Source of the DNA: a virus
Reading direction: 5' to 3' (one strand)
DNA length: 40,371 bases
Virus record (IMG/VR): IMGVR_UViG_3300017528_000090
Span: 1-40,371 of that record
A program made the position numbers and the translations under genes. Positions 1-40,371 of this stretch are shown piece after piece. The stretch's first letter is position 1; every line of letters begins with the position of its first letter. Below the pieces are notes generated by a model, which was not told the origin of the DNA, did no database searches, and saw nothing but the letters and a program-made list of their open reading frames with translations.

Positions 1-1127
1 CCCTCGTTGAAATTGCTGATGGCCAATCCGTCAAGGATAACGTTGTAGCAGTTCGTCAGTTTCAACCTGCCAGAATTTCCGCTGCCGGTGTAGGCCGGAG
101 TATGGCCGGTGTAAGCTTGAATGATCGTCTCGGTCCCATTCGTTCCTGAAAGCCCGCTAATGGTATAAGTCCCCTCCGCATAAACTCCATTTTCCACATT
201 GAGGATGTCTCCTGGGCTGAGCCGATTCACCCCATACTGGAAGGTTGCCCAAGGAGTGGCCAGCGATCCGTTGGTCGGGTTGTCGGTCCCGGTGGCCGTG
301 GCCACGTAATAATTAGAAACGCCAGCCGGGAATTTTGTCGGAATCAGCGGCCAGCGTCCAAGATCGAAATCCATCACGATTGAATCATACCAAAGGTGCG
401 CGGTGCCGCCGCCGTAATTGCTCGCGTGATTGGCGAACCAGAGTTTGGACGGGCAAAGGCTGTTCGTTGAGACAGCATCCACGCCCGTTACTTTGGTCAG
501 AACGTAGCCGTCCCAAGAATAAATCCATAGACGGTTGGTATCTCCTGTGTTTCCATCGTGAATCGCAACCCAATACCAAGTGTTCGTGTTTATGTTAGCT
601 GTGTTAAGCAGCCCAAGTCCAGGGTCAGGATGCAACTCCATTCTGAGTGGCCATCCCCCAGATGAGCTATTCGCGTTAAGCAAACAATTCACATACTCGC
701 CGCTCTGGCTGGTATCGCTCAAGGTGAAGAAGTCGAAATAGGATGCCGTGCTGTCTGGAACGTCGCTTTTCCACCAGCATCCGGCGGAAGCTGCTTTGTT
801 GGTGGTATGTCCAGAGTCGAAGATAATCAGTTGGCTGGTCCTTGGGACGGTGCATTGCAGTCCCAAAGTACCAAATCCATTGAAGATTCCATTGGTCTTG
901 AGCAGCAACGTGCCGATCAAGGCTTGCTGTGCTGATTGCTGATAGGTCATCTCAGTTGCGCCTGAGAGAGATGACCAAGTGCCGTTGGCTCCGTGAAGCG
1001 AAGAATTGAGTGTTCCGCTTGTCGGATTGCCGCCTTGCGTACCGCCTTCAAAGTCCACAAACGTCTCAAATACACCTTGGCCGTAGCCGGTGAGAACCGA
1101 GAGTAAAAGTAAAATCAGAACTCTCAT
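1..1127 (-). CDS. Exported tail-spike-like protein, C-terminus cut by window edge
   Basis: The reading frame opens at ATG 1127 and has no stop before base 1, giving at least 375 residues. The N-terminus is a signal peptide (MRVLILLLLSVLTGYG, then QGVFETF). Residues ~20-270 look like a concanavalin/LamG-type beta sandwich. From ~285 the sequence changes to a pattern typical of right-handed beta-helix proteins (TDNPTNGSLATPWATFQYG, then GDILNVENGVYAEGTY). The ATG overlaps the stop of the upstream gene (ATGA), so it is the last visible gene of the virion operon. Beta-helix proteins at this place in tailed phages are usually receptor-binding or polysaccharide-degrading spikes, so this role is inferred. 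No catalytic residues are identifiable in the visible part. Confidence 0.8.
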   Translation of the reverse strand, partial: MRVLILLLLSVLTGYGQGVFETFVDFEGGTQGGNPTSGTLNSSLHGANGTWSSLSGATEMTYQQSAQQALIGTLLLKTNGIFNGFGTLGLQCTVPRTSQLIIFDSGHTTNKAASAGCWWKSDVPDSTASYFDFFTLSDTSQSGEYVNCLLNANSSSGGWPLRMELHPDPGLGLLNTANINTNTWYWVAIHDGNTGDTNRLWIYSWDGYVLTKVTGVDAVSTNSLCPSKLWFANHASNYGGGTAHLWYDSIVMDFDLGRWPLIPTKFPAGVSNYYVATATGTDNPTNGSLATPWATFQYGVNRLSPGDILNVENGVYAEGTYTISGLSGTNGTETIIQAYTGHTPAYTGSGNSGRLKLTNCYNVILDGLAISNFNE

Positions 1128-1726
1128 TGGTAGGTGTTGAATCCGCCCTGAGTAGAGGCTGAATACACAGCCCAACTTGAGAGGGTGGTCGCATTGCCCA
1201 TCTGTCTAGCCGTGACGTTAGTCCCGCCCCATGTGATGTAATTCGAGAAATCATTAGGAGCGCCAATAGCCTGAACCACGATGCAGTTCGTCTGCCCGAT
1301 GGTGACAGTGCCAGATGGGACCGTGATTGTATAAGTCGCAAGGCTGGTGGTGAGTTGGCTCACGGCAAAGTTGGCGCTCCAAGAGCCGAGTTGAACACTT
1401 GGAAATTCGTTCGTTGCTGTGAAGATTCCGACTTGGATGTTGAAGGTTGGAGTGCCGGTCTTGGAGAGCCTAAGATCGACCTTGCATGGTGTATAACTGG
1501 AATTGGTTACATACCAACTTGTGCTTACATACGTTGTGCCGGAAAAGCTTCCTATGTTGATGGAGTTCACTGTTGTTCCAGTCAAATTGGTGTCGCTCAG
1601 AGTTGTGCATGATGAACCCACTAATGGTTTAATCTGAACAAAAGGATTCAATAAACTCAAAGGCGCATTAGCGCCATATATTGAGTTAGCCAATAGGCAT
1701 AAAATAATGACCCGAATCACTCCCAT
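1124..1726 (-). CDS. Exported beta-rich protein of the fibre cluster
   Basis: About 200 residues. I place the start at ATG 1726 (MGVIRVIILCLLANSIYG) because it directly gives a signal peptide and overlaps the end of the tail-fibre gene by ten bases. A longer frame reaching 1807 would bury that peptide. The mature part is Ser/Thr/Asn-rich with alternating hydrophobic residues, as in extracellular beta-sandwich domains, and has few charged residues. It sits between the large fibre and the spike and shares an ATGA junction with the spike, so it is probably a second fibre or a fibre-associated adhesin. No family recognised. Confidence 0.75.
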   Translation of the reverse strand: MGVIRVIILCLLANSIYGANAPLSLLNPFVQIKPLVGSSCTTLSDTNLTGTTVNSINIGSFSGTTYVSTSWYVTNSSYTPCKVDLRLSKTGTPTFNIQVGIFTATNEFPSVQLGSWSANFAVSQLTTSLATYTITVPSGTVTIGQTNCIVVQAIGAPNDFSNYITWGGTNVTARQMGNATTLSSWAVYSASTQGGFNTYQ

Positions 1727-4700
1727 AAAGTCATTGCAGGAAATATGTTTGTGCCAATGGCAACGAATGATATTGCGTAGGTCTTTCCATTCGTGATTGA
1801 AGTCCAAAGCAGATTGTTAGCGTTCGTGCCAATAGCCACTCCGTAACCTGGATTTGACAGTCCAAGGTTTCCCCAATTCACTCCACGAGTGATTAACTGC
1901 GGACGAATCAGGATTGTTTCAGTGACGGTAATTCCGGTAGCCGGTGCTGTCCAATTCGTGAACGTCAGATTGTTCGTGCAATACAACTCTACAAAATTCG
2001 TATGAGTCTGGAAGTTCACCACGATGTTACTCAACGAATTATTCGTAGGAATCAATCTCGTCTCAACATTCTGAATGATGGAGTTGTTATTCGTGATAAC
2101 TGGAACATCGATCTTGTTGGTTGCCATCAAATTAAATGAGAATACGTTTGTCGATACCTGCACGCTGGCATCGGCATTTACAAGGAATTGACCTACGTTT
2201 GTTCCCTTAGAGTTAATCGGAGCGATTGCACCAGTTATATTATCAATTTGCACACCTCCGACGCCGCTGGTGTTTCGGAATAGAAACATAGGAGGGCTGT
2301 TGTCGTTATGGTTTGTGCCAAGGCTGATTCCGTATTGATTACCAGCAAAGTAAGTCACACCATTATTCTGAACCTCGAATTCATTCGTTGTTGAAGTAGA
2401 GACGCCAAGGATTTTAACCACTAACGAAGCAGCAGAAGCCGGGTCTGGCCTGAAGCTGGTATTGGTTCCATTGCCACCGCTACTGGCGATGAACTGGCTT
2501 GAGTTTGTCAATGCTCCAGTTCCAAGTATGTTATCCAGTTTAGCATTTGCCGCATTTGTCAAAGCACCTTGAGCATCGAAAGCCGCAACTCTTGAAACTG
2601 TGGCATTGACTATGATTGGTGCATAAATAGATGGCGCATTGCTGAGAACCGTTGCACCTCCATTAGCTCCAGGTGTAGTCAACTCCTGCTGGCTTATGAC
2701 ATACTGATTCGTTCCGTTAGCCATCACCTCATAGATATTCGTGATTCCAAATACCAGAGCTGGTGCATTGCTTCGTATATCGACGGTGGAAGGCCATGTG
2801 ATGTTCTGCGCCGCCGTATTTGTCCAGTAAACGAATAGCCTGAACATCTCGCCATAAGTCACAGGCACATTCGCAAAGCTGATTGCTGCGTAGTTCGTCG
2901 GCTGCCAAGTTATCCACCGAGGCCCGTTGAAGTCAAACGTGACGTTGGTATTTCCTCCGGCATTGGTTACGGAGTGCAGTATGTTGTTTGAGACGTAGAG
3001 GGTTCCCATTGCCTCGACGATATGGTTTGTGGAATCACTTCCAGACGTTGAGGCCGTGAGGACGATGTTCGATCCATTATCGCTCAAGGCCATGTTTGAG
3101 CCAGCCTCCAAGCCGTAAATCTTCAGCACGCCAGCCGTATATGAATTGGTAATCGGCCTGCTGGTAGCATTGGATGTCGAAAGGCTGACAACATTGGTGA
3201 CGTTGTTTGCCACGGTGCCAGCGAGATTATCAAGGAAGGCGGAAGTAGCCGCCGAATTGGTTAGCTGTTTATTCGCATCGAAAACAGCCACTCGCGAAGC
3301 AGTTGCTGGATTCAAAACCAAGTTTGCAAGGTTGGTTTGATTTGCGGTCTGGACAGCCATATTTGTCGAAAGTCCTGTGACATTCGCAGTTCCATATTGA
3401 GTCAGGTTCGTTACCAGAGCGGTATCTTTAACAGTCAAGACAACCTGTGCCCCAAATTGATTCGCGTTGGTTTGCAATGCGCCGCTTCCACCTGTCACGT
3501 TTACGCCAAGATTCGCAACCGCTCCAGCAAGGTATCCTGTTACTCCAGTTGTCCAGTTCACTGTCCCTGCGCTTCCAAGGCTGGTTCCATTGGTTTGGAA
3601 AAGCGTATTTGTCCCACCACCAGCGGCTCCCGCTATGCTAATATCTACGCTTCCTGAATTGTTGGTTGCCTTCATTGTAATATTTGCGCCAGAGATGAAA
3701 TTGATATTAGTAGTCACGTTCGGACTGACGGCAACGGAATTCGTCCAAACCGATGCAACGCCGTTCGTGGTCTGGGTAATGGCAGATTCGGGATATACGT
3801 TCTCCAACCGCCAGCGAGACAGCGTTGCATCGTAAACCAAATTCGCGAAGCCGTTTGTGATAACCGTGGTATCGAGTCGGCTTGGAGTTCTGATACGGTT
3901 TGCCACGGTAGCATCTGCACCGGACTCATCTGCAATGGTAAGCGTGAAAGCCGTATTGTTGAGAAGCTTAATCCGCCTGCCATCCCGTCCTCCAGTCAGT
4001 GAGTTAATCGACCATGCTGCCGTTGGTCCAGCATCGTAGCGAGTGAATACATTCGTGAAAGGCACAGCGAAGTTTATGCCATTGGCTGGGGTTGTATTGA
4101 TAGTCATCAGTTCGGCATAATCACCCTTGTTTATATTCGTGCCCGTTAGGATGGAATTGGTGATTCCTATTTCAACGGAGAGTTGGCCCGGAATTGAAAC
4201 TACTTCCGCCGCCGTGCCGAGTCGGATTTGGTTATCTGCCGTAGTTGCCGCTCCTGTTCCCAAGGCCACGGCTGAATTATGAGCGGTGCTTGCTGAGGCG
4301 CCTATAGCCGAAGAACTTGTTCCATTGGCATTAGCATTATTTCCCACTGCCGTAGAGTTGGTTCCAAAACTTCCAACCTGGGCAAATCTTCCAAGAGCTG
4401 TGCCATTCATAGCCAGTGCCAATGCGGACGCACCTAGAGCCACCGTCGAATTAGTCGTGGCCTGAGCACCTGCCCCAATGGCCGTCGAAGCTGACCCATA
4501 AGCGAAAGCCGAATATCCATAAGCTGACGATTGAGCATTAGTTGCCGCTGCGAGATTGCCTACCGCCGTGGCCGCTCCTACTCCATTGGCGGCGTCGGAA
4601 GCCGTTGCAGACGTTCCAATGGCAATCGAATCAGAATTTGTGGCCAAAGAACCGGCACCGATGGCTATGGTTCTCAAATCATTAGCGAGTGCATTGCTCG

Positions 4701-5415
4701 CGGCTTGGAATGAATTAGCCCCAATACCCTCTGACCTGATTGCTTTCCCATAGTTGATAGCATTTGAGGAAATCGGACTGGCATTTGTAGGAGTCCAGAA
4801 TATGCCGTTTGTAATTGCGACCGCATAACCATTAAGACTTACGAATATCACCTTGCTATTAACAGTTTGATCTGGGCTTGCCCCCTTCGTAAGAAAGTTT
4901 GAACCGGCAATTGAGTTGGTTGCAAAGCTATTCGTGGAAAGGTCACTCTGCCCCTTCACAAGCTGGCTCGCAATGTATGTCTGCTGAGTAGCATAAGCCT
5001 CGCCTGAAATGGGCACGCGAACCCCAAGCATGGTTGTCACGGTCTGAGTTGAATATGTCACATAAGCCCAGTTGGTTGAACCAAACGAGACGGCCATTGA
5101 ACCCCCGACCGCCCCTAGAATCTGGAATGAGTTTGTCCCACTCCATAGGATGTTCACGCCTCCTCCCAACGGATAAGACGCAAGCTGATTCACGATGTTC
5201 GTTGTCAGGTAAACATTCGTTGTGTTCGTGGTAAAAAACTTGGATGAAAGCGCGGCGTTCGTGGCGTAGCGGGTATCCCCATTTACGGTGTAATTCGTGC
5301 CATTCAGCACGTTTGCCGCGTTCGTTACCGTTATCGTTGCTGTAATTCGAGTGGTTGCCGCCGATGCGCCAAGCACCGAAAATAGGAGGAAAAGTATCGG
5401 GATTAGTTTCTTCAT
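1717..5415 (-). CDS. Large tail fibre with YadA-like head repeats and signal peptide
   Basis: 1232 residues starting MKKLIPILFLLFSVLGASA, a signal peptide with an AxA cleavage site. Residues ~250-400 contain repeated AIGxxAxA / ALGxxA units characteristic of the left-handed beta-roll head of trimeric autotransporter adhesins (YadA/Hep-Hag), ending in a DNQIRLG segment. The rest is very Thr/Asn/Ala-rich with repeated SRVAVFDANKQLTNSA-type and TNTLFQTNG-type blocks. Length, position after the distal tail genes, and trimeric head repeats suggest a trimeric tail fibre. The signal peptide is unusual for a fibre assembled in the cytoplasm. It starts with an ATGA overlap on the upstream gene. Confidence 0.85.
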   Translation of the reverse strand: MKKLIPILFLLFSVLGASAATTRITATITVTNAANVLNGTNYTVNGDTRYATNAALSSKFFTTNTTNVYLTTNIVNQLASYPLGGGVNILWSGTNSFQILGAVGGSMAVSFGSTNWAYVTYSTQTVTTMLGVRVPISGEAYATQQTYIASQLVKGQSDLSTNSFATNSIAGSNFLTKGASPDQTVNSKVIFVSLNGYAVAITNGIFWTPTNASPISSNAINYGKAIRSEGIGANSFQAASNALANDLRTIAIGAGSLATNSDSIAIGTSATASDAANGVGAATAVGNLAAATNAQSSAYGYSAFAYGSASTAIGAGAQATTNSTVALGASALALAMNGTALGRFAQVGSFGTNSTAVGNNANANGTSSSAIGASASTAHNSAVALGTGAATTADNQIRLGTAAEVVSIPGQLSVEIGITNSILTGTNINKGDYAELMTINTTPANGINFAVPFTNVFTRYDAGPTAAWSINSLTGGRDGRRIKLLNNTAFTLTIADESGADATVANRIRTPSRLDTTVITNGFANLVYDATLSRWRLENVYPESAITQTTNGVASVWTNSVAVSPNVTTNINFISGANITMKATNNSGSVDISIAGAAGGGTNTLFQTNGTSLGSAGTVNWTTGVTGYLAGAVANLGVNVTGGSGALQTNANQFGAQVVLTVKDTALVTNLTQYGTANVTGLSTNMAVQTANQTNLANLVLNPATASRVAVFDANKQLTNSAATSAFLDNLAGTVANNVTNVVSLSTSNATSRPITNSYTAGVLKIYGLEAGSNMALSDNGSNIVLTASTSGSDSTNHIVEAMGTLYVSNNILHSVTNAGGNTNVTFDFNGPRWITWQPTNYAAISFANVPVTYGEMFRLFVYWTNTAAQNITWPSTVDIRSNAPALVFGITNIYEVMANGTNQYVISQQELTTPGANGGATVLSNAPSIYAPIIVNATVSRVAAFDAQGALTNAANAKLDNILGTGALTNSSQFIASSGGNGTNTSFRPDPASAASLVVKILGVSTSTTNEFEVQNNGVTYFAGNQYGISLGTNHNDNSPPMFLFRNTSGVGGVQIDNITGAIAPINSKGTNVGQFLVNADASVQVSTNVFSFNLMATNKIDVPVITNNNSIIQNVETRLIPTNNSLSNIVVNFQTHTNFVELYCTNNLTFTNWTAPATGITVTETILIRPQLITRGVNWGNLGLSNPGYGVAIGTNANNLLWTSITNGKTYAISFVAIGTNIFPAMTLWE

Positions 5416-6035
5416 ATAATGTCATCTTGAGCCGTGGCATCGTCATGCACGCCAAGGATTCTCTCGTGCGTTCCGTCTGGACTTACAAAGGTAATAGTCT
5501 GCGCTGCCCCCATCAGGAATGGCACAAACATCTGTTGCGCCTGAGCCAAGCTCAATGCGACTTGTCCGGGGACTGGAACAACGGAAGTATTCTTAATTCC
5601 GGTTGCCTTGATCTTAACCAACCCGCTCCAAATCGAATATCGGCTCGTGCCCTCGGTGGCGATGAATTCAAGGAAGGCTTGCTTGTCAGTCGCCGTGCCG
5701 ATGAAGCTGTCAACGGAAGCTGAAGTGAAATCGAAGTTTGCCGTAAAGATTCCGTTTACCAAATCTTTAGTCCATGAATAGGCCGTCATAAACGGCGCGT
5801 CAACCGATGCCCCGGTTGGAGCCGCTAGCATGGCGGCGGAGAGCGCGATGTTTGAAATGTTCGTGAGAGAGAACGAATTCGCGCCCCCGTCCGGGTTTGG
5901 TTCAAGGATCTGAACCTGAACCGGGAGAACATTTCCCTGGGTGAACGGCGGCAAGGTGAATTGCGTCTGCGAAGCCGCATTGATTCGCATGGCCTGGTTT
6001 ATCCAGTCGATATAGAGCTTTAATGTAGCTGCCAC
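5412..6035 (-). CDS. Distal tail / baseplate-region protein
   Basis: 207 residues, no signal peptide, begins MAATLKLYIDWINQAMRI. Pro-, Gln- and hydrophobic-rich middle with regular strand-like alternation, as in baseplate upper or fibre-attachment proteins. It is joined to the fibre gene by an ATGA overlap, so the two are translated together. A role as fibre adaptor is likely from position only. No family recognised. Confidence 0.7.
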   Translation of the reverse strand: MAATLKLYIDWINQAMRINAASQTQFTLPPFTQGNVLPVQVQILEPNPDGGANSFSLTNISNIALSAAMLAAPTGASVDAPFMTAYSWTKDLVNGIFTANFDFTSASVDSFIGTATDKQAFLEFIATEGTSRYSIWSGLVKIKATGIKNTSVVPVPGQVALSLAQAQQMFVPFLMGAAQTITFVSPDGTHERILGVHDDATAQDDII

Positions 6036-6081
6036 AGTTTTATGGGTTGAGGTTTAAGCATGGTGTTGGCAAGTGAAAGTT

Positions 6082-7314
6082 TCAATTTGACGGGAGTGTG
6101 AATGTCCCATCCGGCACCGTTCCGGCCACATATCCAGCCGGGAAACCCTTTGGAAGGTAAATGAAAACACCCGGAGAAGATGAATACCCCATCTTCAACT
6201 CTGAACCAGATGGAACCGTTTTCTGGGTCATGTGCCCCAAATAACCGGCCCGCAATCCGTCGTTTGGATCTCTGCCTGCGATGCAACTTGTAAAATGCGG
6301 GTCATCCGAAATATCGGCATTCAAAACAAGCGAACTTCCAGAATTTTGAAATCTGCTCCTGACGAGCATTGGGAAGAAAGTGCTATCATGATAAACCGGC
6401 CCATTCGGAGTAGTGATATAAGGAGGTCCAGCTAAATGTTTCACATATCCAGAATGCCAGAATCCATTTCCTTGCTCAGGTAAAACAAAATTCAGATTTA
6501 AAATCTTGTCGAAGTAAGAACCTGGAGGCCAACTGATATTTCCATTCCACCCACCAGCAAGACCGCGAGAGGCTAGGTTCCAAGTGTTGAATAAAACGAT
6601 CTCATTAGGAAACAAATTATTCAAAGGATGGTTCCCAACCACTTTATCAAATGTAGTAAAATAAACATCCCTTTGCTGATCTCCGTTTGGAAGAGTTCCA
6701 GATGAATAAGCCTTAGAATCCAAATCAAATTGGTCCATCAGGAATTTCAAATCTGGAAAAGGGTCATAAGCTCCAGTCAATTCAATCCTTACGTTTCCGC
6801 TGGCGGCATCCGGGCCGAAGTTCCTTTGGAAACTGTAATCAATATCAATGACCGTCGGAGTCATAGAGTTGAAAGTCAAATCTGCGCCTTGATTCTGAAA
6901 TGAGAATAAATCCCCACCTTCCCATGATGTTCCGTGCTGCGTCGGCAATCCTGTTCCAGTGATGGTCTGGATTTGAAACCCAGTCCACCTTTCATACTTC
7001 TGAACCACGTCCACGATTTCATTTAACCGTCCTCCGTGTCCGTCGCTTACGCTTGTAACCTCTCGATAATGAATCTGGGTATAATACTGGCAGTCTGCGA
7101 CAACTTGAGGGGAATCAAACGGAATTCCCCACGAGCCAATAATGCCTTGAGCATTCTTAAAATTGATTGGAACCGGAAGCCATGATTTGAATGCTGGAAT
7201 CAACGGCAGAAAGCAGACCTGAGTTTTAGACGATCCACCCTTTCTATTGCGAGCCTTTAGTGTCGATTGAACGAATGCCTTTTCCGCCGTAGTCTGGAAG
7301 TCGTTCAGACTCAT
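6082..7314 (-). CDS. Tail-region structural protein
   Basis: About 410 residues. Two in-frame ATGs lie at 7323 and 7314. I prefer 7314 (MSLNDFQTTAEKAFVQ) because it gives the ATGA overlap with the preceding stop that is the rule in this operon. The sequence is rich in aromatic residues, Gly and Asn (NTWNLASRGLAGGWNGNISW, FLPEQ-like turns) and looks like a globular beta protein. Position between the tape measure and the fibres fits a distal tail or baseplate hub component. No catalytic motif or known family seen. A 46-base gap follows before the next gene. Confidence 0.7.
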   Translation of the reverse strand: MSLNDFQTTAEKAFVQSTLKARNRKGGSSKTQVCFLPLIPAFKSWLPVPINFKNAQGIIGSWGIPFDSPQVVADCQYYTQIHYREVTSVSDGHGGRLNEIVDVVQKYERWTGFQIQTITGTGLPTQHGTSWEGGDLFSFQNQGADLTFNSMTPTVIDIDYSFQRNFGPDAASGNVRIELTGAYDPFPDLKFLMDQFDLDSKAYSSGTLPNGDQQRDVYFTTFDKVVGNHPLNNLFPNEIVLFNTWNLASRGLAGGWNGNISWPPGSYFDKILNLNFVLPEQGNGFWHSGYVKHLAGPPYITTPNGPVYHDSTFFPMLVRSRFQNSGSSLVLNADISDDPHFTSCIAGRDPNDGLRAGYLGHMTQKTVPSGSELKMGYSSSPGVFIYLPKGFPAGYVAGTVPDGTFTLPSN

Positions 7315-7913
7315 ACAGCCCATGCCCTTCCGCCGTTATTGGTATCAATCAGTATTATCGGTTCGGTGACTGGAGGCGGGCCGGGATCTGTCTCGACGGT
7401 CATTGAAAACAAATCTAAAGGCCCGGAAACTGTTTGGGCATAAATCAGGCTAAAATCCTCAACGTAATACGGAACAATCCTTTGATCTTCAGACTGCGCA
7501 CCTTGGACCGCATGGCGTTTGGTTGAATCGTTAGCGTCTGGAAAGGTGTAGGTGATTCCGTTAATAGTCTGCCCGTCCCATCCGGTCTTTCTCAACTCGA
7601 AAGGCTTGGCGATATAAACCACATTATCCGGGTTGGTGTCAGGCGAGAAAGTTCCATCTCCATTATCAGTAATCGGGTAGCAGATTAAATGGTCATCCTT
7701 GACGGCGTGGACCATGTAAACGGTTAATGCGCTTCCTGATAGTTTAGAACTTGGAAATGAAATGTTGGCCTTGAATCCGTTAGGCTGTCGGTCCCAAGTT
7801 ACATCCTTGGTATCAATAGGAGTCGATGCCTTGTCATTGTCGATGAGCTTATTTACCGTCGTGATTAACGGAGTATTTCCAACGGCCCTTGTGATTCTGT
7901 GTTTTACGGCCAT
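7311..7913 (-). CDS. Tail-region structural protein
   Basis: 200 residues starting MAVKHRITRAVGNTPLITTV. Contains a short beta-rich N-terminal region and a Pro-rich stretch near the C-terminus (DPGPPPVTEP). It overlaps the upstream gene at a single base (7913) and the downstream gene by ATGA. No signal peptide. Part of the distal tail block by position. No family recognised. Confidence 0.7.
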   Translation of the reverse strand: MAVKHRITRAVGNTPLITTVNKLIDNDKASTPIDTKDVTWDRQPNGFKANISFPSSKLSGSALTVYMVHAVKDDHLICYPITDNGDGTFSPDTNPDNVVYIAKPFELRKTGWDGQTINGITYTFPDANDSTKRHAVQGAQSEDQRIVPYYVEDFSLIYAQTVSGPLDLFSMTVETDPGPPPVTEPIILIDTNNGGRAWAV

Positions 7914-8686
7914 TATGCAATCCTATCTGAATACAAGTTGTTATCCCATGCCGCATATTTGAAATTGTAAATGAGTTGAGCCGCTCCATTAGCAATGATG
8001 TTCGCCTTCACCTTTGCCATCCAACCGAAAGATGCGTTTGCCAATAGACCTATGTTGGAAACATTTGAAGGAATTGCGAAATATATCGGAGTTCCTATCA
8101 GCTTACCCAGGGCGTTGCTGCTTAAAATCTTCCCGGTATAAGCCACGTCCGCTATTGCGCCTGAACTGCTATCGACGGCCCTTGTCCATGTAATTTCAGG
8201 CACTACCCATTCGTAAGAATCGGTTCCAAGTAAAAGAAGATTCAAAGCCTCCTGCTCATGTGCAGTGAGTGATTGCGCAGCTATTTTAGCAGTCACATCG
8301 GAATCTTTAACGTCTGGCTGTTGGGCATATTCAAGCACCCTCTCGATTGCCTTAATCCTATAACGGTCAATATCTACATAGTAAGGATTCTTAAAAATGC
8401 TTCCAGTAACCTCTATGTAATCAATCTCAAGGGTCTGAGTTACGTCGGTTATGTAAGTGCGAGTTAGCCTAGCCGTTGCTCCATCTTGTTCAAAATACAA
8501 CTCCGTAGCGTCGGAAAACTGACTCATCAAACCCAGAACAGATTCTCTTGTGCCGTTATGCTCCTGAGAAGCCGATGCGCCTCCGGTTGCGGTTATGTGT
8601 ATTTTGACATTTCCTGATACAACCTTTTTATTGGTGGAACTGGCGACACCTACAAGCTTTGAATCTGGAAGTTGGGGAAGAGACAT
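7913..8686 (-). CDS. Tail-region structural protein following the tape measure
   Basis: 257 residues starting MSLPQLPDSKLVGVASSTNK. Mixed alpha/beta with a helical section around residues 110-155 (RIKAIERVLEYAQQ, LTAHEQEALNLLLLG). It lies one base after the tape measure stop, the usual place of the distal tail protein in siphoviruses, but I see no diagnostic motif, so the specific role is only suggested by order. Confidence 0.7.
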   Translation of the reverse strand: MSLPQLPDSKLVGVASSTNKKVVSGNVKIHITATGGASASQEHNGTRESVLGLMSQFSDATELYFEQDGATARLTRTYITDVTQTLEIDYIEVTGSIFKNPYYVDIDRYRIKAIERVLEYAQQPDVKDSDVTAKIAAQSLTAHEQEALNLLLLGTDSYEWVVPEITWTRAVDSSSGAIADVAYTGKILSSNALGKLIGTPIYFAIPSNVSNIGLLANASFGWMAKVKANIIANGAAQLIYNFKYAAWDNNLYSDRIA

Positions 8687-8687
8687 A

Positions 8688-10010
8688 TCAGTGGCCTAAT
8701 TGCTCTCGTGCTGCTGCGCGTTGATCTCGAATCTGCTTTAGAACTCCGTTAGATTCTTTTGATACGACAAGATGAGCGCGTGCGATTTCCGAAGGAGTTG
8801 AACCGGCTCCAATCGCCCCATAATAGGCCATGCGGCCAGCGGTCCCGCCCGTGTATGCTCCAATCTTCTGAAAGTTATCTACCCCTATTCCTCTACTTGA
8901 ATCCATCTGCTGAATCTCAAGCTTTCTCTTATTGATTTCAGCCTGTGCCTCCATCCAAATTCTGTCCCCCTCCCTAAATCCCTTCTGTTGAGCCATCAGC
9001 TTTGTAATTTCGGCCTCAAGGATTGCCCGCTTGTCTCCGTGGTGAAGGCGTTCCATCTCAAGAGCTAGAATTGTTTTCTCAAGCGCAACCCTAGCAAGTA
9101 GCCGCTGCGTTTCCCTGTTCATTCCAATCGTGTCCGGCCCTTGAGGAGATCCCTTTTTCAACTTCCCACCAGGTTCATCAACATCAACTTTGAAGCCATA
9201 AGATTCTGGATTCCATGTAGCAGCTATCTTCCTATTTGTCAGAAGTTGCTGCTGCTTTTCCATCTCATACTCCATATAGTCTCGGAGCGTCGATCCCTTT
9301 CCAAAGCCTCCATGAGCCAGCCACTTTGCGAATGCCTGAGTTGCGGGAATAAGGCGAACTGTCTGGATGGCGGACGCGGTAACGCTCTGCTCAATTCCTT
9401 GCCATGCAATTAATGCCTCCTTAACACGATCAAGATCATCCTTGCTCATCATAGTAGGCGGAAGCTCATTCATTCTTTCGTACATTGCGAGTAACCGTTC
9501 CGCTTTCCTCCCGGCAAGTTCATCGAATTCGGCCCTTGTCCTTGAAGTTTTCTCCATCTCGCTATAATTCCTAAGAATGTCTTTAAGGATTTGCTCATTA
9601 GTGATCGCTGAATCATTGACGCGATCCCATCCTTGACCAAATCTCTCAAATACGCTCCTTATGTCCTGATTTGTTCCTGCTTCCTTTCTAGCCTTTCCTA
9701 TCTTGATCAAAGCATTGGCCCAGTCCTCGAAAGTAAGACCTACTTTCTTTGCCGCAAAATCAACCTTTTGCACCTCATCTGTAGAAACATCGAATTGCTC
9801 CGAAAGATGGTTCACTCTTTCTGCCGATTCAATAACATGTCTTGTAAATTCAACGATGGCACCGATGCTAAAGGCTTCAATAATAGCGCGTTTTACATAT
9901 TTCAGATTATCCTTTGCAAAATGATCCGCCGCATGTTCAAGCTCCTTCACCCCAGCCTTGAACTGCCTTCCATCAAGTGTTGCCTTAGCCATTAGGGTAA
10001 GGATGTTCAT
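8688..10010 (-). CDS. Tail tape measure protein
   Basis: 440 residues. The N-terminus (ATLDGRQFKAGVKELEHAADHF) is the conserved opening of phage tape measure proteins, followed by a long helical, coiled-coil-prone body with heptad-like charged and hydrophobic spacing (residues ~170-400) and one hydrophobic segment near residues 45-60. In the family the protein sets tail length and is expelled during DNA ejection. At 440 residues it is short, so a tail of only about 65 nm is expected from the usual rule of thumb. The gene follows the chaperone with an ATGA overlap. Confidence 0.88.
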   Translation of the reverse strand: MNILTLMAKATLDGRQFKAGVKELEHAADHFAKDNLKYVKRAIIEAFSIGAIVEFTRHVIESAERVNHLSEQFDVSTDEVQKVDFAAKKVGLTFEDWANALIKIGKARKEAGTNQDIRSVFERFGQGWDRVNDSAITNEQILKDILRNYSEMEKTSRTRAEFDELAGRKAERLLAMYERMNELPPTMMSKDDLDRVKEALIAWQGIEQSVTASAIQTVRLIPATQAFAKWLAHGGFGKGSTLRDYMEYEMEKQQQLLTNRKIAATWNPESYGFKVDVDEPGGKLKKGSPQGPDTIGMNRETQRLLARVALEKTILALEMERLHHGDKRAILEAEITKLMAQQKGFREGDRIWMEAQAEINKRKLEIQQMDSSRGIGVDNFQKIGAYTGGTAGRMAYYGAIGAGSTPSEIARAHLVVSKESNGVLKQIRDQRAAAREQLGH

Positions 10011-10570
10011 GCATTCTCCTTTAGACTATTTCGATGTGCTTCCCAAAGAGCTTTATCGGTATCTGTCTGGCCGCCCATAGTTCCCTTCAACTCCTGCAAG
10101 GTGCAAAAATCGGCATTTGATTTAGCTAGAGTCTGATTTAGGAACTGCTCCTCCGTAATCCCGATCTCTTTCATCAGGAAGCATTTTAGGCGCTGAACTG
10201 ATGGTGAGGTAAATGATACTTCCTCGGTGTCGATCTTATATTTTATTTCATCCGGGAAGGCGCGGCCTTCCGAAATGTAATCCTTGAACCTGACAAACTC
10301 TTTAGCCAAATCCATCTTGCGAGTTCGCCAAGACCAGAATCTAACTCCAATCTTTGCAATTCTATTCGACTTTGCGCTTGAATATGGCTGGGCGCAAATA
10401 TAGACAGCTTCGATCAAGTCCTCGAATGATGGCAAGTCATCCATCAGGAAAGGAGAGTCGAAGGCGTCAAGCAGGACTTCGTGCCCCGCGCAGTAGGGAT
10501 GCAAAATCAGCCCAAGGCAAAGGTGCTGCTTAGGAAATATGGCATCCCGGTATAATGACCGGATGTCCAC
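10007..10570 (-). CDS. Putative tail assembly chaperone
   Basis: 187 residues, begins MDIRSLYRDAIFPKQH and contains LILHPYCAGHEVLLDAFDSP followed by acidic and aromatic helices. It lies between the tail tube gene and the tape measure, the usual slot of the gpG/gpGT-type chaperones that bind the tape measure. The N-terminal HPYCAGHEVLL pattern resembles genes in the same slot of other phages as I remember them. Many chaperone genes use a programmed frameshift. Here a single frame spans the slot, with no second overlapping frame of comparable quality. Confidence 0.65.
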   Translation of the reverse strand: MDIRSLYRDAIFPKQHLCLGLILHPYCAGHEVLLDAFDSPFLMDDLPSFEDLIEAVYICAQPYSSAKSNRIAKIGVRFWSWRTRKMDLAKEFVRFKDYISEGRAFPDEIKYKIDTEEVSFTSPSVQRLKCFLMKEIGITEEQFLNQTLAKSNADFCTLQELKGTMGGQTDTDKALWEAHRNSLKENA

Positions 10571-10573
10571 AAA

Positions 10574-11074
10574 TCATGCAGTAACAGCGGCCAACGCAGC
10601 GAATGATCCATCGGAAACCTTCATGTATTGCATGATGGATATGTCGGCTACAACATATCCCTCAGCGGAATACTCGATTGAACCACCACTCTTGTAGTTC
10701 CAAGTTCCGTTAATCCACGCGTCTTTGAACGCTGCCAAAGTGATTTGGCAATTCGGCCCCATTGCCCGGATATGGTCAATGATAGCCTGAGCATCAGACC
10801 TCAATGTTCCATTGGGAATAACCTTCAAGCTCAAAGACCGCCTGCGCTTATAGGAGACGATGGTTTCAACCGTGGCTCCATCCTGAGAGATAATCTCCCG
10901 CTCGTCCCATTCCTCAGAACCTTTTGAGCTTTGCACATTGCCGGAGATCGCCGCGCTAAGTGCGCCTCCAACAGTGTCAGCCGTATTCGTGGCCGTGCCA
11001 GGAGTTCCATCGGCGTTTGGCCTTACTCCGCTAATGACTGCTTTTCCAACCTGTGATTCGATTGTGACTGCCAT
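10574..11074 (-). CDS. Major tail tube protein
   Basis: 166 residues starting MAVTIESQVGKAVISGVRP. It has the small, beta-rich, Gly/Ser/Thr-rich composition of tail tube proteins, with the characteristic SKGSEEWDEREIISQDGATVE section and a C-terminal IEYSAEGYVVADISI strand pair. Position directly upstream of the chaperone and tape measure and downstream of the terminator-like gene supports the call. It would polymerise into the tail tube around the tape measure. Confidence 0.75.
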   Translation of the reverse strand: MAVTIESQVGKAVISGVRPNADGTPGTATNTADTVGGALSAAISGNVQSSKGSEEWDEREIISQDGATVETIVSYKRRRSLSLKVIPNGTLRSDAQAIIDHIRAMGPNCQITLAAFKDAWINGTWNYKSGGSIEYSAEGYVVADISIMQYMKVSDGSFAALAAVTA

Positions 11075-11089
11075 ACTGTAACCTTTCTG

Positions 11090-11530
11090 TTAATCGCTCG
11101 CCCTGCAACGCACCAGGTAAAACATCCAGCTACGCCACGAACGACTATTATCTGTTGTTATCCGATCCCAACCTTGCTGCTGCATCTGAACATCATCGGC
11201 GGCAAAGTTGGTAAAAGACGCCGACAAAGCATCTGAAATAGTTTCCCTTCCGATTGCGAAAAATCCGAAAATCTCGCTCGCAATAGCCCGATGCGTAACC
11301 CTGGTTGTATCATCCGCATTGGTTCGCACAAACACCTGCAAATCCGCTTCCCAGTTGCCTTCCGGCTGAATGATTGCCCGTGCGCTCTGGCAAATGCAAA
11401 CCACACGAGGAAGGATAATATTCTCATCATCCAATCCTGTATAGATTTGTTTGATTGGAATACGAGATGGAACAACGGAGCGCAGATAGGCTTGCGCGGC
11501 ATCTTCAAGTAATCCGGTGATGTCATTCAC
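11090..11530 (-). CDS. Putative tail terminator / neck protein
   Basis: 146 residues. Helical N-terminus (GLLEDAAQAYLRSVVPSRIP) and a strand-rich second half with LPRVVCICQSA and WEADLQVFVRTNADD. This layout resembles tail terminator proteins (lambda gpU, Gp17-like), which cap the tail tube. Position immediately upstream of the tube gene fits. It overlaps the upstream gene's stop by ATGA. Call is by size, fold pattern and order. Confidence 0.65.
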   Translation of the reverse strand: MNDITGLLEDAAQAYLRSVVPSRIPIKQIYTGLDDENIILPRVVCICQSARAIIQPEGNWEADLQVFVRTNADDTTRVTHRAIASEIFGFFAIGRETISDALSASFTNFAADDVQMQQQGWDRITTDNSRSWRSWMFYLVRCRASD

Positions 11531-12234
11531 TTAGAGTTAAATTTGTTTGCCAACGGCTGGAACTTTTCAACGTAATGCTTTTGCATCTCGGCTTGTTCAT
11601 CGGCCAAAGCCTGTTCCAATGCTGGCTTGGCTATCGACATTGGGTCGGAATTCGATCCGTATTTGCTTCCGGCAATCAGGGACGTGTTGAAAATCTCCGA
11701 TGAGACTAGGGAATTGACGGCGAATCTTGCCGGATTAGCGCCGCCCTTTGGAGCGCCTTTGAGTTTGATTCGGAATCCATCGGATGCGGCCTTGACTCCA
11801 TAAACAACCTTCTGAAGCTCCCGGATGGCATAAATCCAACCGGACTTGATAAATCCGATTGATTGCAACCTTGATGAAATCATGCGCTGCGATGCGTCTC
11901 TCAACTTTTGACCCCAAATGCACTTCTTTCCCTGCTGCATTCTTCGCCAGTTCACAATCCTGCTGGCCGATGAGCCTTTGGAAAGGTCATAGAACTGCCT
12001 ATCCTTTCGCTTTTGGCCTGCACGCGCACCGCGCTTGAAGGTGCCGCCTTCGACGATGAATCCACCCATCTGATTCTGAATTGCTGAACGGTCGGCAAAC
12101 TTGGTCAGATTCTTTGCCTTGATTGCCACGGCGAACATTCTACCATTAACAAACTCAGGGTAAGTCTTGTCCGAAAGCTGGATCAACTCCTCACAGGCTG
12201 CATTAAATCCCGATGCATCAACGGTGAAGTCCAT
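11527..12234 (-). CDS. Neck / head-tail connection protein (HK97 gp10-like slot)
   Basis: 235 residues starting MDFTVDASGFNAACEELIQLSD. Basic middle section (KRGARAGQKRKDRQFYDLSKG) and an Ala-rich helical C-terminus (KPALEQALADEQAEMQKHYVEKF). The N-terminal D-x-S-x-F pattern with an early helix is seen in gp10-type neck proteins of HK97-like phages. Slot between connectors and terminator agrees. Longer than the usual 130-160 residues of that family, so it may carry an extra domain. Confidence 0.6.
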   Translation of the reverse strand: MDFTVDASGFNAACEELIQLSDKTYPEFVNGRMFAVAIKAKNLTKFADRSAIQNQMGGFIVEGGTFKRGARAGQKRKDRQFYDLSKGSSASRIVNWRRMQQGKKCIWGQKLRDASQRMISSRLQSIGFIKSGWIYAIRELQKVVYGVKAASDGFRIKLKGAPKGGANPARFAVNSLVSSEIFNTSLIAGSKYGSNSDPMSIAKPALEQALADEQAEMQKHYVEKFQPLANKFNSK

Positions 12235-12463
12235 TGAAAGGCCTTGGGTATCGGATTTGATGGTCGCGCCGGTATTCGTTCTCGGTGCGAAAGCGCGGCT
12301 TGATTCGGTGATATGCTTCCGAGGCGGCCTGCTGCGCCTTTTCCTTCACCACCTCCATTCCGCCTTCAATGCGTTCTCCGATGAAGGAAACCAACTGCCA
12401 TCGCCACCGCTTTGACGGCGTGCGTTCAAGTTCAATCTTTAGGCTGGCGCTGCCTCTGCTCAT
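12218..12463 (-). CDS. Small basic protein of the connector block
   Basis: 81 residues from ATG 12463 (MSRGSASLKIELERTPSKRW). The frame is open to 12535, but 12463 overlaps the preceding stop as ATGA and is the better start. Strongly basic with an amphipathic helix (MEVVKEKAQQAASEAYHRI). It overlaps the next gene by 17 bases. Probably a minor head-tail joining component by position. No family recognised. Confidence 0.65.
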   Translation of the reverse strand: MSRGSASLKIELERTPSKRWRWQLVSFIGERIEGGMEVVKEKAQQAASEAYHRIKPRFRTENEYRRDHQIRYPRPFNGLHR

Positions 12464-12783
12464 TTGTTTTCGGTGACTAAATCCAGAATTACGCTGCCCT
12501 GCATATCGCTTGAGCTTGGATTTGAAACCCTCCAAGACTGCCTTCGGAATGCGATTCCGCCTTGACCTTCTGGAGGGATTGTGATGTTGCTTTCCTCGAA
12601 TTGGCTGCGCTCGATGGCAACCCGGATGATTGGATTGTCGATAAACCCGCCGTCCTCAAGCTCAAGGTTTCCTGCGTCGTTAATCACCAGCGCGTCAAAC
12701 AGGATTCCAGAATACCTCAATTCCTCGGTCGGAAAGTCGGCGAAAGGAATCTGCTGGTCGGATAGTAACTGCGACTCGGTCAT
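12460..12783 (-). CDS. Connector-block protein
   Basis: 107 residues starting MTESQLLSDQQIPFADFPTE. Acidic, beta-rich, without membrane segments. Overlaps both neighbours by ATGA. The slot after the capsid gene and before the tail terminator usually holds head completion proteins. No motif seen that identifies which. Confidence 0.65.
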   Translation of the reverse strand: MTESQLLSDQQIPFADFPTEELRYSGILFDALVINDAGNLELEDGGFIDNPIIRVAIERSQFEESNITIPPEGQGGIAFRRQSWRVSNPSSSDMQGSVILDLVTENK

Positions 12784-13049
12784 CGTGTCTCAAGATTCCT
12801 TGGAATTCGTGTTGACCTGGATGCAATCTTTTCCGCGGAAGCGGTTTCAGGATCAAACATTTTTTCGATGCCAAGACGTTTGACTTCTTCTTCTGGGATC
12901 TCGCCGTCCTTTGCCACGAGCAATACGCCTCCGTTTTTCAACTCCTCATCTCCATGCTTTAGCACTTTGGTTCGTGTTACGTCCAAATAGAGCCGCTCCC
13001 TTGCGATAAGGGAGCGGCCCTGACGATTGAATGCGGAAGTGAGGGTCAT
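12780..13049 (-). CDS. Small connector-block protein
   Basis: 89 residues starting MTLTSAFNRQGRSLIARERL. Contains a short basic N-terminus and the strand-turn-strand stretch NGGVLLVAKDGEIPEEEVKRLG. The ending KIASRSTRIPRNLETR is basic. ATGA overlaps on both sides. Similar small proteins follow capsid genes in several phages, but no family is recognised here. Confidence 0.65.
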   Translation of the reverse strand: MTLTSAFNRQGRSLIARERLYLDVTRTKVLKHGDEELKNGGVLLVAKDGEIPEEEVKRLGIEKMFDPETASAEKIASRSTRIPRNLETR

Positions 13050-13609
13050 CGGAATGTCCCGAAGAATGTATTACTTAGGAATACAGTATTCGTGTGGATG
13101 TGCTGGATATTATCCAGACGAATAAACTGCGCATTATTGAGAGCATTAGGCGGGAAGTTTGTGAACAGCCATAGCGCAGCAGCGCCCCCAGCAGCAGCTC
13201 CCCCGGTAAGGATATTAGACCCTAGGGGAAACGTGGCTACAATGGGATTATTTTGGCTCCAATTCGTCCCATCAATAGAGACGTTGAAGTTAAAAATAAT
13301 ATTCGATCCGCTTAATGCATTGGTTACACCGATAGCTGCCGTAAATGCCACTCCTTCAAGAGGCAATACTCGGAACCTGGTAGGTGAGCAATTCGTGATA
13401 GCAACTCCAAGAAGGAGGTTAGTCTGTCCTGCATTCGCCGCCAGATTGAACTGATTGGTGAAACCTCCGAGAATCAACCCAGCACCAGAACCTCCGATAT
13501 TGGTAAGAGCCGGAATGAATAATGGAAGAGGCGCGATTTGAGCCGTGGCATTAAAGCCAAGGAACAAACCGAAGATAAGTGAGAGAAGTTTTTTCATGTT
13601 TTTGTTCAT
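13046..13609 (-). CDS. Exported protein directly downstream of the capsid gene
   Basis: 187 residues. The start is either ATG 13609 (MNKNMKKLLS) or ATG 13597. Both keep a clear signal peptide ending FLGFNATA before QIAPLPLF. The mature protein is hydrophobic, Asn/Gly/Ala-rich and beta-like (GGAAAGGAAALWLFTNFPP). Its slot, 21 bases after the protease-capsid stop, is where decoration proteins are found, yet the signal peptide predicts export from the cytoplasm where heads assemble. It could be a decoration protein with a false signal, or an exported factor cotranscribed with capsid. Confidence 0.75.
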   Translation of the reverse strand: MNKNMKKLLSLIFGLFLGFNATAQIAPLPLFIPALTNIGGSGAGLILGGFTNQFNLAANAGQTNLLLGVAITNCSPTRFRVLPLEGVAFTAAIGVTNALSGSNIIFNFNVSIDGTNWSQNNPIVATFPLGSNILTGGAAAGGAAALWLFTNFPPNALNNAQFIRLDNIQHIHTNTVFLSNTFFGTFR

Positions 13610-13630
13610 GTTAAATGTGTCTCAGATGGT

Positions 13631-15574
13631 TTAGGAAGTGGGCACGCCGGTCAGTGTCGCAAACGACAAAGGCCGATAGACAGCGAGCGCCAGACGCTCA
13701 TACGCCCGGATAGCAATGCGATTGTTCATGAAATCCGAGGCATCGGAGTTCGTCATCTCAACTGTCAACCCCTGCCGCCGGAAGATTTGAGCGTCGGAAT
13801 TGAATGCGCCTGTGAGGATGGTTCCCTGAGCAATCGAGGTGGTCTCGACAACCGGCAATCCCCAAAGGTATCCGGCTGGCTGATACGCGCCTTGGCCATA
13901 AGGCCCTGTGAATGGTCCACCGGCGAGGTATTGAGAATTCTTATCCTTGGCCAGCCTGACGTTCTGCCAGTCGGTAGGATGCATGATGTAGGCGGAAGGC
14001 TGCGCCCAGCCGGTCGTGCGCACTAAGACCAGAATCTTGTAAAGCGCATCCTGCAAGGTGTCGCCGGGGCCGCCGAATGCCAGAGTATTCAGACCGGAGA
14101 AGTTCAGAATCCCTTTGATATGGGCACCTGAGCCGCTGCCGTTCAGAAGCTCGGAATCCTCTTTGATGCCGACTTTGTATTGAAGCCTCTGGTCGATGTA
14201 GGACCGGACCGCCGGGTAATCCATCATCAATTCTTCGGTTTCGCGGGCGACGGTGCCGATCTTTTTAACAGCAGCATCGACTTCCGACAAACTCCAGGTT
14301 TCCTCTGGGATTGAGGCATTTTCCGCAACCGCATCGGCGGCATTGGTGAACGCGGCTTCCTGAATGTATCGGACGGTGGTTGCCGATGTCTGCCCCGGCA
14401 TAATCACGTCGGCGACACGCATCGGGACAACGCCCAACTGAACCACATCGGGAAGCTTTTGAATGGAGGTCAAACCGCTGCTTGAAACTGTGGCGCGTTC
14501 CTCATATCCAGGGATCACTGGCTGTCGGAAGGAGTAACCATCCAGCGGAATATCGAGGGTGAAGCGCGACTTTTCGCCATCTTCGCCGCGCTTTCCGCGC
14601 AAGGCGATAATCTGCTGGTATTGCTTTGAACGAATAAACTGCTCGCCAAGGCTCATGATCTTGCGCGTGATGTCATGCAGGTCAGCCGGGGATGATTCCG
14701 GGGTTTCCGTGCTGCTCATGCCGTCCATGATTTGCTTGCGGAATGCCTCAACGGACAGGTCGGATTCGATGGCGGAATTGGCTTCGCTTACCTTTCGGAA
14801 GCGAGTGCCGATGGCCAGAATCTCCTTCACGCGGGTTTTCTCCGCGGCGCGTGCGTCGATGATGATTGCCGGGGCTTGAGGAGGCGCTGGCGGCGTAGCC
14901 TTTGGACTGGGTGCGGGTGAAGCTCCGCCGCCGCCAGCGGCAGGGGCTGAGTCAAAAAGTGGATGGGATCTTTTCATATTGCTTGTGTCAAAAGTAGGGG
15001 ACAATTCGATTACTGTTTCAGGATAGGCGGGATCAATGTCCCGTTTCTTTTGGTCGATTCCACGGCCTATCCCTACCGTGTCATCGGCTGGTATGGACAC
15101 CAGGCTAATCTCATAGGGCATCCAATTTACGGCGCGATAGGTTTCCTCCATATCGTCATCGTCATCAGGATCACCATCCATTTCCTCCAGGAGCATTGTG
15201 TTAATGGAATAACCGACGCTAACCTTGCTGCGGATTCCATCCATTACGTCCTGAAAAATCTCTTGTGCGCGTGGTCCATTTCCGAATCGGACAATGGCTC
15301 GTCCAACCTTGTCGGGGTCAATGCTGGCGCGTTCAACCACTCCGATCTGGGCGCGCATGTCATGGTCTAAAAGCAGAGGAGCACCGTTGTTCAGACGGGC
15401 CATATCGCAACAGCCTTGATCGTGGGAAAGAATCTCAGTTCCCCACCATCTTTCAACGGGTAGCTCGGATGAAAAGGCGAGTTCAACCGTGCGCTTTTCC
15501 TTATCGACTTTAGTGGAGTCGATTCGCACCGCACGCTGCTGCGGGCCTATCCTTTGTCTGATAGCTTTCGCCAT
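13631..15574 (-). CDS. Prohead protease fused to HK97-fold major capsid protein
   Basis: 647 residues. Residues ~15-190 match the U35/HK97-type prohead protease: LLLDHDMRAQIGVV with the candidate catalytic His71 and SKVSVGYSI with candidate Ser119. A Pro/Ala-rich linker (~210-240) and a helical scaffold-like delta region (~240-310) follow. Residues ~330-647 match the HK97 capsid fold (SSGLTSIQKLPDVVQLG, VAENASIPEETWSLSEVD, YIMHPTDWQNVRLAKD, LWGLPVVETTSIAQG). In most phages these are two genes. The fusion would have to cut itself between protease and capsid during maturation. It lies between portal and connector genes as expected. Confidence 0.92.
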   Translation of the reverse strand: MAKAIRQRIGPQQRAVRIDSTKVDKEKRTVELAFSSELPVERWWGTEILSHDQGCCDMARLNNGAPLLLDHDMRAQIGVVERASIDPDKVGRAIVRFGNGPRAQEIFQDVMDGIRSKVSVGYSINTMLLEEMDGDPDDDDDMEETYRAVNWMPYEISLVSIPADDTVGIGRGIDQKKRDIDPAYPETVIELSPTFDTSNMKRSHPLFDSAPAAGGGGASPAPSPKATPPAPPQAPAIIIDARAAEKTRVKEILAIGTRFRKVSEANSAIESDLSVEAFRKQIMDGMSSTETPESSPADLHDITRKIMSLGEQFIRSKQYQQIIALRGKRGEDGEKSRFTLDIPLDGYSFRQPVIPGYEERATVSSSGLTSIQKLPDVVQLGVVPMRVADVIMPGQTSATTVRYIQEAAFTNAADAVAENASIPEETWSLSEVDAAVKKIGTVARETEELMMDYPAVRSYIDQRLQYKVGIKEDSELLNGSGSGAHIKGILNFSGLNTLAFGGPGDTLQDALYKILVLVRTTGWAQPSAYIMHPTDWQNVRLAKDKNSQYLAGGPFTGPYGQGAYQPAGYLWGLPVVETTSIAQGTILTGAFNSDAQIFRRQGLTVEMTNSDASDFMNNRIAIRAYERLALAVYRPLSFATLTGVPTS

Positions 15575-15583
15575 GTTGCTGGC

Positions 15584-17104
15584 CTATTCCGTTTTATCCG
15601 TCTTATTGTCAACTACCTTTTGAGTATTTTCTTTGGGTTTAGATTCCTGTGGTGAACCGCCTCCCTTTGTGGGGCTTGTGAATACCAACCCAGCCTTAGC
15701 TGCTAAATCCTTCTCCATCTTTAGTGTGGCAAAGGTTTCCTGGATGTCGGAAGTGTCAGTGTTTTCCTCAAGATAATCCGTGCGCGTTCCTAAACCGCCG
15801 TCAATAGCCGTAAGCGCAGCGGTAATATCGTTCTGAGGGTCAACCCATGACCATCGACGACCACGGAAGCTAGGAGAGTTGAACTTATCGAATTTCTCGA
15901 ATGGGAATGAGGAAAGGGCCTTGTTAAGCATTGAGGATTCCAGCCATGCCTCAAATATCGGCTCCAATAGCCTACGAATCATATCGCCCTGAATCTTTTT
16001 GAACTGCTCGCGCTCCTCAAGCTTTCCGCCTCGCATGGAACTGAAATTCACTTCCGCAAGGTCATCCGTTAATGTGGTATAGCTTACCCCTCCTCCCGCC
16101 GCTACCCCATGCAACTCGTGTTTAACGAAGCCAGCATGTTGAGAAGTTGGATGTTGCGGATCATAAGGAGTAAACTTCATTCCCGGAGGCAATTCATCTT
16201 TCTGTCCTGGTGAGAAGTCGGCCAGAGTGTTTCCATCCTCATCTTTTGGCCCTTGGTAGGTGTCTCCCCTTTCGCTGGTAAAGAATCCGCCTTTGACGGC
16301 TGCTTCACGCGCTGCGTTAAGCTCGGCCTGCTCATATCCATCAAGCATGTTTAGTCGTTTCATTGTGCTGCTCAATGACGGAACGCCGACGCTTTGAGTG
16401 GTTCGCTCCTTGATGAACCAATGAATAATTTCCTCCCTCGGAACGAAATAGCGATAATACGGGAATGCCCCAAAATATTGCTCGCCAGGATGCCTGGCCA
16501 AAAGCCAAAATCCATTCACCTTTCCGGTGTCAGGATTCTTTTCAACTCCCATGAAAATGAAATTACCATTTGGCAGAACGGTTGAATAATTGATGTCGAG
16601 ATAATCAATCTCCAAAAGCTTCAAACGGAATCCCCAATCATTGAGGTTTGCATTGCGCTTTATTTGGACAAGGATTCCTCCGTCACGCAGAGCGGATCGG
16701 AGCGCAAGCTTCTGAACATCTACAAAGTCATCTTCTTCGTTCAGGCAGCAATTAGCCTGCTTGCACCATTTATCCCATGATGCCTTGATTACCCGATTTG
16801 CATAAATATCTGGATTGCCGTTCGGGTCTTGGCACTTCATGCGCAGGCTAATTCCATCATGGCCCAATACATTGTTCTCCATGACGGAAAAGTATTTACG
16901 TGCCCAATCGTTCTCTTGCTCAAGGTCGCGAGAGCGCGATCTAAGCAGCCTGAGATTGTATCTTATGGCAACATCGGCGGTCTGGACGGATGGAACCCAG
17001 TCCTCAGTCAGGCGAGTAATCTGACCGGACTGATAGGAGCGCACAGCCGGTTTGAATATCTTTGCATAACCAAAAGCACCTAAAGCGCGTTGAAGTAGTT
17101 TCAC
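15584..17104 (-). CDS. Lambda-type portal protein
   Basis: 506 residues. Matches the lambda gpB portal family through YNLRLLRSRSRDLEQENDWARKYF, the NNVLGHDGISLRMK section, YQAEL-like clip region and LEPIFEAWLESSM near residue 390. It forms the dodecameric channel at the capsid vertex through which terminase packages DNA. The C-terminus (~470-506) is Lys/Asp-rich and disordered. It overlaps the gpW-like gene by four bases and is followed nine bases later by the protease-capsid fusion. Confidence 0.92.
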   Translation of the reverse strand: MKLLQRALGAFGYAKIFKPAVRSYQSGQITRLTEDWVPSVQTADVAIRYNLRLLRSRSRDLEQENDWARKYFSVMENNVLGHDGISLRMKCQDPNGNPDIYANRVIKASWDKWCKQANCCLNEEDDFVDVQKLALRSALRDGGILVQIKRNANLNDWGFRLKLLEIDYLDINYSTVLPNGNFIFMGVEKNPDTGKVNGFWLLARHPGEQYFGAFPYYRYFVPREEIIHWFIKERTTQSVGVPSLSSTMKRLNMLDGYEQAELNAAREAAVKGGFFTSERGDTYQGPKDEDGNTLADFSPGQKDELPPGMKFTPYDPQHPTSQHAGFVKHELHGVAAGGGVSYTTLTDDLAEVNFSSMRGGKLEEREQFKKIQGDMIRRLLEPIFEAWLESSMLNKALSSFPFEKFDKFNSPSFRGRRWSWVDPQNDITAALTAIDGGLGTRTDYLEENTDTSDIQETFATLKMEKDLAAKAGLVFTSPTKGGGSPQESKPKENTQKVVDNKTDKTE

Positions 17105-17658
17105 GAGAAGGTTGGATTAACGTAGCGGGTCAGGATCTTGCGATTCTTTCCGAATGACTTTTCCTGCGCTATCTCAGCCCTAAGCCAAGCGCGGGATTCA
17201 AGCAACTTGATATGGGTCATGGATGAAATGCTTCTCCCGTTAATCGAATAGGAAACGTCTCGGCGTGCCATTGCGCCGGAAATAACCGCTTCGACAATGG
17301 CCAGAGTCTTTTGCGCCCAGGTCTGATAATCAAGGGTCGATGCCGCCTGCGCGTTGGGTTGTATGACGATTTCATTTTGATAAATGGTGAATCGGTCTGG
17401 TGACAAGCTGACCTCACCTGACATTAGATAAGTCCCGGCGGCCCATGAAGCCGTTGTAGCCGCCGGGATGTTGACGAGAAAGTCGGAACCGTTTGCGGTA
17501 GCGGCTATGTTAATAGCGGCCAATGCAGGGGAGCGAAGATAGTAGTTTAGGGACCAAGTTGTCCCGCTATAATCTGGAAAACTCTTTTGAAAAAGCAGGG
17601 TTGAACCAGCCTCAAATCTTAGCGGTTCAACGAGCGGCACATTCGCAATCAGACTCAT
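17101..17658 (-). CDS. gpW-like head-tail joining protein with extra N-terminal domain
   Basis: 185 residues. Residues ~1-100 form a beta-rich domain (TTWSLNYYLRSPALAAIN, DRFTIYQNEIVIQPNA) like the N-terminal domains of BppU-type proteins. Residues ~108-170 match the gpW pattern: a helix (LAIVEAVISGAMARRDVS), YSINGRSISSM, then a second helix (THIKLLESRAWLRAEIAQE). Lambda gpW plugs the portal and is encoded between terminase and portal, as here. The fused N-terminal domain is not part of lambda gpW. The gene starts 43 bases after a strong terminator. Confidence 0.75.
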   Translation of the reverse strand: MSLIANVPLVEPLRFEAGSTLLFQKSFPDYSGTTWSLNYYLRSPALAAINIAATANGSDFLVNIPAATTASWAAGTYLMSGEVSLSPDRFTIYQNEIVIQPNAQAASTLDYQTWAQKTLAIVEAVISGAMARRDVSYSINGRSISSMTHIKLLESRAWLRAEIAQEKSFGKNRKILTRYVNPTFS

Positions 17659-17695
17659 TGCAAGTCCGATTGCGGTTTAAGCGAGACGGTGTAAA

Positions 17696-17729
17696 GAATA
17701 AAAAGGCGGCGGGAGTAATCCCGCCGCCT
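17696..17729 (-). terminator. Strong intrinsic terminator inside the virion operon
   Basis: On the minus strand an 11-bp perfect stem (AGGCGGCGGGA / TCCCGCCGCCT) with a four-base loop TTAC is followed by TTTTTATT. All features of a rho-independent terminator are present. It lies 37 bases before the gpW-like gene and after the G-rich element, so transcripts from the terminase side should largely stop here unless anti-terminated. On the plus strand the hairpin is not followed by a T run. Confidence 0.88.
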
Positions 17730-17990
17730 GAATGCCCTAGCTATACACGCCTAACTACAGACTGCCGCGCACTAGCTTACCGAACTCTAACCTACCATGC
17801 CGGTCTTACGACCCGAACCATACCGAACCAAACCCCAGCCCGCCGGACCCCGGCCCGCGCCACCAAACCCAGCCTGACCCCGCCTTACCTTACCGGCCTT
17901 TCGGCCCGCACCATACCACACCCGGCGCGAAGTTTTAGGCCGACTGGCTGCGGCAAGCGGAATTGTTTTGCTGCGTTTCATTTTTTGAAG
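17730..17990 (-). ncRNA. Candidate structured G-rich RNA between terminase and gpW genes
   Basis: Minus-strand reading shows GG doublets recurring mostly every 4-6 bases (for example GGTTT GGTTC GGTAT GGTTC). Two GNRA-capped hairpins lie near 17895-17906 and 17804-17815: GGCC-GAAA-GGCC and GGTC-GTAA-GACC. The stems differ by a compensated C-G to T-A pair and both loops obey GNRA. Four or more GGG runs at ~17825-17880 could form G-quadruplexes. The element ends in the strong terminator at 17696-17729. Together this looks like a 3' or free-standing structured transcript. A 64-codon frame overlaps part of it and is listed separately. Which is functional cannot be decided from one sequence. Confidence 0.45.
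17787..17981 (-). CDS. Possible small Arg/Gly-rich protein with two internal repeats
   Basis: 64 codons, MKRSKTIPLAAASRPKTSRR then two copies of a YGxGRKxGxV motif (YGAGRKAGKV and YGSGRKTGMV). Three of the six base differences between the copies are silent and two of the others conservative, which is compatible with protein selection. Against it, the composition follows from the G-rich DNA, no good ribosome binding site precedes the ATG, and the same differences preserve RNA hairpins. If translated it would be a very basic, nucleic-acid-binding peptide. Confidence 0.35.
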   Translation of the reverse strand: MKRSKTIPLAAASRPKTSRRVWYGAGRKAGKVRRGQAGFGGAGRGPAGWGLVRYGSGRKTGMVG

Positions 17991-18012
17991 GGCACTCTTA
18001 ATGCCCGATGGT

Positions 18013-19929
18013 TCAAGTAAAGCGTTTCATCGTAAATCTGGCAAGCTTTATTTTCTCTTTTGGGTGCGATTTATTTTCCGCCATCGGCGGGGCCATTGGC
18101 TTCGATTTTGCCGCATATAATCTTGCCAATGATGCCATATCGGGATTCAGCAATTCATATAATCCAATCGTGTAAACATAAAGGTCAAGCGCCTCATTGC
18201 GAGCCGCTACCTTAACCCAAACCTTTTGAGGATAGCCATTCACATAGCGCGTGCGCAGTTCCTCGGCGGCAAATTGCTTGTAAAAATCTTCACCGAAACC
18301 GGCATCGACAAGCTGGCCGTCTCCTGTGCGATATGGGCGAGGGAAGTGCATGAAGCGCGGGCCGTGCTCAGGGATACGCAACCGCTCGTGGACGGTGCTC
18401 TTTAATCCATCGGTGCCAACCATCAGCAGGTTAATCCCGCTCTTTTGCAACCGCTCAAGAGCAGGTGGAGCGCCCCGGATGCTGCTGCCCTTGATCGCAA
18501 TGACACCGGGGCAACCGCGAGAGGCTTGCTGCTTGGTTTTCACATATCGATAAACCGGGATAGCGAATGAGGCGGAATCCACCACACCCCCGGTGTCGAT
18601 GCCCATAATCGCAAGCTTGAGTTGCTGCCCGCATGGATGCGCAAAGGATTGTTGAAACCATTCATCAAGCTTCTTCCAGACTTCCGGCTTGTGCGGAGCG
18701 CCGAACAGCCGGCGGAATTGAATCGCCCATGTTTCCTCTGCCAACCCATAGCCAGTGCAAAGGCATTCCAGCCGGTCCCCTTGCACGTCAACAGCGGCCA
18801 CGAGTAAGCAGACATCGGGCGGGAGCATCGGGCCGTATTCTTCCCGGCGCAAAAGCAATGGGTCAACTTCTACCTTCTCCCCCTCATCCTCCCACGTCTC
18901 GGCAAGGAATGTGTTTGTCCAGAACATCAGGGACTCGCGGCCTTTGCTTTTGGCATCGAGGAAACCGACCACGAATTCATGAAGGTAAGAATTGAAATGC
19001 CGCTTCTTCCCCATGATGCGATAAAGACCGTTCAGATGATAGCCGCGCTTGCGTCGATGTGGTTTCAGGGCAATCCATCGGCCAGCCATGACCATACGAA
19101 CCCGCTCGAAATCAGAAAGCTCGGCATGGCAGGACTCGCAGACATATACAGCCTGCTCCGGGTCTGCCCGTTCCGTCTGGTCTGGATTCGGCCAAGTCCA
19201 TTTGACCTGCCGCCATTTTAGCGTTTGCTCGTGCTGGCAGCGAGGGCACCGGCAGAACCAATACCTTTGATCGCTTTCCTCGAATTCCTTTTCGATGCGT
19301 GAAATTCCTTTGAGCGTAGGCGTCGAGGACTTGAAATAAACCGCATCATAAAAACCTTCTGCTCGGCCATCGGCTTGATCTACCGGATCTCCTTCCGTGT
19401 TTGGTTGGTCTGAATCTATCTCATCTTGGAATATCCACTTGCAGGAAACAGCGCGGAGCGAAGCCGGGGAGTTGGCACCTACAATCGTAATCGACCCTCC
19501 GGGGAATTCCTTGGAGTGGATTGTGTTTCCAGCATCCTTGGCGCGGGGTGTTCGCACCTTGTCGCGGAGCGCCGTCGTGTCTCTGAACATCGGAGCCAGG
19601 CTTTTTTTCGACCATCGTTCCGCGCCTTCCCTTGTCGGATATTTTACGAGGATGTTTGCCGGGTTGGAGTCGATGACAAATCCGATGGCGTTATTCATTA
19701 TCTCGGACTTACCCAACCGCTTCGCCCAAATCAGAATTGTTCCACCGTTAGTCGGGTCGGTAAGCCCCTCCATCGGTTCCCGCTGGTATGGCAATCGGTC
19801 GCAACGATAGCGCCCCGGCTCCGGTGACTGCCCACGGCTCATCATGCGATTGGCTTCCGCCCATTGGGCCACGTTAAGGCGCGGTGGGGGGCGGAATAGC
19901 TGGAGGGCTTTGTTAAGGCTTTCGCTCAT
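18013..19929 (-). CDS. Terminase large subunit, GpA type
   Basis: About 638 residues from ATG 19929 (MSESLNKALQLFRPPPRLNV). The frame extends to 20043, but 19929 gives a normal N-terminus and a 17-base overlap with the upstream gene. Matches lambda gpA: adaptor-binding N-terminus, ATPase with IWAKRLGKSE as the Walker A-like loop (~68-77) and IFQDEIDSD as Walker B, a zinc ribbon (CRCPRCQHE, CESCH), and a nuclease domain with AAVDVQGDRLECL and MGIDTGGVVDS acidic residues. It cuts and translocates DNA into the prohead with the Nu1-like subunit. Confidence 0.93.
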   Translation of the reverse strand: MSESLNKALQLFRPPPRLNVAQWAEANRMMSRGQSPEPGRYRCDRLPYQREPMEGLTDPTNGGTILIWAKRLGKSEIMNNAIGFVIDSNPANILVKYPTREGAERWSKKSLAPMFRDTTALRDKVRTPRAKDAGNTIHSKEFPGGSITIVGANSPASLRAVSCKWIFQDEIDSDQPNTEGDPVDQADGRAEGFYDAVYFKSSTPTLKGISRIEKEFEESDQRYWFCRCPRCQHEQTLKWRQVKWTWPNPDQTERADPEQAVYVCESCHAELSDFERVRMVMAGRWIALKPHRRKRGYHLNGLYRIMGKKRHFNSYLHEFVVGFLDAKSKGRESLMFWTNTFLAETWEDEGEKVEVDPLLLRREEYGPMLPPDVCLLVAAVDVQGDRLECLCTGYGLAEETWAIQFRRLFGAPHKPEVWKKLDEWFQQSFAHPCGQQLKLAIMGIDTGGVVDSASFAIPVYRYVKTKQQASRGCPGVIAIKGSSIRGAPPALERLQKSGINLLMVGTDGLKSTVHERLRIPEHGPRFMHFPRPYRTGDGQLVDAGFGEDFYKQFAAEELRTRYVNGYPQKVWVKVAARNEALDLYVYTIGLYELLNPDMASLARLYAAKSKPMAPPMAENKSHPKEKIKLARFTMKRFT

Positions 19930-20251
19930 GCAGATGGAATACGCTTCCCTTGCACATGTGGCTTCGCTCGTCGTTATCTGTAGTGATGTAGCAATTTGGG
20001 CAAACCCATAATTTCGTGTGAATATCGAAAGGCTTTTCCTCAATCACTTCGCGGACGTGAATGCATCCCTGTTCGTGCCGGTTGAATACTTTTTGAGTAA
20101 TGGGGTCAATCCAAAACTCTCTCGGTTCTTCGCGTGATTGAATATCGAAAAGTTTCCATTTTCGAATGCCTTGCATTTTGAAATACTCCCCAACCTTGAT
20201 AGCTGCAAGGCGCACATCTGGCGGTATGGATTCAGTGTTCAATAGCTCCAT
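19913..20251 (-). CDS. Hypothetical protein with CxxC/HxxxC metal site
   Basis: 112 residues starting MELLNTESIPPDVRLAAIKV, between the terminase subunits. The C-terminal third carries CPNC and ...RSHMC, a likely zinc-binding pair. It overlaps the small terminase by 20 bases and the large terminase by 17, so it is cotranslated with packaging genes. Function not recognised. Confidence 0.65.
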   Translation of the reverse strand: MELLNTESIPPDVRLAAIKVGEYFKMQGIRKWKLFDIQSREEPREFWIDPITQKVFNRHEQGCIHVREVIEEKPFDIHTKLWVCPNCYITTDNDERSHMCKGSVFHLHERKP

Positions 20252-20717
20252 TTTGTTCCTTTTGTTTTGGTTGACTCAACTCCGCCAGCGCCTCATCAAT
20301 TTCCTTCTGAATCTCGGCCTCCATCTCCTGCTGCGTCTTAACGTAGAGTAGCCGGGGCGCAACCTTGCTCGGTATGTTCAAAAGTTTCTGGCGACATAGC
20401 AGGATGGTTTCAGACCACTCTTTTTCGACAAGGCCAGCGTCAAGCACATCCCCCTTGGCCCGTGCCAAAGCAATCTCGACAAGTTGCCGCTCGGCGCAAA
20501 GCTTCTTTTGCTTTTCATCGGCAATGCTGGAAGTCTTTCGCTCTGCCCGTTCATCATGGTATTTGATAAAGCCCCGAACCCACGGCAGGAATTCGTAAAG
20601 CCCATCAACCGGGGCGGGAAGATAATCGAATTGATCGCACATCTGCCGGTGGCGACGGTCGGTCAAGCCGGTAATCTCCCGCAGTTCCGCGGCGGTGATT
20701 TTATCGGGGAGGCTCAT
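20232..20717 (-). CDS. Terminase small subunit, Nu1-like
   Basis: 161 residues. The N-terminus has the winged-helix, MerR-like DNA-binding pattern of lambda Nu1 (ITAAELREITGLTDRRHRQMCDQFDYLP). A charged helical region (KKLCAERQLVEIALARAKG) is followed by LVEKEWSETILLCRQKLLNIPSKVAP, the classic Nu1-family signature. The subunit binds the packaging site and recruits the GpA-type large subunit encoded just downstream. Confidence 0.85.
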   Translation of the reverse strand: MSLPDKITAAELREITGLTDRRHRQMCDQFDYLPAPVDGLYEFLPWVRGFIKYHDERAERKTSSIADEKQKKLCAERQLVEIALARAKGDVLDAGLVEKEWSETILLCRQKLLNIPSKVAPRLLYVKTQQEMEAEIQKEIDEALAELSQPKQKEQNGAIEH

Positions 20718-20899
20718 GGGCCATTAGCAATTATTTCCAGCAATTCATTAGTCCGCTGCTGCGCCTTGACAAGCTTATCCATCTTCGGAAGCAGAATCCA
20801 CGGCAGAATAAGCCAAGTAACGGCCAGAACGAAAAGCGTAATTCCGATAGCAGCTAGGAAAAGAAGAAGGATGCTTGAACCGAGGTCAGGTTGGTCCAT
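20714..20899 (-). CDS. Small single-span membrane protein
   Basis: 61 residues. One long hydrophobic segment (~8-37, SILLLFLAAIGITLFVLAV) precedes an amphipathic, coiled-coil-prone tail (MDKLVKAQQRTNELLEII). It overlaps the small terminase by ATGA and the upstream gene by TAATG. The layout is compatible with a holin-like or membrane-anchored phage protein, but the place before terminase gives no functional clue. Confidence 0.65.
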   Translation of the reverse strand: MDQPDLGSSILLLFLAAIGITLFVLAVTWLILPWILLPKMDKLVKAQQRTNELLEIIANGP

Positions 20900-21105
20900 T
20901 ATCTCCCCCTAATATATTCCAAAGCAACGACCGCGTGCAATGCGAGGCATTCTCCACATAACTTTGTGTTGCTTCCGATAATTGGTCGCTTGGCTGCGCC
21001 GCAGTAAACCCGCCCTTCTGCATTTGTGATATGAATTATCGAAGGTGCAGGAGGGGGTGGCGGAGGTTCCGGCGGAGTATTCGATGGCATCTTGGCGTAA
21101 ATCAT
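20899..21105 (-). CDS. Small Pro-rich protein with CxGA...CxxC motif
   Basis: 68 residues, starting at ATG 21105 or at the internal ATG five codons later. A polyproline run (PPEPPPPPPAP) is followed by VYCGAAKRPI and LCGEC, which could hold one metal ion. ATGA and TAATG junctions with its neighbours show it belongs to the operon. No family recognised. Confidence 0.55.
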   Translation of the reverse strand: MIYAKMPSNTPPEPPPPPPAPSIIHITNAEGRVYCGAAKRPIIGSNTKLCGECLALHAVVALEYIRGR

Positions 21106-21350
21106 GGCATTGGCCCTGGATTATTCGTTGGGCATTCGGATTGTGGAAATTCGGCCTGTCTTTGAGTTGGGCTTGCCGCTAAATAAACCAGCCGATTAGA
21201 TGCCGCTGTAAAGACCGCAACTCTCGAAGCATGAATAACTTTCCCGGCTTCCGTTTGCGGTTCAAAGTCGGAGTTGAAATCTTTCGAGAGCCTTATCAAT
21301 TCGATGGCCTGCTCAGCCGTCATTGTTTCAAATGCAAGTAATCTGCTCAT
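21102..21350 (-). CDS. Small hypothetical protein
   Basis: 82 residues starting MSRLLAFETMTAEQAIELIR. N-terminal helical half, Pro-rich disordered C-terminus (ECPTNNPGPMP). ATGA overlap on both sides places it in the virion operon leader block. No recognisable domain. Confidence 0.55.
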   Translation of the reverse strand: MSRLLAFETMTAEQAIELIRLSKDFNSDFEPQTEAGKVIHASRVAVFTAASNRLVYLAASPTQRQAEFPQSECPTNNPGPMP

Positions 21351-21769
21351 ATTCCATTCGTAGCCAGCCGCTCGCGGGCCTGGGGGCTATTGACTTTACG
21401 TTTGCGGTTTGAGTTTGCCCATTCCCGCTTGCGCTGAGTTTCCTTGAAATGAGTCACGAGCTTCCGATATTTCTCTCCGTTAAGGATGAACCATCCCCCT
21501 TCCTTTGCCTCGATTCTGCGCCCGTCGAATTCCTGCTTCACAAGCGGCTTACGGGTGTCAGGCGAGGAAAGCACTCGAAGGGCTTCGATTACCTCGTCAA
21601 TCTTGTCGGTTTTATTGGCCCATTTTGCAACGGTATAGATGTCACCTCGCACGAAGAAAAACTTGTCCTTTTTGGCGAGCATCGTAATGAAAACCTTGAC
21701 CACGTAATCCGCTTCCTCCCAGAGCGAGGATTCAACGATGTCGCTGACGATTGGAACCCAGCCGGTCAT
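21347..21769 (-). CDS. Replisome-organiser-like protein, first gene of the leftward operon
   Basis: 140 residues, MTGWVPIVSDIVESSLWEEA followed by DYVVKVFITMLAKKD, VAKWANKT and ALRVLSSPDTR...GRRIEAKEGGWFILNGEKYR. This resembles the winged-helix N-terminal domain found in many phage replication organiser proteins. The basic C-terminus (KETQRKREWANSNRKRKVN) fits DNA binding. It is the promoter-proximal gene of the late operon, about 14 bases after the expected transcription start. Confidence 0.6.
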   Translation of the reverse strand: MTGWVPIVSDIVESSLWEEADYVVKVFITMLAKKDKFFFVRGDIYTVAKWANKTDKIDEVIEALRVLSSPDTRKPLVKQEFDGRRIEAKEGGWFILNGEKYRKLVTHFKETQRKREWANSNRKRKVNSPQARERLATNGI

Positions 21770-21789
21770 AACTCATTTAGCATGGCGAT

Positions 21790-21817
21790 ATTTTAAGGGG
21801 ACTCGCTACGCAGTCAA
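21790..21817 (-). promoter_or_regulatory. Leftward promoter of the virion operon
   Basis: Minus strand reads TTGACT (21817-21812), a 16-base spacer, then TAAAAT (21795-21790). Each box has one mismatch to the sigma-70 consensus. Expected start is near 21783, leaving about 14 bases to ATG 21769. The spacer contains one copy of the TAGCGA repeat, and three more lie just upstream, so the promoter is probably controlled by a protein binding that repeat. No other comparably good leftward promoter was found before 17700. Confidence 0.75.
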
Positions 21818-21863
21818 CTTTTATTTTAGTAGCGAAAAGTAGCGATTGATAGCGACATGGCGA
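21803..21863. repeat. TAGCGA repeats around the virion-operon promoter, next to an AT-rich tract
   Basis: Plus-strand GTAGCGA at 21829-21835 and 21839-21845 and ATAGCGA at 21849-21855, each exactly ten bases apart, plus TGGCGA at 21858-21863. An inverted copy TCGCTAC sits at 21803-21809 in the promoter spacer. An A/T tract (21866-21880) follows. One-turn spacing suggests cooperative binding on one DNA face. Either an operator or a replication-origin iteron array would look like this. Confidence 0.6.
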
Positions 21864-21936
21864 CGTATATAAATATAAATAAGGGGGGTCCTGGGGAAAC
21901 GGACCAAAGCCAGTAGGAGGCAATTCCGCTTTCGAC

Positions 21937-21970
21937 GCGGCAAGTGTCCCTTGCGGGACGACTTGCCCGC
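21937..21970. other. Long interrupted hairpin in the control region
   Basis: Arms GGCAAGT (21939-21945) and ACTTGCC (21961-21967) enclose an inner stem GTCCC / GGGAC with loop TTGC and one bulged G at 21960. Neither strand has a T run after it, so it is not a standard terminator. It lies between the end of the 22.9-22.15 kb leftward operon and the virion promoter. The rest of 21881-22150 holds no convincing gene. Confidence 0.55.
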
Positions 21971-22100
21971 ATCTCAAGCGGTAGGTAATTTGTGCCTATC
22001 ATAGAAGGTTGAAACCGAAAGTGGGCAAATAGTGCCTAGGTAATAAACAAAAGCATGGAACCTTCCGCAAAACCCCTCCGAGATAGAACCTATACCGGGG

Positions 22101-22120
22101 GGTATGCGTATTGGTATGCG
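22101..22120. repeat. Short direct repeat GGTATGCG x2
   Basis: GGTATGCG at 22101-22108 and 22113-22120, separated by TATT, giving a 12-base period. It lies just downstream of the small leftward operon. Could be a protein site. No more is evident. Confidence 0.35.
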
Positions 22121-22150
22121 ATAGGGAGTTTTGATTGCATGGCCTTGTCT

Positions 22151-22324
22151 TTATAGCATCTCCTCAAGCTCGGCTTTAACCCGCTCCATATCCTCGATAG
22201 CCTTAGCGAGCCATTGCAGATAGTCAAGCCTGCCATCGCGAAACGCCGCATTCGCCCTACCCTTGAGTTGCCAGAGCAGGGCGTCGGCGCGGGATATGAG
22301 GTCGGGGATGTCAACGGCTTCCAT
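22151..22324 (-). CDS. Small helical protein of the control-region operon
   Basis: 57 residues from ATG 22324 (MEAVDIPDLISRADALLWQL). The frame opens further upstream, but this ATG overlaps the preceding small gene in the usual way. Almost entirely helical, with a heptad-like, charged C-terminus (LAKAIEDMERVKAELEEML). Last gene of the leftward operon driven by the operator-bearing promoter at 22986. No family recognised. Confidence 0.55.
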   Translation of the reverse strand: MEAVDIPDLISRADALLWQLKGRANAAFRDGRLDYLQWLAKAIEDMERVKAELEEML

Positions 22325-22472
22325 TCGTCTCCTTGACGGCCTGAACCGTGATTGATCCGAGCTTGGCTGATGATAAGTCAACGTCATTCAAAGCGCACCA
22401 AGCCAGCCGCACCTCATCCTCGACAAGGCAGGCCAGTACCCGGCAACGGTCATCGGTGGAGAGTTGGTTCAT
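22311..22472 (-). CDS. Small hypothetical protein of the control-region operon
   Basis: 53 residues, MNQLSTDDRCRVLACLVEDE then VRLAWCALNDVDLSS. Starts with an ATGA overlap on the upstream gene and ends inside the next one. Helical, acidic. No domain recognised. The overlaps on both sides and native-looking composition support it being real despite its size. Confidence 0.55.
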   Translation of the reverse strand: MNQLSTDDRCRVLACLVEDEVRLAWCALNDVDLSSAKLGSITVQAVKETNGSR

Positions 22473-22924
22473 TCCGCGCTCTTCCACTCAGGGAGTTCAC
22501 CAGGGTTTAGCCACAAAGAACGATCATGATCAAGTCGCCCGTTAACTGTGGGGGTTACGCTGAATCTGTAAGTGAATGTTTTGTAATCCGAGAGCCATCC
22601 GCCATGTGTGTCATCAGCGGTGTCCGCATCCTGACCGGCGCGATCATACCAATCCTGCCGCACTTTATCGACCCGTTCATTCAACGCATCCTCCGCGTCA
22701 TCCTCAGTGTCCCAACAGCCGGAGACTTCCGCGATAACTCTGCTACGGCTGCCGTTCCAACCGAGGTATTCCGCTTTGAAGTAATTGTATTGCTGGCCGA
22801 TGATTCTATCTGTTAATTCGAGGGAATCGCCAGGGTTGATGCTCATTGCGGACAGATTGGCGCGTGGTTCCATCAATTTCAAGGTGTTTTTCAATTTCGC
22901 TAAGTTTTTCATATTTTTCGTCAT
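22469..22924 (-). CDS. Hypothetical protein, first gene behind an operator-bearing promoter
   Basis: 152 residues from ATG 22924 (MTKNMKNLAKLKNTLKLMEP). The open frame reaches 23032, but the promoter at 22986-22959 lies inside that extension, so the start must be downstream of about 22952. A basic N-terminus is followed by an acidic globular part (CWDTEDDAEDALNERVDKVRQDW) and a beta-rich end (YKTFTYRFSVTPTVNGRLD). Not an obvious repressor, since no HTH is visible, but its place in the switch region makes a regulatory or anti-host role possible. Confidence 0.65.
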   Translation of the reverse strand: MTKNMKNLAKLKNTLKLMEPRANLSAMSINPGDSLELTDRIIGQQYNYFKAEYLGWNGSRSRVIAEVSGCWDTEDDAEDALNERVDKVRQDWYDRAGQDADTADDTHGGWLSDYKTFTYRFSVTPTVNGRLDHDRSLWLNPGELPEWKSAE

Positions 22925-22958
22925 TCGTTTCGCAGCGTGTTTGCTGCTATCTGTGGAC

Positions 22959-22986
22959 ACTTTACTGTAGCCCCTACAGAACGCAA
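22959..22986 (-). promoter_or_regulatory. Leftward promoter with palindromic operator
   Basis: Minus strand TTGCGT (22986-22981), 16-base spacer, TAAAGT (22964-22959). The spacer is filled by the palindrome CTGTAG-CCC-CTACAG (22965-22979). Two related palindromes occupy the spacers of the rightward promoters at 23051 and ~23284. A protein bound here would cover both boxes, which is the layout of a repressed promoter. Confidence 0.65.
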
Positions 22987-23050
22987 GCATTATTTTCATT
23001 TTCCTGAAGTTTTTAGTTTTACTAATAATCACTATTAAATCGCTCTTGGC

Positions 23051-23078
23051 TTGACATTGAAGCCCCTTCAGCTATAAT
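23051..23078 (+). promoter_or_regulatory. Consensus rightward promoter with palindromic operator
   Basis: TTGACA (23051-23056), 16 bases, TATAAT (23073-23078): both boxes match the sigma-70 consensus exactly. The spacer holds TGAAG-CCC-CTTCA (23058-23070), the same design as the other two operators with a compensating T/A exchange in each arm. Transcription should begin near 23085. Confidence 0.85.
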
Positions 23079-23086
23079 CCAAGGCC

Positions 23087-23242
23087 ATGAGTAAAAAGGT
23101 ATTCACATCGGAATGGTTCGCCGACAAGGGGCGAGAGGGCGGATTGCGAAGCTGGCGCAAACCGCGCCGAAAATCTCGCTTGAAGCAACTCGCGGAAGCC
23201 AGGGCTGTTCGAGCGCGGAAATTAAGCGCCACTAATAGCTGA
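23087..23242 (+). CDS. Small basic protein on a nearly leaderless transcript
   Basis: 51 residues: MSKKVFTSEWFADKGREGG, then a very basic stretch LRSWRKPRRKSRLKQLAEAR. The ATG lies eight bases after the -10 box, so the mRNA would have essentially no 5' leader and no Shine-Dalgarno. Being first after the strongest promoter in the window, it is an obvious immediate-early candidate. The basic helix suggests nucleic-acid binding, possibly at the operators, but no HTH can be asserted. Confidence 0.65.
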   Translation: MSKKVFTSEWFADKGREGGLRSWRKPRRKSRLKQLAEARAVRARKLSATNS

Positions 23243-23273
23243 TATTAGCCCAACTAAAATCTTTCACTTTTTG

Positions 23274-23312
23274 AAAATAGTTGTTGCTATTGTAGCCCCT
23301 ACAGTCTAGGCT
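23274..23312 (+). promoter_or_regulatory. Rightward promoter element with palindromic operator
   Basis: The 15-base block AAAATAGTTGTTGCT (23274-23288) recurs identically at 36919-36933 in front of another rightward gene set. TTGCTA (23284-23289) with a 17-base spacer gives TAGGCT (23307-23312), a weak -10. The operator TGTAG-CCC-CTACA (23291-23303) fills the spacer. Drives the 23359 gene cluster. The -10 assignment is the uncertain part. Confidence 0.5.
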
Positions 23313-23358
23313 TTGACCATCGGAAGCAATCAAGCTCCGAGAAAAGAAAGCGAATGAC

Positions 23359-23568
23359 GTGAAAACAATTACAGTAAAAGCCGCGCATGTTGAATCGTAT
23401 TTGAACCGGACAATTACCAACCCCGAACTGGGCAACCAATGCTCTTATCGCGTCGGCTGGTTGGAGCAGGATTTGGCTCAGGCCATAAACGACCCGAAGT
23501 ATTTCGCGCAACTACGGCGGGAGATAAAGAAGGTCGCCCGCGAACAATCCATGCAGGAGGCCGCATGA
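23359..23568 (+). CDS. Hypothetical early protein
   Basis: 69 residues starting at GTG 23359 (GTG AAA ACA), preceded by a purine-rich AGAAAAGAAAG stretch. Starts MKTITVKAAHVESYLNRTIT and ends in a charged helix (YFAQLRREIKKVAREQSMQ). ATGA overlap with the DUF2786-like gene. First gene of the main rightward replication cluster. No family recognised. Confidence 0.65.
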   Translation: MKTITVKAAHVESYLNRTITNPELGNQCSYRVGWLEQDLAQAINDPKYFAQLRREIKKVAREQSMQEAA

Positions 23569-24308
23569 ACTACGACGAAGCAATCCAGAAAGTTGCGAAG
23601 CTCTTGAGGCTCTCGCAGTCACCCAACCCCAACGAAGCAGCCCTTGCCGCTTCCAAGGCGCAGGAGATTATCGACCGATTCAAGATCGAATCTACGGCGC
23701 TGAACTATGCGGCCAACGGTGACGCGCAGCCCGATGAACCGATTCAGGACTTCGCCTCTGACCCGCTTGACGCCGGGGCTGGTAAAATCTCCTCATGGTC
23801 TTGGCGGCTGTTCCTTGCATTGGGCAAGGCTAACGGCGTCAAAGGCTATTCCAGCAGGCTTGGCGGTATTGCGATTGTTGGCCGTGCCTCGGATGTCTCA
23901 ACGGTGCGCTACCTTTACGCTTGGCTGAAGCGCGAAGTGGAACGGCTGGCAAAGGCTGATTGCCGGGGGCATGGGCGCACATGGGCCAACAATTACCGAA
24001 TCGGCGTTGTGGAAACCGTTGCCCAACGGCTCGCCGCACAAACCAAACAGACGCAGCAGGACGTAGTTGCTGAGATTCAAGCTAGGCAGCAGGCGGAAGA
24101 AGTGAAGAAGCTCGCCTTGGTTCGCGTGCAAATGGCTATTGCCAACATCCAGAAGCGCGAAGCGGAGGCACAATCTTGGATGGACGTTCATCTTAACTTG
24201 CGCAAGTGTTCAGCCTCTCGCACGCGGTTTGACAATAGCGCACGGCAGGCGGGCCGGGCGGCTGGCCATTCGATTCGGATGCAACCTGTAAAGGCTCACA
24301 TCGGCTAA
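23565..24308 (+). CDS. DUF2786-like protein
   Basis: 247 residues from ATG 23565 (overlapping the previous stop). An upstream in-frame extension to 23439 is rejected. The N-terminus (AIQKVAKLLRLSQSPNPNEA, then ALAASKAQEIIDRFKI) is the hallmark of DUF2786, a small helical domain found in phage and plasmid proteins. The middle (SWSWRLFLALGKANGVKGYS, VRYLYAWLKREVERLA) is the mixed domain that commonly follows it. The C-terminus is rich in Arg/Gln helices. Biochemical function unknown. Context suggests early DNA metabolism. Confidence 0.8.
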   Translation: MNYDEAIQKVAKLLRLSQSPNPNEAALAASKAQEIIDRFKIESTALNYAANGDAQPDEPIQDFASDPLDAGAGKISSWSWRLFLALGKANGVKGYSSRLGGIAIVGRASDVSTVRYLYAWLKREVERLAKADCRGHGRTWANNYRIGVVETVAQRLAAQTKQTQQDVVAEIQARQQAEEVKKLALVRVQMAIANIQKREAEAQSWMDVHLNLRKCSASRTRFDNSARQAGRAAGHSIRMQPVKAHIG

Positions 24309-24378
24309 ACCAATTTGACGTTTGGTGCAGCCATCATTCGTCACGCGGGGCGGCGCGTTATCCGCCTACTTTTAAAAT

Positions 24379-24663
24379 ATGAACACCCCCAAACTAATCC
24401 AAGCCGAAGTGGTGGAACTACTTAACGACCTACTCGTTGCCGAGAATCGCGCACGAGATGCGATTCAGGATTGCACAAATCAGGCGCAGTGGGACGACTT
24501 TAGGCGCAAGCGGACAAACCTGCTCATCGACTGTGCTGAAAAGGTTCAAGAGTTTTACGACAAGCGGGCCGACGAAAGCCATAGCCCCACAGCTTGGCAG
24601 CGGCAAGCACGGGCAGCGGTTCAGCCGCTCATAAACCAGATTGAACAGGAGACAGCGACATGA
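24379..24663 (+). CDS. Hypothetical helical early protein
   Basis: 94 residues, MNTPKLIQAEVVELLNDLLV followed by an entirely helical, charged sequence. It overlaps the annealing protein gene by ATGA. The 70 bases before it contain no gene and no clear promoter. In recombination modules this slot often holds a partner of the annealing protein, but no motif supports that here. Confidence 0.6.
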   Translation: MNTPKLIQAEVVELLNDLLVAENRARDAIQDCTNQAQWDDFRRKRTNLLIDCAEKVQEFYDKRADESHSPTAWQRQARAAVQPLINQIEQETAT

Positions 24664-25913
24664 ACGAATTGACGCTGACGGAGCCGAGAGGCACTGATGA
24701 AAACGTGGACCTAATGCCGGTTGCTAAAACCGACGTTGCGAAGCCAGCCGAGGCCATGACCCCGGCGCAGGCGAGGATTGACGCCGTGGCTGGGGTGTTG
24801 GCTCGTGGCTATCACGGAGCATCTACCTTGCAGCTTAGCAAAGAGGAAATCGAGGGCTTAAAAGCCGACTTCCAAGACGATGCTTTCAAGCTTGGCGCAG
24901 GTGGTAATGCGGATCTCCTTTACCTTGAACATGCCTTTTTGCGCGACCGCTTCGATTCCGTAATCGGTATGGGCCAGTGGGCGCTGATTCGTTCCCGTCC
25001 GCACTGGGGCGAGGACTTCACGACCCAGAAGGGAGGCAAGGCAACGCGCCTCTATGCCGATTGCGCTTTGCTCGTCCGTGGCTGCCTGGTAGCTGAGGCC
25101 ATCGGTGATATGGTCTATTATCACGGCAACCCTACCCAGAGCTATGGGGATGCCGCAGAGGGGAGCGAAACGGCGGCATTCCGGCGCTGCGCTAAAAAGC
25201 TTGGCGTGGGGTTGCAGGCTTGGAAAAAGGATTGGTGCGAGGGCTGGAAACAGCGGCAACACGGCGTCAGGCGTGCAGACCACCATAATACCGCACAAAC
25301 GCCACAAAAACCCGTCAAACCGGCAACCGCAAGCGCGGAAAAGGCCAATCCTGAGAGTTTAGCGCCTCGCTCGCTGGCAGACCGGATTAAAACCATGCGC
25401 TTGCTCCTGGGTGACATGGAGGAAGTCGCCTTGCAATACCTGCGCAACTTTACCTCAGACGGTTCGGATGCCTCGACGGCATTGATGCCAAATGAGGATT
25501 TGGGCGACTTGAACGAGAACGCGATGAACTACATCGGTGCCCATTGGAAGGAGTTTATGGCGCGGCTTAAAGAGTTTGCTGGTGTTGCGGTTGACGCTAC
25601 GCCGGAAGATGCGCAACCGGAGCCGGAACCAGTTCAACCCGAAGCGGATAATCCAATCACCAACCCCACCATCAAAGGTTGGGTAAAAGTCACCAACAAA
25701 AAGGAGACGAAAAAGAAAGGCACGTTCCGCTATGGCATCGGCATCGGCGTTGCGACGGATATGAATACCGATGAAAAGCTGTTCTGGGCGAATACCTTCG
25801 ACGCCAAATTCATGGATCAAATCGCTGGCCCGCTCAAGGGCAAGCAGATTGTTGCCGAGTATGCGGAAGGCAAATATGGCAACGAGCTTCTATACCTGAA
25901 GGAGGCGGTATGA
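24660..25913 (+). CDS. Rad52/Mgm101-like single-strand annealing protein
   Basis: 417 residues. Residues ~85-200 carry the Rad52/Mgm101-type core: YLEHAFLRDRFDSVIGMGQW, ALIRSRP, RLYADCALLVRGCLVAEAIG, YYHGNPTQSYGDAAEGSETA and AFRRCAKKLGVGLQAW. A Pro/Ala-rich linker, a helical section (~240-305) and a C-terminal beta-rich domain (KGWVKVTNKKETKKKGTFRY to end) that could be an OB-like fold follow. Such proteins pair complementary single strands during phage recombination and replication. No exonuclease partner is recognised next to it. Confidence 0.82.
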   Translation: MNELTLTEPRGTDENVDLMPVAKTDVAKPAEAMTPAQARIDAVAGVLARGYHGASTLQLSKEEIEGLKADFQDDAFKLGAGGNADLLYLEHAFLRDRFDSVIGMGQWALIRSRPHWGEDFTTQKGGKATRLYADCALLVRGCLVAEAIGDMVYYHGNPTQSYGDAAEGSETAAFRRCAKKLGVGLQAWKKDWCEGWKQRQHGVRRADHHNTAQTPQKPVKPATASAEKANPESLAPRSLADRIKTMRLLLGDMEEVALQYLRNFTSDGSDASTALMPNEDLGDLNENAMNYIGAHWKEFMARLKEFAGVAVDATPEDAQPEPEPVQPEADNPITNPTIKGWVKVTNKKETKKKGTFRYGIGIGVATDMNTDEKLFWANTFDAKFMDQIAGPLKGKQIVAEYAEGKYGNELLYLKEAV

Positions 25914-26239
25914 CGAATTGGACACAGCCTGAAGCGATTTCGATTTGCATGGCCATAGAGGCGATCTGCCCCAAGTTCGGTTGCCATGTGGCCCTAACTG
26001 GAGGGCTTCTATACAAGGATGGCCCTCGCAAAGATTGCGACATTCTTTTCTATCGTATCAGGCAGGTAAAGGAAATACGCGCCGAGGCCATGTTCGAGGC
26101 ATTAAGAGCCTTGGAAATAATCGTCGTATCGGGCTTTGGCTGGTGCGTGAAATGCACATGGAATGGGAAGCCGATGGACTGCTTCTTCCCCGAAGAACTG
26201 GAAGGCGGTTATGACCCTGAACCAGAAAAAACTATATGA
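25910..26239 (+). CDS. Nucleotidyltransferase-like protein
   Basis: 109 residues. LTGGLLYKDGPRKDCDILFY matches the polymerase-beta-type nucleotidyltransferase pattern GG-x(n)-D-x-D/L. The remainder (FEALRALEIIVVSGFGW, WNGKPMDCFF) supplies the expected strand-helix frame with a third acidic position in PMDCFF. It would transfer a nucleotide to an RNA, protein or small molecule. The substrate cannot be told. ATGA overlaps on both ends. Confidence 0.6.
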   Translation: MTNWTQPEAISICMAIEAICPKFGCHVALTGGLLYKDGPRKDCDILFYRIRQVKEIRAEAMFEALRALEIIVVSGFGWCVKCTWNGKPMDCFFPEELEGGYDPEPEKTI

Positions 26240-26406
26240 CCTCCCGGCAATTCAACTGGCGGATTCGCCTGAACGAGCTTGCGCAGCAGGACGTAGAGCG
26301 CAGGGTAAACCACAAAAGGGCCATGCTGGCGCGGGGCCGGAAGCAAGTGCTACCGCTAATCCGACCCGGCGTCGGCTGGCTCGGACAAGGACAACGATGC
26401 CCCTAA
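26236..26406 (+). CDS. Small basic protein
   Basis: 56 residues, MTSRQFNWRIRLNELAQQDV then Arg/Lys-rich (RRVNHKRAMLARGRKQVLPL). It begins with an ATGA overlap on the nucleotidyltransferase-like gene and overlaps the next start by ten bases, filling the space between them. Composition and junctions support it. No family recognised. Confidence 0.55.
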   Translation: MTSRQFNWRIRLNELAQQDVERRVNHKRAMLARGRKQVLPLIRPGVGWLGQGQRCP

Positions 26407-26591
26407 AACCTGACGCAACCTGGGCAGCCCTTTGCCGCGCCGTAGTGCAATCGCATGACATCGTTGTCGAAGCTGCGGAACGCGGCGGCATGACGCATGA
26501 GACGGTTGACAAGCTGGAAGCCGAATTGCGCAAGGCACACGCGGCGATAACATTCCTGAAATCGAGAGCCAAACAACCTGAAGCAACATGA
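26397..26591 (+). CDS. Small helical hypothetical protein
   Basis: 64 residues from ATG 26397 (MPLKPDATWAALCRAVVQSH). The frame is open to 26163, but that part is the shadow of two other genes. Helical, with a heptad-like second half (VDKLEAELRKAHAAITFLKS). ATGA overlap with the following gene. No family recognised. Confidence 0.55.
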   Translation: MPLKPDATWAALCRAVVQSHDIVVEAAERGGMTHETVDKLEAELRKAHAAITFLKSRAKQPEAT

Positions 26592-26770
26592 AACATATCC
26601 TCTCATCGTTCACATTCAAACTTACCCCGGCGCAGGCCAACAAGGTGCGCAAGGAATGGAAGAAGCACAAAACACTTTTTGGGACTAATGGCATTATCAT
26701 GCAGCCGATTGTCAACAAGAATGTGAGCTTGGGGCCGCAACGTGATGCGTTGCGATGTCCTTTCGGATGA
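26588..26770 (+). CDS. Small hypothetical protein
   Basis: 60 residues, MKHILSSFTFKLTPAQANKV, then a basic helix (RKEWKKHKTLFG). Linked to the preceding gene by ATGA. About 165 bases without a confident gene follow. No domain recognised. Confidence 0.5.
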   Translation: MKHILSSFTFKLTPAQANKVRKEWKKHKTLFGTNGIIMQPIVNKNVSLGPQRDALRCPFG

Positions 26771-26815
26771 CTTCTCCAGACAACTGCAACAATTCATAAA
26801 ACCATTCTTAATCAA

Positions 26816-26932
26816 ATGACTTTCCCCTTCCGTTCCTCGCGCCGGTATTTGCCGGAGTGCGTCATTCGTTCCGGGCCTCACCAAGCCAGTATCTTAACGA
26901 GGCACGGTCAAACGGATTGGGGAATACTTTAA
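26816..26932 (+). CDS. Possible 38-residue peptide
   Basis: ATG 26816 to TAA 26932, beginning MTFPFRSSRRYLPECVIRSG. It just fills the gap before the DUF6948-like gene and ends four bases before that start. Size is too small and no ribosome binding site is convincing, so this may be chance. Confidence 0.25.
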   Translation: MTFPFRSSRRYLPECVIRSGPHQASILTRHGQTDWGIL

Positions 26933-26936
26933 AACT

Positions 26937-27196
26937 ATGAAAAAACTACAACCGTTAGTCGTAACCACGATCCATAAAGGAGTATTCTTTGGCTATGGAA
27001 CCCCAGAGAAGGATCAAACCACAATCCGACTTGAGCAGGCCCAAATGTGCGTGCACTGGTCATCCGATGTGCATGGAGTAATGGGGCTTGCTTCCAGCGG
27101 TCCGACAAAAGGCTGCCGAATCGGGCCTGCCGTGAAAGCCATAACCCTGCAAGGAATCACTGCCGTGATGGAAGCCAGCGAAGCCGCTGAAAAAGC

Positions 27197-27221
<25 letters not shown>
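26937..27221 (+). CDS. DUF6948-like protein
   Basis: 94 residues. The opening VVTTIHKGVFFGYG, the middle LEQAQMCVHWSSDVHGVMGL, and the block GPTKGCRIGPAVKAITLQG followed by ITAVMEASEAAEKAW match what I know as DUF6948, a small phage protein family of unknown function. Family name is from memory and not searched. The stop lies 25 bases inside the following Gly-X repeat gene, so both are probably translated together. Confidence 0.75.
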
Positions 27222-27480
<259 letters not shown>

Positions 27481-27490
<10 letters not shown>

Positions 27491-27792
27491 AGGCTATCTG
27501 CGAACCATTTAAACGGGATGGATGGGTGATTGCCTTGTGGCGGTCCTCGCTACAAGGAACACCGTCGAACGGAGGGGTATCAGCCCCGGTAAAGATAGGA
27601 GATGTGCAAACCGTAGAAGGACCGTTGCGCCTATGCGGTTCCGGTGCCCTCCACGCAACCATGAAACCTGACAAATGGAAAGGTGAACGCTGGTGGATTG
27701 TTGCACTTAAGGAGCCGGTGATTAAGGAGGAAGATAAAATGGGTTCGCTTGAACGTGAGATTCTAGCCGACCTGGGCAAATGTCCGTTTTGA
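27481..27792 (+). pseudogene. C-terminal part of the Gly-X repeat protein in a shifted frame
   Basis: Continuing the Gly-Tyr reading after the five-base unit gives GYLEAICEPFKRDGWVIALW, then GGVSAPVKIGDVQTVEGPLR and DKWKGERWWIVALKEPV, ending EREILADLGKCPF. This has a clear native composition and resembles the C-terminal domain found after Gly-rich repeats in other phage proteins (I believe DUF7666, unverified). It has no good start of its own. GTG 27526 is the first possible one. It is best read as the second half of the gene starting at 27197. Confidence 0.6.
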
Positions 27793-27796
27793 AACT

Positions 27797-27949
27797 ATGA
27801 AACCGACCAACAACTACTATCAGATACCCTATGACTGGGAGCGCGATCGCCTTCGGGCCAATGCCTGCATGGTTTGGATTCTCCTTGCTGGAATCATGTT
27901 CCTGCCGCTTTGTTGGCTCATCTTACACTGGGGGCTGCGATGGATTTGA
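27797..27949 (+). CDS. Small membrane protein
   Basis: 50 residues. Polar N-terminus (MKPTNNYYQIPYDWERDRLR) followed by one transmembrane segment (CMVWILLAGIMFLPLCWLIL). It starts four bases after the preceding stop and overlaps the next gene by ten. No family recognised. Confidence 0.6.
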   Translation: MKPTNNYYQIPYDWERDRLRANACMVWILLAGIMFLPLCWLILHWGLRWI

Positions 27950-28125
27950 GCGCCGATGACGCGGAAGCCCTCCACGAGCTATTCGAGTGGCAACCTGTGA
28001 CTGCGGAGCAAATCCACCGCATGAGAGGTTTGGATTATCGCAAGCTTTTAGAGCAAAAGGTAATCCAGACTCTAGGCCGATGGGGAGATGGGCAATTCTA
28101 TCGCGGGGAGGCTTTTCCGAAATGA
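27940..28125 (+). CDS. Small hypothetical protein
   Basis: 61 residues from ATG 27940 (MDLSADDAEALHELFEWQPV), overlapping the membrane-protein stop. An earlier in-frame start is rejected because it lies inside that gene. The middle (TAEQIHRMRGLDYRKLLEQK) has a winged-helix-like rhythm with a WGDGQFYRG ending, so DNA binding is possible but not shown. Confidence 0.55.
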   Translation: MDLSADDAEALHELFEWQPVTAEQIHRMRGLDYRKLLEQKVIQTLGRWGDGQFYRGEAFPK

Positions 28126-28247
28126 TTGCGCATCTTTTCCTTGCTTGGAGCTTCGGACTATTTTTGGGCACATTCATATCCTGGCTTTGCTATCCGATCC
28201 GCTGCCGCCGTGGAGAGTGCGACAGTAACCCGAAGAAAGACAAATGA
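28122..28247 (+). CDS. Very small membrane protein
   Basis: 41 residues, MIAHLFLAWSFGLFLGTFIS then WLCYPIRCRRGEC and a basic tail. One transmembrane segment with positive residues after it. ATGA overlaps at both ends make it likely to be real. Function unknown. Confidence 0.55.
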   Translation: MIAHLFLAWSFGLFLGTFISWLCYPIRCRRGECDSNPKKDK

Positions 28248-28654
28248 ACCCACTAGAGCAAAGAATTGCTATCGCCATCGCACTTGGCTTTCGCTGGCGC
28301 ATCAAGGATTATGGAGCATCCAACAAACAAAGGGTGCTTACCAAAGGAGACGAGGACGGCCCTGCGAAGATGCACGAGCCTCTGCACTGGTCTTGGTTAG
28401 ATTCTGTGCCCGACTTCTTAAACGACCTGAACCAGATGCATGAAGCCGAAGAAACTATGAACGCCGATGAGTGCGTAGAATATGCGCGGCAACTAATGAA
28501 GCATCATCCGACGTATTGCGTGACCGTGCTTGAGAAAGGCGCAGAGCTTGAGGACATCGCTTACCAAACGTGGCAGGTGATTCACGCCACCGCCGCCCAG
28601 AGAGCCGAGTGTTTCCTTCGGGGGAAGGGTCTATGGAAAGATTCTGAGAAATGA
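28244..28654 (+). CDS. Hypothetical early protein
   Basis: 136 residues, MNPLEQRIAIAIALGFRWRI then a beta-like HEPLHWSWLDSVPDFLNDL and a helical second half (CVEYARQLMKHHPTYCVTVL). Such small proteins with a paired Trp stretch are common in phage early regions. ATGA junctions both sides. No family recognised. Confidence 0.6.
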   Translation: MNPLEQRIAIAIALGFRWRIKDYGASNKQRVLTKGDEDGPAKMHEPLHWSWLDSVPDFLNDLNQMHEAEETMNADECVEYARQLMKHHPTYCVTVLEKGAELEDIAYQTWQVIHATAAQRAECFLRGKGLWKDSEK

Positions 28655-28822
28655 AACCCACAATCCAACTACGGGAGGACTTTTGGCTGGTGGCAAGACA
28701 ACTATCGGCTGCCATGCCTTCACGAGGCCGCGACCGTCAATACACCATACCACGAACTAGCGCAACTCTCCCAAGATCTCCACTGGCAACAATGGATCGA
28801 AAGGGCGAGGAAGGAAAAGTGA
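28651..28822 (+). pseudogene. Small protein with apparent +1 frameshift near its start
   Basis: From ATG 28651 (MKPT, ATGA overlap with the previous stop) the direct frame continues 60 codons with an unnatural Arg/Ser/Pro-rich sequence. One base over, the frame reads SNYGRTFGWWQDNYRLPCLH, then EAATVNTPYHELAQLSQDLH and WQQWIERARKEK, stopping at 28822. That looks native but has no start codon. Removing one A near 28663 would join MKPT to it, matching the MKPTNNY start of the gene at 27797. Either an indel, a sequencing error or programmed frameshifting. Confidence 0.5.
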
Positions 28823-28841
28823 AGGAAAAGTGAAGGAAAAG
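28811..28841 (+). repeat. 11-bp tandem repeat carrying ribosome binding site and GTG
   Basis: AAGGAAAAGTG at 28811-28821 and 28822-28832, with a third partial copy to 28841. Each copy carries an AAGGA Shine-Dalgarno-like core and a GTG. Only the second GTG (28830) opens a long frame. The first is followed by a stop three codons on. Confidence 0.75.
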
Positions 28842-29399
28842 CCATCGAAAAAACAGTTAGTTTTGAAGCTTTTGCATGAAGGTCTTTTGCCTGAGGAGAT
28901 TCAAAAACGGCTCCTAGTTTCCAGATCCACGATTAGTCAGGTAGCGCGAGAAAACAAGATTCCGCAACGTAAACCGGGGCAGCCCCCAATAGCTTTTGAA
29001 CCCGCCGTCTTGAAAAGGATTTTAAGCGGAGAGCGCGTTTCCATATTGGCAAAGGAACTTGGCGTATCGCAAGGCGCTATTTACAACCAAAGACGGCGCA
29101 GCGGGGTTATCTTCCCACGCCTACTAAACGGACCGAAGCATCCAGCCGAGAAAAAGAGCCAAATTGAGCTTGCAAGGTCGCTTAAAAATCAAGGATTTAC
29201 CTATAAAGCGATAGCCCAACGGGCGGGGGTGACGCGCCAATACATCCAATGGCTCTTGAGGATACCGAAGCAAAAACTTTCACCCGCCTGCGATCAATGC
29301 GGAAGCCGAAAGCGACTCCAAGGGCACCATCTGGACTATTTGACCGACCAATTCCAAACCCTTTGCGTTTCATGCCACCGGAAAACCCATCTGAAATAA
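28830..29399 (+). CDS. HTH protein with HNH-like zinc module
   Basis: 189 residues from GTG 28830. Three helix-turn-helix-like segments are visible: LLPEEIQKRLLVSRSTISQV, ERVSILAKELGVSQGAIYN and FTYKAIAQRAGVTRQYIQW. The C-terminus is a treble-clef/HNH-like module CDQCGSRKRLQGHHLDYLTD ... LCVSCHRKTH, with two CxxC pairs and a HH. Resembles HNH homing-type nucleases with recruited DNA-binding repeats. It could also be a zinc-dependent regulator. Sits directly before the structured leader of the replication gene. Confidence 0.65.
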   Translation: MKEKPSKKQLVLKLLHEGLLPEEIQKRLLVSRSTISQVARENKIPQRKPGQPPIAFEPAVLKRILSGERVSILAKELGVSQGAIYNQRRRSGVIFPRLLNGPKHPAEKKSQIELARSLKNQGFTYKAIAQRAGVTRQYIQWLLRIPKQKLSPACDQCGSRKRLQGHHLDYLTDQFQTLCVSCHRKTHLK

Positions 29400-29578
29400 T
29401 AGTTGACATCCTCGCGGGGTTTGGTAAGAATCGCGTCACGGGTCGCAAGCCCGAATTGCTAAAGTATGATAGGTTTCAATACTCAGAGCGTGAGCGCAGC
29501 AGGGTTCACCAGCTACCCAGGCTGGAATCGGCTTCCCTCTTGCGTGCTCGCTCGCGTTCTGAGTCTTGCAACTTATCC
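29400..29578 (+). promoter_or_regulatory. Gene-free leader with long stem-loop before the replication gene
   Basis: A 16-bp stem pairs 29481-29496 (ACTCAGAGCGTGAGCG) with 29549-29564 (CGCTCGCGTTCTGAGT), with two G-U pairs in RNA. The 52-base interior can form further hairpins (CCAGC 29509-29513 with GCTGG 29521-29525). A small upstream hairpin CGGGT-CGCAA-GCCCG spans 29439-29453. TTGACA at 29403-29408 has only a poor -10 at the right distance. May be a regulatory leader, a replication origin structure or a small RNA. Confidence 0.5.
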
Positions 29579-30277
29579 ATGAAACGATTCACAGCGACGG
29601 AAAAATGGGATAAGGTTTGGCATCGACAACTCCCCTGCCGCCTTAAATGCTTCTGGGAATATCTCTACTGCAAATGCAACGCCATCGGCGTATGGGAGCC
29701 TGATTTCGATTTGGCCAGCCTTCAGATAGGCGAGAAAGTATCGGCTGCGGATCTCCGAGCTTTCAATGGCAAGGTTGAACTCCTCCCAGATGGAAAATGG
29801 TTCATTCAGAACTTTGTTGCCTTCCAGAACGGGACTCTTTCCAAAGCTTGTCCTGCTCATAAGCCTATCTATAGGCTATTAGAGGCTAATCCTGACATCT
29901 CACATAGGCTAGGGCATAGGCTATTGAATAGCCTACAAGCAGCGGTAAAGGGAATAGAAGAAGAAAAGGAAAAGGAAGGTGAAGCTCCGCCGATTGAATC
30001 CGCCCTAAATTGGCTGAGCGATTCAAGGAAGAACGGATCGGACTATACCGAGTCGGAAACCCATGGCGCATGGCTGGCTTTGAACGCCGGGGGATGGATG
30101 TGGGGTAAAAGGCCCGTCACGGATTGGCGGAGCGCATTGGAGAGGCAAATCCAGAGCGATAGAGATAGGAAGCACAAGTTTAGCCCGAACGGGTCAAACC
30201 TTATCCATCAAAAAACCATCATGGAAAAGGAAGCTGATGCCATACTCCGCGAGTGCCGGCGGGAGGGCATGATATGA
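29579..30277 (+). CDS. Replication initiation / replisome-organiser-like protein
   Basis: 232 residues from ATG 29579 (MKRFTATEKWDKVWHRQLPC). An in-frame extension to 29249 is rejected, as it covers the leader and the preceding gene. The N-terminal half (FWEYLYCKCNAIGVWEPDFD, LPDGKWFIQNFVAFQNGTLS, CPAHKPIYRLLE) matches the winged-helix domain of phage replication organiser proteins. The C-terminal half is charged, with AWLALNAGGWMWGKRPVTDW, a pattern found in such proteins. Likely binds the phage origin and loads helicase. Confidence 0.7.
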   Translation: MKRFTATEKWDKVWHRQLPCRLKCFWEYLYCKCNAIGVWEPDFDLASLQIGEKVSAADLRAFNGKVELLPDGKWFIQNFVAFQNGTLSKACPAHKPIYRLLEANPDISHRLGHRLLNSLQAAVKGIEEEKEKEGEAPPIESALNWLSDSRKNGSDYTESETHGAWLALNAGGWMWGKRPVTDWRSALERQIQSDRDRKHKFSPNGSNLIHQKTIMEKEADAILRECRREGMI

Positions 30278-30717
30278 ACCGGCTGGCCTACGAGTGCACG
30301 TTTTGTGGCAACGAAGGGGTTGCTGATTATGATGAACTTGATCCGATGAAGCTTGAGTTTTGGAAGTCTATACTGGCCTGTAATCGGTGCGCCGACTTCC
30401 ATGAGTCTAGAATAAAGGTCGAAACCAAAATCTTCAGGACATGCGGAAGCCTGCTCGCCTTGAACCTTCGGCGACAAGAGGCCATGACTGAGGAAGGTGG
30501 ACAGCTTGCCCAAACAAGGGAGAAGCTCCGCGTTGCGCTGGTATTCCTGACCAAGCAATATGCCACGCTGGTCTGCCGATTTTACAATCGCATGGAGGTC
30601 TGGGAGCCGGGGTTTCCCTCCATGCTTGAAGATAGGCCGGATAAGGCTGGGGTAGTGCTTGGCCATTATGTTAGAGACTTATCCAGCGGGAAATTAGATG
30701 CAGTTCAGAAATTGTGA
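30274..30717 (+). CDS. Hypothetical protein with N-terminal zinc ribbon
   Basis: 147 residues from ATG 30274 (MNRLAYECTFCGNEGVADYD), overlapping the replication gene by ATGA. CTFC and CNRC form a likely zinc site in the first 45 residues. The rest is helical (EGGQLAQTREKLRVALVFLT) and ends in a beta-like EVWEPGFPSMLEDRPDK section. In replication modules this kind of protein may act as an accessory factor. Not assigned. Confidence 0.6.
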   Translation: MNRLAYECTFCGNEGVADYDELDPMKLEFWKSILACNRCADFHESRIKVETKIFRTCGSLLALNLRRQEAMTEEGGQLAQTREKLRVALVFLTKQYATLVCRFYNRMEVWEPGFPSMLEDRPDKAGVVLGHYVRDLSSGKLDAVQKL

Positions 30718-30721
30718 GGGT

Positions 30722-31114
30722 ATGAGAAGATTTACAGGCCAGTATAATCAGGACGGAAAGGAGAAGCGCAGAGCGGCGAGAGAGGCCGCTGGAAATAAGT
30801 GCATCCGTTGCGGCTCCAATAGCGTTCCGGGTAGAATCCTTACCACGCATCATTTCGACGGCAACAAGGCCAATGATGAATGGTGGAATCTGCTTCCGCT
30901 TTGTCAGGTTTGCCACTTGCAAGTTCAATCCAAAGTTGACCCGGAGCAGCCTTACTTTTTTGAGCACGCGGAGTGGCTTAAACCGTTCGTGGCAGGCTTC
31001 TATGCGAAGAAATACGAAGGGAAGCTGCTGACTCGTGAACAGGTAAAAGCGCGATTGATTGAACTTCTAAAATATGAACAAAGAGCAGCGTATGACCGAA
31101 CAAGCCACACTTAA
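30722..31114 (+). CDS. HNH endonuclease-like protein
   Basis: About 130 residues. CIRCGSNSVPGRILTTHHFD then NKANDEWWNLLPLCQVCHLQ gives the two CxxC zinc pairs, the HH and the N of an HNH fold. ATG 30722 follows GAGG but at only two bases. ATG 30698 is an alternative overlapping the previous gene. Might be a homing nuclease or take part in packaging or DNA processing. It sits away from the terminase genes. Confidence 0.75.
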   Translation: MRRFTGQYNQDGKEKRRAAREAAGNKCIRCGSNSVPGRILTTHHFDGNKANDEWWNLLPLCQVCHLQVQSKVDPEQPYFFEHAEWLKPFVAGFYAKKYEGKLLTREQVKARLIELLKYEQRAAYDRTSHT

Positions 31115-31403
31115 CCTACCTCAAGGCGAGGCCGCGAAGGAGCGCGGGCTTGACCTTGTATCCTCTAATAACTGGGAGTTCATCGAGACGATGCGGGACA
31201 TTTCTTTTACCGTAGCCTACGAGCGGGGACAGGTGACGATTGACGACTTGCGAGAGTCGGCGTTACGGCTTGGAATTGCGCCACAGTCACCAAATGCCTG
31301 GGGTGCCGTGCTGCGCGGCAAAACTTGGAAGTGCGTCGGCTACACGCAAAGCAGGCTGCCGAGTAATCATGCCAGGACGATTAAGATTTGGGCTTTGGCA
31401 TGA
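31092..31403 (+). CDS. Hypothetical early protein
   Basis: 103 residues from ATG 31092 (MTEQATLNLPQGEAAKERGL), chosen for a GAG motif eight bases upstream. ATG 31074 is possible. The C-terminal part (AWGAVLRGKTWKCVGYTQSR then LPSNHARTIKIWA) is a pattern I have seen in small phage proteins. Compact alpha/beta, basic end, compatible with nucleic-acid binding. ATGA overlap with the next gene. Confidence 0.65.
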   Translation: MTEQATLNLPQGEAAKERGLDLVSSNNWEFIETMRDISFTVAYERGQVTIDDLRESALRLGIAPQSPNAWGAVLRGKTWKCVGYTQSRLPSNHARTIKIWALA

Positions 31404-31636
31404 ACATCCCGCAAATCACTCACACCATCAGCACTCCACCGCCAATCGCTTGGCGGCATAGCTATTGGGGCGGGGTGTTCGCCAAGATGAAGCCATGGAA
31501 CCACATAGACGTTAAAACCAACAGGGAGCGCAAGTGTGTGTTGCAGGCGGCAATAAATCACAACGTGCATGTAACCTCTCGCAACCGATTAAGGGTGGAT
31601 GGGAAGAAAGGATTCAGGATATGGCGAACCAAGTGA
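31400..31636 (+). CDS. Small basic hypothetical protein
   Basis: 78 residues from ATG 31400 (MNIPQITHTISTPPPIAWRH), overlapping the preceding stop by ATGA. Basic C-terminal half (DVKTNRERKCVLQAAINHNV, RLRVDGKKGFRIWRTK). No family recognised. Confidence 0.55.
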   Translation: MNIPQITHTISTPPPIAWRHSYWGGVFAKMKPWNHIDVKTNRERKCVLQAAINHNVHVTSRNRLRVDGKKGFRIWRTK

Positions 31637-31803
31637 AAATGTGGGCGATCATCTTTCCAACCGGCTACATCGTCACCGGGAGCGACTTGCAGAGCGAAGC
31701 CGATGCTTGGCGCGTGGCGCTGGGTTGGCCGGATACGGAGGAAATTGAGGCGCAGAAGAAGCGTGGGACGAGGGCTGTGTTGGCAACCTTGACTTATGAA
31801 TGA
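31621..31803 (+). CDS. Small hypothetical protein
   Basis: 60 residues from ATG 31621 (MANQVKMWAIIFPTGYIVTG). GTG 31633, which overlaps the preceding stop as GTGA, and ATG 31639 are alternatives. Sequence alternates strands and a short helix (SEADAWRVALGWPDTEEIEA). No domain recognised. Confidence 0.5.
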   Translation: MANQVKMWAIIFPTGYIVTGSDLQSEADAWRVALGWPDTEEIEAQKKRGTRAVLATLTYE

Positions 31804-31996
31804 ATCGAAAGTAACAAAACCGGAAGGCATATGCGTAGTTTGTGGGTCGGATATGCTGATAGGTTTTTGGCGAGCGCATCCAGAGAATAGGCGAATCCAT
31901 TGCAATCATTGCGGGGGCGAGTTCAGCCCACATATCCATTTGCAGTATCAACCCAAGCAATCGACTGAGGCCACAACTAAACCAAACAAACCATGA
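31796..31996 (+). CDS. Small zinc-ribbon protein
   Basis: 66 residues, MNESKVTKPEGICVVCGSDM with the second pair in RRIHCNHCGGEF. CxxC ... CxxC spacing of ~24 residues indicates a single zinc ribbon. Overlaps the helicase start by ATGA, so it may be a helicase partner or regulator. Role unknown. Confidence 0.6.
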   Translation: MNESKVTKPEGICVVCGSDMLIGFWRAHPENRRIHCNHCGGEFSPHIHLQYQPKQSTEATTKPNKP

Positions 31997-33387
31997 TGAC
32001 TTACGAGCAGTTCCTTGATGCCAAGACTCAAGCCGGGATGAACCAAGGCTTCAAGCCGGTATGGATGCCGGATTTCCTTTTTGATTTCCAGAGGGCAGTG
32101 GTCGAATGGTCATTGATAAAAGGAAAATCCGCTATCATTGCTGATTGCGGGCTTGGCAAGACTCCGATGGAATTGGTGTGGGCTGAGAACGTAGCTAGGA
32201 AAACAAATAAACGAGTCCTTATACTTTCACCAATAGCGGTGAGCCAGCAGCATGTTCGGGAAGGGGAAAAGTTTGGAATCGAAGTCCATATTTCAAGAGA
32301 CGGAAAACCAGCCGGTAATATCACCTGCACGAATTACGAGAAGCTTCACCTTTTCAATCCTTCTGACTATGTGGCTGCTATCTGCGATGAGTCTAGCATT
32401 TTGAAAAACTTCATCGGCCAAAGGAAGAAGGACATTACGCGGTTTATGACCAAGATGCCATACCGGCTACTTGGAACCGCCACGGCTGCGCCGAATGATT
32501 TCATTGAACTTGGAACATCTTCCGAGGCCCTTGGCAACCTGCCTTATCTCGATGTGTTGCAACGCTTCTTTGTCGATGACAAGGACCGTAAGGATTTGCA
32601 GTCAGCCAACCATGACGCTAAGGAACGAGAGGCCATGAGAGCCAATGGCTACTGGAGGCTGAAAGGGCATTCCGAAAAGCATTTCTGGAAGTGGGTTTGC
32701 TCGTGGGCCCGTGCCTTCCGAAAGCCGTCTGATTTAGGATTCTCGGATGAACGGTTCAAGCTTCCACCGCTGATTGTTAAGGAAACCAAGATTGAAAACG
32801 AAAAGCCTTTGCCGGGAGAGATGTTCATTTGGAAAGCTAAGACATTGGCAGAGCAGCGGGCGGAGCTTCGGGCTACGCTTGAACAGAGATGTGAGAAGGC
32901 AGCGGAGCTATGCGAGCCTCATCCAATTTCGGTTCTATGGTGCGACCTGAATGATGAGGGGGATATGCTTGAGGAAATTATGCCGGATGCAATCCAGATT
33001 TCAGGCAAGGATTCAGACGAGGCAAAAGAGGAAAAGTTTGAAGCCTTTGCTAAGGGGCAAATCAAGCGCCTCATTACCAAGGGAAAAATAGCTGGGTTCG
33101 GGTTGAACTGGCAGCATTGCAATCACACCACCTTTTTCCCGTCTCATTCCTGGGAGAAGTATTACCAGAGCGTGCGCCGATTCTGGAGGTTCGGCCAAAC
33201 CAAGCCGGTCAATGTGGACATCATAACCACCGAAGGTGAGGCTGGGGTGCTACAGAATTTACAGCGCAAATCAGCACAAGCCGACAAGATGTTTTCAAAC
33301 CTTGTCTCCGAAATGAATCATTCAATTTCAATGGAACGCAACTCATACAAACACGAAACCCCATCAATACCATCATGGATAAAATAA
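31993..33387 (+). CDS. SNF2/superfamily 2-type helicase
   Basis: 464 residues. Motifs visible in order: Q-like FLFDFQRAVVEWS (~28-40), Walker A IADCGLGKTP (~49-58), Ia ILSPIAVSQQ, DE of CDESS (~131-135), III GTATAAPNDF (~161-170), and VI YQSVRRFWRFGQ (~391-402). It thus has both RecA-like domains and is full length for phage SNF2-type helicases. Next to a methyltransferase and HNH genes, it could serve in replication or in remodelling DNA during modification. It overlaps the methyltransferase by 13 bases. Confidence 0.88.
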   Translation: MMTYEQFLDAKTQAGMNQGFKPVWMPDFLFDFQRAVVEWSLIKGKSAIIADCGLGKTPMELVWAENVARKTNKRVLILSPIAVSQQHVREGEKFGIEVHISRDGKPAGNITCTNYEKLHLFNPSDYVAAICDESSILKNFIGQRKKDITRFMTKMPYRLLGTATAAPNDFIELGTSSEALGNLPYLDVLQRFFVDDKDRKDLQSANHDAKEREAMRANGYWRLKGHSEKHFWKWVCSWARAFRKPSDLGFSDERFKLPPLIVKETKIENEKPLPGEMFIWKAKTLAEQRAELRATLEQRCEKAAELCEPHPISVLWCDLNDEGDMLEEIMPDAIQISGKDSDEAKEEKFEAFAKGQIKRLITKGKIAGFGLNWQHCNHTTFFPSHSWEKYYQSVRRFWRFGQTKPVNVDIITTEGEAGVLQNLQRKSAQADKMFSNLVSEMNHSISMERNSYKHETPSIPSWIK

Positions 33388-34373
33388 CCGAAGTCATTAC
33401 GGACGATTACGCCATTTACAATTCCGACTGCCTCAAGGTGCTGCCGCGCCTGCCGGATGAGTCGATTGATTTTAGCGTCTATTCACCGCCGTTCTCATCG
33501 CTCTACAATTACTCATCGGCGGAAGAGGACATGAGCAACTGCAAGGATTACGATGAATTCATGCAGCATTACGAATTTGCAGTGCGGGAAATTGCCAGGA
33601 TAACCAAGCCGGGGAGATTGACGGCGGTCCATTGCTTCGCAATCCCAAAGGGGATGATTCTTAAGGACTTCGGAGGGGACATCATTCGACTCCATGAAAA
33701 GCACGGATTCCATTTCCATTCCGAGCATGTTGTCTGGAAGGAGCCGCTTTGGATTGCAATCAAGACCCGCACACGGGGGCTAATGCACAAGGTTCTAATC
33801 GAGGATTCAACCAAGTGCCGAGCGGCCCTGCATGACCGCTGCCTTGTGCTTCGCAAGTGCGGAAACAATGCCGTGCCAGTGCAACACCCTTCAGGGCTAT
33901 CGCGCTACGCCGGGGAAACGCCTTTCCCGTCCGGATTGAAGGAAACCTATGCCAACTGGAAGGACCAGAGCACGAACAAGCTTAGCCACTGGATTTGGCA
34001 GCATTACGCTTCATCGGTCTGGATGGACATCCGTATGAATCGCGTGCTGAAATACAAAGAGGCCCGCGACAAGGATGACGAGCGCCACATCTGCCCGCTG
34101 ATGCTGGATGTAATCGAGCGGCTAATCACGCTCTATACCAATCCGCGTGAAATAGTCCTCACTCCTTTCCTGGGGGTTGGCAGCGAGGTTTACGGAGCCG
34201 TGATAAACAACCGCCGCGGCATCGGAATAGAGCTAAAGCCGAGCTACTTCCGGCAGGCGGTAAAGAACCTTGTGCCGCCTTATGAACATGCCGAAGATTT
34301 GGAACAGGATTTAGGATTGAAGCTGGCAGAAGAATGGCCAATGGAAGAATCGGAAACCGATGAGAATGGTTGA
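33375..34373 (+). CDS. Site-specific DNA methyltransferase (amino type, beta class)
   Basis: 332 residues. The catalytic SPPF motif (residues 37-40, after DESIDFSVY) comes before the SAM-binding FLGVGS motif (265-270), the order of beta-class enzymes that make N6-methyladenine or N4-methylcytosine. SPPF rather than DPPY favours N4-cytosine or some N6 enzymes, so the base cannot be fixed. RGIGIELKPSYFRQA is the usual post-motif helix. No restriction nuclease accompanies it, so it probably protects phage DNA or is regulatory. Confidence 0.9.
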   Translation: MDKITEVITDDYAIYNSDCLKVLPRLPDESIDFSVYSPPFSSLYNYSSAEEDMSNCKDYDEFMQHYEFAVREIARITKPGRLTAVHCFAIPKGMILKDFGGDIIRLHEKHGFHFHSEHVVWKEPLWIAIKTRTRGLMHKVLIEDSTKCRAALHDRCLVLRKCGNNAVPVQHPSGLSRYAGETPFPSGLKETYANWKDQSTNKLSHWIWQHYASSVWMDIRMNRVLKYKEARDKDDERHICPLMLDVIERLITLYTNPREIVLTPFLGVGSEVYGAVINNRRGIGIELKPSYFRQAVKNLVPPYEHAEDLEQDLGLKLAEEWPMEESETDENG

Positions 34374-34491
34374 GATATTCATCCCGCACTCCTGGCGCTA
34401 TCGCGACGGCCTGAAATGGGCTAAAGAACGGTTCAGCAGCGTGCAAACATGGTATAGGGGCTGGAGGAATGTCTTTAGGTTCCTGAACTGA
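34360..34491 (+). CDS. Very small basic protein at the end of the early cluster
   Basis: 43 residues, MRMVEIFIPHSWRYRDGLKW then AKERFSSVQTWYRGWRN. It overlaps the methyltransferase by 14 bases and ends four bases before the stop of the convergent leftward block. Rich in Trp and Arg. Probably real because of its junction, function unknown. No terminator is visible between the converging clusters. Confidence 0.5.
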   Translation: MRMVEIFIPHSWRYRDGLKWAKERFSSVQTWYRGWRNVFRFLN

Positions 34492-34495
34492 ATGG

Positions 34496-34675
34496 CTATT
34501 TGGGATTCAGTAATTCGGAGAGTGAAGTTGTGTCTTTAGGAATAGACCTCCAAGCGATTACCTGAATAGCAACCCCCACCGCAAGCGTGGCCAGTTCCGG
34601 AATTATTCCTTTGTGTGATGCCGCGACGAACCCGAAGCCAATCAGGTATAAGATGCCTCGCTGTTCTGCGCTCAT
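34496..34675 (-). CDS. Small membrane protein, holin-like size
   Basis: 59 residues from ATG 34675 (MSAEQRGILYLIGFGFVAAS). Two hydrophobic segments (~7-22 and ~28-45, LATLAVGVAIQVIAW) separated by a short loop with HKG. Two-span proteins this small are often holins, but no endolysin is seen nearby, so this remains a suggestion. Start chosen for the ATGA overlap. Last gene of the leftward block. Confidence 0.55.
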   Translation of the reverse strand: MSAEQRGILYLIGFGFVAASHKGIIPELATLAVGVAIQVIAWRSIPKDTTSLSELLNPK

Positions 34676-34914
34676 TTCACGCTCCTGTTCGGCGCGTCTT
34701 TCAGTGGACACCACTCCGGCTGCTTCTCAGTCTTGCCGATATAGCGGCCCCTAAAGGCCAGCGAGTGGCTTGATACGTCAGGATGCTCGCAAGAGTATTC
34801 TCGATAAGCTCCGCACCCCGGAAGGCGCGTGTAAAGCGCCCCAATGCACTTGTGAAACTCGCAAGGATCGCAGCGGTGTTCGGTGTGTTGGGGGATTTTA
34901 AGGGTCGAGGGCAT
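34672..34914 (-). CDS. Cys-rich small protein
   Basis: 80 residues with CDPCEFHKC, GCGAYREYSC and WCPLKDA, about seven cysteines, suggesting one or two metal sites. Starts with a TAATG overlap and ends in ATGA with the membrane protein. No family recognised. Confidence 0.55.
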   Translation of the reverse strand: MPSTLKIPQHTEHRCDPCEFHKCIGALYTRLPGCGAYREYSCEHPDVSSHSLAFRGRYIGKTEKQPEWCPLKDAPNRSVK

Positions 34915-35096
34915 TACCAGTTATTTCCTCGGTTCACACCTGTGATTTGCTTCGTGACATTGAAGATAATCGGGAAGCACGGCAGCAGGCACACGTAAAA
35001 GGTGTAGCACTCCGAATCCGTGTCGAGCGTGGTCTTTCTGGCGCGTGTCCAGTAAACGCCGACCAAAATGTCGCGTGGTTCAAATTTAAAGCTCAA
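34914..35096 (-). CDS. Small hypothetical protein with TTG start
   Basis: 60 residues, starting at TTG 35096 that overlaps the previous stop (TTGA). MSFKFEPRDILVGVYWTRAR, then a hydrophobic YTFYVCLLPCFPIIFNVT stretch. The two Cys and hydrophobic part may mark a membrane-associated segment. No other start codon exists in frame upstream. Confidence 0.5.
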   Translation of the reverse strand: MSFKFEPRDILVGVYWTRARKTTLDTDSECYTFYVCLLPCFPIIFNVTKQITGVNRGNNW

Positions 35097-35347
35097 GAGT
35101 CAGCCTTATTGAACGTGAGATAGTATTTTTCTCCCTCTTTTAACGCATTGACCAACGCCGGGTTCGTGATGGTCATTTTCAGTTCACCGCTTGGAGTCCA
35201 GCGCGAAAACGAGTTGTCGTCACTATTGCCGTCCGGGTCGAATGGCTTGTCGGTCACAGCCATCATGGTCACTTGCTGATGGTTCGGATTAACCGCGTCG
35301 AAGGTTTCAACTTTTACGACTTTGAATTTTGCTATCATTGTGCTCAT
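35093..35347 (-). CDS. Small conserved-type phage protein
   Basis: 84 residues from ATG 35347 (MSTMIAKFKVVKVETFDAVN), overlapping the preceding stop by ATGA. The frame extends to 35416 but without support. FKVVKVE ... VTMMAVTDKP ... RWTPSGELKMTITNPALVNA ... KYYLTF forms a small all-beta domain, a layout I have met in small phage proteins. OB-like binding to DNA is conceivable but not shown. Confidence 0.6.
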   Translation of the reverse strand: MSTMIAKFKVVKVETFDAVNPNHQQVTMMAVTDKPFDPDGNSDDNSFSRWTPSGELKMTITNPALVNALKEGEKYYLTFNKADS

Positions 35348-35742
35348 GTTTTTATCTTTCTGTATGTTTGATTCACCGCATCCCAACACTGACACTGCGA
35401 GCGCATCATACCGCAACCACCGCAGTAGGTTTCATCGTCACGTTGGCGTTGCTCAAGGATGATGGCCAGCTTTTCTTCCTGCCTTTCCTCTCGCATCACA
35501 AGCGGATCTGTGCGGACGATGCCTTCTCGCTCGTAATACGTTTTCCTTCCGAAAATATGCTTCAACTTCACCGGCTTATATTTACCAGTCTTTTTAGACC
35601 GCATCTTCGTAAGACAATTCGCACAAGTCGATTGGCTCGGAAACTTCGTGACTTCCATCTTCGGCCCTGGCGGACGGCTCATGCCGATGCACCACACCCT
35701 AAACTCCTTCGGGATTAGCAGGTGTTTGATGATCTCTTTCAT
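35344..35742 (-). CDS. Hypothetical zinc-finger protein
   Basis: 132 residues, MKEIIKHLLIPKEFRVWCIG. Two CxxC sites: CANC (~42) and CGGCGMMRSQCQC (~106-118). Basic throughout (KMRSKKTGKYKPVKLKHIFG). Likely a nucleic-acid-binding protein. ATGA on both sides. Confidence 0.6.
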   Translation of the reverse strand: MKEIIKHLLIPKEFRVWCIGMSRPPGPKMEVTKFPSQSTCANCLTKMRSKKTGKYKPVKLKHIFGRKTYYEREGIVRTDPLVMREERQEEKLAIILEQRQRDDETYCGGCGMMRSQCQCWDAVNQTYRKIKT

Positions 35743-35972
35743 TTCGCCAATCGGTTAGGCACGTCACCGGCAATCAGTTCAGTTTCGAGTTGGCGTGTCC
35801 GCACATAATCCCCCAGCTTGTAGTGCGAGCAGATATAGTATCGCTCAACGTGCTGCGCATATTCCTCGGTGACTCTGGCAGTCACGACCATTTTGGTTGT
35901 GTGTTCGTAATCGGCCATCACGACCGGATTCACGAAGTCTCCGATTTTATATTTCCAGTTGTCCATAATCAT
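35739..35972 (-). CDS. Small hypothetical protein
   Basis: 77 residues from ATG 35972 (MIMDNWKYKIGDFVNPVVMA), the start that makes an ATGA overlap with the preceding gene. Strand-rich with KYKIGDFV, a beginning typical of small SH3-like barrels. No further assignment. Confidence 0.55.
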   Translation of the reverse strand: MIMDNWKYKIGDFVNPVVMADYEHTTKMVVTARVTEEYAQHVERYYICSHYKLGDYVRTRQLETELIAGDVPNRLAK

Positions 35973-36313
35973 ACCATCGCCAATCTGATGAACTCGCACC
36001 CCGGTTTGATCTGCCGAACGATGCGAAGGTAGCTCGCTGGGTCAGTGTCATCCCACGCCTGACTGCCAATCTCCTGCCACGTTTTCAAGTCCGTGCTCGC
36101 CTCGATGCGGTAGGTCTTTCCAGCCAAGAGATTGTTCCAGTCCGAGGCCATCATCTTGATCGGCATCTGGTTCATGTCCACGTCGTCGTATTGGAACGTG
36201 TAGAAGCAGCGCGGTTGGACTGGAAGCGTGACAGGAGTTGCAGCAGCCGTGCGAGCGGCCAGCACTTCGGCGGGGGAAGGCAACGGGATGGGGAGCGGGG
36301 ATGGTGGGTTCAT
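35969..36313 (-). CDS. Hypothetical protein with Pro-rich N-terminus
   Basis: 114 residues. MNPPSPLPIPLPSPAEVLAA, a Pro/Ala-rich lead, then a beta-sandwich-like section (PRCFYTFQYDDVDMNQMPIK, AGKTYRIEASTDLKTWQEIG). The YRIEASTDLKTW pattern is common in extracellular domains of Verrucomicrobiota proteins. No signal peptide is present in this frame, but the gene follows one that has it. Confidence 0.55.
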   Translation of the reverse strand: MNPPSPLPIPLPSPAEVLAARTAAATPVTLPVQPRCFYTFQYDDVDMNQMPIKMMASDWNNLLAGKTYRIEASTDLKTWQEIGSQAWDDTDPASYLRIVRQIKPGCEFIRLAMV

Positions 36314-36639
36314 GGATATGGCACAAGTTCGATGACGCCATTGGTGCGCGTCACCATCATGTAAAGTTGGTTGGTTGGTCTGGCGATGAGATTGACGATG
36401 GGGCCTTGGCCGGGAAACGGAGGCATTGGTCTGTTTGCCAATGGCACTGAAGCGAAGTGAACCAAGGCCGTCTTGCCGTCGAGCGGATTTACGAACTCAG
36501 CAAACCGCAACTCAACCGGATATGAAACGACATTAGTGTGCCATGCGTTGGTCTGGACGGTGACGACGCGGCCAGCATGGATCTCCTGCCCAATGGCAGC
36601 GGTTGCGCAGAGGCAGAGAAGGAGGATGAGGGGTTTCAT
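36310..36639 (-). CDS. Small exported protein
   Basis: 109 residues with a signal peptide (MKPLILLLCLCATAAIG, then QEIHAG). Mature part short and beta-rich (VVTVQTNAWHTNVVSYPVEL, LYMMVTRTNGVIELVP). Overlaps the next gene by ATGA. May act at the host envelope, for example in exclusion. No family recognised. Confidence 0.65.
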   Translation of the reverse strand: MKPLILLLCLCATAAIGQEIHAGRVVTVQTNAWHTNVVSYPVELRFAEFVNPLDGKTALVHFASVPLANRPMPPFPGQGPIVNLIARPTNQLYMMVTRTNGVIELVPYP

Positions 36640-36655
36640 TCAGCAAGTTAACGAT

Positions 36656-36916
36656 TCATAGGCCGAAGCCTTTCGGTTTGCGATCCAAACCTAAATTCCG
36701 AAGCCTTTTGCGCAAGGTCGGCAGGCTGATTCCAAGGCATTTCGCCACATCAATCCGCCGATGCCCATGCGCTGCCATTTCACGGCTGAGTTCTATTCGT
36801 TCATTTTCGAGCCTTTCTTTAGGTTTTAAGCATGGTTTAAGCATATTTCGCTTTACGCTTGGCCAATAAACCAGAAACGGGAAGCATTGTCCACAACAAT
36901 CGCAAACTATTTTCAT
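36656..36916 (-). CDS. Fis-type HTH regulator with N-terminal Cys motif
   Basis: 86 residues. The C-terminus RRIDVAKCLGISLPTLRKRL followed by RNLGLD is the Fis/NtrC-type helix-turn-helix. The N-terminus has CDCCGQC, a probable metal site, and a basic linker. It is the first gene of the leftward block, divergent from the 36964 cluster with 47 bases between, so it is well placed to regulate both and possibly the switch at 23 kb. Confidence 0.7.
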   Translation of the reverse strand: MKIVCDCCGQCFPFLVYWPSVKRNMLKPCLKPKERLENERIELSREMAAHGHRRIDVAKCLGISLPTLRKRLRNLGLDRKPKGFGL

Positions 36917-36918
36917 GA

Positions 36919-36957
36919 AAAATAGTTGTTGCTTTTAATCCCGCCCCGTGAAATGAT
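36919..36957 (+). promoter_or_regulatory. Rightward promoter element shared with the 23.3-kb promoter
   Basis: AAAATAGTTGTTGCT (36919-36933) is identical to 23274-23288. TTGCTT (36929-36934), 17 bases, AATGAT (36952-36957) form a moderate promoter. The spacer here lacks the palindrome found at 23291-23303 and carries TCCCGCCCC instead. Precedes the GTG of the 36964 gene. Confidence 0.45.
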
Positions 36958-36963
36958 GCCTGC

Positions 36964-37161
36964 GTGAAAGTGAAAACGCCAAATAAAATCAGCCGTAAAG
37001 ATGTGCTCCTACGCGCCGCTTACGACCTACTCAAAAAGGCTGACAACGCTCATTTCGTTGAGCAAGCCACGGAAATCGTTGTGCATTACGACGATGCCGA
37101 TTGCGATGGCCAGTGCTTGATGACGGACATTGCAACTGAGCTTGGAATTGAGGAAACATGA
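36964..37161 (+). CDS. Small hypothetical early protein
   Basis: 65 residues from GTG 36964, MKVKTPNKISRKDVLLRAAY. Helical N-terminal part, acidic Asp-rich loop (HYDDADCDGQCLMTDI) that could bind a metal. Small early phage proteins often show such a pattern. ATGA overlap with the next gene. Confidence 0.6.
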   Translation: MKVKTPNKISRKDVLLRAAYDLLKKADNAHFVEQATEIVVHYDDADCDGQCLMTDIATELGIEET

Positions 37162-37373
37162 AAAAACCAATGAAACGCAAGCCGTCAAAACGAGCAGAGA
37201 GCAAAGCGCCAGCGGCGCGCATACCCGTTAGATTTGTTTCGGCTAGTGTTGAAGCGGGAATGGTGCAAGGAGGGGTTTCGGTGTGGGTTGATTTCAACCA
37301 TGTGTTTATTCTAAACTCCACCTTCAACCGCCTGATCCGCTGGTATCGCAGGACGCAGAAGCTAAAGCGATGA
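37158..37373 (+). CDS. Small basic hypothetical protein
   Basis: 71 residues. Lys/Arg-rich lead (MKKPMKRKPSKRAESKAPAA) and a short globular part (VSVWVDFNHVFILNSTFNRL). Ends in a basic helix. ATGA overlaps on both ends. No family recognised. Confidence 0.55.
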   Translation: MKKPMKRKPSKRAESKAPAARIPVRFVSASVEAGMVQGGVSVWVDFNHVFILNSTFNRLIRWYRRTQKLKR

Positions 37374-37807
37374 GCGCCCCAAAGAACGAATCTGATTTGC
37401 GGGCGAGAGGCTTCGTGAATCGGCCAGATGGGGTCTGGGTCAGGCCAAAAAAGCAGAATCCGAACGTGGTTTTAGAGCCGAAAGCAAAATATGCAAAATC
37501 AAATCAAGCTGGTGGTTCATCACCCTGTGCCAAGCCTGAACAAGCTGTTCGCCATGACCCACTGGCAGCGGTGCAAAGAGAAGAAGGCCACTCAAGCCGC
37601 TTTCAGGTCTGCATTACGAGCTTTCGTCGAAGGCTCCTCGACCCAGATAATCTGGCGGGCGGGTGTAAATACTTCGTTGATTGCTGCCGATATGGGAAGC
37701 TTATCCCCGACGACCGGCCCCAAGACATCGAACTCATAACCAGACAAGTCAAAGTGAAGTCGAAGGAACAAGAGCAAACCGTTATAGAAATCGAAAGGCT
37801 GATATGA
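37370..37807 (+). CDS. RusA-like Holliday junction resolvase core with unusual N-terminus
   Basis: 145 residues. Residues ~85-145 match the RusA catalytic core: FRRRLLDPDNLAGGCKYFVD (two of the acidic residues and the conserved helix), LIPDDRP (third acid) and a final beta strand QTVIEIERL. RusA enzymes resolve four-way junctions as dimers. The N-terminal ~80 residues do not look like RusA in this frame. Instead, RusA-like N-terminal sequence is seen in the frame one base off (listed next). It may be a genuine divergent RusA relative, a gene read by -1 frameshifting, or a frameshifted gene. Confidence 0.65.
   Translation: MSAPKNESDLRARGFVNRPDGVWVRPKKQNPNVVLEPKAKYAKSNQAGGSSPCAKPEQAVRHDPLAAVQREEGHSSRFQVCITSFRRRLLDPDNLAGGCKYFVDCCRYGKLIPDDRPQDIELITRQVKVKSKEQEQTVIEIERLI
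37491..37739 (+). other. Alternative frame with RusA-like N-terminal sequence
   Basis: ATG 37491 opens IKLVVHHPVPSLNKLFAMTH, WQRCKEKKATQAAFRSALRA, the strand-turn-helix opening of RusA-type proteins (VPSLNxL, basic helix). After ~37620 this frame degenerates, while the catalytic core continues in the other frame. A -1 change anywhere in about 37600-37620 would give one continuous RusA-like protein from ATG 37491 to the stop at 37807. No classical slippery heptamer is seen there. Confidence 0.5.
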
Positions 37808-38073
37808 CAGACACCGACCGAACCAAACTCGAACAACTCCGAGACGCCTGCGATGCGGCGTTGAAGGGGGAGGAATATCAAGTCCGAAATGACGAGGGGG
37901 ATTGGGTAATCGCATCGCCAGACCTTTTGCCATTGCATGTCACGGTGCATACCAATTTCCGCCCCAAGCCGAAGCCGAGACGGATTTGGATGACAGAGAA
38001 AGCACTCGGATATATTGGCACTTCACTGCCAGCCAATGAACGCGGCGTCGAATTCGTGGAGGTTCTGAAATGA
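37804..38073 (+). CDS. Small hypothetical protein
   Basis: 89 residues from ATG 37804 (MTDTDRTKLEQLRDACDAAL), overlapping the RusA-like stop by ATGA. Helical lead, then strands (VRNDEGDWVIASPDLLPLHV) and RRIWMTEKALGYIGTSLPAN. No family recognised. Confidence 0.6.
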   Translation: MTDTDRTKLEQLRDACDAALKGEEYQVRNDEGDWVIASPDLLPLHVTVHTNFRPKPKPRRIWMTEKALGYIGTSLPANERGVEFVEVLK

Positions 38074-38252
38074 TTCCACCATCTAAACACCCGGCTTTTG
38101 GACGCAAGTTCTGGGTGAACCTTTACCCGAATGGTCAGATGACTGGAACCGTCTGCAAGACCAAACAGGAAGCATTGAACCGATGCACTTGGAATCGGGA
38201 TTCATTTCCGAATGCCGTTCAGGTCCAGGTCAAGATTGTGAGGCTGAAATGA
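38070..38252 (+). CDS. Small hypothetical protein
   Basis: 60 residues, MIPPSKHPAFGRKFWVNLYP then a compact alpha/beta part with CKTKQEALNRCTWNRDS. ATGA overlap at both ends. Pattern of strand-strand-helix-strand suggests a tiny single domain. No family recognised. Confidence 0.55.
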   Translation: MIPPSKHPAFGRKFWVNLYPNGQMTGTVCKTKQEALNRCTWNRDSFPNAVQVQVKIVRLK

Positions 38253-38440
38253 CCACCGCCAAAACCCTGCTCGAACGGCTGAAAACCCGCGAGGAACTTG
38301 AGGCGCGTGGCTGCCAATGGAAGGTTTGTGTTCACTGCTGCGGGTGTGGACACTATTTCGCGCTGGCCAGCTACATTCCGAAACACTGCTACCACTGCGA
38401 CGGCGCGGGAGGGCATTGGAAAGGGCCGGTGACGAAATGA
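38249..38440 (+). CDS. Small zinc-ribbon protein
   Basis: 63 residues from ATG 38249 (MTTAKTLLERLKTREELEAR). Metal ligands in KVCVHCCGCGHYF and KHCYHCDGAG make a good zinc ribbon. ATGA junctions. A likely small DNA- or protein-binding factor. Confidence 0.6.
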   Translation: MTTAKTLLERLKTREELEARGCQWKVCVHCCGCGHYFALASYIPKHCYHCDGAGGHWKGPVTK

Positions 38441-38583
38441 AGCGATGCGTTTGGTTTGGAAAACGGCGGCGGTCATGGTCGGATTGGGAACAGAAAAACG
38501 TGTCAACCGGACAATACGAACCACTTTGCAGACCAATCCGTTCAATGCGCTGCTGGCCATGCGGAAACAGGAAGGGCCGGTGA
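38437..38583 (+). CDS. Very small basic Cys-containing protein
   Basis: 48 residues, MKRCVWFGKRRRSWSDWEQK then CRPIRSMRCWPCGNRKGR. Overlaps the preceding gene by ATGA and ends four bases before the next start. Possible metal site CxxxxxxCxxC. No family recognised. Confidence 0.45.
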   Translation: MKRCVWFGKRRRSWSDWEQKNVSTGQYEPLCRPIRSMRCWPCGNRKGR

Positions 38584-38587
38584 AGGG

Positions 38588-38785
38588 ATGAGCGAATCTG
38601 ATAGGAACCTTTTAGGACGACCAGTGCCGAGTCGTTCAGAGATTCAAGAGCTTCAATCCCAACTCGCCAAGGCCAGGGCGAGGATTGCGGAGTCATCGAC
38701 AAGGTGCTCAATGATTCTCAACCCGTATTCAAAGCGAGCAAGGCAAGTCCTTGAGGGCTGGCGGGGTCGATGCCTTGAGCCGTAA
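38588..38785 (+). CDS. Small hypothetical protein, converging on the leftward block
   Basis: 65 residues, MSESDRNLLGRPVPSRSEIQ then a coiled-coil-like LQSQLAKARARIAESS. Preceded by GAAGGG at a good distance. Its last 68 bases overlap the opposite-strand gene 38718-38948, so one of the two C-termini may be longer than the functional product. Confidence 0.5.
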   Translation: MSESDRNLLGRPVPSRSEIQELQSQLAKARARIAESSTRCSMILNPYSKRARQVLEGWRGRCLEP

Positions 38786-38948
38786 GCACAACCATCATTC
38801 GATCCCGTGCGGTTTGCGACTCCAAGGCAATCAGGTCAGCGAAGTTCTGTGAAGTCACCTGAACCTTCTGCTCCCACAAGGCAATCATTTTCTGAGTGGC
38901 CGGGATGCCGATGTTTTCGATTAGCGATGCGACAAGTTCCCACGTCAT
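38718..38948 (-). CDS. Hypothetical protein at the end of the leftward lipoprotein block
   Basis: 76 residues, MTWELVASLIENIGIPATQK then a helix-rich KVQVTSQNFADLIALESQTA and LTAQGIDPASPQGLALLALN. I have seen similar proteins in phages with a start like SWELV and an ending in QGIDPAS, without a known function. Follows the lipoprotein gene by one base. C-terminus overlaps a plus-strand gene. Confidence 0.6.
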   Translation of the reverse strand: MTWELVASLIENIGIPATQKMIALWEQKVQVTSQNFADLIALESQTARDRMMVVLTAQGIDPASPQGLALLALNTG

Positions 38949-38949
38949 A

Positions 38950-39279
38950 TCATTTAGCGGTTGAGATTTCGTTGAGCAGGGTTGCGGAGATAACGGTCAC
39001 ACTGGCAGGCGCGACGGCGTTGGTATCGCCTTGAACCAGAATCGTTGCCGCCTTCAAAGCATCCTGAAGCTTCTGGAAGTCAGCGGCGATTTTCGGAACG
39101 GAGTTGGTGGACACCTTGGCTTTAGCCACGAGTGTCAAATAGCCGTCAAAAGCACTCGTGGCCGTTGTTTCGATAGTCGCCAGCGTTTTGTAAGCGGTGG
39201 TTTGATTGCTCTTAGGGAGCAGTGAGCACCCGCATAGCGCAAGCGCCAGCAGGAGGATTGAGTTTATTCGTATATTCAT
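38950..39279 (-). CDS. Lipoprotein
   Basis: 109 residues from ATG 39279 (MNIRINSILLLALALCGCSL), the start set by an ATGA overlap. The LALCGCS segment is a lipobox, so Cys ~18 would be lipidated. The mature helical, Ala/Thr-rich part (YLTLVAKAKVSTNSVPKIAA) lies in the periplasm. Three such lipoproteins occur within 1 kb, suggesting a spanin-like lysis or exclusion role, not demonstrable here. Confidence 0.65.
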   Translation of the reverse strand: MNIRINSILLLALALCGCSLLPKSNQTTAYKTLATIETTATSAFDGYLTLVAKAKVSTNSVPKIAADFQKLQDALKAATILVQGDTNAVAPASVTVISATLLNEISTAK

Positions 39280-39467
39280 GTTGATTCGATGGTTAGCCAA
39301 GTGACTGTGCAATGAATTACCACGTGGTAAGCGATTGGGATCTCCTGAAATGTCCCGCCGTCGCATGATACTAAAACATGCCCGTTTTCCTCATCTGAAA
39401 TGACGGTTCCGTGGCCTCTAATTGTGGCTCCTTCGGCGAGCCAGCTTACTCTTGTTCCTTTTCTCAT
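39276..39467 (-). CDS. Small hypothetical protein
   Basis: 63 residues, MRKGTRVSWLAEGATIRGHG then all-beta (TVISDEENGHVLVSCDGGTF). Looks like a small SH3-like barrel of the kind that begins with KGTRVSW. Between two lipoprotein genes, ATGA at both ends. Unassigned. Confidence 0.55.
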   Translation of the reverse strand: MRKGTRVSWLAEGATIRGHGTVISDEENGHVLVSCDGGTFQEIPIAYHVVIHCTVTWLTIEST

Positions 39468-39688
39468 AATTTTGATTTTATTACTTCTTCTCTGAGAGCC
39501 TTCACGCGGTCAGCCGATTCTTCGATGCCGTGATGGAACTCAGAGCTTTGGTAGTATGACTCGTCCGCGGTGAAAAATCCATCTTCGCGTTGTTTGGGTG
39601 TGGCCCTCGACCAAGTTGGGACTGAGCGGCAGGAGCAGAGCAGCAGCGCCAGGATCAGCAGGGGAATGATGGCGATCAGGAGTTTCAT
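39464..39688 (-). CDS. Small lipoprotein
   Basis: 74 residues. MKLLIAIIPLLILALLLCSC has a lipobox-like LLLC. The mature part is acidic with a helical end (SADRVKALREEVIKSKL). ATGA overlaps with the neighbouring lipoprotein and the barrel-like gene. Size fits an outer-membrane spanin subunit but no proline-rich stretch is present. Confidence 0.6.
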   Translation of the reverse strand: MKLLIAIIPLLILALLLCSCRSVPTWSRATPKQREDGFFTADESYYQSSEFHHGIEESADRVKALREEVIKSKL

Positions 39689-39915
39689 CGGTAGCCTCCA
39701 ACCTTTTCCTCAAGAATCGTTATGGTGTGCATGAAGTCCATCATCAGCGCCGGATACTTTTCGTTCGCCTCCGATAGTTCCGGGTGCCGCTGGTGGATCA
39801 ACTCGATGTTGCACTCCTTGCGAGGTGTGGCGCATCCTGCCAGAGTTGCAAACACCAAGCATATAAACACCAAGGATAGCCAAGGAATAGCGTCGATCAG
39901 GAGTTTCAGTTTCAT
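39685..39915 (-). CDS. Small lipoprotein
   Basis: 76 residues with lipobox LAGCA in MKLKLLIDAIPWLSLVFICL ... FATLAGCATPRKE. Mature region helical (ELSEANEKYPALMMDFMHTI). Overlaps both neighbours by ATGA. Its N-terminus (IDAIPWLSL) resembles that of the next lipoprotein (IAIIPLLIL), so the two may be duplicates. Confidence 0.6.
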   Translation of the reverse strand: MKLKLLIDAIPWLSLVFICLVFATLAGCATPRKECNIELIHQRHPELSEANEKYPALMMDFMHTITILEEKVGGYR

Positions 39916-40139
39916 AAATCAATCCCGTCCGCCAACCCGCTCCGATCCTTGCTGGAAGCCAGCAGGCACGAACCAGCGGACGGAAAGTGTCTTTTGCAAA
40001 GCATCTGTTTGCCGCTCCATTGAAGCTCTCGCATGGGATATTCTTCACCGCAAAGGTCGCAGGTTTCCAACACGGCGGACGGTGGAATACCGATAAGCGG
40101 AACCTTGAATCCGTCCTTTATGACCGTTGCATGCGTCAT
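39912..40139 (-). CDS. Small Cys-containing protein
   Basis: 75 residues, MTHATVIKDGFKVPLIGIPP then CDLCGEEYPMRELQWSGKQM and LCKRH. CxxC ... CxxxxH-like ligands suggest a zinc-binding module, as in many small phage proteins. ATGA overlap on both sides. Confidence 0.55.
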   Translation of the reverse strand: MTHATVIKDGFKVPLIGIPPSAVLETCDLCGEEYPMRELQWSGKQMLCKRHFPSAGSCLLASSKDRSGLADGIDL

Positions 40140-40371
40140 CGTAACCTGTTTGTATGGTTAATCGTTACAAATGGAATTGAATTTGAAAGAAAGTATATAT
40201 TCGTAGCAGTTCCAAAGCTACCAGAAACTCCATTAGTTGAAAACCAACCATATGAAATCGGTTGAAGATTGGTATCAACTCCAGTCACTTTCCAATCGCT
40301 TACCTTCTCCATCGTCTCCACTTTCCTTGAAATCAATCTCTCGTCATGCACTTCGCGGCGCTTTCCGTTCC
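40136..40371 (-). CDS. C-terminal part of a protein entering from the right edge
   Basis: The frame is open from 40371 to its stop at 40136. GTG 40351 or ATG 40312 are possible internal starts, but the N-terminus is probably outside the window. The visible end (YGWFSTNGVSGSFGTATNIY, FLSNSIPFVTINHTNR) is Ser/Thr/Asn-rich and beta-like, as in the exported fibre-type proteins at the left end. Joining the two window ends directly does not put this frame in register with the left-edge spike gene. Confidence 0.5.
   Translation of the reverse strand, partial: NGKRREVHDERLISRKVETMEKVSDWKVTGVDTNLQPISYGWFSTNGVSGSFGTATNIYFLSNSIPFVTINHTNRLR

What the first reader, a model, noticed from the sequence alone, without database searches (positions are those of the whole stretch)
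17696..17990. G-rich element with co-varying GNRA hairpins between terminase and gpW genes
In a densely overlapping operon a ~350-base break holds an unusual minus-strand sequence: GG doublets about every five bases, two hairpins GGCC-GAAA-GGCC and GGTC-GTAA-GACC with a compensated pair and GNRA loops, possible G-quadruplex runs, and a strong terminator at its end. The internal compensation and shared spacing suggest an RNA built from duplicated modules, possibly a phage small RNA or a packaging-related RNA.
Basis: partly seen in the sequence, partly recalled or inferred. Interest (0 to 1): 0.7.

Follow-up and report, generated by a model that had tools for sequence, protein, structure and literature searches.

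The report
Orphan VIPR guide-RNA array in phage
The odd G-rich stretch is a set of RNA guides of the newly described VIPR system, a phage-borne relative of CRISPR that recognises DNA through two letters in every five; here the guides sit alone, without the protein they need, inside the phage's head-assembly genes.

Summary
On the minus strand, 17922-17732 is one unbroken register of 33 pentamers GGYNN. Two 13-nt GNRA hairpins interrupt it, and a strong terminator (17729-17697) ends it. Its chain score is 88, against at most 50 in 2000 shuffles of the element. The form matches the vrRNA of VIPR (PMC13142463): GGY/NN repeats whose NN letters specify a DNA target through a 1-nt skip, bound by Vipr, a CRISPR-RAMP homologue. 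A sequence-only search of IMG/VR for the same hairpin-in-array found 11 other loci. All 11 carry a vipr gene just upstream on the same strand, and the inner stem pairs covary. One such Vipr models as a Csm3/Cas7-like RAMP. In three of these phages the cassette lies among terminase, portal or head genes, as here. The window differs in having no recognisable vipr in its 40 kb. Its array fills a junction that is 3-11 nt in most relatives with the same downstream gene. So this is a vrRNA array, working with a Vipr supplied in trans, or left over from a lost VIPR cassette. I found no target for either complete guide. A packaging RNA is not supported; the neighbour is not gpW.

The parts
17908..17922 (-). 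three in-register units GGTGT GGTAT GGTGC: 5' end of the array, possibly the truncated 3' end of a further guide
   Evidence: register path; in relatives at least about 15 units precede the first hairpin
17895..17907 (-). hairpin 1: G + GGCC-GAAA-GGCC, guide separator
   Evidence: same hairpin in the same register in vipr-linked arrays; folds locally at -11.9 kcal/mol
17815..17894 (-). guide A: 16 in-register units; NN letters AA AA GG CA TG TT GG GG GG CC GG GG TT TC AT TC
   Evidence: 13 of 16 units intact GGY; 13 of the 16 GGY occurrences in the segment lie in one phase
17802..17814 (-). hairpin 2: G + GGTC-GTAA-GACC, guide separator with compensated pair
   Evidence: identical stem in vipr-linked L216; covariation over 14 hairpins
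17732..17801 (-). guide B: 14 in-register units, more degenerate (6 of 14 intact GGY, 13 of 14 with Y at position 3); NN letters AT AG AG TC AA AG GC AG GT TA GT TA AG AT
17697..17729 (-). intrinsic terminator: 11-bp stem, TTAC loop, T-run
   Evidence: -24.1 kcal/mol, z -7.0
17787..17981 (-). 64-codon open frame overlapping the array; most likely a by-product
   Evidence: no Pfam or PHROG match; no tblastn relative among the loci held; no Shine-Dalgarno-like sequence before the ATG
18013..20043 (-). terminase large subunit (GpA ATPase and nuclease), upstream neighbour
17101..17658 (-). 185-aa head-tail joining protein (phrog_5774), downstream neighbour; not gpW

Best explanation
The element is a vrRNA array: RNA guides of a VIPR system of the subtype whose guides are separated by GNRA hairpins. 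It would be transcribed leftward with the late genes and end at the terminator near 17697. It holds two complete guides of 16 and 14 pentamers and a 3-unit 5' remnant. In each GGYNN unit the GGY would be held by one Vipr subunit, and the NN would pair with target DNA, skipping one target base per unit, so that the RNA-protein filament blocks transcription of a competitor element. Shown here: the array, its register, the covarying hairpins, and the linkage of the same hairpin array to vipr genes in 11 other loci. Taken from the paper: the DNA recognition code and repression. Inferred: that this copy is expressed and active, and that Vipr comes from outside the 40 kb, either from the missing part of the genome, a prophage, or a co-infecting phage. 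The stated confidence is for its being a vrRNA array of this subtype; that this copy is active is less certain (about 0.6).
For: One register over 33 units, far above shuffles. Position 3 is C/T in 32 of 33 units; positions 4-5 have near-maximal entropy. Form equals the published vrRNA consensus of 9-16 YNNGG units (PMC13142463). A blind search for (GGTNN)6 in IMG/VR gave loci of which 32 hold a Vipr homologue recognised from the SUSP1 gene. A search for the hairpin-in-array gave 9 true relatives, plus 2 from the relaxed search, all 11 with vipr upstream on the same strand. Hairpin stem: 100% paired, two pairs with double changes, covariation 0.385 against 0.112 shuffled, 0/500. Vipr of L216 models as a RAMP: pLDDT 85, best PDB matches are Cas7-type subunits of type VII and Csm complexes, Foldseek E 7e-7, Z 12.3. 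Same niche in relatives: L216 TerL..vipr-array-portal; L214 TerL-portal-vipr-array-head morphogenesis; L213 terminase-vipr-array.
Against: No vipr is detectable in the 40-kb record (best profile hit E=15), and no target was found for either complete guide. Guide B has many imperfect GGY units and the first guide looks cut short, so the array could be decaying. No promoter stands out. Transcription and binding are untested.
Confidence: 0.9

Rival explanations
1. A decaying remnant: the phage once carried a full vipr-array cassette between terminase and portal, lost vipr and the 5' part of the first guide, and the remaining array has no function.
For: Relatives carry vipr directly upstream of the array in the same kind of niche. 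Only 3 units precede hairpin 1, where relatives have about 15 or more. Guide B has 6 of 14 intact GGY units.
Against: Guide A, both hairpins and the terminator are intact and in perfect register, which neutral drift would soon destroy. Relatives that do have vipr show similarly imperfect units, for example 8/15 and 9/15 intact GGY (counted).
Confidence: 0.3
2. A protein-coding gene (64 codons) encoding a basic, glycine-rich peptide, with the DNA periodicity as a consequence of its sequence.
For: The frame is open from an ATG at 17981 to 17787.
Against: The register is 5 nt, not 3, and continues 55 nt past the stop codon. No family match or homologue. Hairpins with compensatory changes occur at the same place in non-homologous arrays.
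Confidence: 0.02
3. A structured RNA acting in DNA packaging.
For: It lies between the terminase and portal-side genes.
Against: Relatives are linked to vipr rather than to one terminase type. Terminase relatives that share the downstream gene mostly have a 3-11 nt junction and no array. The 301 nt have no special global fold (z -1.5).
Confidence: 0.02
4. A G-quadruplex or replication-origin-like G-rich element.
For: Several GG tracts with short loops could form two-tier quadruplexes. Short GGTWN repeats beside apparent iteron repeats occur in other phages.
Against: Quadruplexes need no fixed 5-nt phase through imperfect units, no pyrimidine at position 3 and no covarying hairpins. No iterons lie nearby.
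Confidence: 0.03

Closest known systems
vrRNA arrays of VIPR systems (PMC13142463, preprint 2026; type II examples Escherichia phage SUSP1 and Pseudomonas fulva prophage)
   Same: Tandem GGY/NN units with hypervariable NN, 14-16 units per guide, intergenic, in a phage, several guides in a row.
   Different: Guides separated by a 13-nt GNRA hairpin in register. The main text reports a pseudoknotted tail, staggered arrays, hammerhead-interspersed arrays and single vrRNAs; its supplement could not be read. No vipr gene adjacent or anywhere in the 40 kb.
Hairpin-type VIPR loci found here (L207, L208, L209, L211-L216, L273, L359)
   Same: Same hairpin (GGYNC GGGYCGNAAGRCC GGYNN and covariants), same 5-nt register on both sides, vipr upstream; an array-end terminator was detected in 3 of the 5 checked; some in the same packaging-module niche.
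   Different: They carry vipr 80-550 nt upstream; the window does not.
Virus-borne mini-CRISPR arrays (PMC6858448)
   Same: A virus carries guides without the effector genes and would rely on an effector from elsewhere to act in virus-virus conflict.
   Different: Different RNA code and effector; the analogy is inferred, and use of a foreign Vipr is untested.

Membership tests
VIPR vrRNA | Tandem pentamers with conserved GGY and hypervariable NN, 9-16 per guide | tested here: met
   16- and 14-unit guides; position 3 Y in 32/33; 22/33 perfect GGY
VIPR vrRNA | Vipr (RAMP homologue) gene in the locus | tested here: not met
   no hit in the 40-kb record; met in all 11 loci with the same hairpin array. 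The record may be a fragment. So the window is filed as a vrRNA array, not as a complete VIPR system
VIPR vrRNA | Conserved structured segment beside the variable units | tested here: met
   covarying GNRA hairpin shared with vipr-linked arrays; not the pseudoknotted tail of SUSP1
VIPR vrRNA | Predicted 1-nt-skip target in a competing element | tested here: inconclusive
   no convincing match in IMG/VR or 84,980 species genomes for guide A, best 24/32; guide B searched in IMG/VR only, 18/28
VIPR vrRNA | Expressed ~100-nt RNA co-purifying with Vipr | not testable with these tools
   needs RNA sequencing and pull-down
Vipr protein (for the relatives) | RAMP fold (RRM core, G-loop) | tested here: met
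   L216 Vipr model against PDB: Cas7/Csm3, Foldseek E 7e-7, Z 12.3 over 163 residues
CRISPR array | Near-identical direct repeats with unique spacers | tested here: not met
   only two 13-nt hairpins that differ in sequence; guide letters are spread within pentamers
Known Rfam RNA family | Score above gathering threshold | tested here: not met
   0 hits in the window

The most novel reading that the evidence does not exclude
A phage carries a vipr-less, late-operon vrRNA array that uses a Vipr protein supplied by a resident prophage or co-infecting phage to silence rivals, or that occupies that Vipr as a decoy: the VIPR counterpart of virus-borne mini-CRISPR arrays.
Probability: 0.3. Interest if true: 0.8.

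Novelty: new variant of a known kind. Interest (0 to 1): 0.62.

Why it matters
VIPR was first reported in 2026 and proposed as a precursor of class 1 CRISPR. This finding adds guides separated by a covarying GNRA hairpin, an obvious candidate for a processing or capping handle, which makes guide maturation directly testable. It shows a recurring location among packaging and head genes. It also gives a candidate orphan array, which raises the question whether VIPR guides can work in trans between phages.

Tried and rejected
Rfam: no hit. DNA similarity in phages: only short low-complexity or terminator hits. Close relatives of the 185-aa neighbour in IMG/VR: none; terminase relatives at most 41% identical and without a comparable array. 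The 140-aa, 187-aa, DUF2786 and Mgm101-type window ORFs considered as possible vipr: rejected, no profile match. Target searches: guide A core in IMG/VR (one chance hit, 21/32) and in genomes (28 core hits, best full match 24/32); guide A 3' half in IMG/VR, none; guide B in IMG/VR, two related records, 18/28; guide A peptide against phages, none. The three-unit remnant was not searched. Guides of all arrays against all loci held, under 0-, 1- and 2-nt skips: no match of 21/24 or better, so the skip rule could not be re-derived here. Host guess Verrucomicrobiota: no hairpin array in 388 genomes. Hammerhead ribozyme: considered because a GGCC-GAAA-GGCC stem is familiar from hammerheads (from memory), but no core sequence is present and Rfam is silent.

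Full report
The window is an IMG/VR virus record. Its leftward late operon reads TerS (20717-20232), TerL of the GpA type (20043-18013), the finding, a 185-aa head-tail joining protein (17658-17101, phrog_5774, not gpW), portal (17104-15584) and a protease-capsid fusion (15574-13631).

Observation. The minus-strand sequence 17922-17732 can be read without a break as GGYNN pentamers, with two 13-nt hairpins that fall at the same place in the register: 3 units, hairpin GGCC-GAAA-GGCC, 16 units, hairpin GGTC-GTAA-GACC, 14 units, then a terminator of 11 pairs and a T-run. The chain score is 88, against a mean of 16.6 and a maximum of 49.7 in 2000 dinucleotide shuffles of the element, so G-richness does not explain it. 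Positions 1-3 are G 28/33, G 26/33 and C/T 32/33; positions 4-5 are near maximal entropy. The 64-codon frame has no family match and no homologue among the loci held, and the 5-nt register runs on past its stop.

What it is. Two classes stand out by eye: short GGTWN runs beside apparent iteron repeats, and long intergenic arrays with variable NN. A literature search returned one fitting description: VIPR systems, with vrRNAs of alternating GGY/NN motifs guiding a RAMP-like Vipr protein to double-stranded DNA under a 1-nt skip rule (PMC13142463). From SUSP1 (KT454805) I took the probable vipr (28474-29061 minus), judged from the paper's description of the locus and the arrays flanking it. An iterated profile found Vipr homologues in 32 of the array loci, none of which had been chosen by protein. 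SUSP1 and the five others scanned against PHROGs all fall in phrog_4652.

Relatives of this particular form. Searching IMG/VR for the hairpin inside an array gave 12 loci, of which 9 are true relatives (L207, L208, L209, L211-L216); all 9 have vipr immediately upstream on the same strand. A second search with the two inner stem pairs left free, filtered by array quality and not by pairing, added L273 and L359, again with vipr upstream, and second hairpins in L209 and L212. L207 and L211 are identical in this stretch. One further hit, L206, has a Vipr but a non-pairing hairpin and belongs to another array type. Over 14 hairpins the inner pairs are CG, UA or GC in step, the loops GAAA, GCAA or GTAA; covariation 0.385 against 0.112 shuffled, 0/500. 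The outer two pairs were fixed by the search, and the 14 rows are not independent events.

The L216 Vipr, predicted from an alignment of 21 relatives (pLDDT 85), matches Cas7-type subunits of type VII and Csm complexes (Foldseek E 7e-7; Z 12.3 over 163 residues), confirming independently of the preprint that the linked protein is a RAMP.

Place in the genome. In most terminase relatives that share the ~195-aa downstream gene the junction is 3-11 nt; in the window it is 354 nt (for the relatives; window coordinates). In L216 the cassette lies between terminase and portal, in L214 between portal and a head morphogenesis gene, in L213 after terminase. The window's 140-aa ORF 21769-21347 is 46% identical to an L216 protein. 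The packaging module is thus a recurring site for this subtype.

What is missing. No vipr is found in the 40 kb: phrog_4652 gives no hit at E<=10, and the custom profile gives at best E=15 against 1e-27 to 1e-52 for the other loci searched in that call. In relatives at least ~15 units precede the first hairpin; here only 3 do. Either the array lost its vipr and first guide (a remnant, or an array now served in trans), or vipr lies in an unassembled part: the record is linear and its completeness unknown.

Targets. Under the 1-nt skip rule guide A reads AAnAAnGGnCAnTGnTTnGGnGGnGGnCCnGGnGGnTTnTCnATnTC. No match in the window, the loci held, IMG/VR or one genome per species for 84,980 species exceeds 24/32; the collection scans needed an exact 18-base core, so a target with mismatches in the core would be missed. 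Guide B was searched in the window, the loci and IMG/VR and gave at most 20/28. The three-unit remnant was not searched. This neither supports nor excludes function.

Verdict. A vrRNA array of a hairpin-separated VIPR subtype, with high confidence; its orphan state is the unusual part, and whether it works is open. The VIPR preprint's supplement could not be read, so whether the authors list this hairpin subtype or vipr-less arrays is not known; they do say that some satellites targeted by SUSP1 guides encode vrRNAs of their own.

Noticed in passing
L095 (105-kb record), L128 (67 kb), L191 (56 kb), L098, L129, L156, L169: Further GGYNN arrays in viral records with no match to the Vipr profiles; they may be other VIPR types or more orphan arrays. 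The empty profile search had no positive control.
   Followed up: partly
L085, L087, L097, L117, L150, L190 and similar loci: Short (GGTWN)n runs beside apparent iteron-like repeats, perhaps inside replication-initiator genes; seems to be a different, origin-type use of the same pentamer.
   Followed up: no
L109:2216-3403: About 15 successive GGTNN arrays, each ending in a near-identical GGTAAGGAATGGTTTAATGAATTTAAT-like tail, directly downstream of a vipr: a very large vrRNA array.
   Followed up: no
L106, around reverse-strand offset 10440: A structured-looking insert (CGGCAAGTGCATTGGCGGGTGCAAGTCCCGCCCGTTGG) between two GGYNN arrays; possible ribozyme or tail element.
   Followed up: no
window 24660-25913: Mgm101-type single-strand annealing protein (Pfam PF06420, E 2e-14).
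   Followed up: no
window 17729-17697: A strong intrinsic terminator in the middle of the late operon implies antitermination or a separate promoter for portal and capsid genes.
   Followed up: no
PHROGs phrog_4652: This family of 'unknown function' corresponds to Vipr (six of six Viprs scanned match); its control rings in Caulobacter vibrioides and Thermotoga maritima.
   Followed up: partly
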